Below are positions 1 to 64,000 of a stretch of DNA of 64,000 bases, in pieces. The first letter of the stretch is position 1; each line of letters begins with the position of its first letter. This DNA comes from Sphingomonas ginsenosidivorax. GTDB lineage: Bacteria; Pseudomonadota; Alphaproteobacteria; Sphingomonadales; Sphingomonadaceae. The DNA is taken from positions 747,001-811,000 of the forward strand of contig NZ_VOQR01000001.1 of the NCBI RefSeq assembly GCF_007995065.1, in the 5' to 3' direction. The translations under genes were made by a program, and so were the position numbers. The notes beneath the pieces are model-generated. The model did no database searches. It saw only the letters and a program-made list of their open reading frames with translations, and was not told the DNA's origin.

Positions 1-1111
1 CCGACAGGATGACGCCCGAATAGAAGTCGACGTTCGGGAACAGCTTCTTCTCGATGAAGTACGGATCGCTGAGCGCCAGGCGCTCGAGTTCGATCGCGAC
101 GTCGAACACGGGGTCGGTGACGCCGAGCTCGCCGAGCACTTCCTTGACGGTCGTCTGCATGACCGTCGCGCGCGGATCGTAGTTCTTGTACACGCGGTGG
201 CCGAAGCCCATCAGGCGGAACGGATCGTTCTTGTCCTTCGCGCGCGCGATGAACTCGGGGATCCGGTCGACGGTGCCAATCTCGCGCAGCATGTTGAGCG
301 CGGCTTCGTTCGCGCCGCCATGCGCGGGACCCCACAGGCAGGCGATGCCGGCCGCGATGCACGCGAACGGGTTGGCGCCCGACGAACCGGCAAGGCGGAC
401 GGTCGAGGTCGACGCGTTCTGCTCGTGATCGGCGTGGAGGATGAAGATGCGGTCCATCGCCTTCTCGACGACCGGGTTCACGACATAGGGCTCGGCCGGA
501 ACGCCGAACGTCATGCGCAGGAAATTGCCCGTGTAGCTGAGCGAATTGTCCGGATACAGGAAGGGCTGGCCGACGCTGTACTTGTACGCCATCGCGGCGA
601 TCGTCGGCATCTTCGCGATCAGGCGGTGCGACGCGATGACGCGCTGCGCCGGATCGTGGATGTCGGTCGAGTCGTGATAGAAGGCCGACAGCGCGCCGAC
701 GACGCCGCACATGATCGCCATCGGATGCGCGTCGCGACGGAAGCCGCGGAAGAAGGTCGCGAGCTGCTCGTGCACCATGGTGTGGCGCGTGATTGTGTGC
801 GTGAAGGTGTCGAGCTCGTCCGCGGTCGGCAGTTCGCCGTTCAGCAGCAGGTAGCAGACCTCCATGAAGTTGGACTGCTCGGCCAGCTCGCCGATCGTGT
901 AGCCGCGGTGCAGCAGCACGCCTTCGTCGCCGTCGATATAGGTGATGTCGGACTTGCAGCTCGCGGTCGAGGTGAAGCCGGGATCGTAGGTGAACGCGCC
1001 GGTCTGCGCATAGAGCTTGCGGATGTCGATGACGTCCGGGCCGACCGTGCCGGACATGACCGGATAGTCGTTGTCCTTGCCGTTCACGGCCAGGGTTGCG
1101 GTCTCGCTCAT
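1..1111 (-). CDS. gltA: Citrate synthase (3' part beyond window)
   Basis: Condenses acetyl-CoA and oxaloacetate to citrate, the first step of the TCA cycle, in the cytosol. The reading frame is open from the ATG at 1111 to the left edge, giving about 370 of the usual 425-430 residues. It begins [15 protein letters not shown] and holds the type II citrate synthase blocks: a GFTSTASC region, HADHEQN, a [11 protein letters not shown] segment with the active-site His, and [14 protein letters not shown]. The catalytic Asp region lies beyond the edge. A strong ribosome binding site (AAGGAAGG) sits about 10 nt before the ATG. gltX ends 23 bases upstream on the same strand, so the two are probably co-transcribed. 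The long plus-strand frames opposite it are shadows. Confidence 0.96.
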
Positions 1112-1134
1112 GCTGTTATCCTTCCTTGGAATTC

Positions 1135-2523
1135 TCAGGCCGACGCGCTTTGGTCGGCGATCCGTGCGAGGCTCTCTTCGCGCCCGAGCAGGTCGAGCAC
1201 ATCGAAGATGCCCGGCGACGTCTTGCGTCCCGTCAGCGCGGCGCGAAGCGGCTGTGCGACCTGGCCGAGCTTGACGCCCCGCTCCTCTGCCACACGCCGT
1301 ACCGCGTCTTCGAGCGTCTCCGTATCCCAGTTGTGCACCGCGTCAAGGGCAGCATGGAGATTGGACAGCAACGCTTTCGCTTCGTCGCTCAAAAGCCCCT
1401 TCGCACCGTCGTCCATCGCGATCGGCCGCAGGCTGAACAGGAAGCCCGCACCATCGGCCAGTTCGTTGAGGTTTGCGGCACGCGGTTTCAAAGACGGCAT
1501 CGCGCGCGTCAGCAGGTCGAGCCCGCCATCCGGCAGCGCATGGCCGAGTCGATCGGCGACGAGGCCGGCAAGGCGGGCGTCGTCGGCCTCGCGGATGTAA
1601 TGGCCGTTGAGGTTCTCGAGCTTCTTGAGGTCGAACCGCGACGGGCTCTTGCCGACATGCGCGAGGTCGAACCATTCGACCGCCTGCTCACGGCTGATGA
1701 TCTCGTCGTCGCCGTGTCCCCAGCCGAGCCGGAGCAGGTAATTGTCGAACGCTTCGGGCAGGATGCCCATCTCGTCGCGATACGCCTCGATACCGACCGC
1801 GCCGTGGCGCTTCGACAGCTTCGCGCCGTCCGGGCCGTGGATCAGCGGGATGTGCGCGTAGGTCGGCTCGGGCCATTGCATGGCGCGGTAGATCGGCAGC
1901 TGCCGGAACGCGTTGTTGAGATGATCGTCACCGCGGATGACATGCGTCACGCCCATGTCGTGGTCGTCGACGACGACGGCCAGCATATAGGTCGGCGTGC
2001 CGTCCGAGCGGAGCAAAATCATGTCGTCGATCTCGGCATTCTGCACCGTGACCGCCCCCTGGACCTGGTCCTGGATCGTCACTGCGCCCTCGAGCGGCGC
2101 CTTGAGCCGCACGACGTGCGGGCGATCGGGCGCCTCGCTTGCCGGGCGGTCGCGCCACGGGCTGCGGATCCTGAGCGGCTTCTTCGCCGCCTGTGCCGCC
2201 GCGCGCATCTCGGCGATCTCGTCATTGGTCATGTAGCAGCGATAGGCGTGCCCGCCGGCGACCATCTCGTGCGCGACCTGCGCGTGCCGGTCGGCGCGCG
2301 CGAACTGCATGACCGCATCGCCATCCCAGTCGAGCCCGAGCCAGCGCATGCCGTCGAGGATCGCGTCGATCGCAGGCTGCGTCGAGCGCACCCGGTCGGT
2401 GTCCTCGATGCGCAGCAGGAAGGTGCCGCCGTTCGCCTTGGCGTACAGCCAGTTGAACAGCGCGGTGCGCGCGCCGCCCAGATGCAGATACCCCGTCGGT
2501 GACGGAGCGAAACGGGTAACCAC
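1135..2523 (-). CDS. gltX: Glutamate--tRNA ligase
   Basis: Class I aminoacyl-tRNA synthetase charging tRNA-Glu in the cytosol. The HIGH-like signature is in [18 protein letters not shown] at the N-terminus and the KMSKS-like loop is KLSKRHG. The GTG at 2523 is chosen because conserved sequence ([11 protein letters not shown]) begins there, giving about 462 residues, close to the family length. The frame stays open to 2625, but that extension is not family-like and would overlap the divergent comEC start. No clear Shine-Dalgarno precedes the GTG, so the exact start is uncertain; a TTG near 2560 is another possibility. gltA follows on the same strand. Confidence 0.93.
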
Positions 2524-2593
2524 GGATGCAGGCGATGCCGCATGCGTTTCAGATGTTGCGCCCAACCGCGGGTGCTCCCAGACTGTAAGAACG

Positions 2594-4849
2594 ATGGCCA
2601 GTTCAGCCGTCGCCGCCCCTAGCATGGCCCCCGCGCGGCGACAAATGGGCGTGCCGCCGATCGTGGCGGGGACCGGCCGCGCGATCGAGCGCTGGCTGGA
2701 GGCGGAGCGCGATCAGCTGATATTGTGGCTGCCGGTCGCGCTGGGCGCGGGGATCGCGCTGTGGTTCGCGTTGCCGGATGCGACCGCGTGGCGGACGGCG
2801 ATCCTGCTGCTGAGTGCGATCGGCTGCGCGGCGCTGGCGACCGGGCGCGGCGGACGGGCGGCCCGCGTGATCGCGATCGGTGCGCTGGCGGCCGCCGCTG
2901 GACTGGCGCTGGTCTGGGCGCGTGCGGACCGGGTGGCGGCACCCGTGCTCCAGCGGCCGACCGTGGCGACGTTCGCGGCGCAGGTCGAGCGGGTCGAGCC
3001 GCTCGCGGCCCGGGCGCTGGTACGGGTCACGCTGCTCCCGGTCGGGTCCGTGACCGATGCGCGCGGTGAAGCGCTCGACCTGCCGCCCCGCGTCCGGGTC
3101 AATCTCGCCGAAGCGGATGCGCCGAAGGGGCTGGGCGAGGGCGCCATGATCCGCCTGCGTGCACGGCTGATGCCGCCGCCCTTGCCGGCCGTGCCCGGTG
3201 CCTATGACTTCGCGCGCGTCGCGTGGTTCGCCGGGCTCGGCGCGACGGGCAGGGGCTTCGGGCCGGTCGTGGTGACGACACCCGCCGATGGTGGATCGGG
3301 ACTGCGCGGGCGGCTGTCCGCGCATATCACCCACAGCCTGGACGGCAGCGCCGGCGGGATCGCGGCGGCGCTGGCGACCGGCGATATCGGCGCGATCGGG
3401 GAGGACGATTCGGAGGCGATGCGCCGCGCGGGTCTCGCACACCTGCTGTCGGTCAGCGGGCTGCATATCACCGCCGCGGTGACCGCGACGATGCTGATCG
3501 TCATGCGGTTGCTGGCGCTCAGCCCGTGGCTGGCGCTGCGCGTCCGATTGCCCTTGGTCGCGGCGGTGGCCGGGGCGGGTGCGGCGATCGGCTATACGCT
3601 GCTGACCGGCGCCCAGGTGCCGACGATCCGGAGCTGCGTAGCGGCGCTCCTGGTTCTGGCGGCGCTGGCGATAGGCCGGCAGGCAGTGACGCTCCGCGCG
3701 CTGGCGATGGGCGCAGTCATCGTCCTGCTCGCGCTGCCGGAGGCGCTGGCGGGCCCGAGCTTCCAGCTGTCGTTCGCCGCGATCGCCGCCATCGTCGCCT
3801 TGCACGAACATCCGCGGATCACCGCGCTGTTCGGACCGCACGAGGAGGGCGCGGCACGGCGGCTGGCGCGCGCGCTCGGTTCGCTGCTGCTGACGGGGAT
3901 CGTCGTCGAGGCGGCGCTGATGCCGATCGCGGTCTATCATTTCCACCGCGCCGGACTGTACGGCGCGGTCGCGAATATCGTCGCGATCCCGCTGACGACC
4001 TTCGTCGTCATGCCGTTGGAGGCGGCGGCGTTGCTGCTCGACGCGGTCGAGCTGGGTGCGCCCCTGTGGTGGCTGGTCCAGCAGGCGCTCGACCTTCTCC
4101 TCTGGCTTGCGCATCTCGTGGCGGCGGTGCCGGGCGCTGTCCGATCGCTGCCGGCGATGCCTGACGGTGCCTATGCCGCGATGGTCGGCGGGGGGCTATG
4201 GATCGCGCTGTGGCGGACGCGGTGGCGACGCCTGGGGCTGGTGCCACTGCTGTTCGGGGCGAGCTGGGCGCTGGCGACGCCGGCGCCGGACCTGCTGGTG
4301 ACCGGGGACGGGCGGCATGTCGCGGTGCGGACCGCGGCAGGGCTGGCGCTGTTGCGGGATCGGGCGGGAGACTATGTCCGCGATACGCTGGCCGAGAATG
4401 GTGGGCTGATCGGCGAACCGTCATGGCTGTCCGACCAGCCCGATGCACGGTGCAGTCGCGATCTGTGCATGACCGATATCACCGCGGGCGCGCGCACGTG
4501 GCGGATCGTGGCGACGCGGAGCCTGTATCCGGTGCCGACGGCCGCGCTAATCGCGGCGTGCCGGTCTGCCGATATCGTCGTCAGCGAGCGCGGGTTGCCG
4601 CGGGGCTGCATGCCGCGGTGGCTGCGGCTCGACCGGTGGACGTTGCAGCGGACGGGGGGCGTGGCGGTCACGCTCGGCACCGGACGGGTAACGACGGTCT
4701 TATCGCCGGGCGATCGGCATCCGTGGCGGGTGCAGGCGGCGCCGCGCGCGTTCACGCACCGTCCTGGTTTTCGAGGACGCGATCATGTCTGGAGGGCCCG
4801 TCATCCTGACGAACGTCAGGATCCAGGGTCGCAGGCGCAGCACTCGTGA
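2594..4849 (+). CDS. comEC: ComEC/Rec2-family DNA uptake channel protein
   Basis: Inner-membrane protein of natural transformation, thought to pass single-stranded DNA into the cytosol. About 751 residues. An N-terminal hydrophobic DUF4131-like region is followed by the Competence domain with the motif [11 protein letters not shown] and many membrane helices. The C-terminal part (about residues 570-730) resembles the metallo-beta-lactamase-like region of ComEC but I see no HxHxDH metal motif, so it is probably catalytically degenerate. ATG at 2594 is used; it is divergent from gltX. The last 17 or so codons run into an intergenic palindrome (4798-4881) that also supplies the stop codon. Sphingomonads commonly carry comEC between lexA and gltX. 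Confidence 0.88.
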
Positions 4850-4881
4850 CCCTGGGTCCTGGGTCGAGCCCAGGATGACGG
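4798..4881. repeat. Composite palindrome, family A, copy 1
   Basis: Two inverted arms (CCGTCATCCTGACG... and ...CCCAGGATGACGG), each a small hairpin with an inner CCAGGGT/ACCCTGG pair, around a variable centre. The left arm is coding for the comEC C-terminus. Confidence 0.8.
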
Positions 4882-4957
4882 TTTCAATACGCGCAATACC
4901 TAGTCCCGCTTCCATCGAACCTGCACCCGGCAGCTCCCAGTCGCCGCGCTCAGGACT

Positions 4958-4977
4958 TCTCCCGCCTTCGCGGGAGA
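4958..4977 (-). terminator. Hairpin downstream of lexA
   Basis: Perfect 8-bp stem TCTCCCGC / GCGGGAGA with a CTTC (minus strand GAAG) tetraloop, 8 bases after the lexA stop. No U-tract follows, so it may act as an RNA end or stabiliser rather than a classical terminator. Confidence 0.4.
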
Positions 4978-4985
4978 CAGGAGCT

Positions 4986-5657
4986 TCAGTCGTAGCGGCG
5001 CAGGATACCGGACAACTTCCCTTGCACGCGGACCTGCGCGGGGGCGTAGCGCTGCGGGTCGTAGGCGCGGTTGGCGGGGTCGAGGCGGACCATCGCGCCT
5101 TCGCGGCGGAAGAATTTGAGCGTCGCCTCGCTTTCCTCGATCAGCGCGACGACGATTTCGCCGTCACGGGCGGTCTCGGTCCGGCGGATGAGGGCATAGT
5201 CGCCGTCGAGGATCCCGGCCTCGACCATCGAGTCGCCCGAAACCTCGAGCGCATAATGCTCCCCCGCACCGAGCAGCGCGGCGGGGACCGCGAGCATCGA
5301 CGATCCCTCGAACGCCTCGATCGGCACGCCGGCGGCGATCCGGCCGTGCAGCGGAATCTCGATCACGTCGTTCGCCGGCTGCGGTGCCGACTTGACGTTG
5401 GCGGGAGCGGCAGGCGCCTTGGCCGGCGCCTTCTTCTCGGCGCGTTCGGGCATCCGCAGCACTTCGAGTGCGCGGGCGCGATTGGGCAGGCGGCGGATGA
5501 AGTTGCGTTCCTCGAGCGCGCTGATCAGGCGGTGGACGCCCGACTTCGACTTGAGGTCGAGCGCGTCCTTCATCTCCTCGAACGAGGGCGACACCCCGGT
5601 ATCCTCGAGACGATCGTTGATGAAGCAGACGAGCTCGTGCTGCTTGCGCGTGAGCAT
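4986..5657 (-). CDS. lexA: LexA repressor (SOS regulator)
   Basis: Represses SOS genes and cleaves itself when stimulated by RecA filaments. 223 residues from the ATG at 5657, where [10 protein letters not shown] begins the winged-helix DNA-binding domain (1-70). An Ala/Pro/Lys-rich linker follows (70-98), then the S24 peptidase domain: cleavage site A109-G110, catalytic S143 in SGDSMVEAG, and K181 in ATLKFF. The alphaproteobacterial form recognises GAAC-N7-GAAC, and such boxes lie directly upstream, so autoregulation is expected. The gene follows moeA on the same strand, 79 bases away, with its own promoter in between. Confidence 0.97.
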
Positions 5658-5674
5658 GGCAATTCTCCGGCCCG

Positions 5675-5700
5675 GAACAGACTGGGAACTTCTATGGAAC
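5675..5700 (-). promoter_or_regulatory. Tandem SOS boxes (three GAAC half-sites)
   Basis: GAAC occurs at 5675-5678, 5686-5689 and 5697-5700, each pair separated by exactly 7 bases, making two overlapping GAAC-N7-GAAC LexA sites. They lie 18-43 bases upstream of the lexA ATG and overlap the predicted -10 element. Confidence 0.85.
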
Positions 5701-5717
5701 AAAATTTACCACGTCAA
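5689..5717 (-). promoter_or_regulatory. Predicted lexA promoter
   Basis: On the minus strand TTGACG (5717-5712) and TAGAAG (5694-5689) are separated by 17 bases. The -10 lies inside the upstream SOS box, the expected arrangement for LexA autorepression. Pattern match only. Confidence 0.6.
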
Positions 5718-5736
5718 GTGCTGGGTCAAGCACCGG

Positions 5737-6921
5737 TCAGGCAATCACCAGGATTTCCGCCGAGTCGCCTGCCTTGGCGGCAGGCGCGTTGCCGGGGCGC
5801 ACGATCAGGCAGGTCGAACGGGCGAGCGTGAGCAGCATCGAACTGTCCTGGATCGTCGAGGCATAGGCGCGGCCGTCCCTGATTTCGGCGCGCATATAAT
5901 CGGTGCGCGCGTTGTTCGCCGCGAGATCTTCGCCGAGCAGTGCGTGCGTCGTCTGCGGCAGCGGATCGCGGGCACCGGCCATGTGTGCGACCAGCGGGCG
6001 GACGAACAGTGTCGCGGTGACGAACGCCGAAACCGGGTTGCCGGGCAGGCTGAGCACGGTCGCGTCGCGGAGCCGGCCGGCCATCATCGGCTTGCCCGGC
6101 CGCAGCGCGATCCGCCAGAAATCGATGACGCCGCCCGCCGCCTCGATCGCCGGGCGCACCAGGTCGTGGTCGCCGACCGACGCGCCGCCGGTGGTGACGA
6201 GCAGGTCGCATCGTGCTGCCGCGAAGGCATCGCGCAAGGTCTCGAGCCGGTCGGGCAGGATGCCCAGATCGACGATGTCGACGGGCAGGTCCGCGAGCAT
6301 CGCCGCGATCATGATGCCGTTCGATTCGGGCAGCGCGAGGCCGGAGGTGGTGGAGCCGGGGGGGACGAGCTCGTCACCGGTCGCCGCGACCGCGACGCGG
6401 ATGCGACGGTTGACGCCGAGCGTGCCGTGCCCCCCGGTCGCCGCGACCGCGATCCGCGCTGGCGTCAGACGGTCGCCCTTGGCCACCAGCCGGTCGCCGA
6501 TGGTGAAGTCGAGCCCGCGCGCGCGAGTGTTGCGCCCGAGATAGGGCGGCCCTTCGCCGTCCAGCGTAAGAGCCTCGCCCGCGCGCGCGGCCTCTTCCTG
6601 GATCAGCACGGTGTCGGCGCCCGCGGGCAGCGCGGCGCCGGTGAAGATGCGGACCGCCTCGCCGGTGCGGACCTCGCCGTCGAAGGCACGTCCCGCCGCG
6701 CTTTCGCCGATCACGGTCCAGGGTCCGGGCATGTCGGCGAAGCGGATCGCATAGCCGTCCATCGCCGAGAGGTCGGCGGCGGGCTGCGTGCGGTTGGCAA
6801 GGATGTCCTGCGCGGCCCAGCGGCCGGCGGCGTCGCGCAAGGGAAGCGTCTCGGACTCGACACGGGGCGCGAGCGCGAACAGCCGCGACTGGGCATCCGC
6901 GACGGGGAGGAGTTGGATCAT
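5737..6921 (-). CDS. moeA: Molybdopterin molybdotransferase MoeA
   Basis: Inserts molybdate into adenylylated molybdopterin, the last common step of molybdenum cofactor synthesis, in the cytosol. About 394 residues from ATG at 6921. Visible MoeA landmarks: SAMDGYAIR near residue 60, FTGAALPAGADTVL near 100, the MPT-binding-type segment TTGGASVGDHD near 240, and SLPGNPVSAFV near 300. The ATG overlaps by ATGA the stop of a possible 54-codon frame just upstream. moaC, the cyclic pyranopterin synthase partner, lies about 440 bases upstream on the same strand, so cofactor genes are clustered between trp genes and lexA. Confidence 0.95.
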   Translation of the reverse strand: MIQLLPVADAQSRLFALAPRVESETLPLRDAAGRWAAQDILANRTQPAADLSAMDGYAIRFADMPGPWTVIGESAAGRAFDGEVRTGEAVRIFTGAALPAGADTVLIQEEAARAGEALTLDGEGPPYLGRNTRARGLDFTIGDRLVAKGDRLTPARIAVAATGGHGTLGVNRRIRVAVAATGDELVPPGSTTSGLALPESNGIMIAAMLADLPVDIVDLGILPDRLETLRDAFAAARCDLLVTTGGASVGDHDLVRPAIEAAGGVIDFWRIALRPGKPMMAGRLRDATVLSLPGNPVSAFVTATLFVRPLVAHMAGARDPLPQTTHALLGEDLAANNARTDYMRAEIRDGRAYASTIQDSSMLLTLARSTCLIVRPGNAPAAKAGDSAEILVIA

Positions 6922-7082
6922 CGAGGGGCTGTTCCGGCGCGAATGTTGAGAATGTTGAGACGACGAACGGGTTTTGCGTCGCGCATGTCGAGAACGTTGC
7001 GGGCGTCCAAGGGTTTCGCGGCGCCGATGTTGAGGGGGCGCTGGACGTCGAGGTTTTTCGGGGAGGTGGCGCGGCGGATCAT
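6918..7082 (-). CDS. Possible small protein with internal repeats, coupled to moeA
   Basis: A 54-codon frame from ATG at 7082 to TGA at 6918, whose stop overlaps the moeA start as ATGA. The product is basic (about 15 Lys/Arg of 54) and shows a repeated pattern of KPLD/NLDV, LNI, LDM and LNILNI blocks. I recognise no family. For it: the start/stop overlap and lack of other content here. Against it: no clear Shine-Dalgarno before the ATG. The DNA also reads as degenerate repeats of ATGTTGAG on the plus strand, which may be the primary feature. Confidence 0.35.
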   Translation of the reverse strand: MIRRATSPKNLDVQRPLNIGAAKPLDARNVLDMRDAKPVRRLNILNIRAGTAPR

Positions 7083-7144
7083 GCCACGGGGCTGGCATAT
7101 CCTGGCTGTGTAGGACAGCGCTGAGTCATCCTGGCGAGGTCAGG

Positions 7145-7245
7145 TTCCCCGGCGAAGGCCGGGGCCCAGTTGGGGAACAAGGGTAACGTAGGGTGGCGCT
7201 CCGTCACGGCTACCTCCCAACTGGGCCCCGGCCTTCGCCGGGGAA
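7145..7245. repeat. Composite palindrome, family F, copy 1
   Basis: Left arm TTCCCCGGCGAAGGCC... and right arm ...GGCCTTCGCCGGGGAA are about 31-base inverted arms ending in CCCAGTTGGG/CCCAACTGGG, with a 40-base unique centre. It lies in the 281-base moaC-moeA gap outside the small frame, where nothing else is seen except the half-element at 7314. Confidence 0.8.
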
Positions 7246-7313
7246 GTGTGTCTTGAGGAGTTTCGGCTGCCGACCGCCGCCTTGTTCCGCGGGGGCAGGC
7301 GTCGCGCACGGGG

Positions 7314-7343
7314 CCCTGGGTCCTGACTTTCGTCAGGATGACG
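7314..7343. repeat. Half element of palindrome family A
   Basis: A single right arm (CCCTGGGTCCTGACTTTCG... ending CAGGATGACGG) without a left partner, 20 bases from the moaC stop. It can still fold as one hairpin and may end moaC transcripts. Confidence 0.65.
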
Positions 7344-7363
7344 GGAGGCGCTAGGCGAGCGCC

Positions 7364-7831
7364 TCAGGCGGTCCAGTCGCCCGACTTGCCGCCGCGCTTC
7401 GACAGCAGGCGAATGTCGCTCAGGATCATGCCCTTATCGATCGCTTTTGCCATGTCGTAGATGGTCAGCAGCGTGACCGAGACCGCGGTCAGCGCCTCCA
7501 TCTCGACGCCGGTCTTGCCGTCGGTCGAGGTCGTCGCGGTGACGGTGACGCCAGTGTCGTCGACGTCCAGCGCGATGTCGACCGAATTGAGCGGCAGCGG
7601 GTGGCAGAGCGGGATCAGGTCGCTGGTGCGCTTGGCCGCCATGATTCCGGCGACGCGCGCGACGGCGAGGACGTCGCCCTTCTTCGCGGTGCCCGCAGCG
7701 ATCGCAGTGGCGGCCTCGGGCGACATCGTGATTCGTCCGCTGGCGACCCCGATCCGCGTCGTGACGGCCTTGCCGCCGACGTCGACCATCCGTGCGGCAC
7801 CGTCGGCGTCGATATGCGTGAGGCCGCTCAT
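7364..7831 (-). CDS. moaC: Cyclic pyranopterin monophosphate synthase MoaC
   Basis: Converts the 3',8-cyclo-GTP product of MoaA to cyclic pyranopterin monophosphate in molybdenum cofactor synthesis. 155 residues from ATG at 7831, a normal length. Conserved blocks: [12 protein letters not shown] near 15, [13 protein letters not shown] near 70 with the catalytic Lys/His region, and [20 protein letters not shown] near 110. The ATG overlaps the trpC stop by ATGA, indicating translational coupling of a tryptophan gene to a cofactor gene. Confidence 0.96.
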
Positions 7832-8619
7832 GTCGAGGATGCGGGGGCGAGCAGCGCGCGCGTCGCAGCCTCGATATCGGGCTGCCGCATCAGCGCCTCG
7901 CCGATCAGGAAGCAATGCACGCCTTTTTCGGCGAGCGCGTCGAGGTCGGCGCGGCTGGTGAGGCCGCTCTCCGCGACGAAGGTGCAGTCCTTGGGCGCGA
8001 GCGCGACCAGATCAAACGTGCGGCGGAAATCGACCGAGAAGTCGCGCAGGTCGCGGTTGTTGACCCCGATCAGCCGCGACTTGAGCTTCAGCGCGCGCTC
8101 CAGTTCGTGCGCGTCATGAATCTCGACCAGCACGTCCATCCCGCATTCGAGCGCGGAGGCTTCGATCTCCGCCATCTGTGCGTCGTCGAGCGCGGCGACG
8201 ATGATCAGGATTGCGTCTGCGCCGATGCTCCGCGCTTCGGTCGCCTGCCACGGATCAACCATGAAGTCCTTCCGCAACACCGGGATCGACACCGCGTCGC
8301 GGGCGGCGGTCAGGTAGGAATCGGCACCCTGGAACCAGCTCTCGTCGGTCAGCACGGACAGGCAGGCAGCGCCCCCGGCCTCATAGGCGCGGGCATGCGC
8401 GGGCGGATCGAAATCGGCGCGGATCAGGCCCTTGGAGGGGCTCGCCTTCTTCACCTCGGCGATCAGTGCATGGCCGGGCTTGGCGTCGAGCGCGGCGCGA
8501 AAACCCCGCGGCTTGGAGACATGGGCGATGCCGGCGTCGATATCGGCGAGGCTGGTCGTCGCCTTGCGCGCGGCGACTTCGGCACGCTTGGTCTCGAGGA
8601 TGCGGTCGAGCATGGTCAT
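7828..8619 (-). CDS. trpC: Indole-3-glycerol phosphate synthase
   Basis: Closes CdRP to indole-3-glycerol phosphate in tryptophan synthesis; a TIM barrel of about 263 residues. Motifs: [15 protein letters not shown] near 53-67, [12 protein letters not shown] near 117, [11 protein letters not shown] near 187, VAESGLTS near 213. ATG at 8619 is used because it overlaps the trpD stop (TGATG); ATG at 8613 is an alternative. Part of a minus-strand run trpG-trpD-trpC-moaC with each junction overlapping. Confidence 0.96.
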
Positions 8620-9611
8620 CAATAGGCTATCCAGCGGGCGAGCAGCGCTTCGGCGCGGCGGGCGTCGAGCGCCTCCGCGGCCTGGGCGGCACCCTCGGTC
8701 AGGGTGGGGGCGATGCCGGCGACCATCAGGGCGGCGGCGGCGTTGAGCAGGACGGCGTCACGGTACGCACCGGTCTCGCCGTGGAGCAGGCGTTGCAGCG
8801 CGGCGGCGTTGTGCGCGGCGTCGCCGCCGCGGATCGATTCGATCGGGTGACGAGGCAGGCCGGCGTCGTCGGGGGTGATCCGGGCGGGCAGGTCGACGGT
8901 GCCGATGCTGGCCACGATGCTGGAGCCTGCGCCTGACAGCTCGTCGAGACCTTCCTCGCCCGAGACGACGAGCGCGGCTTGCGTGCCGAGCTGTTCGAGC
9001 GCGTCGGCATAGAGCGGCACGTAATCGGGGCGCGCGATGCCGATCAGCTGGCGGGTGACGCCGGCCGGGTTGGCGAGCGGGCCCATCAGGTTGAAGATCG
9101 TGCGGCGGCCGATGCGCTGGCGGATCGGGGTGATGCGCCGCATCGCCGGGTGATGGTTGGCGGCGAACAGGAAGGCGATGCCGATCTCGGCGAGGCTCGC
9201 CTCTGCGGTCGCGCCGGCGCGGTCCATGTCGAGGCCGAGGACCTCGAGCGTGTCGGCGGCACCCGCCTTGCTCGAGGCGGCGCGGTTGCCGTGCTTGGCG
9301 ACGGGGACGCCGCAGGCCGCGACGACCAGCGCGACCGCGGTCGAGACGTTGAGCGTGTGATGGCCGTCGCCGCCGGTGCCGCAGACGTCGACCGCGGTGG
9401 CCGACGCGGCGATCGGGAGCATCCGCTGGCGCAGCGCGCGCGCGGCCTCGGCGATCTCGATGCTGGTCTCGCCGCGTTCGGCGAGGGCGACGAGGAAGGT
9501 CGCGATCGCGTCTTCGCTGGCGCGCGCGTCGAGGATGTCGGCGAACGCCTCGCGCGCGGATTCGCGGGAGAGGGGCGTGGAAGGATCGGGGAGAAGGGTC
9601 GTGGTGGTCAC
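8619..9611 (-). CDS. trpD: Anthranilate phosphoribosyltransferase
   Basis: Transfers phosphoribose from PRPP to anthranilate. 330 residues from a GTG at 9611 that overlaps the trpG stop as GTGA. Motifs: [17 protein letters not shown] near 75-90 (PRPP site), [10 protein letters not shown] near 103, GPLANPAG near 160. The Shine-Dalgarno for the GTG (GGAGGGG, 3-4 bases upstream) is the end of a composite palindrome inserted across the trpG 3' end. The frame continues upstream through trpG, but that is antisense-free shadow without family similarity, not a fusion. Confidence 0.95.
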
Positions 9612-10285
9612 ATTCCCCTCCCGCCTGCGGGAGGGGGTAGGGGAGGGCGTGTCCCCATGGCGGCGCCCGCGTTTGCGGACAGGCCCTCCCCCAGCCCCTC
9701 CCGCAGGCGGGAGGGGAGTTCGACTCCCGCAATCGCCAGAAAATTCGCCAGCATCGCATGGCCGTGCTCGGTCGCGATGCTCTCGGGATGGAACTGCACG
9801 CCGTGGATCGGCAGCGTCGCATGGCGGAAGCCCATCACGGTGTCGTCCTCGGCGGTCGCGTTGACGACCAGGCTGTCGGGCACCGCGTTGACGATCAGCG
9901 AATGATAGCGCGTTGCGAGGAAGGGCGAGGGCAGGCCGGCGTACAACCCGGTATCGTCGTGGAGCACCGGCGAGGTCTTGCCGTGCATCAGCCCCCCGCG
10001 CTCGACCCGGCCGCCGAAATGCTGGCCGATCGCCTGGTGCCCCAGGCACACGCCGAGCAGCGGCTTGCCTGCATCGACGCAGGCGGCGACGAGGTCGAGG
10101 CTGACGCCCGCCTCGTTGGGCGTGCAGGGCCCCGGCGAGATCAGGAACGCGTCCGCGCCGGACGACAGCGCCTGGCCTGCGGATATCGCGTCGTTGCGGA
10201 CCACCTCCACCTCGGCGCCGAGTTCCATCAGGTAATGGACCAGGTTCCAGGTGAAGCTGTCGTAATTGTCGACGACCAGAATCAT
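9608..10285 (-). CDS. trpG: Anthranilate synthase glutamine amidotransferase subunit
   Basis: Supplies ammonia from glutamine to TrpE for anthranilate synthesis. 225 residues from ATG at 10285 ([15 protein letters not shown]); an ATG at 10303 would add 6. Class I GATase motifs: [11 protein letters not shown] near 52, the nucleophile Cys in [12 protein letters not shown] near 78, and the His-Glu pair in GVQFHPES near 170. The family domain ends near LANFLAIAG (about 190). The remaining 34 or so residues are encoded by a composite palindrome (9613-9718), so the C-terminus is an insertion-derived tail. Overlaps trpD by 4 bases. Confidence 0.94.
9613..9718. repeat. Composite palindrome, family E, copy 1 (inside trpG 3' end)
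   Basis: Inverted arms built on CCCCTCCCGC / GCGGGAGGGG, each with an adjoining AGGGGAGGGC / GGCCCTCCCC segment, around a unique centre. It codes for the TrpG tail and gives trpD its ribosome binding site. The same family is inside gspE (58023-58126). Confidence 0.85.
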
Positions 10286-10449
10286 GCGGTCGCCATAAAC
10301 CATAGGGGTGATCGTGCAACGGTGTTGCGACACCCGCGACGGCACACCAAATCGGGAACGGCCGACCGAGTTCGGGTCGTCGCATCGCGGCGTTCAGGTC
10401 GGAGCCATGCGCGGCGACGAACGTTGAGCGTTCACAAGGAGTTTCCGTC

Positions 10450-10893
10450 ATGTTCCGTACCGCGCTGTTTGCCACACTCGTCGTGCTTCCCGGCCTCGCT
10501 TCAGCCCAGACCCAGACCCAGTCCCGGGCATCGCAACCGACCCAGGCCGAGACGGCGCAGGCCGGCCAGCCGCCCCAGCGCGTCCGCAGCGTGACGCTGA
10601 ACGCGGGACAGGAGTGCCCGAAGGGTTCGGGGGACGAGATCGTAGTCTGCCAGACGCTCGAGCAGCCCTATCGCATTCCCAAGTCGCTGCGCGACGACAA
10701 GCCGATTCCGGCGCAGAACCAGAGCTGGGTCAACCGCGCCGCCGCGCTCGACGAGCAGGGTCGCATTGCCGGCGGGTTGCCGGACACGTGTTCCGCGGTC
10801 GGGACCGGCGGCCAGTCGGGCTGCGCCCTGCAGCGGGCGAAAGCCTATTCGGCGGAGCGGCGGGCGAATGCGTCGGAGACGACGACGCCGTAA
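10450..10893 (+). CDS. Secreted protein of unknown function
   Basis: 147 residues with a clear signal peptide (MFRTALFATLVVLPGLASAQ), then a Gln/Thr/Ala-rich stretch (20-50) and a region with four Cys (ECPKGSGDEIVVCQTL, DTCSAVG, SGCALQ) that could form two disulfides in the periplasm. I do not recognise a named family, although small proteins of this layout are common in sphingomonads. It has a purine-rich ribosome site (AAGGAG) just before ATG 10450, and is divergent from trpG. It separates trpE from trpG. Confidence 0.8.
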   Translation: MFRTALFATLVVLPGLASAQTQTQSRASQPTQAETAQAGQPPQRVRSVTLNAGQECPKGSGDEIVVCQTLEQPYRIPKSLRDDKPIPAQNQSWVNRAAALDEQGRIAGGLPDTCSAVGTGGQSGCALQRAKAYSAERRANASETTTP

Positions 10894-10904
10894 CTTGGTC
10901 CCTT

Positions 10905-10988
10905 CCGTCATCCCAGCGAAGGCTGGGATCTCGTGAGGCGAGGGCGAGGACCGAAACCGGGAGATCCCAGCCTACGCTGGGATGACGA
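10905..10988. repeat. Composite palindrome, family B, copy 1
   Basis: Arms CCGTCATCCCAGCGAAGGCT... and ...AGCCTACGCTGGGATGACG in inverse orientation, with GATCTC/GAGATC inner ends. Lies right after the secreted-protein gene and before a family A element. Confidence 0.8.
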
Positions 10989-11005
10989 GGGGGCAGCACA
11001 GCCTT

Positions 11006-11088
11006 CGTCATCCCGGACTTGATCCGGGATCCAGGGTCACGGGCGTCGGCGTTTGGGGCTCTGGATCCTGACTTTCGTCAGGATGACG
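11006..11088. repeat. Composite palindrome, family A, copy 2
   Basis: CGTCATCCCGGACTTGATCC left arm and a right arm ending CTTTCGTCAGGATGACG, with CCAGGGT and CTGGAT inner ends. The two arms are of different subtypes (ACTTGAT versus CTTTCG loops). Fourteen bases beyond the trpE stop, so it may double as a terminator. Confidence 0.75.
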
Positions 11089-11101
11089 GAGACGAGGGCG
11101 A

Positions 11102-12601
11102 TTACTGCCCGAAACCGGGCGCCGCCGCCCTTGCCACAGCCTCGCGCGCGGCGGCGAGGATCGCGCCGGCCTTCGCCTCGCACTCGCGCTGCTCGTACGC
11201 GGGCACGCTGTCGGCGACGATCCCAGCGCCCGCCTGGACGTGGATGGTGCCGTCCTTCACCACCGCGGTGCGCAGCACGATGCACGAATCCATCGACCCG
11301 TCGGGCGAGAAATACCCGACCCCGCCCGCATAGGCGCCGCGCCGTTCGCTCTCGAGTTCGGCGATGATCTCGCACGCCCGCACCTTCGGCGCACCGCTGA
11401 CGGTGCCCGCGGGAAACCCTGCGAACAGCGCGTCGAGTGCGTCCTTGTCCGGCGACAACCGGCCGACGACGTTCGAGACGATGTGCATCACGTGGCTGTA
11501 GAATTCGACGCCGTAGCTGTCGGTCACGCGCACCGATCCCGGCGCCGAGGCGCGGCCGACATCGTTGCGGCCGAGGTCGAGCAGCATCAGATGCTCGGCG
11601 CGTTCCTTGGGATCGGCGAGCAGGCTGACACGGTTCGCCTCGTCCTCCGCCGGCGTTTTCCCGCGCGGGCGGGTGCCCGCGATCGGGCGGATCGTGACTT
11701 CCTCGTCACGCACACGGACAAGGATCTCGGGGCTCGACCCGATCAGCGCGAAGCCCGGCAGGTCGAGGTGGTAGAGGAATGGCGACGGATTGATCCGGCG
11801 CAGCGAGCGGTAGAGCTCGAACGGCGGCAGCGCGAACGGCGTGCTGAAGCGCTGCGCCAGCACGACCTGGAAGATGTCGCCCGCGAGGATATAGTCCTGC
11901 GCGCGCGCGACCATCGCGTCGTAGCGGCCGGGCGCGAGCGCGGGTGTGTAGGCGGGCTCGGCCACCTCGGCGCGCACCGGCGGCGGCACCGGCGTGCCCG
12001 CCAGCTTGGCCGCGACTGCATCCAGCCGCTCCTCGGCGGCGCGTACCAGCGTCTCGGGATCACCGCCGGGCCATGCGGGCGCGACGAGGTACAGCGCGTC
12101 GGTCAGCCGGTCGAACACCAGGATGACGGTCGGCCGCACGAAAATCATGTCGGGGAGGCCGAGCGGATCCGCTTCGGGCTGCGCCAGCGTCTCGACCAAG
12201 CCGATCGTCTCATAGCCGAAATAGCCGACCAGGCAGGCGAGCGCCCGCGGCAGCTCGGGCGGCACCTCGGCGCGGCATTCGGCGACGAGCGCGCGCAGCG
12301 CGTCGAGCGTCGGTTTCGCGCACGGTTCGAACGCGTCGCGGTCGGTCGCCCAGTGGCGGTTGGTCTCGGCGCTCTGGCCATGCGCGCGGAACAGCAGGTC
12401 GGGAGCGAGGCCGATCAGGCTGTGCCGCCCGCGGATCTCGCCGCCCTCGACCGATTCGAGCAGGAAGTCGCCGCGCCCGGGCTCGATCAGCTTCAGCGCG
12501 GCGGCGACCGGCGTCTCGGTGTCCGCGACCTGGCGCCGCCAGATCAGCGCGGGCCGGCCGGCGGCGAGTGCCGCGACCGCCGCGTTCGTCGACTCAGTTA
12601 T
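11102..12601 (-). CDS. trpE: Anthranilate synthase component I
   Basis: Makes anthranilate from chorismate with TrpG. The family-like frame starts near 12601 and gives about 499 residues, a normal length: conserved N-terminal sequence GRPALIWRRQ and FLLESVEGG, then the chorismate-binding domain with FQVVLAQRFS, IAGTRPRGKT, LLDLGRNDVG and GTVSGAPKVRA. No ATG, GTG or TTG occurs between the upstream in-frame stop (12632-12634) and the conserved region. The codon where a start is expected, overlapping the last bases of ppiD, is ATA (12601-12599), followed by Thr-Glu-Ser-Thr-Asn. The first GTG (12265) would remove over 110 conserved residues. The gene is separated from trpG by an inverted gene and two palindromes. 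Confidence 0.9.
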   Translation of the reverse strand: MTESTNAAVAALAAGRPALIWRRQVADTETPVAAALKLIEPGRGDFLLESVEGGEIRGRHSLIGLAPDLLFRAHGQSAETNRHWATDRDAFEPCAKPTLDALRALVAECRAEVPPELPRALACLVGYFGYETIGLVETLAQPEADPLGLPDMIFVRPTVILVFDRLTDALYLVAPAWPGGDPETLVRAAEERLDAVAAKLAGTPVPPPVRAEVAEPAYTPALAPGRYDAMVARAQDYILAGDIFQVVLAQRFSTPFALPPFELYRSLRRINPSPFLYHLDLPGFALIGSSPEILVRVRDEEVTIRPIAGTRPRGKTPAEDEANRVSLLADPKERAEHLMLLDLGRNDVGRASAPGSVRVTDSYGVEFYSHVMHIVSNVVGRLSPDKDALDALFAGFPAGTVSGAPKVRACEIIAELESERRGAYAGGVGYFSPDGSMDSCIVLRTAVVKDGTIHVQAGAGIVADSVPAYEQRECEAKAGAILAAAREAVARAAAPGFGQ

Positions 12602-14543
12602 TGGAGCTACCCCCGCTGAGCAGGTCCGCCTTCACGCGCGCGATCGCGGCGGCGTCGGTCTTGACGCCGACATCGGCGCGGACCGCCTTGGCGAACTGCT
12701 CGCTATATTCGCGACCCAGGCCACGGCCGATATTGCCGCGCGTCGCGTTGATCGCGGCGGGCGTGCGCGAGGCGTCGCCGCGCTCGATCCGGTCGAGCTT
12801 GATGATGAACCAGCCGCTGTTGTCGGGTGCGGCGAGCGTCTTGGCGGACCCTTGCGCCATCGCGAACATCAGCGCGAGTGCGGGCGGCGCGCCCTGCGGG
12901 TTGGCGCTGATCTGCGCGCGCGTGGGCGTCAGCGTCTTGGGCGCCGGCAGCTTCAGCCCGGTCGCGCTCAGCGACTGCGCCAGCGGCATGCCCTTGTTGA
13001 TGCGCGCCAGCACGTCGTTCGCGACTTTCCGCGCGGCTTGGCGGCTGCGGTCGGCCGCGACGTCGCGCAGCACGGCCTCGCGGACCTGCGCCAGCGGGCG
13101 CGGTGCGGCGGCGACGACGCGGCCGAGGCCGACCAGCGCGAAGCTGCCGTCCTGCCCGGTCTGCACCATCTGCGGCGCATCGCCCTCGCTCGCCTGGAAC
13201 GCGGCGGCGATCATCGGCGCGAGCGCCGGGTTGGGCTGGCTGGCGGGATCGTCGGGGTTGGTACCGTTCGCGGCCAGCGCAGGGCTGGTCTGCGCCTGCA
13301 GCTTCTGGTCGGTGGCGATCTCGTCGAAGGTCGCGTTCTTGGCGAGCGCGTCGTCGATCTTGTCGTGAATGTCGCTGAGCGCGGCGGCGGATTTCTGGAT
13401 GCCGAGCGCGGTGGCGATCTCGGCACGGACCTGGTCGAGCGAGCGCGCCGCGACCTGATCGACCGAATCGACCTTGGCGACGGTCCAGCCGAACGGACCG
13501 CGGACCGGCCCGACGACCGCGCCCTTGGCGGCGGCGAACATCGTGTCGGCGAGTGCGGCGGAGGTCGCGCCGGCATAGGCGGCCTTGTCGACGCCGGTCT
13601 GCACCGAGGCCTCGAGCCCGGCGGCGCGCGCGGCGTCGGACAGCGAGGTGCCGGCCTTCACCTTGGCGGCGAGCGCAGTGGCACCGGCCTGGTCGGAGAC
13701 GACGACCTGCGTGATCGTGCGCTTCTCGGTCGCGGCATATTTGGCGCGGTCCTGCTGATAGCGCTGCGCGATCTCGGCGTCGGTGGGGACGGCGCGTGCC
13801 TTGACCATCTCGGGCGTCACGATCGCGTAGCGGACGACGCGACGCTCGGGGACGGTGTAGCGCGCGACGTTGCGCTTGTAGAAGGTGGCGAGGTCGGCGT
13901 CGCTGGGTGCTGCGCCCGCGGGGACGGCGGCGGTCGGGATGAAGCCGATGGTGCCTGCGCGCTTCTCGAGCAGCAGCGAGGCATAGGGGAGCGCCAGCTG
14001 CGCGGGCATCTGCGTCGCGCCGTTGGTCGGCAGGATCAGCTGCTGTGCGAGCGTGTCGCGAACGATGTCGCCGCGGATCTGCGCGTCGGTCAGCTTCCGC
14101 TCGGCGAGCACCTGGCGATAGAGATTGGGGTCGAACTTGCCGGTCGGGCCCTGCAGCGACGGGATGCTGGCGATCTGCCCGTCGACCGCGCGCTTGCTGA
14201 CGACCATGCCCTGGCCCCGCGCGAACTGTTCGAGCGCGAGGCTGGAGACGATGCGCTCCATCGTGCCCTCGAAGCCGCCCTGCGAGACATAGGTCGCCAT
14301 GTCGAGCGTCGGCTGCTGCTGGCGATAGCCCTCGAGTTCGGTCTGGACGCGGCTCTTGACCTCGTTCTCGGTGACCTCGGCCTTGCCGACCGTGGCGACG
14401 TCGTTCGCGGCGATGCCGCCGCCCATCGATCCGATACCCGTCACGTCGCCGGCCGCGAACGCGATCGCGATGACGCCGAGCACCAGGAAGGTGATGATCA
14501 CGCCGCCCTTGGAATGGGTGAGGCGGCGGAAGAATGCGAGCAT
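12594..14543 (-). CDS. ppiD: SurA/PpiD-type periplasmic peptidyl-prolyl isomerase
   Basis: Membrane-anchored chaperone/PPIase helping outer-membrane protein folding. 649 residues from ATG at 14543. One N-terminal membrane anchor (about 12-32, GGVIITFLVLGVIAIAFAAG), a SurA_N-like helical domain (about 40-230), a degenerate parvulin domain (about 250-370) and further helical sequence to the C-terminus. The frame continues upstream antisense to tpiA but without family similarity. trpE overlaps its 3' end by 8 bases. Divergent from tpiA with 115 bases between. The symbol is by architecture; whether the parvulin domain is active is unknown. Confidence 0.85.
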   Translation of the reverse strand: MLAFFRRLTHSKGGVIITFLVLGVIAIAFAAGDVTGIGSMGGGIAANDVATVGKAEVTENEVKSRVQTELEGYRQQQPTLDMATYVSQGGFEGTMERIVSSLALEQFARGQGMVVSKRAVDGQIASIPSLQGPTGKFDPNLYRQVLAERKLTDAQIRGDIVRDTLAQQLILPTNGATQMPAQLALPYASLLLEKRAGTIGFIPTAAVPAGAAPSDADLATFYKRNVARYTVPERRVVRYAIVTPEMVKARAVPTDAEIAQRYQQDRAKYAATEKRTITQVVVSDQAGATALAAKVKAGTSLSDAARAAGLEASVQTGVDKAAYAGATSAALADTMFAAAKGAVVGPVRGPFGWTVAKVDSVDQVAARSLDQVRAEIATALGIQKSAAALSDIHDKIDDALAKNATFDEIATDQKLQAQTSPALAANGTNPDDPASQPNPALAPMIAAAFQASEGDAPQMVQTGQDGSFALVGLGRVVAAAPRPLAQVREAVLRDVAADRSRQAARKVANDVLARINKGMPLAQSLSATGLKLPAPKTLTPTRAQISANPQGAPPALALMFAMAQGSAKTLAAPDNSGWFIIKLDRIERGDASRTPAAINATRGNIGRGLGREYSEQFAKAVRADVGVKTDAAAIARVKADLLSGGSSNN

Positions 14544-14658
14544 GAAAGGCCGATCGACTGGATGGAACGCCCTCGCTTTACGGGGACGACCGCCACGCTT
14601 CAAGCTTGTGCCGCGCCGAGCCTGCGCTATCGACCTCGGTAACAATCGGGAGAAGACG

Positions 14659-15402
14659 ATGCGGCGCAAGTTGGTGGCGGGAAACTGGAAGATGAACGGC
14701 AGCCGCGCGGCGCTGGCCGAGCTCGACGCGATCGCCGCGGCGGCGGCGGCGGCGCCGGGGATCGACGTCGCGGTCGCAGTGCCGTTCACGCTGATCACCG
14801 CCGCCGCCGAACGCACGCCGGCGCTGGCGATCGGCGCGGAGGACGTCCACGAGGCCGACAGCGGCGCGCATACCGGCTGCGTCTCGGCTGCGATGGTCAA
14901 GGAAGCCGGCGCCGGCTTCACGATCGTCGGCCATAGCGAGCGCCGTGCCGACCAGCACGAGACCAGCCACGACGCCTGGGCCAAGGCCGCGGCGGCGCAT
15001 CGCCAGGGATTGAACGTCATCCTGTGCTGTGGCGAGACCGAGGCCGAGCGCGACGCCGACCGTGCCGAGCGCGTCGTCCAGGCGCAGATCGAGAAGTCGG
15101 TGCCCGACAACGCCGATGGCAGCTGGTTCACACTCGCCTACGAGCCGCGCTGGGCGATCGGCACGGGCCGCACGCCGACGCTGGAGGAGATCGCGTCGAT
15201 CCACGCGATCGCACGCTCGAAGCTCAAGACGCTGATCGGCGATCGCGCGGCCGGCGTGCGGATCCTCTATGGCGGGTCGGTCACGGGTGCGAACGCGGCG
15301 ACGATCCTCGCGACCGACAATGTCGACGGGGCGCTGGTCGGCGGCGCCAGCCTGACCGCAGCGAAGTTCGTCCCGATCATCGAGGCTGCCGCAAGTCTTT
15401 GA
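14659..15402 (+). CDS. tpiA: Triosephosphate isomerase
   Basis: Interconverts dihydroxyacetone phosphate and glyceraldehyde 3-phosphate. 247 residues from ATG at 14659 after a good Shine-Dalgarno (GGGAGAAG). Catalytic residues are visible: K11 in AGNWKMNG, H92 in IVGHSERR, and E162 in YEPRWAIGTG, followed by the phosphate loop ILYGGSVTGAN. The usual YEPVWAIGTG has Arg in place of Val here. Alternative upstream in-frame ATGs are not family-like. Confidence 0.97.
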   Translation: MRRKLVAGNWKMNGSRAALAELDAIAAAAAAAPGIDVAVAVPFTLITAAAERTPALAIGAEDVHEADSGAHTGCVSAAMVKEAGAGFTIVGHSERRADQHETSHDAWAKAAAAHRQGLNVILCCGETEAERDADRAERVVQAQIEKSVPDNADGSWFTLAYEPRWAIGTGRTPTLEEIASIHAIARSKLKTLIGDRAAGVRILYGGSVTGANAATILATDNVDGALVGGASLTAAKFVPIIEAAASL

Positions 15403-15528
15403 GATCGCGGTATGGCGATGCGTGGGATGTGATCCACATTAAGTTACGGTAAACGCCTTGATCATACACCGGTCGCGTCGATTCGTTCGGCGGATCGGTC
15501 AGTGTCCTTCGCGACTGTGTGAGGTGTG

Positions 15529-16221
15529 ATGACTCGGGTGTACCAGACTATCATCGGCGCCGTTGCCGCCGTCACCGCACTGGCGGCGATCCCCGCGCGT
15601 GCCGAAACACCGCGCGAGCTGCTGACCCGCGCGAGTTTCGTCGATCGCGACCGGACGGTGGCGCTGACTCGCGTCGACCGCGCACATTCGGTGGCGGGTG
15701 CGATGCTCGCGCGCATGCCCGACGACCAGGAGGCGGCGCTGATGCAGGCGATGGCGGTCGGCTACCGCGCCAAGCTGACCGGCAACCGCACCGAGGCGAT
15801 CGCCGCGCGCCGGCAATATGAATCGCTGGTTTCGCGCTTCCCGCGCAATCCCGAGGTCCAGGCGGCGCTGGGCGCCTGGCATGTCGGCGTGATCGTCAAG
15901 CTCGGCCGCTTCGTCGGGCGGGCGGCGGCGGGCGCGCAGAAAGGCGTCGGCTATGATGCCCTCGACCGTGCGGTGGCGCTGGGCGGCAACCGGGCGATGT
16001 TCGCGGGGCTGGCGGGGTTGCTGCGGCTCGAGCTCGATCCCGAGGATCCGCGCGGCCGTGCGCTGGTCGAGACGGCGAGTGCGGCGCCGGCGCCGACCGC
16101 GATCGACGGTATCATCCGCCGCGCCGCCGCCGCCGTGCTGGTGCCGTTGCGGGCGGGGCGCGCCAAGGAGGTCAAGCTGCTGGCGGACCGGCTGCTGCCG
16201 TTCGGGCAGATCCCGACCTGA
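15529..16221 (+). CDS. Exported protein of unknown function, helical repeat type
   Basis: About 230 residues with a signal peptide (cleavage after AAIPARA, about residue 25). The mature part is rich in Ala/Arg helices, including AALMQAMAVGYRAKL and ALGAWHVGVIVKLGRF, resembling a tetratricopeptide-like arrangement. No catalytic motif seen and no named family recognised. ATG 15529 follows a GAGG ribosome site; the GTG at 15526 is an alternative. The 126 bases between tpiA and this gene hold no other feature. Confidence 0.75.
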   Translation: MTRVYQTIIGAVAAVTALAAIPARAETPRELLTRASFVDRDRTVALTRVDRAHSVAGAMLARMPDDQEAALMQAMAVGYRAKLTGNRTEAIAARRQYESLVSRFPRNPEVQAALGAWHVGVIVKLGRFVGRAAAGAQKGVGYDALDRAVALGGNRAMFAGLAGLLRLELDPEDPRGRALVETASAAPAPTAIDGIIRRAAAAVLVPLRAGRAKEVKLLADRLLPFGQIPT

Positions 16222-16269
16222 TTCTGCAGTTCTCGCGTCATCCTGACGGAGGGGGGAGGGGCGCCGCTG

Positions 16270-17658
16270 TCACCTCACCGGATACCGCTTCGCCAGCATC
16301 GCGAACGCCGCGCGCAGCGCATAGGCGTCGCCACCCTTGGGTCGCCCCGCCTTGCTCGCCGAGCGCCACGCGAAGACGTCGAGATGCGCCCAGGCGATGT
16401 CGCTCCGCACGAACCGCCGCAGGAACAGCGCCGCGGTGATGGCCCCGGCAAGGCCGCCCTCGGGCGCGTTGACCATGTCGGCGACGTCCGACTTCAACAT
16501 ATCGTCATACGCATCCCAGAGCGGCATCCGCCACATCTGGTCGTCGTGCGCGATCCCCGCCGCGAGCAGGTCCGCCGCCAGTCCCTCGTCGTCAGTGAAC
16601 AGCGGTGGCAGGTCGGGGCCGAGCGCGACGCGCGCCGCGCCGGTCAGCGTCGCGAAGTCGAGGATCAGTTCGGGCTGCGCCTCGCACGCCTTGGTCAGCG
16701 CGTCGCCGAGCACCAGCCGCCCTTCGGCATCGGTGTTGGTGTTCTCCACCGTCAGCCCGGCCCGCGTCCTGAGCACGTCGCCGGGGCGGAAGGCGGTCCC
16801 CGATATCGCGTTCTCGACCGCGGGGATCAGCAGGTGCAGCCGCACCGGCAGCTTCGCCGCCATCACCAGGCTCGCAAGCGCGAGCGCATGCGCCGCGCCG
16901 CCCATGTCCTTCTTCATGTAGCGCATGCCCGCCGCGGGCTTGATGTCGAGCCCGCCCGAATCGAAGCACACGCCCTTGCCGACCAGCGCGATCCGCGGAT
17001 GCGCGGGGTCGCCCCATGCGAGCTCGATCAGCCGCGGCGCCCGGTCCGCCGACGCGGCAAGGCCGACCGCGTGGATCATCGGATAGCCCTGCGCCAGCGC
17101 ATCGCCGCGCGTCGTCGACACGGTCGCGCCGTGGCGCCTGGCGAGCGCGTCCGCCTCCGCCTCCAGCTCGGCGGGGCCCAGGTCCGACGCGCCGGTATTG
17201 ACCAGGTCGCGAACCAGCGCGGTCGCGCTCGCGAGCCGCACCGCCGGCTCGATCGCGGCGACGTCGCGCGTCAGCAGGATGCGGGGACCCGACCGGTCGG
17301 GCTTGCGATAGCGGTCGAACCAATACTGGCCGAGCAGCCAGCCGAGCAGCGGCGCGTCCGCCTCGTCGAGGCGATACGTTCCCTCGGGCAGGGTCTCGGC
17401 CAGCTTGGCGAGCGCCCAGGACCCCGTCTCGAGCGCGGCGACGACGTGCCACGCGTCCGCGCCGGCGAGGACCGCCGAACTGCCCGGTTTGGCCGTGAAT
17501 TGCTGGCCGGCGACCGCGGCACGCACCATCGGCGTCTGCGCGGTCAGCCACGGCTCGAAGCCGGCGGCATCGATGATCTCGATCCGGTGTGCGGGCTGGC
17601 CGCGGTCAGGCTGGATAAGCGCGGCGAAATCGGGGGCGGGTGCGGGCGTGCTGGGCAT
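16270..17658 (-). CDS. M17 leucyl aminopeptidase family protein
   Basis: Cytosolic two-metal aminopeptidase removing N-terminal residues. 462 residues from ATG at 17658. The C-terminal M17 domain carries the metal/catalytic motifs GKGVCFDSGGLDIKPA (about 230-245), MKKDMGGAA, and NTDAEGRLVLGDAL (about 320-335). The N-terminal 150 residues are less conserved and lack the typical macro-like signature of PepA, so I leave the symbol empty. A short remnant of family A palindrome (CGTCATCCTGACGG) lies just beyond its stop. Confidence 0.92.
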   Translation of the reverse strand: MPSTPAPAPDFAALIQPDRGQPAHRIEIIDAAGFEPWLTAQTPMVRAAVAGQQFTAKPGSSAVLAGADAWHVVAALETGSWALAKLAETLPEGTYRLDEADAPLLGWLLGQYWFDRYRKPDRSGPRILLTRDVAAIEPAVRLASATALVRDLVNTGASDLGPAELEAEADALARRHGATVSTTRGDALAQGYPMIHAVGLAASADRAPRLIELAWGDPAHPRIALVGKGVCFDSGGLDIKPAAGMRYMKKDMGGAAHALALASLVMAAKLPVRLHLLIPAVENAISGTAFRPGDVLRTRAGLTVENTNTDAEGRLVLGDALTKACEAQPELILDFATLTGAARVALGPDLPPLFTDDEGLAADLLAAGIAHDDQMWRMPLWDAYDDMLKSDVADMVNAPEGGLAGAITAALFLRRFVRSDIAWAHLDVFAWRSASKAGRPKGGDAYALRAAFAMLAKRYPVR

Positions 17659-17811
17659 ACGCGAACCGAAACAGAAACCGGCGACGGGTGCAACCGGTGG
17701 GACGATGCCGATACGAAAGCGTAACAAAATCAGCGCGGCGCGGAACAGGCCACAAAGCCTGACGTTTATGATCCAGACCGAACGACGGTCGTCAGTACAG
17801 GAGTCTACGCA

Positions 17812-17958
17812 ATGCTTTGGACGATCGCCGTCATTCTTCTGGTACTCTGGCTGCTCGGCTTCTCGCTGCACATCGCAGGCGGGCTGATCCACATCCTGCT
17901 CGTCGTCGCGCTCGTCGTCGGCCTCATCCAGCTCTTCTCCGGCCGCCGCGCGGTCTAG
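17812..17958 (+). CDS. Small membrane protein (lmo0937/DUF5670-like)
   Basis: 48 residues, almost all hydrophobic, with two predicted membrane helices (about 3-22 and 24-42) split by a Gly-Gly hinge and ending GRRAV. It begins MLWTIAVILLVLWLLGF, the usual start of the small lmo0937-type family often found in stress-responsive contexts. A good ribosome site (CAGGAG) precedes ATG 17812. It ends 7 bases from the convergent rimO stop. Confidence 0.75.
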   Translation: MLWTIAVILLVLWLLGFSLHIAGGLIHILLVVALVVGLIQLFSGRRAV

Positions 17959-17965
17959 CTGTCGC

Positions 17966-19294
17966 TCAGACGGGCACGCCGTACAGGTCGTGCGCGTCTG
18001 CGTCCTCGATCAGCACGGGGACGATATCGCCGAGCGTGAGGTGTCCCGCGTCGCGCAGGAAGACCTCGCCGTCGATCTCCGGCGCGTCGGCCTTGGACCG
18101 ACCCGTAGCGCCGTCCTCGTCGACCGCATCGATGATCACGTCGAGCGTGCGGCCGACCCTCCTTGCCAGCTTGGCGGTCGAGATTGCCGCAGTCCGCTCC
18201 ATGATCCGGGCGTAGCGCTCTTCCTTGACCTCTTCGGGGACATGGTCGGGCAGCAGGTTGGCGGCAGCGCCCTCGACCGGCTCGAAGCGGAACGCGCCGA
18301 CGCGGTCGAGCTGCGCCTCGTCCAGCCAGTCGAGCAGATACTGGAAATCCTCCTCGGTCTCGCCGGGGAAGCCGACCACGAAGGTCGAGCGGATCGCGAT
18401 GTCGGGCACGAGTGCACGCCAGTTGTGGATCCGCTGCAGCACCTTCGCGTCGTTTCCGGGGCGCTTCATGCGCTTGAGCACCGCCGGCGAGGCATGCTGG
18501 AACGGGATGTCGAGATAGGGCAGCACGAGCCCATCGGCCATCAGCGGGATGACGTGGTCGACATGGGGGTATGGGTAGACATAATGCAGCCTGACCCAGG
18601 GCGCGATCTTGCCGAGCTCGCGGCTCAGGTCAGTCATGTGCGCGCGCACCTCGCCGCCGCCCTTCAGCGGCCAGACCGAGTGGCGCATATCGACGCCGTA
18701 GGCCGACGTGTCCTGGCTGATGACCAGCAATTCCTTCGTACCCGCCGCCACCAGCTTCTCCGCCTCGCGCAGGATCGCATCTGGGCGGCGGCTGACCAGG
18801 TCGCCGCGCAGCGACGGAATGATGCAGAAGGAGCAACGGTGGTTGCAGCCCTCCGAGATCTTCAGATAGCTGTAGTGGCGCGGGGTCAGCTTCAGCCCGG
18901 CGTCGGGGACGAGGTTGAGGAACGCCGAGGGCGGCATCGGGGCCGCCTCGCGGACCGCGCCGACGACCTGCTCGTACTCGTGCGCGCCGGTGATCGCGAG
19001 AACGCCCGGGAAGCGCGCGCGGATCGTCTCGGCTTCCTTACCCATGCAGCCGGTGACGATGACGCGGCCATTCTCCGCGATCGCCTCGCCGATCGCGTCG
19101 AGACTTTCCTCCTTCGCGCTGTCGAGAAAGCCGCAGGTGTTGACCAACACGACGTCGGCGCCGGCATAGTCGGGCGACATCTGGTAGCCGTCGCTGCGCA
19201 GCTGGGTCAGAATCCGCTCGCTGTCGACGAGGTTTTTCGGACAGCCGAGCGAGACCATGCCGACACGGGGCGGGGAGGGAAGTATCGTTGCCAT
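17966..19294 (-). CDS. rimO: Ribosomal protein uS12 methylthiotransferase RimO
   Basis: Radical-SAM enzyme adding a methylthio group to Asp of ribosomal protein S12. 442 residues from ATG at 19294. UPF0004 domain with [17 protein letters not shown] and TGCMGK Cys ligands (about 12-95); radical SAM CxxxCxxC in [12 protein letters not shown] (about 148-160); C-terminal TRAM domain ending HDLYGVPV. The DSER element after CPKN distinguishes RimO from MiaB. Confidence 0.96.
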
Positions 19295-19371
19295 GAGAGC
19301 GCGCCACATAGGGGAAGTGGCGGCGATATTCTAGGGCAGGCGTTGGGATGCGCGCCGACCCCGGTCCGCGT

Positions 19372-19454
19372 CCGTCATCCCAGCGAAGGCTGGGATCTCA
19401 TGCGGCAAAGGTGCGGCCGGTAACCGGGAGATCTCAGCCTACGCTGGGATGACG
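19372..19454. repeat. Composite palindrome, family B, copy 2
   Basis: CCGTCATCCCAGCGAAGGCT left arm and inverted AGCCTACGCTGGGATGACG right arm, between the divergent genes rimO and anmK, so here it is a promoter-side insertion. Confidence 0.8.
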
Positions 19455-19568
19455 AGAGGAGTGCGTTCGGACGACCCACGGACAAGCTGCGATACCGCGG
19501 GGGCTGCCGCCGGCTTCCTCGACTTTTGCTCCGCCCCACGCCATGACGGTTCGATAAAGGGGACCGTT

Positions 19569-20702
19569 ATGCTGGCTATTGGGCTGATGTCGGGCACGTC
19601 GCTCGACGGGATCGACGCCGCGTTGATCGAGACCGACGGCGTCGCCGAGGTCCGCGCGATCGCGTTTCGCGGCGAGGCGTGGTCGGATGCGGCGCGCGCC
19701 GAACTTGCCGAGGCGACGCGGATGGCGCTGACCTTCGAGCGGCCGCGCGCGAGCCCGCCGATCGTCGTGGCGGGCGAACTCGTCACGCGCGCGCACGTCT
19801 TCGCCGTGCACAAGCTGCTCGCCGATGCGGGCGTGCGCGCGGAGGACGTCGGCGTGATCGGCTTCCACGGCCAGACGATCGCGCACCGGCCGGACCGCGG
19901 CTGGACCTGGCAGATCGGCGACGGCGCGGCGATGGCGCGCGCGACGGGAATCGCCACGGTGTCAGACTTCCGCTCGGCCGACGTCGCGGCGGGCGGGCAT
20001 GGCGCGCCGCTGCTGCCGGTCTATCACGCCGCGCTGGCGGGCGCGCTCGATGGCCCGATCGCGGTGCTGAACCTGGGCGGGGTCGCCAACATCACCTTCA
20101 TCCCGGCTCAGCCGGATCATCTCTCGCACGAGATGTCGCCGGAAACGCTCGACACGACCGGCGGGCTGGTCGCGTTCGATACCGGGCCGGCGAACGGTCT
20201 GATCGATTCCTGGGTCGAGCAGGAAATCGGCGCGCGTTACGATGCCGGCGGCGCGCTCGCCGCGTCGGGTCGCGTCGACGAGGCGGTGCTGACTGCGATG
20301 CTCGATCACCCCTTCTTCGACGCCCCTGCGCCCAAGTCGCTCGATCGCAACGATTTCACGATCCAGCCCGCGCGGGGGCTGTCGTCCGCGGACGGTGCGG
20401 CGACGCTGACCGCATTCACGGCCGCCAGCGTGGCGGAGGCGCTGAAGCATCTGCCGGCGCGCCCCAAGCGCCTGCTGGTGGCAGGGGGCGGGCGGCTCAA
20501 TCCGACGTTGCTGGGGATGATCGGCGCGTGGACCGGACTGGTGCCGGAGCCGACCGACACTCTCGGCTGGAACGGCGACGCGCTCGAGGCGGAGGGCTTT
20601 GCCTATATGGCGGTACGGACGCTGAAGGGCCTGCCGATCAGCTTTCCGGGCACGACCGGCGTGCCGCGCGCGATGGCGGGCGGGGTCGTCGATCGGCCGT
20701 AA
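19569..20702 (+). CDS. anmK: Anhydro-N-acetylmuramic acid kinase
   Basis: Phosphorylates 1,6-anhydro-MurNAc recovered from cell-wall turnover to MurNAc-6-phosphate. 377 residues from ATG at 19569 with an AAAGGGGA ribosome site. Motifs: LMSGTSLDGIDAAL at the N-terminus, GFHGQTIAH near 100, SDFRSADVAAGGHGAPL near 135, NLGGVANIT near 170, FDTGPAN near 205 and a C-terminal VAGGGRLNP. MurQ, the usual next enzyme, is not in the window. Confidence 0.95.
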   Translation: MLAIGLMSGTSLDGIDAALIETDGVAEVRAIAFRGEAWSDAARAELAEATRMALTFERPRASPPIVVAGELVTRAHVFAVHKLLADAGVRAEDVGVIGFHGQTIAHRPDRGWTWQIGDGAAMARATGIATVSDFRSADVAAGGHGAPLLPVYHAALAGALDGPIAVLNLGGVANITFIPAQPDHLSHEMSPETLDTTGGLVAFDTGPANGLIDSWVEQEIGARYDAGGALAASGRVDEAVLTAMLDHPFFDAPAPKSLDRNDFTIQPARGLSSADGAATLTAFTAASVAEALKHLPARPKRLLVAGGGRLNPTLLGMIGAWTGLVPEPTDTLGWNGDALEAEGFAYMAVRTLKGLPISFPGTTGVPRAMAGGVVDRP

Positions 20703-20712
20703 CGGCCCCAGG

Positions 20713-20743
20713 CCGTCATCCGGAGGCATGCCCAGGATGACGG
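20713..20743. terminator. Short inverted repeat between convergent genes (mini family A)
   Basis: CCGTCATCC and GGATGACGG flank a 13-base centre; the outer ends match family A arms. It lies between the anmK stop and the stop of the minus-strand gene at 20753, so it may act as a two-way terminator or mark a collapsed palindrome. Confidence 0.5.
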
Positions 20744-20752
20744 GGGGATAGC

Positions 20753-21061
20753 TTACTTCTTCGCGGTCTTCTTGGGCGCCGGCTTCTTCGGCGCGGGCTT
20801 GTCGTCCTTGGCGAGCAGCGCGGGGCCGGCGACCGCCGCTGCAATCCCTGCGATCACCGCCGCGCCGACCGCGATCGCGGTTTTCGGGTTCGCCTTCACG
20901 GCGTCGGTCGCAGTGGCGAGACCCTGCTTCGCCGCGTCGGTGGCATCGTCGATCCAGTCGCTCGCGCTCGATGCGGCGCCGGTCTTTGTCTTCTCGCTCG
21001 TGGTGGGCTCGTCATGCTTCGCCTTGGCGTGCGGCATCGCGGAAGAGGGGATCGACGACAT
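20753..21061 (-). CDS. Small Ala/Lys-rich membrane-associated protein, unknown function
   Basis: 102 residues: a polar N-terminus with Lys/Glu/Thr (1-30), an amphipathic region like ElaB/CsbD-type stress proteins (SDWIDDATDAAKQGLATATDAVKA cut across 34-56), one membrane helix (about 60-84, AIAVGAAVIAGIAAAVAGPA) and a Lys-Pro-Ala tail (88-102, repeated PAPKK). I do not assign a family. ATG 21061 starts it; the VWA gene ends 60 bases away in the same direction. Confidence 0.7.
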   Translation of the reverse strand: MSSIPSSAMPHAKAKHDEPTTSEKTKTGAASSASDWIDDATDAAKQGLATATDAVKANPKTAIAVGAAVIAGIAAAVAGPALLAKDDKPAPKKPAPKKTAKK

Positions 21062-21122
21062 AAGTAACGCTCCTGAAACGACTTGGAGCTTTCTAAACCG
21101 GCGGTAAGTGCTGCCGGTTCCC

Positions 21123-22298
21123 TCAGCGTTTCCGCGACAGTTCGCGCATCGCGTCGTCGAGGCCGCCGAGCGTCAGTGGATACATCCGGTCGGCCATCAG
21201 CTCGCGTATCATCCGCACACTCTGCGAATAGCCCCATTGCCCCACCGGCACCGGGTTCAGCCACACCGCCGCGGGATAGGTCGTGGTCAGCCGCTGCAGC
21301 CACACCGCCCCCGGTTCCTCGTTGAAATGCTCGACCGATCCGCCGGGGTGGCTGATCTCGTACGGGCTCATCGACGCGTCGCCGACGAAGACCAGCTTAT
21401 AGTCGTGGCCGAACTTGTGGAGCACGTCCCACATTGGCGTCCGCTCGGTCGTGCGGCGGAGATTGTCCTTCCACACGCCCTCGTACGGGCAATTGTGGAA
21501 GTAGAAGAATTCGAGGTTCTTGAACTCGGTCGTCGCCGCACTGAACAGCTCTTCGCACAGCGTCACGAACGGATCCATCGACCCGCCGATGTCGAGGAAC
21601 AGCAGCAGCTTGACCGCATTGCGCCGCTCGGCGCGCATCACGACGTCGAGCCAGCCCTGCCGCGCGGTCCCCGCGATCGTCGCGTCGATGTCGAGCTCGT
21701 CCGCGGCGCCGTCGCGCGCGAACTTGCGCAGGCGGCGCAGCGCCACCTTAATGTTGCGGGTGCCGAGTTCCTTGGTGCTGTCGAGGTTGCGGAACTCGCG
21801 CTGGTCCCAGACCTTCAGCGCCCGCTTGTGCCGGCTCTCGCCGCCGATCCGCACGCCTTCGGGGTTGTAGCCGGCGTTGCCGAACGGGCTGGTGCCGCCC
21901 GTGCCGATCCACTTGTTGCCGCCCTGGTGACGGCCTTCCTGCTCGGCGAGGCGCTGCTTGAGTGTCTCCATGATTTCGTCCCACGAGCCGAGCGACTGCA
22001 TCGCCGCCATCTCCTCCGGGGTCAGGAATTTCTCGGCAACGGCCTTCAGCCACTCGGCGGGGATCTCGCTCTGTGTCGCAGGATCCGACGCCAGGCCACG
22101 GAACACGCTCGCGAAAACCTGGTCGAAGCGATCGAGCAGCCCCTCGTCCTTCACGTACACCGCGCGCGACAGATAGTAGAAATCCTCGGGCGTCCGCTCG
22201 ATCACCTCGGCGTCGAGCGCCTCGAGCAGGATCAGGTGTTCCTTGAGGCTGGCATTGATGCCGGCGCTGCGCAGCGCGTCGAGGAAGTTCAGGAACAT
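21123..22298 (-). CDS. VWA-domain protein, CoxE-like
   Basis: 391 residues from ATG at 22298 (MFLNFLDALRSAGI). A helical N-terminal half with DFYYLSRAVYVKDE, a Gly-rich GGTSPFGNAGYNPEG segment near 145-160, and a C-terminal von Willebrand A domain with the MIDAS start LFLDIGGSMD near 240. The classical DxSxS is changed to DIGGS, so metal binding may be altered. CoxE-type VWA proteins partner with MoxR AAA+ ATPases; the moxR gene is 2.2 kb upstream on the same strand, with a glycosyltransferase and a CHAP gene in between. Confidence 0.88.
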   Translation of the reverse strand: MFLNFLDALRSAGINASLKEHLILLEALDAEVIERTPEDFYYLSRAVYVKDEGLLDRFDQVFASVFRGLASDPATQSEIPAEWLKAVAEKFLTPEEMAAMQSLGSWDEIMETLKQRLAEQEGRHQGGNKWIGTGGTSPFGNAGYNPEGVRIGGESRHKRALKVWDQREFRNLDSTKELGTRNIKVALRRLRKFARDGAADELDIDATIAGTARQGWLDVVMRAERRNAVKLLLFLDIGGSMDPFVTLCEELFSAATTEFKNLEFFYFHNCPYEGVWKDNLRRTTERTPMWDVLHKFGHDYKLVFVGDASMSPYEISHPGGSVEHFNEEPGAVWLQRLTTTYPAAVWLNPVPVGQWGYSQSVRMIRELMADRMYPLTLGGLDDAMRELSRKR

Positions 22299-22346
22299 CG
22301 TGCCGTTCTGCCCGGCGGGGTGCACGAAGTCGAGCCGTCCCCATTA

Positions 22347-22428
22347 CGTCACCCCAGCGCAGGCTGGGGTCTCTCGACGATCGGTCGCGCGCTTGCGGCA
22401 GAAGACCCCAGCCTGCGCTGGGGTGACG
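22347..22428. repeat. Composite palindrome, family B, copy 3
   Basis: CGTCACCCCAGCGCAGGCTG and its inverse CAGCCTGCGCTGGGGTGACG flank a unique centre. GTCACCCC subtype of the family. Between the CHAP gene and the VWA gene. Confidence 0.8.
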
Positions 22429-22436
22429 GCTTTCGC

Positions 22437-23000
22437 TCAGCGCGCGATCGGCTCGCCGCTGATCGGCACATAGGCGTCGATCAGCGCGCCGACATAATCG
22501 GGATGGTCGCTGGTCAGTTCGGGCGCGGTATGTGCGGCGCCGTAGATGAAGCCGTAGACCGGGTAGACGCCGCCGCCGAGCCCGTCGACGTCCTTGTACC
22601 AGACCTTCACGTCGCTCCAGTCGTTGCGCGGCGAGACGTCGAACAGCGTGACGTCCTGCTCGGCATGGCCGCGTTCACCGTTCTGGCGCGACCAGTTGGC
22701 GTGCGTCAGCATCACCACGCGCTTCTCGACGATGCGGCTGATCACCGCGACATGCCCCATCGGCAGGCGGTGGGTCTTGGCGAAGACGATGACGGCGCCG
22801 ACCCGCGGCTTGTGCGCGCGCTCGTACTTGCCGTCCGCCTGTTCCCACCAGGTCCAGGCGTTGCCGTAGAGCTGGATCCCGGACGCCGCGCGCGCGAACG
22901 GCACGCACTGGCCGACATAGTTGAGCAGCGAGGCCGCGGAGGCGGTCGTGGGCACGGTCACGAGCGCGAGAAGCGGAAGGAGTCGGGCGAATCTCTTCAT
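22437..23000 (-). CDS. Secreted CHAP-domain protein
   Basis: 187 residues with a signal peptide (cleaved after TTASA, about 23). The CHAP (papain-like amidase/peptidase) Cys and His are in QCVPFAR (about C32) and MGHVAVIS (about H82). Such proteins cut peptidoglycan cross-links in the periplasm. No extra wall-binding domain is present. Located between the membrane glycosyltransferase and the VWA gene. Confidence 0.85.
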   Translation of the reverse strand: MKRFARLLPLLALVTVPTTASAASLLNYVGQCVPFARAASGIQLYGNAWTWWEQADGKYERAHKPRVGAVIVFAKTHRLPMGHVAVISRIVEKRVVMLTHANWSRQNGERGHAEQDVTLFDVSPRNDWSDVKVWYKDVDGLGGGVYPVYGFIYGAAHTAPELTSDHPDYVGALIDAYVPISGEPIAR

Positions 23001-23049
23001 GCCCGCGACGCTAGGATCGCCGCAGTGACAGCGAGGTTGCTAATCTTGG

Positions 23050-24477
23050 TTAATGTCCGGAAACCCCGTTGCTTTGCGGCGGAGTGCGCGCGTAGAGCGA
23101 CCAGTCGAACCCCGACATCGAGAAATACCGCCCGACCGCGATGCGCGCATAGGACTGGCCGCACCGCTCGAGCCGCGCCGGGGCCGCGCCGTGATCCTCG
23201 AGATCGATGAACACGAACGCCGCCGCGGGGCAGTCCCGGCGGATGTCGAGCGAATAGCCTGCGGTCCGCGCCGCGGCCTCGAGCACCGCGGTCGGGCGGA
23301 TCGTATCGACGCCCACGCTGGTCCCGGCGGGCGCGGCCATGCGCATGGTGGCGACCGCGCGCCCCGGGTCGCCGCGCAGCGCGAGTGCGAGCGCGCGGTC
23401 CCGCGACAGGCTCGCCACGACGACGACTGCGAGGAGCACCACCGCGACCGCCCGCCGCCACCCGCCACGGGCGATCGCGGCGCCGCTCAGCTCGGCCACG
23501 AGCAGCACCAGCCCAATGCACGCCAGGAAGTAATAGCGCGCGAACCCCGCATTGTTGATCCGGCTGAGCGCGAGCGCGAGCATCGCGGGAAAGGCGAGCA
23601 CTGCGAGCGCGTACAGGAAGCGGCGACCGGCCATGCCCGGTGCGAGCAGTATCGCGGCGGCGCTGGCGACGGCGGCGACGCCGATGGTCGCGAACGCCGA
23701 CCCCAGCGACAGGCCGAACGTGTGGACGACCGCGTCCTCCAGCCCGCCGGAGAAGCCGGGAATCGTGAACCCCGGATAGCCGCCGGTCTGGAACCCGGCG
23801 GTGCTCGCGTGCGCGGCGGCGACCACGACCGCGACGACCAGCACGACCGCGCCGATCGAGGGGGCCAGCGTTCGCAGGCCGCTGCGCACCGCCTCGTCCA
23901 GCGTCATCCGGCGCGACAGCGTGGCGACGATCCAGCCGCCGAGTGCCGCCAAGGCGAAGATATAGGTGAACTGCGCGAGCATCCCGAGCAGGGTCAGCGC
24001 GGCGAGCGGCCACACCGGCGCCTCGCGCTCGCCGTCGAGCCAGCGATCCACCACGAGGATCGCGACCAGCATGACGGTCACCATCGGGCCGTACCCGCGG
24101 GCCTCCGCGCCGTACGCCATCATGATCGGCGAAACCGCGACCAGCAGAGCGGCGACGACCCCGGTGGCCGTGCCGCGCCGCAGCCCGATCGCGCCAGCGA
24201 GCCCGATCGACGCGACCCCGGTCGCGATCGACAGCGCGCGGACGAGCATCGGCGGCGCATAGGGCCCGACCAGCAGCATCCACCAGCTGTTGAGGAAATG
24301 GTTGTTGTCGTGGTTGATCTGCCAGAGCACGCCGAGGGGCGTGGCCGCCTGCTTCACGAAATAGGCGGACCACGCCTCGTCGAGCCACAGCCCGCCACGC
24401 GCGGTCGCGAGCCGCAGCGCGAGGCCGACGAGCATCGCCAGTCCGATCGCGCCGTACGCGCCACGGCGTGCGGTCAC
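23050..24477 (-). CDS. GT39/PMT-type multi-membrane glycosyltransferase
   Basis: 475 residues from a GTG at 24477 that overlaps the moxR stop as GTGA. About ten membrane helices fill residues 8-370. The first periplasmic loop has the GT-C acidic signature WLDEAWSAYF (about 31-40) and a second, GAEARGYGPM (about 122-131), typical of ArnT/PMT-like enzymes that use polyprenyl-phosphate sugars. A soluble tail of about 110 residues follows. The acceptor is unknown. The frame runs on upstream across moxR, but that part is a shadow. Confidence 0.85.
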   Translation of the reverse strand: MTARRGAYGAIGLAMLVGLALRLATARGGLWLDEAWSAYFVKQAATPLGVLWQINHDNNHFLNSWWMLLVGPYAPPMLVRALSIATGVASIGLAGAIGLRRGTATGVVAALLVAVSPIMMAYGAEARGYGPMVTVMLVAILVVDRWLDGEREAPVWPLAALTLLGMLAQFTYIFALAALGGWIVATLSRRMTLDEAVRSGLRTLAPSIGAVVLVVAVVVAAAHASTAGFQTGGYPGFTIPGFSGGLEDAVVHTFGLSLGSAFATIGVAAVASAAAILLAPGMAGRRFLYALAVLAFPAMLALALSRINNAGFARYYFLACIGLVLLVAELSGAAIARGGWRRAVAVVLLAVVVVASLSRDRALALALRGDPGRAVATMRMAAPAGTSVGVDTIRPTAVLEAAARTAGYSLDIRRDCPAAAFVFIDLEDHGAAPARLERCGQSYARIAVGRYFSMSGFDWSLYARTPPQSNGVSGH

Positions 24478-25328
24478 GGGTGGTTCTTCTGGCGCTTGGC
24501 CATGAAGGCGAGGCGTTCGAACAGCATCACGTCCTGCTCGTTCTTGAGCAGGGCACCGTGCAGCGGCGGGATCGCCTTGGTCGGGTCGCGGTTCTGCAGC
24601 ACGTCGAGCGGCATGTCCTCGTGCAACAGCAGCTTCAGCCAGTCGAGCAGCTCCGACGTGCTCGGCTTCTTCTTGAGGCCGGGCACGTCGCGGATCTCGT
24701 AGAACAGGTCCATCGCGCGGCCGACCAGGATCTTCTGGATGCCGGGGAAGTGGACGTCGACGATCGCCTGCATCGTGTCGCGATCGGGAAACTTGATATA
24801 GTGGAAGAAGCAGCGGCGCAGGAACGCGTCGGGCAACTCCTTCTCGTTGTTGCTGGTGATGACGACGATCGGGCGTTCGACCGCGCGGACCGTCTCCTTG
24901 GTCTCGTAGACATGGAATTCCATGCGATCGAGCTCCTGCAACAGGTCGTTCGGGAACTCGATATCGGCCTTGTCGATCTCGTCGATCAGCAGGACGGGGG
25001 GCTTGGGGCGGGTGAACGCCTCCCACAGCTTGCCCTTGCGGATATAGTTGGAAATGTCGTGGACGCGCTCGTCGCCCAGCTGGCCGTCGCGCAGCCGGGC
25101 GACCGCGTCATATTCGTAGAGGCCCTGTTGCGCCTTGGTGGTCGACTTGACGTTCCACTCGATCAGCTCGGCGCCGACCGCCTTGGCGATCTCGTAGGCG
25201 AGCACGGTCTTGCCGGTGCCGGGCTCACCCTTGACCAGCAGCGGGCGGCGCAGCGTGACCGCGGCATTGACCGCGACCTTCAGGTCGTCGGTCGCGACAT
25301 AGCTTTGCGTGCTTTCGAAGCGCTTCAT
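24474..25328 (-). CDS. MoxR-family AAA+ ATPase
   Basis: 284 residues from ATG at 25328. Walker A is GEPGTGKT (about 39-46), Walker B LLIDEIDKAD (about 113), sensor 1 VITSNNEKE (about 155), and the arginine-finger region FLRRCFFHYIKFPDRD (about 169-184). MoxR ATPases act as chaperones with VWA proteins, inserting cofactors or remodelling complexes. It leads a minus-strand series moxR-GT39-CHAP-VWA, coupled to the GT39 gene. Confidence 0.93.
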   Translation of the reverse strand: MKRFESTQSYVATDDLKVAVNAAVTLRRPLLVKGEPGTGKTVLAYEIAKAVGAELIEWNVKSTTKAQQGLYEYDAVARLRDGQLGDERVHDISNYIRKGKLWEAFTRPKPPVLLIDEIDKADIEFPNDLLQELDRMEFHVYETKETVRAVERPIVVITSNNEKELPDAFLRRCFFHYIKFPDRDTMQAIVDVHFPGIQKILVGRAMDLFYEIRDVPGLKKKPSTSELLDWLKLLLHEDMPLDVLQNRDPTKAIPPLHGALLKNEQDVMLFERLAFMAKRQKNHP

Positions 25329-25399
25329 GGCAATTCCCGTGTCCGACTGTGGCACAAGCGATAGAGGCTGCGCGGCGCGGCGCGCAAGCGTCCTGCTCT

Positions 25400-25483
25400 C
25401 GTCATCCCGGGCTTGTCCCGGGATCCAGGGTAACAGGCGGCGGCGTTCGTGGCTCTGGATGCCAGGACGAGCCCGGCATGACG
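25400..25483. repeat. Composite palindrome, family A, copy 3
   Basis: CGTCATCCCGGGCTTGTCCC left arm and inverted ...GAGCCCGGCATGACG right arm with CCAGGGT/CTGGAT inner ends; GGGCTTG subtype. Between two minus-strand genes. Confidence 0.75.
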
Positions 25484-25494
25484 GAGGACGGGGG

Positions 25495-26163
25495 CTACAG
25501 ATCCCCCCGCGCGCTGGCGCGCGCTTCGAGCAGCGACCACAGCCCGCGGTGCTGCGCGAACAGCTGTTGCGCACCGAACGAGACTGCGCGTTCGGTGCCG
25601 GGCGATCCGCCCAGCGCCGTGACGATGCGCGCGGTGTCCTCTTCGGCGGGGAAGGCGGAGCGCGACACGTCCACGCCGAACCGCATCGCCGCGACGTCGA
25701 GGACGCGGCGGATCGGCCCCCAGTCGTGGAGCAGCGCCGCGACCGCGCCGGACGCGCACCCCGCGCGATCGGACCGCGCGAGCATTTCGAGCGCATGCCG
25801 TTCGCCGACCAGCGCGCTTGCGGTCTCGGACTGGCCCGGGGTCGAGGGCAGCGGACCGACCGCGACCAGCAGTTGCGCGAGATAGGCCCGCTCGGCGGCA
25901 AACCCACGCGCGGCCGCCGCCAGCCAGTCGTGCGCGGCGGGCTGGGCATCGCGGGTCAGCGCGTCCTCGACCATGCCGGGATGATCGCCATGTACCGCGC
26001 ACAGCGCATGGACCGCGTCCGACAGGTTGCGCTGCGCCGGTGCGCCGCGGACCAGGCGGAGCATATGGGGATGCGACGCGCTGCCATCGGCTTCGGCGAG
26101 CCGGACCACCAGGTCCCAGGCGCTGGCGTGCGCGCCATTTGATGCCGTTTGCGAAATCATCAT
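25495..26163 (-). CDS. Conserved helical protein of unknown function
   Basis: 222 residues beginning MMISQTASNGAHASAWDL (ATG at 26163 or 26160), predicted all-helical and cytosolic, rich in Ala, Leu and Arg. I see His/Asp residues scattered (HPHML, AVHGDHPG, HDWLAAAA, LLHDWG) but no metal-binding motif I can name. It resembles sphingomonad-restricted hypothetical proteins. The gene is separated from moxR by a palindrome and is divergent from the S9 peptidase gene. Confidence 0.7.
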   Translation of the reverse strand: MMISQTASNGAHASAWDLVVRLAEADGSASHPHMLRLVRGAPAQRNLSDAVHALCAVHGDHPGMVEDALTRDAQPAAHDWLAAAARGFAAERAYLAQLLVAVGPLPSTPGQSETASALVGERHALEMLARSDRAGCASGAVAALLHDWGPIRRVLDVAAMRFGVDVSRSAFPAEEDTARIVTALGGSPGTERAVSFGAQQLFAQHRGLWSLLEARASARGDL

Positions 26164-26230
26164 GTCCCGGTCGTTGCAGCAGGCCTGCGCCGATGCGGTG
26201 CCTGTCCGTCATGCGGTATCCACGACCTGC

Positions 26231-26323
26231 GTAAAGACTCGGTAAAGACCCCGTTATGGACGGCATGCCGGCATCGATTCGCGAGCGGGGCCGCCTGAAC
26301 CATGTCCGACATCCGGTCTTTAC
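26231..26323. promoter_or_regulatory. Repeated GTAAAGA motif upstream of the S9 peptidase
   Basis: GTAAAGA occurs at 26231 and again at 26242, an 11-base period, and in the opposite strand as TCTTTAC at 26317-26323. The 231-base divergent region holds nothing else I can name. A dimeric regulator binding site is possible. Confidence 0.35.
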
Positions 26324-26394
26324 GGGGACAGGCGACGCCGCGATAACGCGGCCGCAGCCGGCGAGCGTCCGGCATGCCCCACGGAGATTGTAGG

Positions 26395-28704
26395 ATGCGT
26401 AGATGGTTGCTTGGACTCGCACTGGCGTCGGTGGGGACCGCTGCAATGGCCGCTGACGATGTGCAGATTGCGCCGGCACCCGTGCAGGCGCCCACCGCAA
26501 CGCCAGCTCCCGTCCGTCCCGCCGAGGTCGTGCAGCCCGGCGACCTGACGATGGCGCGCGTGTTCGGGAGCCCCGAGCTGTCGGGCCCGCAGCCCCGCGC
26601 GCTGAAGCTGTCGCCCGACGGTGCGCTGCTCACCTTCCTGCGCCCGCGCGCCGACGAGAAGGAGCGGCTCGATCTCTGGGCGCGCGACACCGCCACCGGG
26701 GCGGAGCGGATGCTGGTCGATTCGAAGCAGGTCGGCAGCGGCGCCGAGCTGACCGAGGCCGAGAAGATGCAGCGCGAGCGCGCGCGCATCGGCGGGTCGA
26801 AGGGCATCGTCGCCTATGACTGGGCGCCCGATGGAAAGTCGATCCTCGTCCCGCTCGACGGCGATCTCTACCTTGCCGGGCTCGACGGCGTGGCCAAGCG
26901 CCTGACCAACACCCCCGGCGGCGAGCTGAACCCGGTCGTCAGCCCCAAGGGCGGCTTCGTCTCGTTCGTCCGCGACCAGAACCTGTTCGTCCAGCCGCTC
27001 GGCACCGGCGGAGCGGGGGGCGATGCCCGCGCGCTGACCAAGGGCGGCGGCGGCACCGTGCATTTCGGCGAGGCGGAATTCGTCGCGCAGGAGGAAATGG
27101 ATCGCCGCACCGGATATTGGTGGTCGCCTGACGAGCGCTTCGTCGCGGTCGAGCGGTTCGACGAGGCGCCGGTCCGCACCTTCACGCGCGCGTCGATCGG
27201 CGCGACCGGCACGAAGGTCTACGAACAGCGCTATCCCGCCGCCGGCACGCCCAACGTGCTGGTCGAGCTGTACGTCATGAAGGCGGACGGGTCGGGCCAG
27301 ATGAAAGTCGAACTCGGCACCAATCCCGACATCTACCTGGCGCGCGTCGACTGGACGCCGGACGGCTCGCAGCTGCTGGTGCAGCGCCAGAGCCGCGACC
27401 AGAAGCTGATGGAAATGCTCCGCGTCGACCCCGCGACGGGCAAGTCGACCGTGCTGTTCACCGAGAAATCGGGTGCCAAGAGCTGGCTCAACCTGTCGGA
27501 CGCCTACCGCGTGCTCAAGGACGGGAGCCTCATCTGGCGGTCCGAGCGCAGCGGCTACGGTCACCTCTATCGCTTCGCGGCGGGGCGCTGGACGCAGCTG
27601 ACCAAGGGCAATTGGGTCGTCACCGACCTGGTCGGCGTCGACCAGGCCAAGGGGCGGCTGTTCTTCCTCGGCAACAAGGACGACGTACTCGAGCAGCAGC
27701 TCTATGCGGTCGACATCGCCAAGCCCAATGCGATCACCAAGCTGACCGAGAGCGGTTGGTGGAACAGCGCGACGATGGACGACGCCGGCACGCGCTTCAT
27801 CGTCTCGCGCTCGAACCCGAAGCAGCCGACCCAGGTCTATCTGGCCGGCACCGACGGCAAGCGTCTCGGGTGGATCAACGAGAATGCGGTCATCGAGGGT
27901 CACCCCTATTACCCCTATCTCGCGAGCCACCAGGAGACCAAGTTCGGGACGCTCAAGGCCAAGAACGGCATGACGCTCTATTACGAGATGATCACGCCGC
28001 CGCTCCAGCAGGGCAAGAAATACCCGGTGTTCTTCGAACATTATGGCGGGCCCGGCACCGGCCAGCAGGTCACGCGCGGCTGGCAGGGCGGGCTGCCGCA
28101 ATATCTGGTCGATCGCGGCTGGATCTATTTCAAGATCGACAATCGCGGCTCGTACAATCGCGGCAAGGCGTTCGAGGACCAGATCTTTCACGCGATGGGC
28201 ACGGTCGAAGTCGAGGACCAGCTGTCGGGTGCCGATTACCTGAAGTCGCTGCCGTTCGTCGAACCGACCAAGATCGCGACCTATGGCTGGTCCTATGGCG
28301 GCTATATGTCGCTCAAGATGCTCGAGAAGACGCCCGGCGTGTACGCGGCGGCCGTCTCTGGCGCGCCGGTGACCGACTGGCAGCTGTACGACACGCATTA
28401 TACCGAACGCTATCTGGGCGACCCGCGCGTCGATCCGGTCAGCTATGCGTCGTCCGCGGCGGTCGAGGATGCGAACAGGATCGTCGATCCGCTGCTGCTG
28501 ATCCACGGCATGGCCGACGACAACGTCTTCCTCGACAACTCGACCAAGGTCGCAGCCCGAATGCAGGCGACCGCGACGCCGTTCGAGATGATGTTCTACC
28601 CCGGCTATACGCACCGCGTATCGGGACCGGGGATCAGCGAGCATGTCTGGGGGACGATTTTGAACTTCCTGGATCGCACGGTGAAGGACAAGCCGGTCCA
28701 GTAA
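26395..28704 (+). CDS. S9B dipeptidyl-peptidase-IV-like serine peptidase
   Basis: 769 residues from ATG at 26395 with a signal peptide (about 1-20, GLALASVGTAAMA) and a Pro/Ala-rich segment. An N-terminal beta-propeller of the DPP IV type (about 60-500, with DELYW-like GYWWSPDE and EERYPAAG-like repeats) precedes the alpha/beta hydrolase: catalytic S633 in GWSYGGYM, D708 in HGMADDNVF and H740 in GYTHRVSG, the same spacing as human DPP4. It should remove Xaa-Pro dipeptides in the periplasm. Probably monocistronic. Confidence 0.94.
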   Translation: MRRWLLGLALASVGTAAMAADDVQIAPAPVQAPTATPAPVRPAEVVQPGDLTMARVFGSPELSGPQPRALKLSPDGALLTFLRPRADEKERLDLWARDTATGAERMLVDSKQVGSGAELTEAEKMQRERARIGGSKGIVAYDWAPDGKSILVPLDGDLYLAGLDGVAKRLTNTPGGELNPVVSPKGGFVSFVRDQNLFVQPLGTGGAGGDARALTKGGGGTVHFGEAEFVAQEEMDRRTGYWWSPDERFVAVERFDEAPVRTFTRASIGATGTKVYEQRYPAAGTPNVLVELYVMKADGSGQMKVELGTNPDIYLARVDWTPDGSQLLVQRQSRDQKLMEMLRVDPATGKSTVLFTEKSGAKSWLNLSDAYRVLKDGSLIWRSERSGYGHLYRFAAGRWTQLTKGNWVVTDLVGVDQAKGRLFFLGNKDDVLEQQLYAVDIAKPNAITKLTESGWWNSATMDDAGTRFIVSRSNPKQPTQVYLAGTDGKRLGWINENAVIEGHPYYPYLASHQETKFGTLKAKNGMTLYYEMITPPLQQGKKYPVFFEHYGGPGTGQQVTRGWQGGLPQYLVDRGWIYFKIDNRGSYNRGKAFEDQIFHAMGTVEVEDQLSGADYLKSLPFVEPTKIATYGWSYGGYMSLKMLEKTPGVYAAAVSGAPVTDWQLYDTHYTERYLGDPRVDPVSYASSAAVEDANRIVDPLLLIHGMADDNVFLDNSTKVAARMQATATPFEMMFYPGYTHRVSGPGISEHVWGTILNFLDRTVKDKPVQ

Positions 28705-28710
28705 CCTAAG

Positions 28711-28832
28711 ATCCTCCCCCGCCAGGGGGAGGTGGCAGGCGCAGCCTGACGGAGGGGGGGATGGGGTAACCCGCGTTCCGTGTCCGCCCCCTCCGACGCC
28801 TTCGGCGCCACCTCCCCCTGGCGGGGGAGGAT
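28711..28832. repeat. Composite palindrome, family D, copy 1
   Basis: CCTCCCCCGCCAGGGGGAGG arm, then a GCAGCCTGACGGAGGGGG segment, and the inverse order on the other side. About 120 bases, starting 7 bases after the peptidase stop. Same family at 51200. Confidence 0.85.
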
Positions 28833-28945
28833 TGTAGGCTTGCCTGCCACGAAATAAAGTTATCTGGCGGGCGCCGTTCGGGACGTTTAAGGACGCGCCC
28901 GACCGTCGCGCACAGGCGCGGCCATCGTCAAATCGGAGACGTGAA

Positions 28946-29971
28946 GTGGGTTATCGGATCGTGGTCGCGGGCGCGACCGGCAATGTCGGGCGCGAGATGC
29001 TCAATATCCTGGCGGAGCGCGAGTTCCCGGCGGACGAGATCGCCTGCGTCGCCTCGTCGCGTAGCCAGGGCGAGATGGTCGACTACGGCGACACCGGCCG
29101 TCAGATCAAAGTCCAGAACATCGAGAATTTCGATCCCGCGGGCTGGGACATGGCGCTGTTCGCGATCGGCTCGACCGCGACCGCCGAATATGCGCCCAAG
29201 TTCGCCGCGGCGGGCTGCACGGTGATCGACAATTCGTCGCTCTACCGCATGGACCCCGACGTGCCGCTGATCGTGCCCGAGGTGAACGCCGACGCGATCG
29301 ACGGCTACAAGGCCCGCAATATCATCGCCAACCCCAACTGCTCGACCGCGCAGATGGTCGTCGCGCTGAAGCCGCTGCACGACGCCGCCACGATCAAGCG
29401 CGTCGTCGTCGCGACCTATCAGTCGGTGTCGGGCGCGGGCAAGCAGGGCATGGACGAGCTGTTCGAGCAGAGCCGCAACATCTTCGTCGGCGATCCCGCC
29501 GAGCCCAAGCTGTTCACCAAGCAGATCGCGTTCAACGTGATCCCGCACATCGACAGCTTCCTCGACGACGGCTCGACCAAGGAAGAGTGGAAGATGGTCG
29601 TCGAGACCAAGAAGATCCTCGATCCGAAGATCAAGATCAGCGCGACCTGCGTCCGCGTGCCGGTGTTCGTCGGGCATTCGGAAGCGATCAACATCGAGTT
29701 CGAGAACGAGATGTCGGCGGAAGAGGCGCAGAACCTGTTGCGCGAGGCGCCGGGGATCATGCTGATCGATAAGCGCGAGGACGGCGGCTACATCACGCCG
29801 ATCGAGTGCGTCGGGGAATTCGCGACCTTCATCAGCCGCGTGCGCGAGGATCCGACCGTGGAGAACGGGATCTCGTTGTGGTGCGTCAGCGACAATCTGC
29901 GAAAGGGCGCGGCGCTGAACGCGGTGCAGATCGCGGAGCTGCTGGGCCGGCGGCATCTGAAGAAGGACTGA
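28946..29971 (+). CDS. asd: Aspartate-semialdehyde dehydrogenase
   Basis: Reduces aspartyl phosphate to aspartate semialdehyde for lysine, threonine, methionine and wall diaminopimelate. 341 residues from GTG at 28946 (MGYRIVVAGATGNVG) with the NADPH-binding GxTGxVG loop. The nucleophile C132 lies in NPNCSTAQM; QSVSGAGKQG and VGHSEAINIEF follow, with the substrate His in the latter region. Length and order are those of the alphaproteobacterial enzyme. Confidence 0.96.
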   Translation: MGYRIVVAGATGNVGREMLNILAEREFPADEIACVASSRSQGEMVDYGDTGRQIKVQNIENFDPAGWDMALFAIGSTATAEYAPKFAAAGCTVIDNSSLYRMDPDVPLIVPEVNADAIDGYKARNIIANPNCSTAQMVVALKPLHDAATIKRVVVATYQSVSGAGKQGMDELFEQSRNIFVGDPAEPKLFTKQIAFNVIPHIDSFLDDGSTKEEWKMVVETKKILDPKIKISATCVRVPVFVGHSEAINIEFENEMSAEEAQNLLREAPGIMLIDKREDGGYITPIECVGEFATFISRVREDPTVENGISLWCVSDNLRKGAALNAVQIAELLGRRHLKKD

Positions 29972-29998
29972 GTCCTCAGACTCCCACCACCCATCCTC

Positions 29999-30086
29999 CG
30001 TCATGCTGAACTTGTTTCAGCATCCAACCTGCCACGAGCGATGACGTTCGGGGAAAGATGGACCCCGAAACAAGTTCAGGGTGACG
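29999..30086. repeat. Composite palindrome, family C, copy 1
   Basis: CGTCATGCTGAACTTGTTTC left arm and inverted GAAACAAGTTCAGGGTGACG right arm; arms end GCATCC and GGACCC. Follows asd. Same family twice at 59634-59923. Confidence 0.8.
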
Positions 30087-30144
30087 AAGGAGGGGGGCAT
30101 GCCGCTTGACGCGTGCCCCCCTCCGCGCTTCGTTACGTCGAACG

Positions 30145-30363
30145 CTACTGCGCGTCCGAATCCTGGTTCTTCGTCACGCCGCCGGTACCGCCGACGCCAT
30201 CCGGCATCCCAGTATCGGTGAACGTCTCGGGCTCATCCCCGCCGTCGCCTCGCTCGACCGCGTCGGAGCGCGCCGACACGACCTGTTCGAGGTCGCTGCG
30301 CGTATCCTCGTCACGATCCTCAGGCAGGGTTTCGGGGTCGGTCGCCTTGTGCGGATCGGTCAT
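30145..30363 (-). CDS. Small acidic disordered protein, unknown function
   Basis: 72 residues rich in Asp, Glu, Thr and Gly with no hydrophobic core, beginning MTDPHKATDPETLPED. It has a good ribosome site (GAAGGA, 5-6 bases before ATG 30363), which supports it as real. The next small gene upstream on the same strand ends 9 bases away, so they probably form a pair. No family recognised. Confidence 0.6.
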   Translation of the reverse strand: MTDPHKATDPETLPEDRDEDTRSDLEQVVSARSDAVERGDGGDEPETFTDTGMPDGVGGTGGVTKNQDSDAQ

Positions 30364-30372
30364 GTCTGTCCT

Positions 30373-30525
30373 TCAGAACGAGGGCTGGATCGGCGCCGGA
30401 TCGCTCGGCGCGCCGGGATCGGGCACGACGGTGTCGGGCGCGGGCGGGGTGAACTCGGGCGGTGCCACGCTCGGTTCGGCGGGCGAGCTGGGGGCGGGGG
30501 TTTCGGCTGGGGGCTGGGTAGCCAT
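30373..30525 (-). CDS. Small proline-rich protein, unknown function
   Basis: 50 residues, 17 of them Pro, with repeated PAP/PSS/APPEF blocks; predicted fully disordered, no signal peptide. ATG at 30525 is preceded by AAGGAG at ideal spacing, strong support despite its small size. It lies 9 bases before the acidic-protein gene (30145-30363). The frame continues far upstream antisense to tig, which is a shadow. Confidence 0.6.
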   Translation of the reverse strand: MATQPPAETPAPSSPAEPSVAPPEFTPPAPDTVVPDPGAPSDPAPIQPSF

Positions 30526-30656
30526 AACGCGTCTCCTTCTGCCCCATGAACGCGCCGCGCGCCGCGGGGTTGCCTGCTCGCTGTGCGCTCCCGTGCCTCC
30601 GCGCTTGCCCCCGACCGCATCGTTGGTATAGACGCGCCCGCTACGACGGTGTCCAT

Positions 30657-30741
30657 GCGGGCGTGGCGGAACTGGTAGACGCAGCAGGTTTAGGTCCTGC
30701 CATCGCAAGATGTGGGGGTTCGAGTCCCTTCGCCCGCACCA
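30657..30741 (+). tRNA. tRNA-Leu (anticodon UAG)
   Basis: 85 bases including encoded CCA. Acceptor GCGGGCG pairs perfectly with CGCCCGC; the T arm has GGTTCGAGTCC; the anticodon loop TTTAGGT gives TAG (reads CUN). The extended variable arm of class II tRNAs is present. 66 bases upstream of tig. Confidence 0.95.
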
Positions 30742-30807
30742 GACCCGTCGCCTCGGCGGGGAACGCCACAGATTTTTCCAGACGCTCTTTTTACGCAAAG
30801 GCCTGAC

Positions 30808-32430
30808 ATGCAGACTGTCGAGACGTTGAACGAGGGGCTCAAGCGCGCCTACACGCTCACCATCACCGCGAAGGACATCGACGCCAAGGTCGATGTCGAG
30901 CTGAAGCGCCTCGCGCCGCAGATGAAGATGCCCGGCTTCCGCCCCGGCAAGGTGCCCGCCAACCTCGTCCGCAAGATGCACGGTCCCGCGCTCGCGCAGG
31001 ACGCGCTGAACGCCGCCATCCAGGAAGGCGTGCAGAGCCTCGTCGCCGAGAAGCAGCTGCGCCCCGCGATGCAGCCCTCGGTCGAGCTGGTCGACGGCTA
31101 TGACGTAGGCAAGGACGCGACGGTCAAGGTCGAGATGGAGGTCCTGCCCCAGGTCCCCGCGCCCGCGATCGACGGCCTGAAGCTCGAGCGCCTGACCGTT
31201 CCCGTCGCCGACGACGCGGTCACCGAGCAGCTCCAGAAATTCGCCGACCAGCAGAAGAGGTGGGACGACGCACCCGAGGGCCATGAAGCGCAGATGGGCG
31301 ACCTCGTCACCGTCGACTTCGTCGGCAAGACCAGCGACGGCGTCGCGTTCGACGGCGGCACCGGCACCGACATGGGTGTCGAGCTGGGCGGTGGTCGCCT
31401 GATCCCCGGCTTCGAGGACCAGCTCGTCGGCATCAAGACCGGCGAGGAGCGTGTGCTCAACGTGACCTTCCCCGAGGAGTATCAGGAAAAGTCGCTCGCC
31501 GGCCAGCCCGCGACCTTCGACATCACCGTCAAGTCGGTGAAGACCGCGGGCGAGAGCGTGATCGACGAGGACCTGGCGAAGAACCTGGGTCTCGAGAGCC
31601 TTGAGCAGCTGACCGGTCTCCTCAAGGGGCAGATCGAGCAGGAGCATAACGGGCTCACGCGCACGCACATGAAGCGCAAGCTGCTCGACCAGCTGGCCGA
31701 AGGGCACGACTTCGAGGTTCCGCCTTCGATGGTGGAAGCCGAGTTCAACCAGATCTGGTCGCAGCTCCAGCACGAAGCCACGCACGAGGCCGACCCCGAG
31801 GCCGCGATGGCCGAGATGGAAGGCGAGCGCGACGATTACCGCAAGATCGCCGAGCGTCGCGTGCGCCTGGGCCTGCTCCTGTCCGAGATCGGCCAGGCGA
31901 ACGGCGTCGAGGTGTCGAACCAGGAAATGCAGCGCTTGATCGCGCAGGCTGCCCAGCAGTACCCGGCCGAGCAGCGCCAGCAGTTCATGCAGTATGTGCA
32001 GTCCGAGCCGATGGCCGCCGCCCAGCTGCGCGCGCCGCTGTACGAGGACAAGGTCGTCGACTTCCTGTTCGAGAAGGCCGAGATTACCGATCGCGAAGCC
32101 ACGCGTGAGGAGCTGGAAGCAGCCATCGAGAGCGAGGACGGTTTCGCGAGCGGCACGCACGTGCACGACCACGACAACCACAAGCCCAAGAAGAAGGCCG
32201 CAGCCAAGAAGAAGGCCGTGACCGAAGAGACGGCCGCCGAGGGCGACGTCGAGGGCGAGGCGGCTCCTGCCAAGAAGCCGGCGAAGAAGAAGGCCGCTGC
32301 TCCGGTCGACGCCGAGACCGCGGTGACGGAATCGTCGCCGGTCGCGGCCGAGAACGCCGAGGGCACCGAGGCGGCCGACGCACCGGTGAAGAAGCCGCGC
32401 GCGAAGAAGGCGAAGACCGAAGAGGCGTAA
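30808..32430 (+). CDS. tig: Trigger factor (ribosome-associated chaperone/PPIase)
   Basis: Binds nascent chains at the ribosome exit. 540 residues from ATG at 30808. N-terminal ribosome-binding domain with the GFRPGKVP signature (about 48-55), FKBP-type PPIase domain (about 165-250, GDLVTVDFVGKTSDG start), then the helical C-terminal domain to about 450. An unusual tail of about 90 residues follows, with HVHDHDNH and KKK/AAAKKK/KPAKKK blocks alternating with Glu/Ala/Thr. Family members are usually 430-450 residues, so the tail is an extension. First gene of the tig-clpP-clpX-lon-HU block. Confidence 0.96.
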   Translation: MQTVETLNEGLKRAYTLTITAKDIDAKVDVELKRLAPQMKMPGFRPGKVPANLVRKMHGPALAQDALNAAIQEGVQSLVAEKQLRPAMQPSVELVDGYDVGKDATVKVEMEVLPQVPAPAIDGLKLERLTVPVADDAVTEQLQKFADQQKRWDDAPEGHEAQMGDLVTVDFVGKTSDGVAFDGGTGTDMGVELGGGRLIPGFEDQLVGIKTGEERVLNVTFPEEYQEKSLAGQPATFDITVKSVKTAGESVIDEDLAKNLGLESLEQLTGLLKGQIEQEHNGLTRTHMKRKLLDQLAEGHDFEVPPSMVEAEFNQIWSQLQHEATHEADPEAAMAEMEGERDDYRKIAERRVRLGLLLSEIGQANGVEVSNQEMQRLIAQAAQQYPAEQRQQFMQYVQSEPMAAAQLRAPLYEDKVVDFLFEKAEITDREATREELEAAIESEDGFASGTHVHDHDNHKPKKKAAAKKKAVTEETAAEGDVEGEAAPAKKPAKKKAAAPVDAETAVTESSPVAAENAEGTEAADAPVKKPRAKKAKTEEA

Positions 32431-32452
32431 GCTTCGACGGTCTTTGACCTAC

Positions 32453-32560
32453 CACTTCCCCGGCGGAGGCCGGGACCCAGTTGGGAAGGCGGATGTGGCG
32501 GCGCGATGCGCTCCGTTATAGACCGTCCCCCACTGGGCCCCGGCCTCCGCCGGGGAAGTG
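32453..32560. repeat. Composite palindrome, family F, copy 2
   Basis: CACTTCCCCGGCGGAGGCCG and inverted CGGCCTCCGCCGGGGAAGTG arms with CCCAGTTGGG/CCCACTGGGC inner ends. In the tig to GT2 gap. Confidence 0.8.
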
Positions 32561-32595
32561 CGTTTGGGGACGTCTAATATGTTAAGGGGCAAGGC

Positions 32596-33522
32596 GTGAC
32601 CGAACCGACGATCGCAGTCCTGCTGCCCTGCTACAACGAAGAAGCCGCGATCACGCAGACCGTGGCGGGGTTCCGCGCCGCGTTGCCGAACGCGACGATC
32701 TACGTCTACGACAACAACAGTTCCGACCGCACGATCGCGGTCGCGCGCGACGCCGGCGCGGTGGTGCGCAGCGAGCGGATCCAGGGCAAGGGTGCGGTGG
32801 TCCGCCGGATGTTCGCCGATGTCGATGCCGACATCTACGTCATGGCCGATGGCGACGCGACCTACGACGCGGCGTCTGCCCCCGCGCTCGTCGCCCGCCT
32901 GCTCGACGACCAGCTCGACATGATCGTCGGCAGCCGGATCCACGAGGCCGCCGAGGCCTATCGCCGCGGCCATCAGTTCGGCAATGCGCTGCTCACCGGC
33001 ATGCTCGCGCGGCTGTTCGGGCGGAGTTTCACTGATATCCTCTCGGGTTACCGCGTGTTCTCGAGGCGTTTCGTGAAGAGTTTTCCGTCGCTGTCGGCGG
33101 GGTTCGAGATCGAGACCGAGATCAGCGTCCACGCGCTCGAGCTCAAGATGCCGACCGCGGAGATCGAGACCCCGTATTTCGCGCGTCCCGAGGGATCGGT
33201 GTCGAAGCTCAGCACCTATTCGGACGGCTGGCGCATCCTCGGCACGATCCTGACCTTGTACCGGATCGAGCGGCCCTTGTGGTTCTTTGGCACGATCGGC
33301 GGCGCGTTCGCGCTGCTCGGACTGATCCTCGGCATTCCGCTGGTGCTGACCTATATCGAGATCCACCGAGTGCCGCGGTTCCCGACCGCGATCCTGATCA
33401 CCGGGCTCGGGATCTTCGCGGCGCTCAACGTCTTCACCGGGCTCATCCTCGACACCGTGGTCCGCGGCCGTCGTGAAGTGCGCCGGCTGGCGTATCTCGC
33501 GCACAAGGCGCCAGGCCTCTGA
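32596..33522 (+). CDS. Family 2 glycosyltransferase with C-terminal membrane helices
   Basis: 308 residues from GTG at 32596 (MTEPTIAVLLPCYNEE). GT-A fold: PCYNEE near 12, YDNNSSDRT near 39, metal motif MADGDATYD near 80-88, and a SGYRVFSRRF acceptor-site-type motif near 149. Two membrane helices lie near 234-256 and 264-288. It resembles DPM1/DPG-synthase or polyprenyl-phosphate glycosyl synthases. Sugar and lipid are not determinable. Placed between tig and clpP. Confidence 0.85.
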   Translation: MTEPTIAVLLPCYNEEAAITQTVAGFRAALPNATIYVYDNNSSDRTIAVARDAGAVVRSERIQGKGAVVRRMFADVDADIYVMADGDATYDAASAPALVARLLDDQLDMIVGSRIHEAAEAYRRGHQFGNALLTGMLARLFGRSFTDILSGYRVFSRRFVKSFPSLSAGFEIETEISVHALELKMPTAEIETPYFARPEGSVSKLSTYSDGWRILGTILTLYRIERPLWFFGTIGGAFALLGLILGIPLVLTYIEIHRVPRFPTAILITGLGIFAALNVFTGLILDTVVRGRREVRRLAYLAHKAPGL

Positions 33523-33523
33523 C

Positions 33524-33673
33524 TCCCTCTCCCCTTGTGGGAGAGGGAAGGGGCCCGCGCCGAAGGCGTGGGAAGGGTGAGGGGGAGTTGGGGTACGCAC
33601 ACCCATCCCGACGCCCCCTCACCCTCCCACCGCTACGCGGCGAGCCCCCCCCTCTCCCACAAGGGGAGAGGGG
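33524..33673. repeat. Composite palindrome, family G
   Basis: About 150 bases. TCCCTCTCCCCTTGTGGGAG left arm and CTCCCACAAGGGGAGAGGGG right arm, with GGGAGGGTGAGGGGG-type inner segments in inverse order. Single copy in this window. Confidence 0.8.
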
Positions 33674-33681
33674 TAAGACTA

Positions 33682-33710
33682 CTTGAACTCCCTGACGCGA
33701 GCGCCGATGT
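33682..33710 (+). promoter_or_regulatory. Possible heat-shock (sigma-32 type) promoter of clpP
   Basis: CTTGAA (33682-33687), a 16-base spacer, then CCGATGT (33704-33710), close to the sigma-32 pattern CTTGAA / CCCATNT. It lies 33 bases upstream of the clpP ATG. clpP heat induction by RpoH is established in related bacteria. Pattern match only. Confidence 0.4.
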
Positions 33711-33742
33711 TGGCGGCTCACTGGGGCATAAGAGAGATTTCC

Positions 33743-34432
33743 ATGCACAATCCGTTCGAGACCGGCGACTTCGCGGCTCCCTTGGCCAGCGCCGGGCTCG
33801 GCCTGCAGCAGACCAGCGCAGGCCTGGTTCCCATCGTCATCGAACAGTCGAACCGCGGCGAGCGCTCGTTCGACATCTTCTCGCGCCTGCTGCGCGAGCG
33901 CATCATCTTCGTCACCGGCGGCGTCGAGGACGGCATGGCCTCGCTGATCACCGCGCAGCTGCTGTTCCTCGAATCCGAGAACCCGAAGAAGGACATCTTC
34001 CTCTACATCAACTCGCCGGGCGGCGTGGTGACCGCCGGCATGGCGATCCACGACACGATGCAGTACATCCGGCCGCGCGTCGGCACGGTCTGCATCGGCC
34101 AGGCCGCGTCGATGGGCAGCTTCCTGCTCGCGAGTGGCGAGAAGGGAATGCGCGTCGCGCTGACCAACGCGCGGATCATGATCCACCAGCCATCGGGCGG
34201 AGCACAGGGCATGGCGACCGACATCGAGATCCAGGCGAAGGAAATCCTGCGCATCCGCGCGCGCCTGAACGAGCTGTACGCGAAATATACCGGCCAGCCG
34301 ATCGAGGCGATCGAGTTCGCCATGGACCGCGACAAGTTCATGTCGGCGGACGAGGCCAAGGCGTTCGGCCTGCTCGACGAGGTGTTCGAAAAGCGTCCGG
34401 CGGTTGCCGACGACGCGACCCCGCCGGCCTGA
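33743..34432 (+). CDS. clpP: ATP-dependent Clp protease proteolytic subunit
   Basis: Serine peptidase forming the double-heptamer chamber that ClpX feeds. 229 residues from ATG at 33743 (MHNPFETGD) with a purine-rich AAGAGAGA ribosome site. Catalytic triad: S123 in GQAASMGS, H148 in MIHQPSGG, D197 in MDRDKF, spaced exactly as in E. coli ClpP. A propeptide of about 25 residues is likely. clpX follows 136 bases later. Confidence 0.97.
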
Positions 34433-34440
34433 GACGAGCC

Positions 34441-34457
34441 CCGCACGCGACGTGCGG
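34441..34457 (+). terminator. Hairpin after clpP
   Basis: CCGCAC / GTGCGG stem with a GCGAC loop, 9 bases after the clpP stop. No U-tract, so attenuation or mRNA end protection is more likely than full termination. Confidence 0.35.
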
Positions 34458-34536
34458 AGCGATAGGCCATTAGATTAGGGCTATTATGCCATTGTCGGAT
34501 GGAACACGGCCGGGCTACCATGCCCGGCCCACATAT

Positions 34537-34554
34537 GTGCAGGTGGACCTGCAC
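34537..34554 (+). promoter_or_regulatory. 18-base near-palindrome upstream of clpX
   Basis: GTGCAGGT and ACCTGCAC flank GG, directly before the AGGAAGG ribosome site of clpX (ATG 34569). It could be an operator or an RNA hairpin affecting clpX translation; no known site matches. Confidence 0.35.
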
Positions 34555-34568
34555 CGAGGAAGGTTTTG

Positions 34569-35834
34569 ATGACGAAGCTGAGCGGTGGCGACTCGAAGAG
34601 CACCCTCTATTGCTCGTTCTGCGGCAAGTCGCAGCACGAAGTACGCAAGCTGATCGCGGGTCCCACCGTCTTCATCTGCGACGAGTGCGTGGAGCTGTGC
34701 AACGACATCATCCGCGAGGAGACCAAGTCGGCGCTCGTGTCCAAGAAGGATGGCGGCGTGCCGACCCCGCAGGAGATCTGCGACGTCCTCGACGATTACG
34801 TCATCGGCCAGAAGCGCGCCAAGCGCGTTCTGTCGGTCGCGGTCCACAACCATTACAAGCGCCTCAACCACGGCGCCAAGGGTGCGGACGTCGAGCTGTC
34901 GAAGTCGAACATCCTGCTGATGGGCCCCACGGGCTGCGGCAAGACGCTGCTCGCCCAAACCCTTGCTAGAATCCTCGACGTGCCGTTCACGATGGCCGAC
35001 GCAACGACGCTGACCGAAGCCGGTTATGTCGGCGAGGATGTCGAGAACATCATCCTCAAGCTGCTCCAGGCGTCCGACTATAACGTCGAGCGCGCACAGC
35101 GCGGCATTGTCTACATCGACGAGATCGACAAGATTTCGCGCAAGGCCGAAAATCCCTCGATCACGCGCGACGTGAGCGGTGAGGGCGTGCAGCAGGCGCT
35201 GCTCAAGCTGATGGAGGGCACCACCGCATCGGTGCCGCCGCAGGGCGGCCGGAAGCATCCGCAGCAGGAATTCCTGCAGGTGGATACGACCAACATCCTG
35301 TTCATCTGCGGTGGCGCGTTCAGCGGCATCGAGAAGATCATTGGCGACCGCCTGCAGGGCAAGTCGATCGGCTTCGGCGCCTATGTCGCCGGGCCGGACG
35401 AGCGCAAGACCGGCGAGACGCTCAAGTCAGTCGAGCCCGAGGATCTGCTCAAGTTCGGGCTCATCCCCGAATTCGTCGGCCGCCTGCCGGTGATCGCGAC
35501 GCTCGAGGATCTCGACATCCCCGCTTTGGTCAAGATCCTCAGCGAGCCCAAGAACGCGCTGGTCAAGCAGTACCAGAAGCTGTTCGAGATGGAGTCGGTC
35601 GAGCTCGACTTCACCGACGACGCGCTGGTCACGGTTGCCAAGAAGGCGATCGAGCGCAAGACCGGCGCGCGCGGGCTTCGCTCGATCCTCGAGAGCATCC
35701 TGCTCGACACGATGTTCGACCTGCCCGGGATGGACGGCGTCGACGAGGTGATGATCGACAAGGACGTGATCGAGGGCCGCAAGGAACCGATCCGCGTCTA
35801 CACCAAGAAGGAAAAGACCGGCGACGCCGCCTAA
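34569..35834 (+). CDS. clpX: ClpX ATP-dependent unfoldase
   Basis: AAA+ unfoldase delivering substrates to ClpP. 421 residues from ATG at 34569 after AGGAAGG. N-terminal zinc-binding domain with C15, C18, C37, C40; Walker A GPTGCGKT (119-126); Walker B VYIDEIDK (about 183); [13 protein letters not shown] pore/ClpP region; sensor [10 protein letters not shown] (about 364). Full length, typical of alphaproteobacteria. Confidence 0.97.
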
Positions 35835-35859
35835 TCCTTTTCCCGCGAGCTGAACGAAG

Positions 35860-35887
35860 CGGGCGTCGAGCGATCGGCGCCCGTTTT
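35860..35887 (+). terminator. Rho-independent terminator of clpX
   Basis: CGGGCG (35860-35865) pairs with CGCCCG (35878-35883), followed by TTTT. 26 bases after the clpX stop; ends the clpP-clpX unit. Confidence 0.7.
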
Positions 35888-36053
35888 GCGTTCGGCCCGA
35901 GCAAGGACGTCGGGCATTGCCGCCGACGGCTCGATGAAATAGCCTCCCCAAAGTTTCGGGAGTCGTTCGACATGATCCAGGGTCACCGCTGAAGCGGCAA
36001 AGACCAGAGCCGGCGGAACACGCCGCCAGTCCGACTCCTAATTCGAGACCATC

Positions 36054-36833
36054 ATGCAAAGACTGAAGAACAAGACGTGCGTCGTGACCGGCGCGGCGCT
36101 CGGCATCGGCCGCGCCATCGCGGCCCGGTTCCATGACGAGGGCGCGATCGTCATCGCCACCGACATCGACGCAGCAACGGGCGCAGCAACCGCGGCCGAG
36201 ATCGGATGCCGGTTCGAACCGCTCGACGTCCGCGAGGAGGCCGACTGGGCGCGGCTCGCCGGCATCGTTCCGACGGCCGACGTGGTCGTCAACAACGCCG
36301 GCGTGACCGGGTTCGAGGCCGGCATGGTTCCCCATGACCCGGAGCATGCGAGTCTGGAGGACTGGCGTGCGGTCCACCGGGTCAATCTCGACGGGACGTT
36401 CCTCGGCTGCCGCTACGCGATCGGCGCGATGAAGGCGGCTGGGGCGGGGTCGATCATCAACATATCGTCCCGATCGGGTCTGGTCGGCATTCCCGGCGCC
36501 GCGGCCTATGCGGCCTCCAAGGCGGCGATCCGCAACCACAGCAAGACGGTCGCGCTCTACTGCGCGCAACAGGGCTGGCGGATCCGGTGCAACTCGGTCC
36601 ATCCGGCTGCCATCCTCACGCCGATGTGGGAGCCGATGCTGGGCGACGGTCCCGACCGCCACGCGCGGATGCAGGCGCTGGTAGCGGACACGCCGCTCAA
36701 GCGGTTCGGCATGCCCGAAGAAGTCGCGGCGATCGCGGTCCTGCTGGCCTCGGACGAAGCGACCTACGTCACCGGCAGCGAAGTGAACATCGACGGCGGA
36801 CTGCTGGCCGGCTCGGCCGCGTCGCCGGGGTGA
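36054..36833 (+). CDS. Short-chain dehydrogenase/reductase
   Basis: 259 residues from ATG at 36054. Classical SDR: cofactor motif TGAALGIG (12-19), NNAG (80-83), catalytic S138/S139 in NISSRSG, and Y152-K156 in AYAASK, with the C-terminal [11 protein letters not shown]. Asp at 37 after beta-2 (ATDID) favours NAD. Substrate unknown. No good ribosome site precedes the ATG. This gene begins a block of unrelated genes between clpX and lon. Confidence 0.9.
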
Positions 36834-37066
36834 TCGCATCCGGGGCAAGGCATCGCGAACGGGCCGCCGTCCGACGGGAACGCGGCGGAGAGTCTGGGAT
36901 GTCGAGGGTCGGCGCGCGCCACCGTGCGGGCGAGCGCGAGTAGGGGCTGATCGTCAGTCTCCGCATCACGCCGCCAGGGTGGTAATCAGGACAGCGGCGG
37001 TCTCGGGGTGACTTTTGGGACCTTCCGGCCCGTCGCCTCCCGGCATGGAGGTCGCCCGCCGCCGGC

Positions 37067-38275
37067 ATGTCGCGGCAGGGAATGCTTTTGCAGGGACCCA
37101 TCGCGGCGCTCGCGCATTCGTTGTGCACTCGCAACGAAGGAGCCCGACCTATCGTCACCGCCACACTACCCGCCGCCGCCCCCGACACCGCCAAGACCAT
37201 GCCCGACCGCGAGGCGTTGCCGCCCTGGACGCTGGTCGCACCCGCGCTCGGGCTGCTCGCGGTGCTGTTCGGCCTCGCCAAGATGGGCATGCCCGGCACG
37301 ATCGCCGCGTCTGTCGTCCTGATCGGCAGCGTGCTGGCGGCGGTGCATCATGCCGAGGTGGTCGCGCACAAGGTCGGCGAGCCGTTCGGCACACTCGTCC
37401 TCGCGATCGCGGTGACGGTGATCGAGGTCTCGCTGATCGTCTCCCTCATGCTCTCCAACGCCGGCGACGCGGCGACGCTCGCGCGCGACACGGTGTTCGC
37501 GGCGATCATGATCATCGTGAACTTCATCGTCGGGCTGTGCCTGCTCGCGGGTGCGCTGAGGCATCACGAGCAGCGCTTCACGTTGAAGGGCGCGAGTGCC
37601 GCGCTCGGCGTGCTCGCGGCGATGGTGGTGCTGTCGCTGGTGCTGCCCAACTACACCTCGTCGACGCCGGGGCCGACCTATTCCTCGTCGCAGCTGGTGT
37701 TCGTCGCGATCGTGTCGCTGATCCTCTACGGCACGTTCGTGCTGGTGCAGACGGTGCGTCACCGCGACTATTTCCTGCCCGCGACCGAGGGCAAGGATGA
37801 CCATGCCGCGCCGCCCTCCACCCGCGCGACCTATATCGCGTTCGGCGTGTTGCTCGTCGCGCTGGTTGCGGTGGTGCTGCTCGCCAAGACGCTGTCGCCG
37901 ACGATCGAGGCGGTGGTGACGGCCGCCGGCCTGCCACAGGCCGTGGTCGGGGTGGTGATCGCGGCGCTGGTGCTCGCGCCGGAAAGCCTGGCGGCCTACA
38001 AGGCGGCCCGGCGCGACCGGCTGCAGACCAGTCTCAACCTCGCGCTGGGCTCGGCGCTGGCGACGATCGGGCTGACCATCCCCAGCGTGGCGATCGTGTC
38101 GCTGGTGCTCGACCTGCCGATATCGCTCGGGATCGATCCGAAGGGACTGGTGCTGCTGGTGCTGTCGCTGTTCGTCGCGACGCTGTCGCTGGGGACGGGG
38201 CGGACGACCGTGCTGCAGGGCGCGGTCCACCTGGTGATCTTCGCGGCCTATCTGTTCACGACCGTGATGCCGTGA
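37067..38275 (+). CDS. ChaA-type Ca2+/H+ (cation/proton) antiporter
   Basis: Inner-membrane exchanger with about 11 helices and two Na_Ca_ex repeats. The acidic transport motifs are VTVIEVSLIVSLM (about 122-134, first repeat) and LAPESLAAYKAARRDRLQTS (about 305-324, second). The start is unclear: the ATG at 37067 gives 402 residues, the ATG at 37199 (MPDREALPP) gives 358 and matches where the family begins. An AAGGAG ribosome site at 37136-37141 points to an ATC codon, not to either ATG. The stop abuts the convergent cytochrome c gene. Confidence 0.88.
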   Translation: MSRQGMLLQGPIAALAHSLCTRNEGARPIVTATLPAAAPDTAKTMPDREALPPWTLVAPALGLLAVLFGLAKMGMPGTIAASVVLIGSVLAAVHHAEVVAHKVGEPFGTLVLAIAVTVIEVSLIVSLMLSNAGDAATLARDTVFAAIMIIVNFIVGLCLLAGALRHHEQRFTLKGASAALGVLAAMVVLSLVLPNYTSSTPGPTYSSSQLVFVAIVSLILYGTFVLVQTVRHRDYFLPATEGKDDHAAPPSTRATYIAFGVLLVALVAVVLLAKTLSPTIEAVVTAAGLPQAVVGVVIAALVLAPESLAAYKAARRDRLQTSLNLALGSALATIGLTIPSVAIVSLVLDLPISLGIDPKGLVLLVLSLFVATLSLGTGRTTVLQGAVHLVIFAAYLFTTVMP

Positions 38276-38671
38276 TCAGGGACCGTTGGCGGCGAGATAG
38301 GCAATGACGTCGGCGCGGTCCTTCGGGTCCTGCAGCCCGACGAAGTTCATCGCGGTGCCCGGCACCATGCGGCGCGGATTGGCCAGCCACGTGTCGAGGC
38401 GCTTGGTGTCCCAGACACCGCCCGCAGCCTGCAACGCCGCGGTATAGGCGAAGCGTGGTCGGCGCTCCGCCACGGGCGCGCCGACGACGCCGTACAGGTT
38501 CGGGCCGTCGGTGTCCGACCCGCTGCTGGTGATGGTGTGGCAGGCGGCACAGCGACGGAACACGATCGCGCCTGCCGCTGCGTCGCCGCCCGTGGTCTGG
38601 CGCGGCGCAGGCGAATGCGGGTCGCACCCGGCAAGCAGCAACGCCCACCAGGGCAGGCGTCGCAAGCTCAC
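38276..38671 (-). CDS. Class I cytochrome c lipoprotein
   Basis: 131 residues from GTG at 38671, which overlaps the preceding stop as GTGA. Lipoprotein signal with LLAGC (lipidated C16), then heme attachment C41-A-A-C44-H45 and axial Met M108 in VPGTAMNF, the pattern of cytochrome c550/c552 electron carriers anchored in the periplasm. The next residue after Cys is Asp (CDPHS), which may keep it in the inner membrane. Terminal partner not evident here. Confidence 0.88.
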   Translation of the reverse strand: MSLRRLPWWALLLAGCDPHSPAPRQTTGGDAAAGAIVFRRCAACHTITSSGSDTDGPNLYGVVGAPVAERRPRFAYTAALQAAGGVWDTKRLDTWLANPRRMVPGTAMNFVGLQDPKDRADVIAYLAANGP

Positions 38672-38943
38672 CGCCGCTGCCGTGCGGCCAGCGCGAGCCC
38701 GGCCGCGATCTGCACCAGCGCATAGAGCCGTCGCCGCCCGGGGCGATCGACGAACGGGCGGACCGCGATCTCGGCGCCGAGCGCGCGCTCCTTCCACAGG
38801 TCGACATGGCGGCGCGGCTGGACGAGGCCGACGAGCCCGTCGCCGACCATGAAGATCGCCGCCATCTCGACGACGCGCGGCAGCAACGGCGCGGGGGGCG
38901 AGATATCGCCGATCAGGGTGTCGGGCGTTCGCGGGCGGTCCAT
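38668..38943 (-). CDS. Small membrane-associated protein of unknown function
   Basis: Up to 91 residues from ATG 38943, which would overlap the M1 peptidase end by 31 bases; ATG 38865 or 38850 would give 65 or 60 residues. Hydrophobic near 25-42 (EMAAIFMVGDGLVGLV) and 72-86 (YALVQIAAGLALAA), separated by a Trp/Lys/Arg loop, so probably two membrane helices. It overlaps the cytochrome c start. No family recognised. Confidence 0.6.
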   Translation of the reverse strand: MDRPRTPDTLIGDISPPAPLLPRVVEMAAIFMVGDGLVGLVQPRRHVDLWKERALGAEIAVRPFVDRPGRRRLYALVQIAAGLALAARQRR

Positions 38944-40628
38944 GCCTGGGTTTCCTCGATGGCGACGCTGCGTCGCAGGATCTTCGCGTCGGGGTCGATC
39001 ACGATATGCGCGCCTGCCGGGACCGGCAGGCTGCCCTTGCCGCCGATCATCGGCACGACGTGCGTCTTCCCCGCGACCTGTACGTCGACCGGCATCGGGA
39101 AGTTCCCGCCGCCGGGCACCGTCCAGCTGAGCGACAGCGTGCCGCCCACGCGGCGCTCGACCAGTTCGGGGAGGGCGGCCTGGCGCAGATAGACGTCGAA
39201 GAACCAGCCATAGTCCTTCCCCGTCACCTTCCGGACGAAGCCTTCATATTCCTTGGCCGATCCGAACCGCGGCTTGAAATTGCCCGGCTTGGGATCGGGC
39301 CGGCCATACACAGCCAGCCGGGTCACGTCGAAGAACGCCGCGTCGCCGATCAGCCCGCGCAGCGTGTGCAGCATCCACGACCCCTTGTAGTAGATGTCGA
39401 GCCCCGCGCCGCCCTTGTCCGCCTCGTACACCTCCTCCTCGGTGGCGACGCGCTGCTGCGTGATCGGCTTGCGGTTGGTGATCAGCGCGCGCTGCGTCTG
39501 CATCATCGCGGCGTAGCGCGCGCGGCCCTCACGCCACTCGCCATAGAGCGGCTGCATGTAGGTGCCATAGCCCTCGTGCAGCCAGTAATCGTCCCAGTTC
39601 GCCGCGGTCAGCTGGTTGCCGAACCATTCATGCGCGAACTCGTGCTGGAACAGCCAGTCGAACCCCTCGGGCGCCTTGGCGTACTCGTTGCCATAGGCGT
39701 TGATCGTCTGGTGCTCCATTCCCTTGTGCGGGGTCTCGACAACGCCGACCTTCTCGTCGCCGAACGGGTAGGGGCCGATCATGGTCTCGAAGAAGTCGAG
39801 CGTCGGCGCGAACTCCGCGAAGAGCTTGTCCGCCTGCGGCTTCTCGCCCCGCAGATACCAATAGGCCATCGGGATGCTGTTGCCGAACCGGCTCTTGTAC
39901 GACCCCGAGACCTCCTCGTACGGCCCGACGTTGAGCGCGATCGCATAGGTGTTCGGAGTCTTGACCCGCCAGTTCCAGCGCGTGCGGCCGTCCGCCAGCG
40001 TGTCGACGCCGAGCAGCACGCCGTTCGACGGCGCCTTCAGCCCCTTGGGCACGGTGATGTGCAGCGTGACGATCCCGGGCTCGCCGGTCGGGAAATCGAG
40101 GCATGGCCAGAACAGGTCGCAGCCATAGCCCTCGGCCGTCGTCGCGAACCAGGTCCGGCCATCGGGCGTCTTCGACCAGACCATGCCGTCGTCCCACGGC
40201 GCACGCACCGCGACGTGCGGCGTGCCGCCATAGGTGATCCTGACGGTCACGCGCCCGCCCGCCGCGATCGGCCTAGGCAGGGTGATGGTCAGCCGACCCT
40301 CGGGATTGGTCCAGGCGGAGGCGGGCAGGGGAACGCCGTCGATCGCGATCGCCGAGACGGGCAGGTTGCGGTCCAGATCGATCGGCAGCCGCGCGATCGG
40401 GGCCTTCGCCCTGAACACCAGCGTGGCAATGCCGTTGAGGCTCTGCGTCTCGGGCAACACCTCGAACGCCAGATCCGCGCTTTCGAAGCCCAGTGCGGTC
40501 TGTTCGGGGGTGAGCACGCCGCCCGATCGCTGCGTCTGCGTGGTGATCGCGGGCTCGCCCTTCTTGGGAAGCGGCGCGGCGGCGATGAGGGCCAGCGTGC
40601 TGGCGGCGAGGAAAAGGCGTATCGTCAT
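38913..40628 (-). CDS. M1-family zinc metallo-aminopeptidase
   Basis: 571 residues from ATG at 40628 with a signal peptide (about 1-18). The beta-sandwich N-terminal domain is followed by the thermolysin-like domain: zinc motif H329-E330-F-A-H333 and E352 in HEGYGTY, and an aminopeptidase GMEH-type loop (KGMEHQT, about 310) in place of GAMEN. The usual C-terminal ARM domain is short or absent, so this is a compact secreted type. Divergent from lon. Confidence 0.92.
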   Translation of the reverse strand: MTIRLFLAASTLALIAAAPLPKKGEPAITTQTQRSGGVLTPEQTALGFESADLAFEVLPETQSLNGIATLVFRAKAPIARLPIDLDRNLPVSAIAIDGVPLPASAWTNPEGRLTITLPRPIAAGGRVTVRITYGGTPHVAVRAPWDDGMVWSKTPDGRTWFATTAEGYGCDLFWPCLDFPTGEPGIVTLHITVPKGLKAPSNGVLLGVDTLADGRTRWNWRVKTPNTYAIALNVGPYEEVSGSYKSRFGNSIPMAYWYLRGEKPQADKLFAEFAPTLDFFETMIGPYPFGDEKVGVVETPHKGMEHQTINAYGNEYAKAPEGFDWLFQHEFAHEWFGNQLTAANWDDYWLHEGYGTYMQPLYGEWREGRARYAAMMQTQRALITNRKPITQQRVATEEEVYEADKGGAGLDIYYKGSWMLHTLRGLIGDAAFFDVTRLAVYGRPDPKPGNFKPRFGSAKEYEGFVRKVTGKDYGWFFDVYLRQAALPELVERRVGGTLSLSWTVPGGGNFPMPVDVQVAGKTHVVPMIGGKGSLPVPAGAHIVIDPDAKILRRSVAIEETQAWTARERPTP

Positions 40629-40691
40629 CGCGGTGTCATCGCGCCCGGCCGTGCGCGGCACAAGCCCGTTCGATCCATTGGCCCCGGGCGA

Positions 40692-40721
40692 TTGATGGAT
40701 GCTTCATCCTCACCATATAAG
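40692..40721 (+). promoter_or_regulatory. Predicted lon promoter
   Basis: TTGATG (40692-40697), 18-base spacer, TATAAG (40716-40721). The same bases also contain CCATAT (40713-40718) 15 bases after TTGATG, which partly fits heat-shock promoters. 41 bases upstream of the lon ATG. Confidence 0.5.
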
Positions 40722-40733
40722 ACTCAATGAGTC
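40721..40733. promoter_or_regulatory. Perfect palindrome at the lon transcription start
   Basis: GACTCA-A-TGAGTC begins at the last base of the predicted -10. A possible operator for a dimeric regulator; no known family assigned. Confidence 0.4.
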
Positions 40734-40761
40734 GCCCTGCACGGGCACCAACGGAGCGTTC

Positions 40762-43155
40762 ATGACCCAGTATCCCGTCCTTCCCCTGCGTGACATTGTC
40801 GTCTTCCCGCACATGATCGTGCCGCTGTTCGTCGGTCGCGACAAATCGGTCGCGGCGCTCGAAGCGGCAATGGCGGCGGACAAGGAGATCTACCTCGTCG
40901 CGCAGCTCGATCCCGCCGAGGACGATCCCAGCCGCGACGACCTGTATTCGATGGGCGTGACCGCGACCGTGCTGCAGCTGCTGAAGCTGCCAGACGGGAC
41001 CGTGCGCGTGCTGGTCGAGGGCAAGGGCCGCGCGACGCTGGAAACGCTGGACGAGAGCGGCGAGTATCTGACCGCGACGATTCTCCCGGTCGAGGACGAC
41101 GCGGTGACGGGCCCCGAGGTCGAGGCGCTGATGCGCTCGGTGATCGACCAGTTCGAGAACTACGCCAAGCTCAACCGCAAGATGCCGTCCGAGGCCGCGG
41201 TCCAGCTGTCGGAGATCACCGAGGCGGGCAAGCTGTCCGACGCGGTGATCGCCAACATCCAGATCAAGGTCGCCGACAAGCAGGCGCTGCTGATGCAGAG
41301 CGATCCGGCCAAGCGCCTCGAAATGGCGATGGTCGCGATGGAGGGCGAGCTCGGCGTCCTGCAGGTCGAGAAGAAGATCAAGAGCCGCGTCAAGCGCCAG
41401 ATGGAGAAGACGCAGCGCGAATATTACCTCAACGAGCAGTTGAAGGCGATCCAGCGCGAACTCGGCAACGAGGGTGACGAGGGCGAGGGCGACGAGATCG
41501 CCGAGCTGACGCAGAAGATCGCGACGCTCAAGATGAGCAAGGAAGCGCGCTCCAAGGCGACCGGCGAGCTCAAGAAGCTGAAGACGATGGCGCCGATGAG
41601 CGCCGAGGCGACCGTCGTGCGCAACTATCTCGACGTGCTGCTGGGGCTCCCCTGGGGCAAGAAGTCGAAGATCAAGAAAGACATCTCCGCCGCGCAGGCG
41701 GTCCTCGACGAGGATCATTACGCGCTGGAGAAGGTCAAGGACCGGATCGTCGAGTATCTCGCGGTGCAGGCGCGTACCAACAAGCTGAAGGGGCCGATCC
41801 TGTGCCTCGTCGGCCCTCCCGGCGTCGGCAAGACCAGCCTCGGCAAGTCGATCGCCAAGGCGACCGGGCGCGAGTTCATCCGCCAGTCGCTGGGCGGCGT
41901 GCGCGACGAGGCCGAGATCCGTGGCCACCGCCGCACCTATATCGGTTCGCTGCCGGGCAAGATCGTGACCAACCTGAAAAAGGCCGGCACGTCGAATCCG
42001 CTGTTCCTGCTCGACGAGATCGACAAGCTCGGCCAGGATTTCCGCGGCGATCCGGCATCGGCGCTGCTGGAAGTGCTCGACCCTGAGCAGAACGGCAAGT
42101 TCCAGGATCATTATCTGGAGGTCGACATCGACCTGTCGGACGTGATGTTCGTGTGCACCGCGAACACGCTCAACCTGCCGCAGGCGCTGCTCGATCGCAT
42201 GGAGATCATCCGTCTGGAAGGCTATACCGAGGACGAGAAGGTCGAGATCGCCGAGCGTCACCTGATCGAGAAGCAGATCGAGGCGCACGGGCTCAAGCCT
42301 GGCGAGTTCGTGCTGACGACCGAAGGCCTGCGCACGCTGATCCAGCAATATACGAGGGAAGCGGGCGTCCGCACGCTCGAGCGCGAGATCGCCAAACTGT
42401 GCCGCAAGGTGCTGCGCCAGATCCTCGAGAACAAGACCACCGGCGTCACGATCACGCCCGAGAATGTCGGCGAATATGCCGGCGTGCAGAAGTATCGCCA
42501 TGGCCTGTCGGAAACCGAGCACCAGATCGGCGCGGTCACCGGGCTCGCCTGGACCGAGGTCGGCGGCGAGCTGCTGACGATCGAGAGCGTCACCGTGTCG
42601 GGCAAGGGGGCTGCCAAGCTCACCGGCACGCTCGGCGACGTGATGAAGGAGTCGATCGAGACCGCGTTCAGCTACGTCAAGGCCCGCGCGCCGAGCTACG
42701 GGATCAAGCCGTCGCTGTTCAACCGCAAGGACATCCACATCCATCTGCCCGAGGGCGCAACGCCCAAGGACGGCCCGTCCGCGGGTGTCGGCATCGTAAC
42801 CTCGATCGTCTCGACGATGACCGGCGTGCCGGTGCGGCGCGAGGTCGCGATGACCGGTGAAGTGACGCTTCGGGGTCGTGTGCTGCCGATCGGTGGGTTG
42901 AAGGAAAAGCTGCTGGCGGCCCTGCGCGGCGGGATCGAGACCGTGTTGATCCCGGCGGAGAACGAGAAAGACCTCGCCGAGATTCCGGCGAACATCAAGG
43001 CGGGGCTGAAGATCGTCCCCGTCAGCCATGTCGACGAGGTCCTGCGGCTGGCGCTGACCGAGCCGCTGACCGCGATCGAATGGACCGATGCCGACGAGCT
43101 GGCCGCGTTGCCGCCGGCACCGATCGCACCGGTGGGCGCGACGGTTCATCACTGA
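40762..43155 (+). CDS. lon: Lon ATP-dependent protease
   Basis: AAA+ serine protease removing misfolded and regulatory proteins. 797 residues from ATG at 40762 ([16 protein letters not shown]). LON N-terminal domain (1-200), helical linker, AAA+ module with Walker [10 protein letters not shown] (Lys 357) and Walker [10 protein letters not shown] (about 415), C-terminal peptidase with S673 in KDGPSAGV and K716 in [10 protein letters not shown], the same 43-residue spacing as E. coli. The large antisense frame is a shadow. HU follows, the classical lon-hup order. Confidence 0.98.
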
Positions 43156-43243
43156 TCGGCTCGCGCGATTGCGTCCCGTCGTTCCGGCTCGGGCCGGGAC
43201 GTCGGGCGCGGCGTGCCATTAGCCGCAAATTCCTCGGTTTCGT

Positions 43244-43273
43244 TTGACAGCGGGGCAGGTCGTTGCGTTAGTG
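43244..43273 (+). promoter_or_regulatory. Predicted promoter of the HU gene
   Basis: Perfect TTGACA at 43244-43249, an 18-base spacer, then TTAGTG (43268-43273). It would give a 5' leader of about 55 bases before the HU ATG at 43335. Confidence 0.55.
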
Positions 43274-43334
43274 GCCCCCTATCCTGGCCGTGAGTCCATC
43301 GTGGCCGGATCGATACTTTTTCCGGGGGATTTTG

Positions 43335-43607
43335 ATGAACAAGCAGGAGCTGATCGCAACGGTCGCGGATCATTCGGGCCTGGCCAAGGGCGATGCGATC
43401 AAGGCTGTCGAGGCGGTGTTCGACGCGATTTCGGCGACGCTGAAAAAGGGCGACGAAGTGCGTCTGGTCGGGTTCGGGACGTTTTCGATCTCGAAGCGCA
43501 AGGCGTCGACCGGCCGCAACCCCCGCACCGGCGAGCCGATGACGATCAAGGCGTCGACCCAGCCCAAGTTCAAGGCCGGCAAGGGCCTCAAGGACGCGGT
43601 CAACTAA
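43335..43607 (+). CDS. HU-type nucleoid DNA-binding protein
   Basis: 90 residues from ATG at 43335 (MNKQELIATVADHSGL). Bacterial HU/IHF fold: VRLVGFGTFSISKR near 42-55 and the DNA-clamping arm GRNPRTGEPMTIKA near 60-74 with the intercalating Pro. Beta-type sequence, named HU-beta-like. Located between lon and tRNA-Val. Confidence 0.95.
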   Translation: MNKQELIATVADHSGLAKGDAIKAVEAVFDAISATLKKGDEVRLVGFGTFSISKRKASTGRNPRTGEPMTIKASTQPKFKAGKGLKDAVN

Positions 43608-43672
43608 GCCGACCGATCGATAGGGCTGGACAGGCGGGCGGCGTCCGCCTAAAGGCCCGCTTCCCGGTTTCG

Positions 43673-43747
43673 GGGCGCGTAGCTCAGCGGTAGAGCACAC
43701 CCTTCACACGGGTGGGGTCACAGGTTCAATCCCTGTCGCGCCCACCA
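43673..43747 (+). tRNA. tRNA-Val (anticodon CAC)
   Basis: 75 bases including encoded CCA. Acceptor GGGCGCG pairs with CGCGCCC; D arm TAGCTCAGCGGTAGAGC; anticodon loop TTCACAC; T arm GGTTCAATCCC. Followed at once by a terminator. Confidence 0.96.
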
Positions 43748-43753
43748 TATTCA

Positions 43754-43787
43754 AGGCCCTCGGTTCGCAGGAACCGGGGGCCTTTAT
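43754..43787 (+). terminator. Rho-independent terminator after tRNA-Val
   Basis: GGCCCTCGGTTC and GAACCGGGGGCC pair around GCAG (one or two bulged bases), followed by TTTAT. A strong GC stem with a short T-run. Confidence 0.75.
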
Positions 43788-43823
43788 GGTTTAGGCATTC
43801 AGGGGAATCCCGACACGCGTTCC

Positions 43824-43906
43824 CCGTCATCCTGACGAAAGTCAGGACCCGGAGCCCCAAGCGCAACGCCCGTAACCCTGGGTCCTGACTTTCGTCAGGA
43901 TGACGG
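43824..43906. repeat. Composite palindrome, family A, copy 4
   Basis: Both arms are CCGTCATCCTGACGAAAGTC and its inverse, the most symmetric copy here, with CCCGGAG and CCTGGGT inner ends. Between the tRNA terminator and the tetR promoter. Confidence 0.85.
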
Positions 43907-43962
43907 AACGTCAAGACGTACAGCCACCACGACACATGACGCACTTGTCATTATGCTCGTTC

Positions 43963-43974
43963 GTTCGATCGAAC
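43963..43974. promoter_or_regulatory. Operator-like palindrome of the efflux operon
   Basis: Perfect 12-base palindrome GTTCGATCGAAC, 14 bases before the tetR ATG and downstream of a possible -35 (TTGTCA at 43945-43950), so it would overlap the -10. Likely bound by the encoded TetR protein. Confidence 0.5.
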
Positions 43975-43987
43975 TAATGCGCCGCGC

Positions 43988-44611
43988 ATGGCCCATGCCC
44001 GCCTTCTGGACATTGCGATTCGCGAATTCGGCGCCAAGGGGCTGGACGGTGCGAGCACGCGCAGCATCGCCGCCGCGGCGCAGACCGCGATGTCGTCGAT
44101 CACCTACCATTACGGCGGCAAGGAGGGGCTTTACCTCGCGGCCGCCGATCGCATCGCCGCGCTGATGGCCGAGACGATGACCGAAGCGCGGATCTTCGAG
44201 GAAACGGGCGCTGCCGCCGATCCGGACGAGGCGCGCCGCGGCATTCACCGGATCCTCGGTCAGCTGACCGACAAGATGGCGAGCGACGCCGGCGGCGAGT
44301 GGACGCTGTTCGTGATGCGCGAGCAGATGAAGCCCAGCGCGGCGTTCGATCGCATCTATGGCGGCGTGATGGGCCAGATGGTCCGTACGCTCGCCGCGCT
44401 CGTCCAGCTGGCGACCGGGCAACCGGTGCGAGCGGCGCAGGTCGCGACGATCACGCTGATCGGCCAGGTCCTCGCGCTGCGCGCCAGCCGCGCGACCTGC
44501 CTGCGGCTGCTCGACCGCGACACGCTCGACGCCGACGACATCGCGCAGATCAAGGCGCGGATCGACGCCAACATAGACGCCATTCTCGATTCGATGCGGG
44601 GACCAGCATGA
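43988..44611 (+). CDS. TetR-family regulator (CerR/DUF1956-like)
   Basis: 207 residues from ATG at 43988. N-terminal helix-turn-helix (about 5-50; GASTRSIAAAAQTAMSSITY with YHYGGKEGLY), and a C-terminal ligand/dimer domain with ANIDAILDS. The in-frame sequence upstream lacks a start, so the N-terminus is a few residues shorter than in many TetR proteins. Its stop overlaps the next ATG (ATGA). It probably represses its own efflux operon through the palindrome at 43963. Confidence 0.9.
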   Translation: MAHARLLDIAIREFGAKGLDGASTRSIAAAAQTAMSSITYHYGGKEGLYLAAADRIAALMAETMTEARIFEETGAAADPDEARRGIHRILGQLTDKMASDAGGEWTLFVMREQMKPSAAFDRIYGGVMGQMVRTLAALVQLATGQPVRAAQVATITLIGQVLALRASRATCLRLLDRDTLDADDIAQIKARIDANIDAILDSMRGPA

Positions 44612-45792
44612 CCGACGACACCAAGCCCGATCACGAAGCAGAGACAGACGCGCAAAAGGCAGACGCGGCAGAGACCAAGTCCCAAGACGCGCCAGAAGAC
44701 CAGTCGGACGACAAGTCCGATGACCAGTCGGATGGGGTGGAGGCGGACAAGCCGTCGGTGTTCAAGAAGCCGCTGTTCTGGATCATCCTGATCGTCGTGG
44801 TCGCGGCCGCGGTGATCGGCGGCACGCTCTACTGGCTCCATGCTAGGCAGTATGAGTCGACCGACGATGCGTTCGTCGACACGCATATCGTCCGGCTCGC
44901 GCCACAGGTCGCGGGTACGCTGATCCAGGTCGCGGACATCGACAACCGCCATGTCGAGGCGGGTCGACTGCTCGCGGTGATCAAGGCGTCGGGTCGCGAC
45001 GCGCAGGTCGCCGAGGCGCAGGCGAACGAGCAACAGTCGCGCGCGCAGCTGGCGCAGGCGCAGGCGCAGGTCACCGCCGCGCTCGCGTCGCAAGCACAGG
45101 CCGCCGCCCAGGCCCGCGTCCCGCTCGCTGCCGCGATCAAGGCGCGCCAGGACCTCGCGCGCTACGAGGCGCTGCTGCGGCTCGACCCCAACGCGGTCGC
45201 CGGGCAGCAGCTCGACCAGGCGCGCAGCACCGCGCGGCAGACCGCCGCCGATGCCGCCGCCGCGCGCGAGCAGGTCGATACCGCCGCCGCGCAGGTCGGC
45301 GTCGCCCGCCGCCAGGTCGGTGCCGCCCGCTCGGTGATCGACGCCCGCCGCGCACAGGTCGCGCAGGCCAATGTCGCGATCAGCGACCTGCGCCTGACCG
45401 CGCCCGTGTCGGGCCAGGTCGTCAATCGCCAGGTCAATGTCGGATCGTACGTCGCGCCCGGCACGCAGCTGATGGCGATCGTGCCCGATAAGATGTGGGT
45501 CACGGCCAATTTCAAGGAAACCCAGCTGACGCTGATGAAGATCGGCCAGCCCGTCGAGATCCATGTCGACGCCTATCCGGACGTCGAATTCCGCGGCCAT
45601 GTCGATTCGGTCCAGCGCGGTGCCGGCCAGGCGTTCGCGCTGCTGCCGCCGCAGAACGCGACCGGCAACTATGTGAAGGTCGTCCAGCGCGTTCCGGTGC
45701 GGATCGTGTTCGACGCGAAGAACGGCCCCGATCCGCGCCGCTATCCGATCGGCCCCGGCATGTCGGTCGTTCCCACCGTCAAGGTCCGCTGA
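44608..45792 (+). CDS. emrA: EmrA/HlyD-type membrane-fusion protein
   Basis: Periplasmic adaptor linking the inner-membrane pump to the outer-membrane channel. 394 residues from ATG at 44608, overlapping tetR by 4 bases. An unusual acidic cytosolic N-terminus (1-50, many Asp/Glu/Gln) precedes one membrane helix (56-77). Then come a biotinyl-lipoyl beta-domain, a long Ala/Gln coiled-coil hairpin (about 125-255) and a second lipoyl half with LTAPVSGQVVNRQVNVGSYV. Two bases after its stop emrB begins. Confidence 0.93.
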   Translation: MTDDTKPDHEAETDAQKADAAETKSQDAPEDQSDDKSDDQSDGVEADKPSVFKKPLFWIILIVVVAAAVIGGTLYWLHARQYESTDDAFVDTHIVRLAPQVAGTLIQVADIDNRHVEAGRLLAVIKASGRDAQVAEAQANEQQSRAQLAQAQAQVTAALASQAQAAAQARVPLAAAIKARQDLARYEALLRLDPNAVAGQQLDQARSTARQTAADAAAAREQVDTAAAQVGVARRQVGAARSVIDARRAQVAQANVAISDLRLTAPVSGQVVNRQVNVGSYVAPGTQLMAIVPDKMWVTANFKETQLTLMKIGQPVEIHVDAYPDVEFRGHVDSVQRGAGQAFALLPPQNATGNYVKVVQRVPVRIVFDAKNGPDPRRYPIGPGMSVVPTVKVR

Positions 45793-45794
45793 GC

Positions 45795-47381
45795 ATGGCC
45801 GCGCCCGCATGGAGCCCGTCGCGGTCCGCCGCGGGCAAGTACAGCCCGTGGCTGATCGTCGCGATCATCTCGATCCCGACCTTCATGGAGGTGCTCGACA
45901 CCTCGATCGCCAACGTCGCGCTCGACCATATCTCGGGCGGGCTGTCGATCACCACCGACCAGGCGACCTGGGTGCTGACCAGCTACCTCGTCGCCAATGC
46001 GATCGTCATCCCGATCTCGGGCTGGCTCAGCGACGCGATCGGGCGGAAGCGGTATTTCCTGCTGTCGATCGCGCTGTTCACGCTGGCGTCGTTGCTGTGC
46101 GGCCTCGCGCCGAACATCGGCACGCTGGTCGTCGCGCGCGTGTTGCAGGGGATCGGCGGCGGCGGGCTCGCGCCGGTCGAACAGTCGATCCTCGCCGACA
46201 CTTTCCCGCCCAGGCAGCGCGGCATGGCGTTCGCGGCCTTCGCGATCGTCGTCGTCGTCGGTCCCGTGCTCGGGCCGACGCTCGGCGGCTACATCGTCGA
46301 ATATTCGAGCTGGCACTGGGTGTTCCTGATCAACGTGCCGGTCGGTATCCTCGCCTGGTTCCTGGTCGAGACGTTCGTCGACGAACCCGAGCAGGTGAAG
46401 AAGGACCGCGACGAACGGTTCAAGGACGGGCTGCACATCGACTATATCGGTGTCGCCCTGGTTGCGCTGGGGCTCGGCTTCCTCGAACTCACCTTCGATC
46501 GCGGCGAGCGCGAGGACTGGTTTGCGAGCGGCTTCATCGTCATGTCGGCGATCATCGCCGCGGTCTCGCTGGTCAGCCTCGTCATCTGGGAGCTCAACCA
46601 CAAGGATCCGGTGATCGATCTGAAGCTGCTGAAGAACCGCAACTTCGCGCTGACGATCGGGGTGATGGGCGTCACCGGCATGATCCTGTTCGGGACGACC
46701 CAGCTGATCCCGCAGATGCTGCAGCAGGTGCTCGGCTACAGTTCGCTCGACGCCGGGCTGGCGCTGACCGCCGGCGGTCTGGCGACGCTCGTCATGGTGC
46801 CGTTCGCAGGGCGGTTGAGCGGGCTGATCGACGTACGGCTGCTGCTGTTCCCGGCGCTGCTGGTCCAGGCGTTCGCGCTATGGAACATGAGCCATCTGAC
46901 CGCCGACATCGCGTTTTCCGACGCGGCCTTCGCGCGGCTGTTCCAGGCGGCGGCGTTGCCGTTCCTGTTCGTGCCGATCAACGCGATCGCCTATGTCGGA
47001 CTCAAGCAGACGCAGACCTCGCAGGCGTCGAGCCTGCTCAACGTCTCGCGCAATCTCGGCGGCACGATCGGCATCTGTTTCGCGCAGACGCAGCTCGCAG
47101 GGGGGCTGCAACGGCACCAGTCGGAACTGACGCAGACGCTCAACCCGCTCGATCCCAGTTACAACGACTGGATGGCGAAGGCCGGGCAGGCGTTCGGCGG
47201 GCAGGGCGATCCGACCACCACGCCGCTCGCCGTGCTGTACAGCCAGATGCAGCGTCAGGCGACGATGCTCGCCTTCCTCGACGTCTTCCGCGCGATGATG
47301 GTCGTCGTCCTCGTCGTCGCCCCGCTCGTGCTGTTCATGCGCTCGGGCAAGACCGGCAGCGCGCCCCCAGGAGCCCATTGA
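45795..47381 (+). CDS. emrB: EmrB/QacA-type MFS drug exporter (DHA2, 14 TM)
   Basis: Proton-driven exporter. 528 residues from ATG at 45795, two bases after emrA. Fourteen membrane helices; DHA2 motifs: LDTSIANVAL in TM1, SDAIGRKRYF (motif A) after TM2, RVLQGIGGGG near TM4, and GPVLGPTLGGYI (motif C) in TM5. Substrate not evident. Stop overlaps the nodT start (TGATG). Confidence 0.94.
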   Translation: MAAPAWSPSRSAAGKYSPWLIVAIISIPTFMEVLDTSIANVALDHISGGLSITTDQATWVLTSYLVANAIVIPISGWLSDAIGRKRYFLLSIALFTLASLLCGLAPNIGTLVVARVLQGIGGGGLAPVEQSILADTFPPRQRGMAFAAFAIVVVVGPVLGPTLGGYIVEYSSWHWVFLINVPVGILAWFLVETFVDEPEQVKKDRDERFKDGLHIDYIGVALVALGLGFLELTFDRGEREDWFASGFIVMSAIIAAVSLVSLVIWELNHKDPVIDLKLLKNRNFALTIGVMGVTGMILFGTTQLIPQMLQQVLGYSSLDAGLALTAGGLATLVMVPFAGRLSGLIDVRLLLFPALLVQAFALWNMSHLTADIAFSDAAFARLFQAAALPFLFVPINAIAYVGLKQTQTSQASSLLNVSRNLGGTIGICFAQTQLAGGLQRHQSELTQTLNPLDPSYNDWMAKAGQAFGGQGDPTTTPLAVLYSQMQRQATMLAFLDVFRAMMVVVLVVAPLVLFMRSGKTGSAPPGAH

Positions 47382-48871
47382 TGCGTCGTCTTCTCTCCGT
47401 TTTGCTGGCGTCCAGCCTGCTCGCCGGCTGCACCGTCGGCCCGAACTACGTCGCGCCGAACCTGCCCGTACCGCCCGCGTTCGTCGGGCCGCAGGGTGTG
47501 TCCGGGGCCGCCGTCGACCCCGCGCGCTGGTGGTCGGCGTTCGGCGATCCGCAGCTCGACGCGCTGGTCGACCGTGCGCTGAAGGGCAACCCCGACATCG
47601 CGATCGCCGCGTCGCGCGTACGCCAGGCGCGCATGCAGGAAATCGTCGCGCGCTCCGCCGGCCTGCCGAGCGTCAACGCCGCCGCCAATGCCAGCCATGT
47701 CGAATTCAGCAAGAATGCCGGTTTCGCCTCGCTCGCGCGCGCGTTCGGCGGTGGGGGCGACTCTGCTGGCGGGTCGCAGGGCATCGCGCTGCCGGGCAGC
47801 GGGATCACCACCTTCTCCGCCGGGTTCGACGCCAGCTGGGAGCTCGACCTGTTCGGCGGCGTCCGCCGCAGCACCGAAGGCGCACGCGCGCGGACCGATG
47901 CCGCGGTCTGGTCGAAGCGCGACGCCGCGGTGACGCTCGCGGCCGAGGTCGCACAGGCCTATTTCGCGCTGCGGCTCGACCAGATGCAGATCGCGACGAT
48001 CGAACAGGAACTCGTCCGCCAGCGCCGCGCGCTGCAGATCGCCGGGAACGTCGCCAAGGTCGGGCTCGTCCCGCCGATTGACGTCACCCGCCAGCGCGGC
48101 TCGATCACCACGACCGAAGCACGCGCCGAGCCGATCCGCGCGGACGTCGCGGTGCGGATGCATGCGCTCACGATCCTGCTGGGCGAGCCGCCGGCGACGC
48201 TGATGACCGAACTCGCCGCGTCGTCGACCGCCGCGCTGGCGGTGCCGAGCATCCCCGCCGGGCTGCCGTCGGACCTGCTGCGCCGGCGTCCCGACATCCG
48301 CGCGGCGGAGCGCGATCTCGCGGCGTCGACCGCCGATATCGGCGTCGCGGTCGCTGATCTCTATCCGCGCTTCACGCTGACCGGCATGGCGCAGCTGATC
48401 TCGACCACGCTCGGCACGCTGTTCCAGGGCGACAGCCTGCAGCTGACCGGCAGCGGGGCGGCGCAGTTCCCGCTGCTCGACTGGGGGCGGCGCAAGTCCA
48501 CCGTGAAGATCCGCGAGGAAGACCGTGAGCAGGCATATCAGCGCTACCGCGCGACGGTGCTGCAGGCGCTGCGCGACGTCGAGGATCCGCTGATCCAGAT
48601 CGACGCCGAACGCCGCCGCAATGCCGCGCTGCAGCGTGCCGTCGTCGATGCGGAAAGCAGCGCGAAGTCGACCGAGTCGCAATACCGGACCGGCTTCATT
48701 GCGCAGGACGCGCTGCTGAATGCGGAGACGCAAGTGCTGTCGGCGCGCGAGCAACTGGTGGCGAGCGATGCGCAACTGCGACAGCTGACCGCGGCGCTGT
48801 TCAAGGCGCTCGGCGGTGGCTGGGAAGCGGGGGAGGGGGCGGCAGTGCCGGCCTCTACGTCGTCATCCTGA
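47381..48871 (+). CDS. NodT-family outer-membrane efflux lipoprotein
   Basis: TolC-like channel completing the tripartite pump. 496 residues from ATG at 47381, overlapping emrB by one base. Lipoprotein signal MRRLLSVLLASSLLAGC (lipidated C17), then two OEP repeats with the NodT/CusC PNYVAP and WWSAFGDPQLD starts and DLLRRRPDIRAAERDL in the second. The last codons and the stop come from the first 11 bases of a family A palindrome (48861-48943). Confidence 0.93.
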   Translation: MRRLLSVLLASSLLAGCTVGPNYVAPNLPVPPAFVGPQGVSGAAVDPARWWSAFGDPQLDALVDRALKGNPDIAIAASRVRQARMQEIVARSAGLPSVNAAANASHVEFSKNAGFASLARAFGGGGDSAGGSQGIALPGSGITTFSAGFDASWELDLFGGVRRSTEGARARTDAAVWSKRDAAVTLAAEVAQAYFALRLDQMQIATIEQELVRQRRALQIAGNVAKVGLVPPIDVTRQRGSITTTEARAEPIRADVAVRMHALTILLGEPPATLMTELAASSTAALAVPSIPAGLPSDLLRRRPDIRAAERDLAASTADIGVAVADLYPRFTLTGMAQLISTTLGTLFQGDSLQLTGSGAAQFPLLDWGRRKSTVKIREEDREQAYQRYRATVLQALRDVEDPLIQIDAERRRNAALQRAVVDAESSAKSTESQYRTGFIAQDALLNAETQVLSAREQLVASDAQLRQLTAALFKALGGGWEAGEGAAVPASTSSS

Positions 48872-48943
48872 CGAAAGTCAGGATCCAGGGTCGCGAACGC
48901 GGGCGCCCGTAACCCTGGATCCCGGGTCGAGCCCGGGATGACG
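48861..48943. repeat. Composite palindrome, family A, copy 5
   Basis: CGTCATCCTGACGAAAGTCA left arm and ...GAGCCCGGGATGACG right arm; the two arms belong to different subtypes. Overlaps the nodT end and supplies its stop. Confidence 0.8.
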
Positions 48944-48960
48944 ATGGGGGAAGCGCGCTC

Positions 48961-49293
48961 TTACTTCTTCTTGTTCTTCCGCGCGGCGTAGCGCGCATCG
49001 CGTGCGGCCTTCTTTTCCGCTTCGGTCATCACCGACACCTGCGCGGCGGCGAGCGCCTTCGCCTTGGCAGCCTCGGCCTCGGCCTTCTTGGCAGCCTTGG
49101 CGTCCGCCTCGGCCTGCCGCTTGGCGGCGCGCTTCTCGCGCTCGGCCAGTTCCTTCGCTTCGCGCGCGGCGAGGCGTTCGGCGACCGTCGCTTCGTCGAT
49201 CGGCGGCTTGGCGCGCAACGCTTCGAGCGCCTTCGCCTTGGCCTGCGCGGCGCTGTTGGTACGGTCCTGGAAACTGGGGTCTTTGAAAGCCAT
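48961..49293 (-). CDS. Small Lys/Ala/Glu-rich protein (DUF6481-like)
   Basis: 110 residues from ATG at 49293 (MAFKDPSFQDRT). A single long charged helix, probably coiled coil (about 35-105: KRAAKRQAEADAKAAKKAE), ending ARKNKKK. No membrane or signal sequence. It resembles small cytosolic sphingomonad proteins filed as DUF6481; that name is from memory. The low-complexity helix makes distant similarity hard to judge. Confidence 0.7.
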   Translation of the reverse strand: MAFKDPSFQDRTNSAAQAKAKALEALRAKPPIDEATVAERLAAREAKELAEREKRAAKRQAEADAKAAKKAEAEAAKAKALAAAQVSVMTEAEKKAARDARYAARKNKKK

Positions 49294-49430
49294 TGTCGTC
49301 GATTAGTCCCGTGATGAAAGTCTTGTGAATAGCGCCAGTGCCGGAAGGCGGACGCGTTTGCGCACCGCCCTAAAGCATCGCATCGAAGATCGGAAGCGGC
49401 GCGTATAGCCCGGATCGCCGCTGCGGTCCA

Positions 49431-49492
49431 CCGTCACGGAACCGTAACGTCGGCGTCACCCGACCGTCACGAAAACCACATTCAAGCGTCAC
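49431..49492 (+). promoter_or_regulatory. Tandem PHO-box-like array (PhoB binding)
   Basis: Seven-base units at 49431 (CCGTCAC), 49442 (CCGTAAC), 49453 (GCGTCAC), 49464 (CCGTCAC), 49475 (ACCACAT, degenerate) and 49486 (GCGTCAC), each separated by exactly 4 bases (11-base period). The PHO box consists of CTGTCAT-type 7-mers with 4-base spacers. The array is oriented toward the lipoprotein gene, 86 bases upstream of its ATG; a weak TAACCG could be a -10 (49503-49508). The rest of the 284-base gap shows no other feature. Confidence 0.75.
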
Positions 49493-49577
49493 GAACCGCG
49501 CCTAACCGCCGAGATGCGATCGGCAGGGGGGAGCCTGAGTCGATCCATCCAATCAACGAATCGACCCGGGAGTTCCT

Positions 49578-51182
49578 ATGACCAGCTTCAAGCGCCTCAG
49601 CCTCGTTCTGCTGACCGGCACCGCAGCACTCGCACTCTCCGGTTGCGACGGTGCGGACAGCGTCGCATCGCCGGGCGAGGGCGTCATCGTCGTTCCCGGC
49701 ACGCCGACCCCGAGCCCGACCCCCACGCCGACCCCGACCCCGACGCCGGCCGCCGGCACCCCCGCGACGTCGTGCCCGAGCGGCACCACCGATGTCGGCA
49801 TCCTCGGCAACTATCGTTCGTGCCGCCTGCCCGCCGTCATCTCGACCGCGCTGTCGCTGCCGAAGGTCGCGGGCGTCGCCTATGAGATCAACGGCCGCGT
49901 CGATGTCGGCGTCGACATCGGTGGTGCCGGCACGGCACCCGGCGGCATCGCCACGCAGCTGACGATCGCGGCCGGCTCGCTGGTCTATGCCAACACGACG
50001 AACGCCGACAACGACTTCCTGGTCGTCAACCGTGGCTCGAAGCTGTTCGCCGAGGGCACCGAGACCCAGCCGATCATCTTCACCGCGCAGGCCAACCTGA
50101 CCGGCGGCGTGACCGACGAATCGCAGGGCCTGTGGGGCGGCGTGATCCTCGCCGGCCGCGCGCCGGTGTCGAACTGCAACGCGACCGTCGCCGGCGGCTC
50201 GGCGACCTGCGAGAACGTCGTCGAGGGCACCAGCACGGCGCTGTACGGCGGTGCGACGCCGACCGACAGCAGCGGCACGATCCGCTACGTCCAGATCCGT
50301 TATTCGGGCACCGTCATCAGCCCGAACAACGAGTTGCAGGGCCTGACGCTCGGCGGCACGGGGTCGGGCACCACGATCGATCACGTCCAGATCCACAACA
50401 GCTCGGACGACGGCATCGAGATCTTCGGCGGCCGTACCAACCTGCGCTATCTGGCGCTGACCGGGTCTGACGATGACGGCCTGGATACCGATGTCGGCTG
50501 GCAGGGTTTCGTGCAGTTCGTGCTCGCGATTCAGAAGCCGACCAACACGCAGACCGACAACTACTCGACCGAGATCGACTCGAACGGGTCGGAAGACGCA
50601 CTGCCGCGCCAAGCCTACAACCTCGCCAACTTCACCTTCATCCAGACCTCGACCGCGACCAACGCGGCGATCCGTCTGCGCGGCGGTGCGGATGCGACGT
50701 TCGTCAACGGCATCGTCAGCAGCGCATCGGGCGCCTGCCTCAACGTGATCGCCGGTGCCGACGCCGGCGGCAAGACGACGATCCGTCCGGCCAATGCGGC
50801 GCTCGAGGACAAGGGGCCTCCGGTGTTCAACTCGGTCGTGTTCAGCTGCCCCTCGGCCTATGCCGAGACTGCGGTCAACGGCATCACGGTGACGACCGCC
50901 GAGCAGCAGGCGCTGTTCCGCGCCGGCACCAACAACACCGAAAGCGCCGCGGTCGGTTCGGCCGTCACGGGCACCTTCCTGCCCGCCGGCGTGTCGACCA
51001 CGACGACGGCGTTCAACGCGGCCACGCTCAATCCGGCGGGCACGTCGTTCCTGGTGAATACCTCGTATGTCGGCGCGGTCAACGGCACGACCGACACTTG
51101 GTATCGCGGTTGGACGTGCAACTCGAACCGCGCGAACTTCGGCACGACCAGCACCGCCTGCACCGCACTGCCGACCACCTGA
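49578..51182 (+). CDS. Beta-helix lipoprotein with Thr-Pro linker, likely surface protein
   Basis: 534 residues from ATG at 49578. Signal peptide and lipobox LALSGC (lipidated C23) followed by Asp24. A Thr-Pro linker with about nine TP units (41-60) joins it to a C-terminal domain rich in Gly/Thr/Asn/Val with TIDHVQIHNSSDDGIEIFGG, typical of a right-handed beta-helix. Four or more Cys may form disulfides. Asp after the lipid Cys blocks the Lol sorting machinery and is also found in the T2SS lipoprotein pullulanase. Directly upstream is the PHO-box array; the TonB receptor follows and a T2SS operon is 3.8 kb away. Resembles the phosphate-starvation surface lipoproteins of Caulobacter by context; function unproven. 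Confidence 0.8.
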   Translation: MTSFKRLSLVLLTGTAALALSGCDGADSVASPGEGVIVVPGTPTPSPTPTPTPTPTPAAGTPATSCPSGTTDVGILGNYRSCRLPAVISTALSLPKVAGVAYEINGRVDVGVDIGGAGTAPGGIATQLTIAAGSLVYANTTNADNDFLVVNRGSKLFAEGTETQPIIFTAQANLTGGVTDESQGLWGGVILAGRAPVSNCNATVAGGSATCENVVEGTSTALYGGATPTDSSGTIRYVQIRYSGTVISPNNELQGLTLGGTGSGTTIDHVQIHNSSDDGIEIFGGRTNLRYLALTGSDDDGLDTDVGWQGFVQFVLAIQKPTNTQTDNYSTEIDSNGSEDALPRQAYNLANFTFIQTSTATNAAIRLRGGADATFVNGIVSSASGACLNVIAGADAGGKTTIRPANAALEDKGPPVFNSVVFSCPSAYAETAVNGITVTTAEQQALFRAGTNNTESAAVGSAVTGTFLPAGVSTTTTAFNAATLNPAGTSFLVNTSYVGAVNGTTDTWYRGWTCNSNRANFGTTSTACTALPTT

Positions 51183-51199
51183 CCTGCATCGACATCCCA

Positions 51200-51321
51200 T
51201 CCTCCCCCGCCAGGGGGAGGTGGCAGCGAAGCTGACGGAGGGGGAGGACACGAAACGGATGTCGTCGGTACCGCCCCCTCCGTCTGCCTGCGGCAGCCAC
51301 CTCCCCCTGGCGGGGGAGGAT
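51200..51321. repeat. Composite palindrome, family D, copy 2
   Basis: Same CCTCCCCCGCCAGGGGGAGG arm design as at 28711. It lies between the lipoprotein stop and the receptor start, possibly uncoupling or tuning expression of the two. Confidence 0.85.
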
Positions 51322-51365
51322 GAAATGTCGATTACGAACATACTCCTCTTGTTGCCGGGGCAGCC

Positions 51366-54092
51366 ATGAAGTCTTCCGTTCTCGTCTCCGTCCTTCTTGC
51401 GACGACGACGCTCGTGCCCGCGCATGCGCTGGCGCAAAGCGCACCCGCAGGCGGCGCTCCTGCTGCCAGCCCCGCCGGTAGCGTCGTCTCGCCCCAGGCC
51501 GGCACGCCCGCCGATCCTGCGCAACAGGCGGCGCAGCAGCAGGAACAGGTCGAGATCTCGACCCCCGGCGGCAGCACCAGCGGCGGTGACGACATCGTCG
51601 TGGTCGGCCGCAACATCCCCGACGTCGTCCGCGCGACTCCGGAAGTCGTCAGCGTCCTCTCCACCGCCGACATCGCACGCACCGGCGAAGGCGACATCGC
51701 CGGCGCGCTGCAGCGCGTCACCGGCCTGTCGGTGGTCGGCAACGGCTTCGTCTATGTCCGCGGCCTCGGCGACCGCTATTCCTCGTCGCTGCTCAACGGC
51801 TCGCCGCTGCCTTCCCCCGAGCCGCTGCGCCGCGTCGTTCCGCTCGACATCTTCCCGACCAACGTCATCGCGTCGGCGCTCGTCCAGAAGAGCTATTCGG
51901 TCAACTATCCCGGCGAGTTCGGCGGCGGCGTCATCAACCTGACGACCAAGGCCGTGCCGCAGGAGACGTTCCTGCAGATCGGCGGTTCGGTCGGGGCCGA
52001 CACGGTCACGACCAGCGAGCTCGGCTATGTCTATGACGGCGGCAAGTACGACCAGTTCGGCTTCGACAGCGGCGAGCGCAAGGTGCCCGCGTTCATCAAG
52101 GCGGCGGGCAAGAACGGCACCTCGCCGACGTCTGCGAACCTCACCGAATTGTCGAACGCGCCGACGACGCTGCTCCAGCAGAACAACCAGCTGCCCGCCA
52201 ACCTGTCGGGCGAGATGAGCTTCGGCACCTTCACCGACGTCGGCAGCACGCGCGTCGGTGTGATCGCCGCGGCGGGGATCAGCAACACCTGGCGCACGCG
52301 CTACGACAAGCAGCAGTCGACCGACGATGCCAGCGGTATCCTGACGCGCGATTTCCGCACGGTGCTGACCGACAACCGCGCGGTCGTGAACGGGCTGTTG
52401 GGCTTCGGCGCGGAGTTCGGCGAAAACAAGATCCGCTGGACCAACCTCTACATCCACGACACGCTCAAGCAGGGGCGGCTGAGCAGCGGCAACACCGCGA
52501 ACATCGGCATCCCGTCACCCTACGGCAAACCGGCCTTCATCACGCAGAACACCAGCTGGTTCGAACGCCAGCTGATCGACACGCAGCTGGTCGGCGAGTT
52601 CAAGTTCGGCAACTTCGCGTTCGACACGCGCGGCAGCTACGCCAAGACCGAACGCAACTCGCCCTACGAGCGTCAGTTCACCTATCAGTACAACACGGCC
52701 GTCAAGGACTATACCAACAACCTCAGCGGGTTGCAGAGCGCGTCTGTCGCGTTCAGCGAACTCGACGAGACCCTGTGGTCGGGCCAGGCGAACCTGACCT
52801 GGAACGCGCCGACGGACCGTCCGTTCGCGCTCTCGGTCGGCTATGCGTATAACGACACCAGCCGCGATTCGAGCCGCTACACCTTCCAGTATTCGGCCGC
52901 GAACAACGGCGCGCTCGGCGACGTGCTCGCGCAGCTGCGCCCCGACTATCTGCTGTCCGATTACATCGTCACGACGAACGGCATCTATCTGCGCAACACC
53001 TCGACCGGGCAGGGCGCCGCAGCCTATGACGCGTCGCTCAAGGTCCACGGCGCGTATGGGCAGGTCGAGGGCGAGATCCTCGACGGGCTGCGCGCCACGG
53101 TCGGCGTCCGCTACGAGACCGCCGAGGAGCGCGTGACGCCGTCGGGCGGCGCTGCGGCGACCAACCTGAAGAACGACTATTTCCTGCCCGCGGTCACCGT
53201 CACCTGGAACTTCGCGTCGGACCTTCAGGCGCGACTGCACTTCTCGAAGACGCTCGCGCGCCCGCAGTTCCGCGAGCTTGCGCCGCAGCTGTACCAGGAT
53301 TTCGATTCGGACCGCCTGTTCTTCGGCAACGCGTTCCTGAAGGACTCCGAGCTCTACAACGCCGAGGCGAGGACCGAATGGTATTTCGCCAAGGACCAGC
53401 GCCTGAGCCTCGCCGGCTTCTACAAGCGGATCGAGAACCCGATCGAGGCGGTCGCGTTCTTCCCGGCGGGCAGCGACACGCTGCAGACCGGTTTCGCCAA
53501 CGCACCGCAGGCGAAGCTCTACGGCGGCGAGACCGAGTTCCAGAAATATATCGGTCTCGACGTGCTGGGTGCCGACTGGCTGGCGACGCGTCGCCTCGTG
53601 CTGATCGCCAACTACACCTACACGCACTCGTCGATCAGCGCCGACGACCAGCTGATCGCGAGCCCGCTCCAGGCCGGCTCGCAGGTCCAGCTGCGCCCTG
53701 CCAACATCCTGTTCCAGGACGGCGCGCCGCTGGTCGGCCAGTCCGACCACCTCGTGAACCTGCAGATCGGGATCGAGGACAAGAAGAGCCTGTCGCAGTT
53801 CACCTGGCTGTTCAACTATGCCAGCAACCGCGTCACCAATCGCGGACCCGTGGGCGGCGGCGGCGGCATCCGCCTGCCCGACCTGATCGAGAAGCCGGGC
53901 ATCCGCCTCGACTTCGTCGGTCGCCAGGGCATCACGGTGATGGACAAGCAGATCGAGGTGAAGTTCGAGGCGCGCAACATCACGGGGACGGGCTACCGCG
54001 AGTACCAGACCTTCTCGAACGGCAACCAGGTCGACATCAACAAGTACCGACTGGGCCGGATGTTCACGCTGGGCGCGAGCGTGACGTTCTAA
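51366..54092 (+). CDS. Large TonB-dependent outer-membrane receptor
   Basis: 908 residues from ATG at 51366. Signal peptide (about 1-23, ending HALAQ), then a Pro/Ala/Gln-rich segment (24-75), an ISTPGGSTSGGDDIVVVGR TonB-box-type start, the plug domain (about 85-210, with LQRVTGLSVVG and NGSPLPSPEPLRRVVPLDIFP) and the beta-barrel ending in ...LGASVTF with a terminal Phe. Substrate unknown. Directly downstream of the beta-helix lipoprotein, so the pair may share a ligand; phosphate-bearing compounds are suggested by the PHO boxes. Confidence 0.92.
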   Translation: MKSSVLVSVLLATTTLVPAHALAQSAPAGGAPAASPAGSVVSPQAGTPADPAQQAAQQQEQVEISTPGGSTSGGDDIVVVGRNIPDVVRATPEVVSVLSTADIARTGEGDIAGALQRVTGLSVVGNGFVYVRGLGDRYSSSLLNGSPLPSPEPLRRVVPLDIFPTNVIASALVQKSYSVNYPGEFGGGVINLTTKAVPQETFLQIGGSVGADTVTTSELGYVYDGGKYDQFGFDSGERKVPAFIKAAGKNGTSPTSANLTELSNAPTTLLQQNNQLPANLSGEMSFGTFTDVGSTRVGVIAAAGISNTWRTRYDKQQSTDDASGILTRDFRTVLTDNRAVVNGLLGFGAEFGENKIRWTNLYIHDTLKQGRLSSGNTANIGIPSPYGKPAFITQNTSWFERQLIDTQLVGEFKFGNFAFDTRGSYAKTERNSPYERQFTYQYNTAVKDYTNNLSGLQSASVAFSELDETLWSGQANLTWNAPTDRPFALSVGYAYNDTSRDSSRYTFQYSAANNGALGDVLAQLRPDYLLSDYIVTTNGIYLRNTSTGQGAAAYDASLKVHGAYGQVEGEILDGLRATVGVRYETAEERVTPSGGAAATNLKNDYFLPAVTVTWNFASDLQARLHFSKTLARPQFRELAPQLYQDFDSDRLFFGNAFLKDSELYNAEARTEWYFAKDQRLSLAGFYKRIENPIEAVAFFPAGSDTLQTGFANAPQAKLYGGETEFQKYIGLDVLGADWLATRRLVLIANYTYTHSSISADDQLIASPLQAGSQVQLRPANILFQDGAPLVGQSDHLVNLQIGIEDKKSLSQFTWLFNYASNRVTNRGPVGGGGGIRLPDLIEKPGIRLDFVGRQGITVMDKQIEVKFEARNITGTGYREYQTFSNGNQVDINKYRLGRMFTLGASVTF

Positions 54093-54098
54093 ATCCTT

Positions 54099-54175
54099 GT
54101 GTTCCTGCGAAAGCAGGAACCCAGGGTCGGAAGCGCTGTGTTCGGAACCCTGGGTTCCTGCCTCCGCAGGAACAC
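54099..54175. repeat. Composite palindrome, family H
   Basis: GTTCCTGCGAAAGCAGGAAC left arm and GTTCCTGCCTCCGCAGGAAC right arm, with CCCAGGGT/ACCCTGGG inner ends shared with family A. Seven bases after the receptor stop; may act as terminator. Confidence 0.8.
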
Positions 54176-54194
54176 GGGGTTCCCACTCCGGAGG

Positions 54195-54851
54195 TCACCG
54201 CCACTCGCGTTCGCGAAACCATTTCGTGATCACGTACTTCACGCCCTGGCGCACCTTCATCCCGTGATGCAGCGTCGCCGGGTTCAGGCTGCCGTCCGCC
54301 CGCCGGTTGTTCCAGGCGAGCAGTTTCCCCGCCTCGGCGGGCACGATCTTGTCGATCGCCTTGAACCGCGTCGCGCCGCCCGCGCCGGGCGTGTTGAGGT
54401 ACACCATGACGGTCCAGGTCCGGTTGCCCGCGACCGAGCAGTAGCGATCATAATCCACCCCCGTGGGCTCGAAATAATCGGTATGTCCCTTGAACTCCTG
54501 CCCGACCGCGTAGCGCTGCCCCTGCAGCGGCTCGCCATGCGCGCCGGCGAGACCGGTCAGCGCGGCGATCCGCGCCTCGACGTCGAGGACGACCGGGTCG
54601 GCTGCGTCGAGATCGCCGGTCTCGCTGGTCCGGTACGCGGCATCGCCGTTCGAATCGGAGATCGTCGAGGGTCGGCGCACCGCGTCGATCCGCGCGATCA
54701 GTGCCGCGCACAGGTCGGGCGGCAGGAAGTCGCGCTTCACGAACAGGTCGAGCTTCGGGCTCGGCACGCGCTGCACGCCGGGGACGCCGAGCCGCGCGAG
54801 GATCGGGGCAGGGTCGAGGCCGGAGGAACTCGCCGAGGAACTGTCTGTCAT
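54195..54851 (-). CDS. 2OG-Fe(II) oxygenase, prolyl-4-hydroxylase type
   Basis: 218 residues from ATG at 54851, no signal peptide, so cytosolic. The P4Hc domain has iron ligands H123 and D125 (GHTDYF) and H195 (LHHGMKV) and the 2-oxoglutarate Lys K205 (GVKYV). A related ORF pattern is seen in bacterial prolyl hydroxylases acting on EF-Tu or collagen-like peptides. It lies between the TonB receptor (convergent) and gspC (divergent). The Thr-Pro linker of the nearby lipoprotein is a possible target; not proven. Confidence 0.87.
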   Translation of the reverse strand: MTDSSSASSSGLDPAPILARLGVPGVQRVPSPKLDLFVKRDFLPPDLCAALIARIDAVRRPSTISDSNGDAAYRTSETGDLDAADPVVLDVEARIAALTGLAGAHGEPLQGQRYAVGQEFKGHTDYFEPTGVDYDRYCSVAGNRTWTVMVYLNTPGAGGATRFKAIDKIVPAEAGKLLAWNNRRADGSLNPATLHHGMKVRQGVKYVITKWFREREWR

Positions 54852-54955
54852 ACCGCGCTTCTGCCAAGCCGCGCGGCTTCGCGCAAACGCGACAAATCAT
54901 TGACGCGCGTTCGTAACATGGCATGCCTATCCGCAGGGATGCGGGACGGAATCAC

Positions 54956-55783
54956 ATGCGTTTGAAGCTCGATGCCCGGGCGCGCCGTATCTTGCGGCGG
55001 ATGCCCGTCGTGAATGTCTATTCGCTGGCCGAGCTGGCTCTGATGGGGGTGCTGGCGGTCCAGTGCGCGCGGTTCGTCTGGGTGCTGACGACGCCGGTGA
55101 CGCCGCTCGGCGCCTGGCGTCCGGCGGCGCCCGTCGTCGCGGGCGCGGATATCCTCGGCAGCTTCGACCCGTTCTTTCGTCTCGGCGGCGGCGCCGCGGC
55201 GCCGGCCACCGTCACCGCGCTGCAGCTGACGCTGTTCGGTACGCGCATCGACGAGGCGATGGGCGGCGGCTCGGCGATCATCGCCGGGCCCGACGGCGTC
55301 CAGCAGAGCGTCGCGGTCGGCGCCGAGATCCAGCCCGGCGTGCGCCTCAAATCGGTCGCGTTCGACCATGTCACGATCGAGCGCGGCGGCGCGGACGAGG
55401 ACCTGTTCCTCGACCAGTCGGGCGCGGTGACGCCGGTCATCCCAGGGGCAGCGCCGGGCGCGGCGCCCGCAAGCCCCGCGGCCGGCATCCCGGTCGCGCA
55501 GCTTCGTCAGGAGATCGGCTTCATCCCGCGGATCGACGACGGCCGGATCAGCGGTCTCACCGTCCGCGCGCAGGGCAGCGGCGCGGCGTTCCGCGCCGCC
55601 GGGCTCAAGGACGGCGACGTCGTCACGTCGCTCGGCGGACGCCCGGTCTCGGGCCCCGGCGACCTCGACCGCATCGCCAAGGATTTCGCAGGGGGCGGCA
55701 ACGTCCCCATCACCGTCGAGCGCGGCCAGGACACGCTGCAGCTCGCCATCACGATCGCACCCTCAATGAAAACGGCTCAATGA
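54956..55783 (+). CDS. gspC: Type II secretion inner-membrane protein GspC
   Basis: 275 residues from ATG at 54956. One N-terminal membrane helix (about 22-44) after a basic cytosolic start, a periplasmic HR domain (about 70-150) that contacts the secretin, a Pro/Ala linker (165-180) and a C-terminal PDZ domain (about 180-270, AAGLKDGDVVTSLGGRPV). First gene of the operon; the stop overlaps gspD by ATGA. Confidence 0.92.
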   Translation: MRLKLDARARRILRRMPVVNVYSLAELALMGVLAVQCARFVWVLTTPVTPLGAWRPAAPVVAGADILGSFDPFFRLGGGAAAPATVTALQLTLFGTRIDEAMGGGSAIIAGPDGVQQSVAVGAEIQPGVRLKSVAFDHVTIERGGADEDLFLDQSGAVTPVIPGAAPGAAPASPAAGIPVAQLRQEIGFIPRIDDGRISGLTVRAQGSGAAFRAAGLKDGDVVTSLGGRPVSGPGDLDRIAKDFAGGGNVPITVERGQDTLQLAITIAPSMKTAQ

Positions 55784-57996
55784 AACGCTATTTAGCTCCG
55801 ATCGCGGTGGTCGCGATGGCTGCGACAACGCAGGCGCAGACCACGCTCAACGTCCGCGACGCCGATATCCGCGCGTTCATCGCCGATGCGGCCAAGGTTA
55901 CCGGCCGCACCTTCATCATCGACAACCGCGTCGCGGGGAAGGTGACCGTCGTCACCGACCGCCCGCTGTCGCGGTCCGAATATTTCGAGATATTTCTGTC
56001 GACGCTGCGCTCGAACGGGCTGGTCGCGGTGCCGACCTCGAACGGCGCGTTCCGGATCCAACCGCTCGACAATGCCGCGTCGCAGCCGAGCCGGATCGGC
56101 GTCGGCGGTGCCGCGCGCAACAGCTACGTCACCGAGATAGTCCGCCTCCGCTCGATCGACGCGACCAGCGCGGTCGACACGGTGCGCCCGCTGGTCAGCG
56201 CGCAAGGCTCGGTCAGCGCGAACCGCGGCGGCAACAGCCTCGTGATCGTCGACTTCGCCGACAATATCCGCCGCGTCCGCGAAGTGCTGCGCCGCATCGA
56301 CACCGACAATGCGTCGACGCGGGTGATCGCGCTCAAGAATGCGAGCGCCAAGGAGATCGCGACCGCGCTGCAGGGGCTGATCGGCGCGGGCACGGGCGGC
56401 GGGCAGGGCGGCGCAGCCGGTGCCGCAGGCGGCGGGCCCACCGCATCCGTGGTCGCGGTCGAAGGATCCAACGCGGTCGCGCTGCGCGGCGATTCCGCGA
56501 CCGTCGCACGCCTCGCGCAGGTCGCGATCGACCTCGACCAGAAGGCGCGCAACGGCACCGAGATCAAGGTCGTGTTCCTCGAGAACGCCGACGCGGAGCA
56601 GCTCCTGCCGGTGCTGCAGGAGCTCGTCGGCCAGACCCCGACCCAGCCGACCAGCCAGGCGCTGTCGCGGACCAATTTCGGATCGAGCAGCACCAACGGC
56701 AGCTCGGGGTCGCAGGCCGTCCAGCAACCGCAGATCAGCCAACCCGTGCCAACGGCCGCCAGCGGCGGATCCGGGACCGGCCAGCCCGCGCTCACCACCG
56801 CAGGCGGCAAGACCGCCGCCGTCGTCACGCGCTTCACCGGCGCCAACGCGATCGTCATCGCCGCGCCCGCCGAGATCCAGCGTCAGCTCGCCGAGGTCGT
56901 CCGCCAGCTCGACACGCGGCGCGAACAGGTGCTGGTCGAGGCGATCGTCGCCGAGGTGTCGGACACCACCGCCAAGACGCTCGGTGCGCAGTTCATCGTC
57001 GGCGATCCCAGCGGCGGCGCGTTCGGCGCGTCGACCTTCTCGAACTCCGCGCCGAACATCCTGCAGATCGCCGGCGCGATCGGCGCGACGCAGCTCAACA
57101 CGTCGAGCACGACGACGCAGAACACCGACGGCAGCACGACGACGACCAATACCACCAGCCCGGCGGCCGACACGCTGCAGCAGTCCGCGATCGCCTCGAT
57201 CCTCGCAGCGAGCGGCGGGTTCGGCGGGTTCGGCGGCAAGATCGGCAGCACCTTCTTCGGCGCGATCATCAACGCGGTGAAGAGCGACAGCCAGTCGAAC
57301 CTGCTCCAGGTCCCGCATCTCGTCACGCTCGACAACCAGGAGGCACACAGCCTGGTCGGGCAGGAGATCCCGATCACCACGGGCCGCGCGCTGTCGAACA
57401 ATTTCGACAATGCGTTCCAGACCACGCAGCGCCAGAATGTCGGCATCGAGCTGACGGTGCGCCCGCAGGTCAATTCGAGCGGCACGGTGAAGCTCAACCT
57501 GCGCCTGGAAGTCAGCTCGATCGCCGGGCCGGTGTCGAGCGACAACAGCGACCTGATCCTCAACAAGCGCGAGGTCGAGACCGTCCGTACCGTCGACGAC
57601 GGCCAGATCGCGGTGATCTCGGGTCTGCTCGACGACAATGAGCGTCGCACGATCGAGAAGATCCCGCTGCTCGGCGACCTGCCCGTGCTCGGCCACCTGT
57701 TCACGTCCAAGGCGAAGCAGCGGTCGAAGACCAACCTCATGATCTTCATCCGCCCGACCATCCTGCGCACCGCGGAGGACAGCCGCCGCCTGACCGAGCA
57801 GCGCTACGGCTATGTGCGGTTGCAGCAGGGGTTGCAGGATCCGAATTCGGAGCCGTCGATCGACCAGCTCGTCCGCGATTACATGGGCGCCGCGCCCCCG
57901 ATCCCGAGCGCGCCGATCCCGGGCAATATCGAGGACCCGCGGATCGCGGTCCCGGTGCGGAGTTCGTCCACCGTGTTCCGGCCGGCTAAGCGGTGA
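55780..57996 (+). CDS. gspD: Type II secretion outer-membrane secretin GspD
   Basis: 738 residues from ATG at 55780. Signal peptide (about 1-19), N0 domain (TLNVRDADIRAFIADAAK), N1-N3 repeats separated by Gly/Ser-rich spacers, then the secretin core with VPHLVTLDNQEAHSLVGQEI and IPLLGDLPVLGHLFTS. A Thr/Asn-rich insert (about 445-460, TTTNTT) and Gly-rich FGGFGG precede it. Forms the outer-membrane pore for folded substrates. Stop overlaps the gspE GTG. Confidence 0.96.
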   Translation: MKRYLAPIAVVAMAATTQAQTTLNVRDADIRAFIADAAKVTGRTFIIDNRVAGKVTVVTDRPLSRSEYFEIFLSTLRSNGLVAVPTSNGAFRIQPLDNAASQPSRIGVGGAARNSYVTEIVRLRSIDATSAVDTVRPLVSAQGSVSANRGGNSLVIVDFADNIRRVREVLRRIDTDNASTRVIALKNASAKEIATALQGLIGAGTGGGQGGAAGAAGGGPTASVVAVEGSNAVALRGDSATVARLAQVAIDLDQKARNGTEIKVVFLENADAEQLLPVLQELVGQTPTQPTSQALSRTNFGSSSTNGSSGSQAVQQPQISQPVPTAASGGSGTGQPALTTAGGKTAAVVTRFTGANAIVIAAPAEIQRQLAEVVRQLDTRREQVLVEAIVAEVSDTTAKTLGAQFIVGDPSGGAFGASTFSNSAPNILQIAGAIGATQLNTSSTTTQNTDGSTTTTNTTSPAADTLQQSAIASILAASGGFGGFGGKIGSTFFGAIINAVKSDSQSNLLQVPHLVTLDNQEAHSLVGQEIPITTGRALSNNFDNAFQTTQRQNVGIELTVRPQVNSSGTVKLNLRLEVSSIAGPVSSDNSDLILNKREVETVRTVDDGQIAVISGLLDDNERRTIEKIPLLGDLPVLGHLFTSKAKQRSKTNLMIFIRPTILRTAEDSRRLTEQRYGYVRLQQGLQDPNSEPSIDQLVRDYMGAAPPIPSAPIPGNIEDPRIAVPVRSSSTVFRPAKR

Positions 57997-59621
57997 TCGC
58001 GGTCGGCACCTCGGAGGACGCGTTCCCCTCCCGCTTGCGGGAGGGGCTAGGGGAGGGCATGTCCGCAGACGACGCGCTCTTGTTGACAGGCCCTCCCCTG
58101 ACCCCTCCCGCAGGCGGGAGGGGAGTCCCCCAGCCACTCCCCCAACTCACCATCCCCTACGCCTTCGCCCGGAAATTCGGCGTCGTGGTCGACCACACCG
58201 ACACCGACTCCCACCTGACCATCGCGATGCGCGAGGGCGCGGACCCCAAGGTCCTGCTCGAACTCCGCCGCTATCTCGGCCGCGCGTTCGACGTGGGTAT
58301 CGTCGAAGCCCCCGCGTTCGATCGCCTGCTCTCCAACGTCTATGCGATGGACGGCCAGGCCAACGCGCTCGCCGCGGTCGGGATGGGCGACGAGCTCGAC
58401 CTGCTCGCAGGCGACATGCCGACCGCGGAGGACCTGCTCGACACCGCCGACGACGCGCCGGCGATCCGGCTGATCAACGGCATCATCGCCGACGCCGCGC
58501 GCAACGGCGTGTCGGACATCCATATCGAGCCCTATGAGTCCGGCCTCGTCATCCGCATGCGCATCGACGGCGTGTTGCGCGAGACGCTCCGCATGCCCGC
58601 CAACGTCGCGCCGGTCGTCGTCAGCCGCATCAAGGTGATGGCGCGGCTCGACATCGCCGAGCGGCGCGTGCCGCAGGACGGCCGGATGGGGCTGACGCTG
58701 GGCGGCAAGCTGCTCGACGTCCGTGTCTCGACGCTGCCGAGCCGCGCAGGCGAGCGCGTCGTGCTGCGTATCCTCGACAAGGAGAATGCCGGAATCACGC
58801 TGGAGGCGCTGGGCCTGCCGCCCGCGCTGTTCGCGCTGCTGCGTGAATCGCTCGCCGAGCCCAACGGCATCATCCTCGTCACCGGGCCGACGGGCTCGGG
58901 CAAGACGACGAGCCTCTACGCCGCGCTGCGCCTCCTCAACGACGGCAGCCGCAACATCCTGACCGTCGAGGACCCCGTCGAGTATGCGGTCGACGGGGTC
59001 GGCCAGACTCAGGTGAACCCCAAGGTTGGGCTGACCTTCGCCGCGGGGCTGCGCGCGATCCTGCGCCAGGATCCCGACGTCGTGATGGTCGGCGAAATCC
59101 GCGACCGCGAGACCGCCGAGATCGCGGTGCAGGCGTCGCTGACCGGGCACCTCGTGCTGTCGACGGTCCACACCAACGACGCGATCGGCGCGATCACGCG
59201 CATGCGCGACATGAAGGTCGAGAGCTTCCTGCTCGCGTCCACGCTGCGCGCGGTGATCGCGCAGCGGCTGGTGCGGCGATTGTGCCCGACGTGCCGCCGC
59301 GCGGTGCCCGCGGCGGAGACGGTCGCGCCGCTGCTCGGGATCCCGGGCGACGCGGTGGTATATGTCGCACAAGGCTGCGACGAGTGCGGGCAGACCGGGT
59401 TCAAGGGCCGCATCGGCGTGTTCGAGGCGGTCCGCATCGACGACACCATCCGCCGCCTGATCAACACCGACGGCGACGAGACCGCGATCACCGCGCATGC
59501 GTTCGCGAAGTCCCCGAACCTCGCGCAGTCGGCGCGGGAGCTGGTGCTGTCGGGGCAGACGACGGCTGAGGAAGCGGTGCGAGTTTCGCGGCGCGATACC
59601 GCCGAGGTGGAGGATGCGTGA
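57993..59621 (+). CDS. gspE: Type II secretion ATPase GspE
   Basis: Powers pseudopilus assembly at the inner membrane. 542 residues from GTG 57993, which overlaps the gspD stop (GTGA), or 520 from ATG 58059, which has a strong GGGGAGGG ribosome site from a palindrome. Residues about 11-45 are the translated palindrome (58023-58126); conserved GspE sequence starts at PYAFARKFGV (about 53). Walker A GPTGSGKTT (298-306), Asp box and Walker B (DPDVVMVGEIRD), His box LSTVHTN, and the tetracysteine zinc motif C431, C434, C462, C465. Confidence 0.95.
   Translation: MIAVGTSEDAFPSRLREGLGEGMSADDALLLTGPPLTPPAGGRGVPQPLPQLTIPYAFARKFGVVVDHTDTDSHLTIAMREGADPKVLLELRRYLGRAFDVGIVEAPAFDRLLSNVYAMDGQANALAAVGMGDELDLLAGDMPTAEDLLDTADDAPAIRLINGIIADAARNGVSDIHIEPYESGLVIRMRIDGVLRETLRMPANVAPVVVSRIKVMARLDIAERRVPQDGRMGLTLGGKLLDVRVSTLPSRAGERVVLRILDKENAGITLEALGLPPALFALLRESLAEPNGIILVTGPTGSGKTTSLYAALRLLNDGSRNILTVEDPVEYAVDGVGQTQVNPKVGLTFAAGLRAILRQDPDVVMVGEIRDRETAEIAVQASLTGHLVLSTVHTNDAIGAITRMRDMKVESFLLASTLRAVIAQRLVRRLCPTCRRAVPAAETVAPLLGIPGDAVVYVAQGCDECGQTGFKGRIGVFEAVRIDDTIRRLINTDGDETAITAHAFAKSPNLAQSARELVLSGQTTAEEAVRVSRRDTAEVEDA
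58023..58126. repeat. Composite palindrome, family E, copy 2 (inside gspE)
   Basis: TTCCCCTCCCGCTTGCGGGA arm, AGGGGAGGGC segment, unique centre, and the inverse order. It lies wholly inside the gspE reading frame near its 5' end, in frame with it. Confidence 0.9.
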
Positions 59622-59633
59622 TCCCCACGCCCT

Positions 59634-59722
59634 CCGTCACCCTGAACTCGTTTCAGGGTCCACTGGCACGCGAACGCTATCGCTCGGGGAGCGGTGGATG
59701 CTGAACCAAGTTCAGCATGACG
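59634..59722. repeat. Composite palindrome, family C, copy 2
   Basis: CCGTCACCCTGAACTCGTTT left arm, ...GAACCAAGTTCAGCATGACG right arm; inside the first duplicated unit. Confidence 0.8.
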
Positions 59723-59835
59723 GCGATGCTTTGGGGGTCGGCCGACACCTTGGCTCCTTAGATCATCTCGCGATCGACACGCACCGCGTGACACGGCGGA
59801 GGTGGAGGATGTGTGAACCTCGGCCAAAACCCCCG

Positions 59836-59923
59836 CGTCACCCTGAACTTGTTTTAGGGTCCATCTGTCCCCAAGCGCGATGGCCTGGGGAGCGGTGGAT
59901 GCTGAACCAAGTTCAGCATGACG
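59836..59923. repeat. Composite palindrome, family C, copy 3
   Basis: CGTCACCCTGAACTTGTTTT left arm, GAACCAAGTTCAGCATGACG right arm; about 85 percent like copy 2 by eye, inside the second duplicated unit. Confidence 0.8.
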
Positions 59924-59950
59924 GGTGTGCGTTGGGAGCCGGCCGACCCC

Positions 59951-61177
59951 ATGGCTGACTTCGACTATCTCGCGATCGACACGAAGGGTTCCGAAAGGCG
60001 CGGCCACATCGCCGCGGCCGACATCGACGTCGCGCGCGCGGCGCTCGACGCGCGCAAGCTCTACGTCGTCAAGCTTGCCCCCGGCGCGCCGCCCCAGGCG
60101 TCGGCCGGCCGTCCGCTGTTCGGCCTGCAGCTCGGCAAGCCGAAGATGTCGGGCAAGAACCTCACGCTCTTCACCCGCCAGCTCGCGACGCTCAACCGCG
60201 TCTCGCCGCTGGAGGAAAGCCTCCGCACGATCACCCGCCAGACCGAGCAGGAGAGCGTCCGCACGATCGTCGCGACCGTCCATGCCGGCGTCGTCGAGGG
60301 CCGTCGCCTCGCCGACGCGATGGCGCGCGAGCCGAAAAGCTTCCCGCCGCTCTACCGCGCGATGGTCGCGGCGGGCGAAAGCTCGGGGTCGCTGCCGACG
60401 ATCCTCGACCGGCTTGCAGCGCTGCTCGAACGCCAGGCCGAGATCCGCGGCAAGCTGATCACCGCGCTCGCCTATCCCTCGATCCTCGCGCTGGTCGCAT
60501 TGGGCGTCGTCACCGCGCTGATGATGTTCGTCGTGCCGCAGGTCGTCGAACAGTTCGACACGGTCGGCCAGCAACTGCCCTTCCTGACCCGCATGGTGAT
60601 GGCGTTCTCGGCGTTCCTCGTCGGCTATTGGTGGGTGATGCTGCTGGTCCTCGTCGTTGCCGGCCTCGGCGGCTGGCAGGCGCTCAAGAACCCCGAGATG
60701 CGGCTCGCCTTCGACAGCTGGCTGCTCCGCATTCCGCTGCTCGGCCGGCTGCTGCGCGACCTCCACGCCGCGCGCATGGCGCGCACGCTGGGTACGATGG
60801 TCGCAAGCCGCCTGCCGCTGCTCGACGGTCTGAACCTCACAGCCAGCACGATCCACAACCGCCGCCTCCGGCTCGCCTCGGACCAGATCGTCGAGGCGAT
60901 CCGCGGCGGCGGCAGCCTGTCGGCCGCGATGCGTCGCGCCGGCGTGTTCCCGCCGCTGCTCACCTATCTGGCGGCGAGCGGCGAGGCGGCGGGGCGGCTC
61001 GACGAGATGCTCGAGCGCGCCGCCGACTATCTCGAGCGTGAGTTCGACCGCTTCACCGCGACCGCACTGTCGCTGCTCGAACCGCTGATCATCGTCGTGA
61101 TGGGCGGCATCGTCGCGACGATCGTGCTATCCATCCTGCTCCCGATCCTCCAGCTCAACACGCTGGCAGGCCAATGA
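59951..61177 (+). CDS. gspF: Type II secretion inner-membrane platform protein GspF
   Basis: 408 residues from ATG at 59951 (MADFDYLAIDTKG). Two T2SSF domains (about 75-195 and 275-395) with three membrane helices (about 175-200, 220-240, 380-405) and the FTRQLATL and MVAAGESSGSL motifs. It couples GspE to pseudopilin assembly. Stop overlaps an ATG of gspG (ATGA). Confidence 0.95.
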   Translation: MADFDYLAIDTKGSERRGHIAAADIDVARAALDARKLYVVKLAPGAPPQASAGRPLFGLQLGKPKMSGKNLTLFTRQLATLNRVSPLEESLRTITRQTEQESVRTIVATVHAGVVEGRRLADAMAREPKSFPPLYRAMVAAGESSGSLPTILDRLAALLERQAEIRGKLITALAYPSILALVALGVVTALMMFVVPQVVEQFDTVGQQLPFLTRMVMAFSAFLVGYWWVMLLVLVVAGLGGWQALKNPEMRLAFDSWLLRIPLLGRLLRDLHAARMARTLGTMVASRLPLLDGLNLTASTIHNRRLRLASDQIVEAIRGGGSLSAAMRRAGVFPPLLTYLAASGEAAGRLDEMLERAADYLEREFDRFTATALSLLEPLIIVVMGGIVATIVLSILLPILQLNTLAGQ

Positions 61178-61707
61178 GGTTTCGTATGCGTTTACCCACA
61201 TCCCCCGTCACCCCGGGCCCGACCCGGGGTCCCGCTTCTTCTTCTCTCGCAACGCCCGAAGATAGCGGGATGCCGGATCGAGTCCGGCATGACGGGAGGA
61301 AGAACGGCTTCACGCTCGTCGAGCTGATGGTGGTCATCGTGATCATCGGCTTGCTCGCGACGATTGTGACGATCAACGTCTTGCCAGCGGGCGACAAGGC
61401 AAAGTCTGTCACGGCTAAGGCCGATATATCGACGATCGAGAACGGCCTGGAGATGTTCCGACTTCAGTTCAATCGCTATCCAACGACATCACAGGGGCTC
61501 CAGTCGCTGATCTCGGCGCCGTCCGGCATCGATGCTGCGCAGTATCAGCGCGGCGGCTACATCAAGAAGCTGAAGGATGACCCCTGGGGACGCCCGTACC
61601 TCTATGCATCTCCGGGGCAGCACGGCGAGTTCGACGTCTGGTCGCTGGGGGCCGACGGTAAGGAAGGCGGCCAAGGTGTCGATGCAGATATCGGTAGCTG
61701 GGAATAG
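61174..61707 (+). CDS. gspG: Major pseudopilin GspG
   Basis: Builds the T2SS pseudopilus. ATG 61174 overlaps the gspF stop (ATGA), giving 177 residues; in-frame ATG 61270 gives 145 with a normal 13-residue leader. Prepilin peptidase site G45|F46 in NGFTLVELMVVIV with the conserved Glu at +5, then GspG's YPTTSQGLQSL and DPWGRPYLY...DVWSLGADG calcium-loop region. Residues about 10-42 are translated from a family A palindrome (61204-61294), so the leader is abnormally long if the upstream ATG is used. Confidence 0.94.
   Translation: MRFRMRLPTSPVTPGPTRGPASSSLATPEDSGMPDRVRHDGRKNGFTLVELMVVIVIIGLLATIVTINVLPAGDKAKSVTAKADISTIENGLEMFRLQFNRYPTTSQGLQSLISAPSGIDAAQYQRGGYIKKLKDDPWGRPYLYASPGQHGEFDVWSLGADGKEGGQGVDADIGSWE
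61204..61294. repeat. Composite palindrome, family A, copy 6 (inside gspG)
   Basis: CCCGTCACCCCGGGCCCGAC left arm and CGGATCGAGTCCGGCATGAC right arm. It lies in frame within the gspG leader, and its right arm supplies the ATG at 61270. Confidence 0.8.
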
Positions 61708-62161
61708 TGCAGCGACGGCGACGCGTGGCTTTACGCTCGTCGAACTGATGGTCGTCATGACGATCATCGGGCTAGCCTCCGCAACGGCAATGCTCGCGAT
61801 GCCCGACCCGCGTGGTCGCGTGCAGGACGAGGCGGTCCGCTTCGCCGCGCGCGTCCGCGCCGCGCATGATTCGGCGATCGTCGAGGCGCGGCCGGTCAGC
61901 GTCTGGGTGACCGGCGGCGGCTACGGCTTCGACCGCAGGCTCGCAGGCGGCTGGACGCCGATCGCCGAGAAGCCGATGCGCGTCGAGCGCTGGAGCGAGG
62001 GGACCAGGGCCAGCATCGGCGACGCGTCGGGCCGCGTCCGTGTGACGTTCGACCCCACGGGGCTCACCGACCGCCCCGCCGCGATCCGGCTGGATCGCGA
62101 CGGCGTCGGCGCGGTCGTCAACATCGACGCCGACGGCAGCGTTCACGCCGATGCTGGGTGA
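61682..62161 (+). CDS. gspH: Minor pseudopilin GspH
   Basis: 159 residues from ATG at 61682, overlapping gspG by 26 bases (GTG 61676 is possible). Prepilin site G16|F17 in TRGFTLVELMVVMTIIG, then a DUF-type GspH C-terminal region with VRFAARVRAAHDSAI and VVNIDADG. Caps or helps start the pseudopilus. Confidence 0.88.
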   Translation: MQISVAGNSAATATRGFTLVELMVVMTIIGLASATAMLAMPDPRGRVQDEAVRFAARVRAAHDSAIVEARPVSVWVTGGGYGFDRRLAGGWTPIAEKPMRVERWSEGTRASIGDASGRVRVTFDPTGLTDRPAAIRLDRDGVGAVVNIDADGSVHADAG

Positions 62162-62684
62162 GCGCGTGCCGCGCGGTCGCCACCCGACGCTATTGCGTGG
62201 GTACGCGGTGCCCAAACTTCCGTCACCCCAGCGAAGGCTGGGGTCTCCCGCGGCTCTTGCGCTGCGCGTGCCTCACGAGATCCCAGCCTTCGCTGGGATG
62301 ACGGAAGGTGGGAGTGCGCGGAAGCCCACCGGTTTCACCCTCATCGAGATCATGGTCGCGCTCGCGGTATTCAGCCTCGCCGCGATGGCGCTCGTGCGGC
62401 TCGAGAGCGCGACGATCCGCGGTGCCTCGATCCTCGACGAAACTCTCGTCGCGCAGATGGTCGCGCGCAACGTCGCGATAGAAGCGGTCACCGACGGCAC
62501 GCCGCCGACCGCGGGTCGCGTCACCGGCGTCGAGACCAATGGCGGCCGCGCCTGGGCCTGGACGCGGCAGGTGAGCGCGATCGGCGATGCCGGTGTGCTT
62601 CGGATCGACGTCATGGTGGCGGGCCCAGGCGGTGCTATGCTGGGGCGCCTGACGATGATCCGCCCGCCACGGGGCGCGGCATGA
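62151..62684 (+). CDS. gspI: Minor pseudopilin GspI
   Basis: ATG 62151 overlaps gspH and gives 177 residues; in-frame ATG 62298 gives 128 with a 12-residue leader. Prepilin site G61|F62 in KPTGFTLIEIMVALAVF. The C-terminal part has LVAQMVARNVAIEAVTDG and the end-of-gene WAWTRQV. Residues about 24-52 are a translated family B palindrome (62219-62304), which also donates the second ATG. Confidence 0.9.
   Translation: MLGERVPRGRHPTLLRGYAVPKLPSPQRRLGSPAALALRVPHEIPAFAGMTEGGSARKPTGFTLIEIMVALAVFSLAAMALVRLESATIRGASILDETLVAQMVARNVAIEAVTDGTPPTAGRVTGVETNGGRAWAWTRQVSAIGDAGVLRIDVMVAGPGGAMLGRLTMIRPPRGAA
62219..62304. repeat. Composite palindrome, family B, copy 4 (inside gspI)
   Basis: TCCGTCACCCCAGCGAAGGC left arm and GCCTTCGCTGGGATGACGGA right arm, in frame with gspI upstream of its prepilin cleavage site. 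Confidence 0.85.
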
Positions 62685-63313
62685 CGCCGCGGCGGTCCGA
62701 GGCCGGCTTCACGCTGGTCGAGGTGATGGTCTCGCTGCTGATCTTCGGCATGATCGCCGCGGCGGGCGTCGCGATCCTGTCGTTCAGCGTCCGCGCGCAG
62801 GGGACGACGGGCGCGCGGCTCGACGACATGGCCGCGTTGACGCGGACGGTGTCGATCCTCTCCGCCGATCTCGCCCAGGCGCGCAACCGCAGCGCGCGTG
62901 ACGAGGCGGGTAGTGTGCTGCCGGCATTCGTCGGAGAGAGCGGCTCCGGCGTCGCGCCGATGCTCCGCTTCGTCCGCGCCGGCTGGAGCAATCTGGACGG
63001 CGCCCCGCGCGCGAGCCTGCAGAAGGTCGCCTATCAGGTCCAGGACTCGACGCTGCAGCGGATCGCCTATCCGATGGTCGACGGCGCGCAGCCCTTGCCC
63101 CCCGCGGCGCTGATGACTCGCGTCCGCCAGGTCGGCTTGCGCTACCGCATCGGCGGCGCGTGGAGCGATCGCTGGGACGGGGCGACCGGCGTGCCGTTGC
63201 CCGATGCGCTCGAACTGCGCGTCCAGCGCGACGACGGCACGCTGTTCCGCCAGCTGTTCCTCGTCGGCTCGGGCTATGTCCCCACACCGGATCAGCCCCG
63301 TGCGCCGGGTTGA
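62681..63313 (+). CDS. gspJ: Minor pseudopilin GspJ
   Basis: 210 residues from ATG at 62681, overlapping gspI by 4 bases. Leader MTPRRSEAG, cleavage G9|F10 before FTLVEVMVSLLIFG, then LDDMAALTRTVSILSADLAQ and the GspJ-type LRFVRAGWSN and YRIGGAWSDRW region. Forms the tip complex with GspI and GspK. Confidence 0.93.
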   Translation: MTPRRSEAGFTLVEVMVSLLIFGMIAAAGVAILSFSVRAQGTTGARLDDMAALTRTVSILSADLAQARNRSARDEAGSVLPAFVGESGSGVAPMLRFVRAGWSNLDGAPRASLQKVAYQVQDSTLQRIAYPMVDGAQPLPPAALMTRVRQVGLRYRIGGAWSDRWDGATGVPLPDALELRVQRDDGTLFRQLFLVGSGYVPTPDQPRAPG

Positions 63314-64000
63314 CCGGTCCGAGCGCGGCGCCGCGCTGCTGACCGTGCTGATGCTCGTCGCGATCATCGCGGTGCTGGCGAGTGCCGCGCTCGAGAAGCT
63401 GCGGCTCTCGACGCGGCTGGCGGGCAACGCGGCGGCGGGCGAGCAGGTGCGCGCCTATGCCTATGCCGCCGAGACGATGGCGGTGACGCGGATCGGGTCG
63501 ATGCTCGGCGCCAATCCGAAGCGCGTGACGCTGGCGGGCGGATGGAGCGACCGGCCGTTCGGGCTGCCGTTGCCGGGCGGCGGCTTCGCGACCGCGCGGG
63601 TGCGCGACGGGGGGAATTGCTTCAACCTCAACGGCCTCGTCCAGCGGACGTCGGACGGGGTGTATGCGACGCGCGGCGAGCAGCGCCCGGTGTTCGTCCG
63701 CCTGATGCGGTTGCTCCAGGTGCCCGTACAGGTCGCCGAGCAGATCGCGTCGGGTGCGACCGACTGGATCGACACCGACCAGGACCAGCAGGCGATGGGC
63801 GCGGAAGATGGCGCGTATCTGGGCCGCGACCCGTCCTATCGCACCGCGGGCACACTGATGAGCGATCCCAGCGAGCTGCGCGCGGTCGCAGGCATGACGC
63901 CGGCGATCTACACGACGCTGCGGCCGTGGATCTGCACCTTGCCGATCGCCGATCCCGCGCCGATCAACGTCAACACGCTGTTGCCCGAACAGGCGCCTTT
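63300..64000 (+). CDS. gspK: Minor pseudopilin GspK (3' part beyond window)
   Basis: Frame from GTG 63300, overlapping gspJ by 14 bases, to the right edge (about 233 residues; usual 300-330). Short prepilin-like N-terminus ERGAALLTVLMLVAIIAVL; GspK characteristically lacks the +5 Glu and has the hydrophobic ALLTVL start. NLNGLV, TDWIDTDQDQQAMGAED and NVNTL are the calcium/helical domain signatures. gspL and gspM would be expected beyond the edge. Confidence 0.93.
   Translation, partial: MRRVDRSERGAALLTVLMLVAIIAVLASAALEKLRLSTRLAGNAAAGEQVRAYAYAAETMAVTRIGSMLGANPKRVTLAGGWSDRPFGLPLPGGGFATARVRDGGNCFNLNGLVQRTSDGVYATRGEQRPVFVRLMRLLQVPVQVAEQIASGATDWIDTDQDQQAMGAEDGAYLGRDPSYRTAGTLMSDPSELRAVAGMTPAIYTTLRPWICTLPIADPAPINVNTLLPEQAP

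What the first reader, a model, noticed from the sequence alone, without database searches (positions are those of the whole stretch)
49431..51182. Tandem PHO-box array drives a beta-helix lipoprotein and probably its TonB receptor
Six 7-base units at exact 11-base period (49431, 49442, 49453, 49464, 49475, 49486; five match a (C/G)CGT(C/A)AC pattern) precede the lipoprotein gene. Two PhoB-sized dimer sites or more would fit. The downstream lipoprotein and TonB-dependent receptor have no known substrate; phosphate control would suggest uptake of phosphorylated compounds or surface phosphatase-type function.
Basis: partly seen in the sequence, partly recalled or inferred. Interest (0 to 1): 0.82.

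Follow-up and report, generated by a model that had tools for sequence, protein, structure and literature searches.

The report
Phosphate-starvation switch for a surface lipoprotein
A Sphingomonas chromosome carries six evenly spaced sites that most likely let the phosphate-starvation regulator PhoB switch on a surface lipoprotein already known from Caulobacter, and in Sphingomonas this lipoprotein and its receptor gene appear to be swapped between species as a pair.

Summary
The array is real: six units at 11-bp period, 49431-49492, five matching the motif; no other 11-bp pair of that motif lies in the 64 kb. It is very probably a PHO-box array. In 30 of 30 pstS promoters examined from the genus, GTCAY half-sites lie in the same register. 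A matrix trained on them, own genome left out, ranks 49431 first in the window. The genome encodes PhoB. Of 70 elpS-like loci read, 50 keep three or more in-register sites and 46 keep first and last 55 bp apart. In 41 of these 46 a CTA (-10) starts 9 bp after the last site. Gene order matches the Caulobacter elpS locus, whose elpS promoter is published as phosphate- and PhoB-dependent (PMC5172544). So: a new member of a known kind. Control of the receptor is uncertain; a hairpin separates the genes. Beyond the finding: gspC has a weaker PHO-like box, ElpS occurs in two circularly permuted forms, and the ElpS-receptor pair seems exchanged as a cassette beneath a resident promoter.

The parts
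49431..49492 (+). Six-unit PHO-box array (7-bp half-sites at 49431, 49442, 49453, 49464, 49475, 49486; 11-bp period)
49502..49507 (+). Putative -10 element CTAACC, 9 bp after the last half-site
   Evidence: CTA at offset 9 in 41 of 46 loci with the full span
49578..51182 (+). elpS-like gene: 534-aa lipoprotein (LSGC lipobox by eye, Pro/Thr linker, right-handed parallel beta-helix, C-terminal ~106-aa segment)
51188..51325 (.). Long GC-rich palindrome between elpS and the receptor gene, at the place where 65 of 70 loci have a hairpin
51366..54092 (+). TonB-dependent receptor, 908 aa, presumed partner of the lipoprotein
   Evidence: PF00593 and PF07715; follows elpS in 70 of 70 loci
54195..54851 (-). 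2OG-Fe(II) oxygenase gene (PF13640), opposite strand
54900..54932 (+). PHO-like gspC promoter: TTGACGC (54900) N4 TCGTAAC (54911) N9 CTATCC (54927); weaker evidence
54956..55783 (+). gspC (the listed ATG at 54923 lies upstream of the putative -10; MRLK start at 54956 preferred)
   Evidence: PF11356
55806..63313 (+). Rest of the type II secretion genes: gspD, gspE 57993-59621, gspF-like 59918-61177, pseudopilin-like ORFs to 63313
   Evidence: gspE PF00437; the others named by reading the translations and by synteny only
48961..49293 (-). Divergent upstream gene, DUF6481

Best explanation
The array is a class II PhoB promoter. Under phosphate starvation PhoR phosphorylates PhoB; PhoB dimers bind the six 7-bp half-sites head to tail, the last one 9-10 bp upstream of the -10 element, and recruit RNA polymerase to elpS. 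The product is a surface-anchored beta-helix lipoprotein made in large amounts. The receptor gene behind it is reached by partial read-through past a hairpin. The adjacent T2SS operon carries its own shorter PHO-like box. Together they form an ElpS-type module for getting phosphorus from organic compounds at the cell surface. Shown by computation: the array, its conservation, its match to pstS sites, PhoB in the genome, gene order, the fold. Inferred: PhoB binding, phosphate response in this species, read-through, amount, substrate.
For: Array and chance tests. 30 of 30 pstS loci (the best-matching 30 of 78 genus genomes with a PstS hit) have two GTCAY half-sites 22 bp apart, 24 of them with GTAAC exactly between; in the own genome the middle unit is GGATAAC. 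pstS-trained matrix, own site left out: best window score 19.7 at 49431, best outside the array -0.9. PhoB 333.3 bits, cut-off 296.2, in a pst-pho cluster. 70 loci: 50 with three or more in register, 46 with the 55-bp span; spacing peaks at 11, 22, 33, 44, 55. CTA at offset 9 in 41 of 46. Named collection, overlapping in species: 53 of 78 with three or more, 50 of 78 span 55, 52 of 78 half-site-N9-CTA. Caulobacter: elpS promoter fusion induced by phosphate limitation, PhoB-dependent (PMC5172544); T2SS in the PhoB regulon (PMC11208175).
Against: No expression or binding data for this species. The window array scores lower than the own pstS site (19.7 against 42.1). 4 of 70 loci show no second in-register site. 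Outside the genus an in-register pair is kept in 2 of the 7 upstreams I printed, though half-site-N9-CTA is kept in 5 of 7 (by eye). A strict two-site-plus-CTA scan of the genome is not enriched over its control, 5 against 4. [quoted passage not shown]
Confidence: 0.88

Rival explanations
1. The array controls elpS alone; the receptor has its own, PhoB-independent promoter or is only weakly read through the hairpin.
For: Hairpin stem of 9 or more pairs within 90 nt of the elpS stop in 65 of 70 loci against 19 of 70 in-gene control stretches; 183-nt gap with a palindrome folding at -123.5 kcal/mol in the window; cc0171 reported constitutive in Caulobacter, data not shown (PMC2996285).
Against: The two genes are adjacent and co-oriented in 70 of 70 and inherited as one unit; a hairpin without a long T run may only lower read-through (inference).
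Confidence: 0.45
2. Another OmpR-family regulator with an 11-bp direct repeat, such as CenR (TGA-N8-TGA), uses the array.
For: The minus strand of the array reads TGA-N8-TGA between GTCA units (from the sequence); CenR motif TGA-N8-TGA is published (PMC9275681, passages).
Against: The same sites in the same orientation sit at pstS; the elpS promoter of Caulobacter depends on PhoB; the published ChvI motifs (TTGC-N3-GCAA; GCC-N8-GCC) do not resemble it.
Confidence: 0.06
3. The array is a chance or low-complexity repeat.
For: GC-rich window with many short repeats.
Against: None of 30 surrogates comes near it; in the 70-locus comparison the surrogate rate for three or more in register is 0.0000 against 50 of 70 observed.
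Confidence: 0.01

Closest known systems
Caulobacter crescentus elpS (CC0170 / CCNA_00169) - CC0171 TonB receptor - gspC-N locus
   Same: Gene order lipoprotein, TonB-dependent receptor, type II secretion genes; phosphate-starvation and PhoB control of the lipoprotein promoter (PMC2996285, PMC5172544), T2SS in the PhoB regulon (PMC11208175). The 2010 paper already names Sphingomonas alaskensis among species with the arrangement.
   Different: Here a six-site array with a 55-bp span; a 2OG-Fe(II) oxygenase on the opposite strand between receptor and gspC; two permuted forms of the lipoprotein across the genus. Direct sequence comparison with CC0170 was not made, and I have not read the Caulobacter elpS promoter. 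MucR also acts there; not examined here.
E. coli-type PHO boxes (CTGTCAT direct repeats)
   Same: 7-bp units with 4-bp spacers, 11-bp period (PMC4415409, passages); last half-site about 10 bp before the -10 (E. coli spacing recalled, not looked up).
   Different: GC-rich half-sites (YGTCAC, YGTAAC), six units, CTA-type -10.
SusC/SusD-like outer-membrane pairs (recalled)
   Same: A surface lipoprotein inherited together with a TonB-dependent receptor.
   Different: The lipoprotein is modelled as a beta-helix, not as the helical SusD fold (recalled).

Membership tests
PhoB-controlled (PHO-box) promoter | 7-bp direct repeats at 11-bp period | tested here: met
PhoB-controlled (PHO-box) promoter | Half-site matches the genus' own PHO boxes | tested here: met
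   pstS-trained matrix ranks the array first in the window
PhoB-controlled (PHO-box) promoter | PhoB encoded in the genome | tested here: met
   TIGR02154 333.3 bits, cut-off 296.2
PhoB-controlled (PHO-box) promoter | Last half-site set at a fixed distance from the -10 | tested here: met
   CTA at offset 9 in 41 of 46; that CTA is the -10 is inferred
PhoB-controlled (PHO-box) promoter | Phosphate- and PhoB-dependent transcription | not testable with these tools
   Published for the Caulobacter counterpart only
ElpS locus | Lipoprotein gene directly before a TonB-dependent receptor gene and T2SS genes | tested here: met
ElpS locus | Sequence homology to CC0170 | not tested
   No sequence known to be from Caulobacter was obtained; a wider class search stayed unanswered
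ElpS locus | T2SS-dependent release, phosphatase activity in supernatant | not testable with these tools
   PMC2996285 abstract
Right-handed parallel beta-helix | Beta-helix fold | tested here: met

The most novel reading that the evidence does not exclude
The ElpS-receptor pair is an exchangeable surface cassette: in Sphingomonas two alternative alleles, one with the lipoprotein in a circularly permuted form that arose once, have replaced each other at least five times (tree counts) at the same chromosomal site, while the PhoB array promoter upstream and the oxygenase and T2SS genes downstream stayed in place. The lipoprotein and receptor must therefore fit each other, and the phosphate response is hard-wired to the site rather than to the allele.
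Probability: 0.6. Interest if true: 0.62.

Novelty: new member of a known kind. Interest (0 to 1): 0.5.

Why it matters
It carries the PhoB-ElpS-T2SS link from one model species to a whole genus, with a promoter so regular that phosphate control can be tested directly. The cassette exchange and the permuted form give natural pairs for finding which parts of lipoprotein and receptor touch, and for asking what the pair takes up, for which the papers I saw name no substrate.

Tried and rejected
Chance repeat: rejected. ChvI as regulator: published motifs do not resemble the array. CenR kept as a minor rival. Genome-wide list of PhoB targets by a strict two-site-plus-CTA pattern: not enriched, 5 matches against 4 in the control, although two of the five lie at a PHO4-family phosphate transporter and at a PhoD phosphatase/TonB-receptor pair. 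Of the 9 three-unit matches in the genome, those at 705628, 1783385 and 2184619 and the repeat at 2827239 were looked at by translation only and not followed up. Pfam and NCBIfam gave no family for the lipoprotein at E <= 0.001; the 120 listed homologues carry precomputed PF28492, which the local Pfam copy lacks. By sequence the PDB gave one chance-level hit for ElpS (E 0.64) and none at E <= 0.001 for the receptor. The model of a permuted form was poor (pLDDT 56.8), so the two forms could not be compared in structure, and coordinates of the good model were not available for measuring the distance between its ends. A two-site match at 40622 near a Lon gene looked like background.

Full report
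WHERE. The window lies in a Sphingomonas genome (inferred: named relatives whose ElpS core is 82-90% identical include S. faeni, S. albertensis, S. aurantiaca and S. rubra). The gene order is DUF6481 (-), elpS-like lipoprotein, TonB-dependent receptor, 2OG-Fe(II) oxygenase (-), then gspC, gspD, gspE and further type II secretion genes (gspD and the pseudopilins named by reading only).

OBSERVATION. The motif occurs 57 times in the window on both strands, yet no other two copies on one strand are 11 bp apart. The six-unit score is 33.0 against a maximum of 3.0 in 30 surrogates.

IS IT A PHO BOX? The own genome has a phoR-pst-phoU-phoB cluster: PhoB and PhoU above their curated cut-offs, the PhoR-like kinase below its cut-off, PstS over the Pfam cut-off; pstC, pstA and pstB were named by reading. 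In 30 of 30 pstS loci examined (the best-matching of 78 genomes) two GTCAY half-sites lie 22 bp apart, and in 24 of the 30 a GTAAC unit stands exactly between; the own genome has GGATAAC there. The window's first three units follow the same order, GTCAC, GTAAC, GTCAC. A 29-bp matrix from the 24 distinct sites of other genomes scores 19.7 at 49431; the best place outside the array is -0.9, and the own pstS site scores 42.1. So the array is of this kind but each triple is weaker than pstS, which may be why there are six units (inference).

CONSERVATION. Of 81 genus genomes, 74 have a homologue; 70 loci, the window included, were read. In 50 of 70 at least three half-sites stand in register, in 16 two, in 4 one. 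First and last are exactly 55 bp apart in 46 of 70. Spacings between half-sites peak at 11, 22, 55, 44 and 33 (52, 50, 46, 36, 31 pairs); the next is 20 with 11 pairs. Controls with two or more in register: antisense strand of the same stretch 0 of 70, receptor upstream 0 of 63, oxygenase upstream 0 of 64 (its antisense 13 of 64, none with three), gspC upstream 3 of 39, gspE 0 of 35, DUF6481 upstream 0 of 8 (its antisense, which is the elpS promoter itself, 8 of 8). In a second, named collection that overlaps in species the figures are 53 of 78 with three or more, and 50 of 78 with the 55-bp span. A class-wide search found homologues at E <= 1e-20 in 12 of 387 genomes, so at that threshold the protein is patchy outside the genus.

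PROMOTER GEOMETRY. In 41 of 46 loci with the full span, CTA begins 9 bp after the last half-site; in the window this is CTAACC at 49502. In 7 relatives from other genera and families whose upstreams I printed, 5 keep half-site-N9-CTA and 2 keep an in-register pair (read by eye). E. coli PhoB promoters have the box about 10 bp before the -10 (recalled), so this looks like a class II PhoB promoter.

THE T2SS PROMOTER. Upstream of gspC a GTAAY half-site is found in 39 of 39 loci tested (within 130 bp, no background rate computed), with [CT]TA at the same offset of 9 bp in 30 of 39 and at any other offset in at most 3; one unit upstream TTGACGC or a variant often stands in register. This is weaker evidence. 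It agrees with the T2SS being in the PhoB regulon of Caulobacter (PMC11208175, section 11 read); [quoted passage not shown]

READ-THROUGH TO THE RECEPTOR. A hairpin of 9 or more pairs follows the elpS stop in 65 of 70 loci against 19 of 70 in-gene stretches. In the window the gap is 183 nt and holds a long palindrome. This suggests much lipoprotein and less receptor (inference). Caulobacter cc0171 was reported constitutive, data not shown (PMC2996285, passages).

KNOWN COUNTERPART. In Caulobacter ElpS production is specifically raised under phosphate starvation (PMC2996285, section 8 read) and its promoter fusion needs PhoB for induction; MucR also acts at that promoter (PMC5172544, passages read). 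I searched for Sphingomonas PHO boxes and this locus and saw in those listings no report of the array in Sphingomonas; subscription journals are mostly not held, and I did not read those papers for it.

BEYOND THE FINDING: PERMUTATION. In 40 of 70 loci the last ~106 residues of ElpS sit between the Pro/Thr linker and the beta-helix core instead of after it. On a core tree the permuted rows form one side of a single branch (SH-aLRT 100, one change). Six of six single-core relatives outside the genus with both parts matched have the unpermuted order, so that order is probably ancestral. Three other loci carry a tandem double-core form of 965-969 aa; such a duplication is a known route to a permutation (recalled).

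BEYOND THE FINDING: CASSETTE EXCHANGE. The label permuted/unpermuted needs one change on the ElpS tree and one on the receptor tree, but 12 (at least 7 forced by well-supported branches) on the oxygenase tree and 6 (at least 5 forced) on the gspE and gspF trees. Seven loci match the window at 81-85% in the oxygenase, 72-82% in gspC and 88-93% in gspE but only 54-56% in ElpS (permuted form) and 57-59% in the receptor; one locus (L043) matches everywhere; and three loci without gsp genes in the stretch match at 74-75% in both ElpS and receptor. In the 90 bp before elpS the seven have 68-72 identical positions, L043 74 and the three 50-54; a few more distant loci reach 60-68, so this last point is only suggestive. 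The simplest reading is that the pair was replaced beneath a resident promoter. These are quick trees of one genus, and the direction of each exchange is not resolved.

VERDICT. Observation confirmed; interpretation supported for the lipoprotein, open for the receptor. A new member of a known kind, with an unexpected evolutionary pattern around it.

Noticed in passing
49578-51182, and 40 of the loci L048-L145: ElpS occurs in two circularly permuted forms in Sphingomonas (40 of 70 permuted); the permuted rows lie on one side of a single branch.
   Followed up: yes
49578-54092 against 54195-61177: elpS and receptor genes appear to be exchanged together under a resident promoter, independent of the flanking oxygenase and T2SS genes.
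   Followed up: yes
L246:3515-6421, L249 and L250: Double-core ElpS proteins of 965-969 aa in other alphaproteobacterial families, next to a receptor gene and gsp genes.
   Followed up: partly
54900-54932: PHO-like box with the same -10 spacing before gspC.
   Followed up: partly
51188-51325: Long GC-rich palindrome between elpS and the receptor gene; its CTCCCCC/GGGGGAG arms were flagged in none of the other 69 gaps.
   Followed up: partly
L253:1501-1529 and L254:1501-1529: PHO-box-like sites in the same genome at a PHO4-family phosphate transporter gene and between a PhoD phosphatase and a TonB-receptor gene.
   Followed up: partly
L065:4768-4795: Three in-register half-sites (one mismatch) before another TonB-dependent receptor gene of the same genome.
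   Followed up: no
54195-54851: A 2OG-Fe(II) oxygenase gene on the opposite strand is listed after the receptor gene in 61 of 70 loci; role unknown.
   Followed up: no
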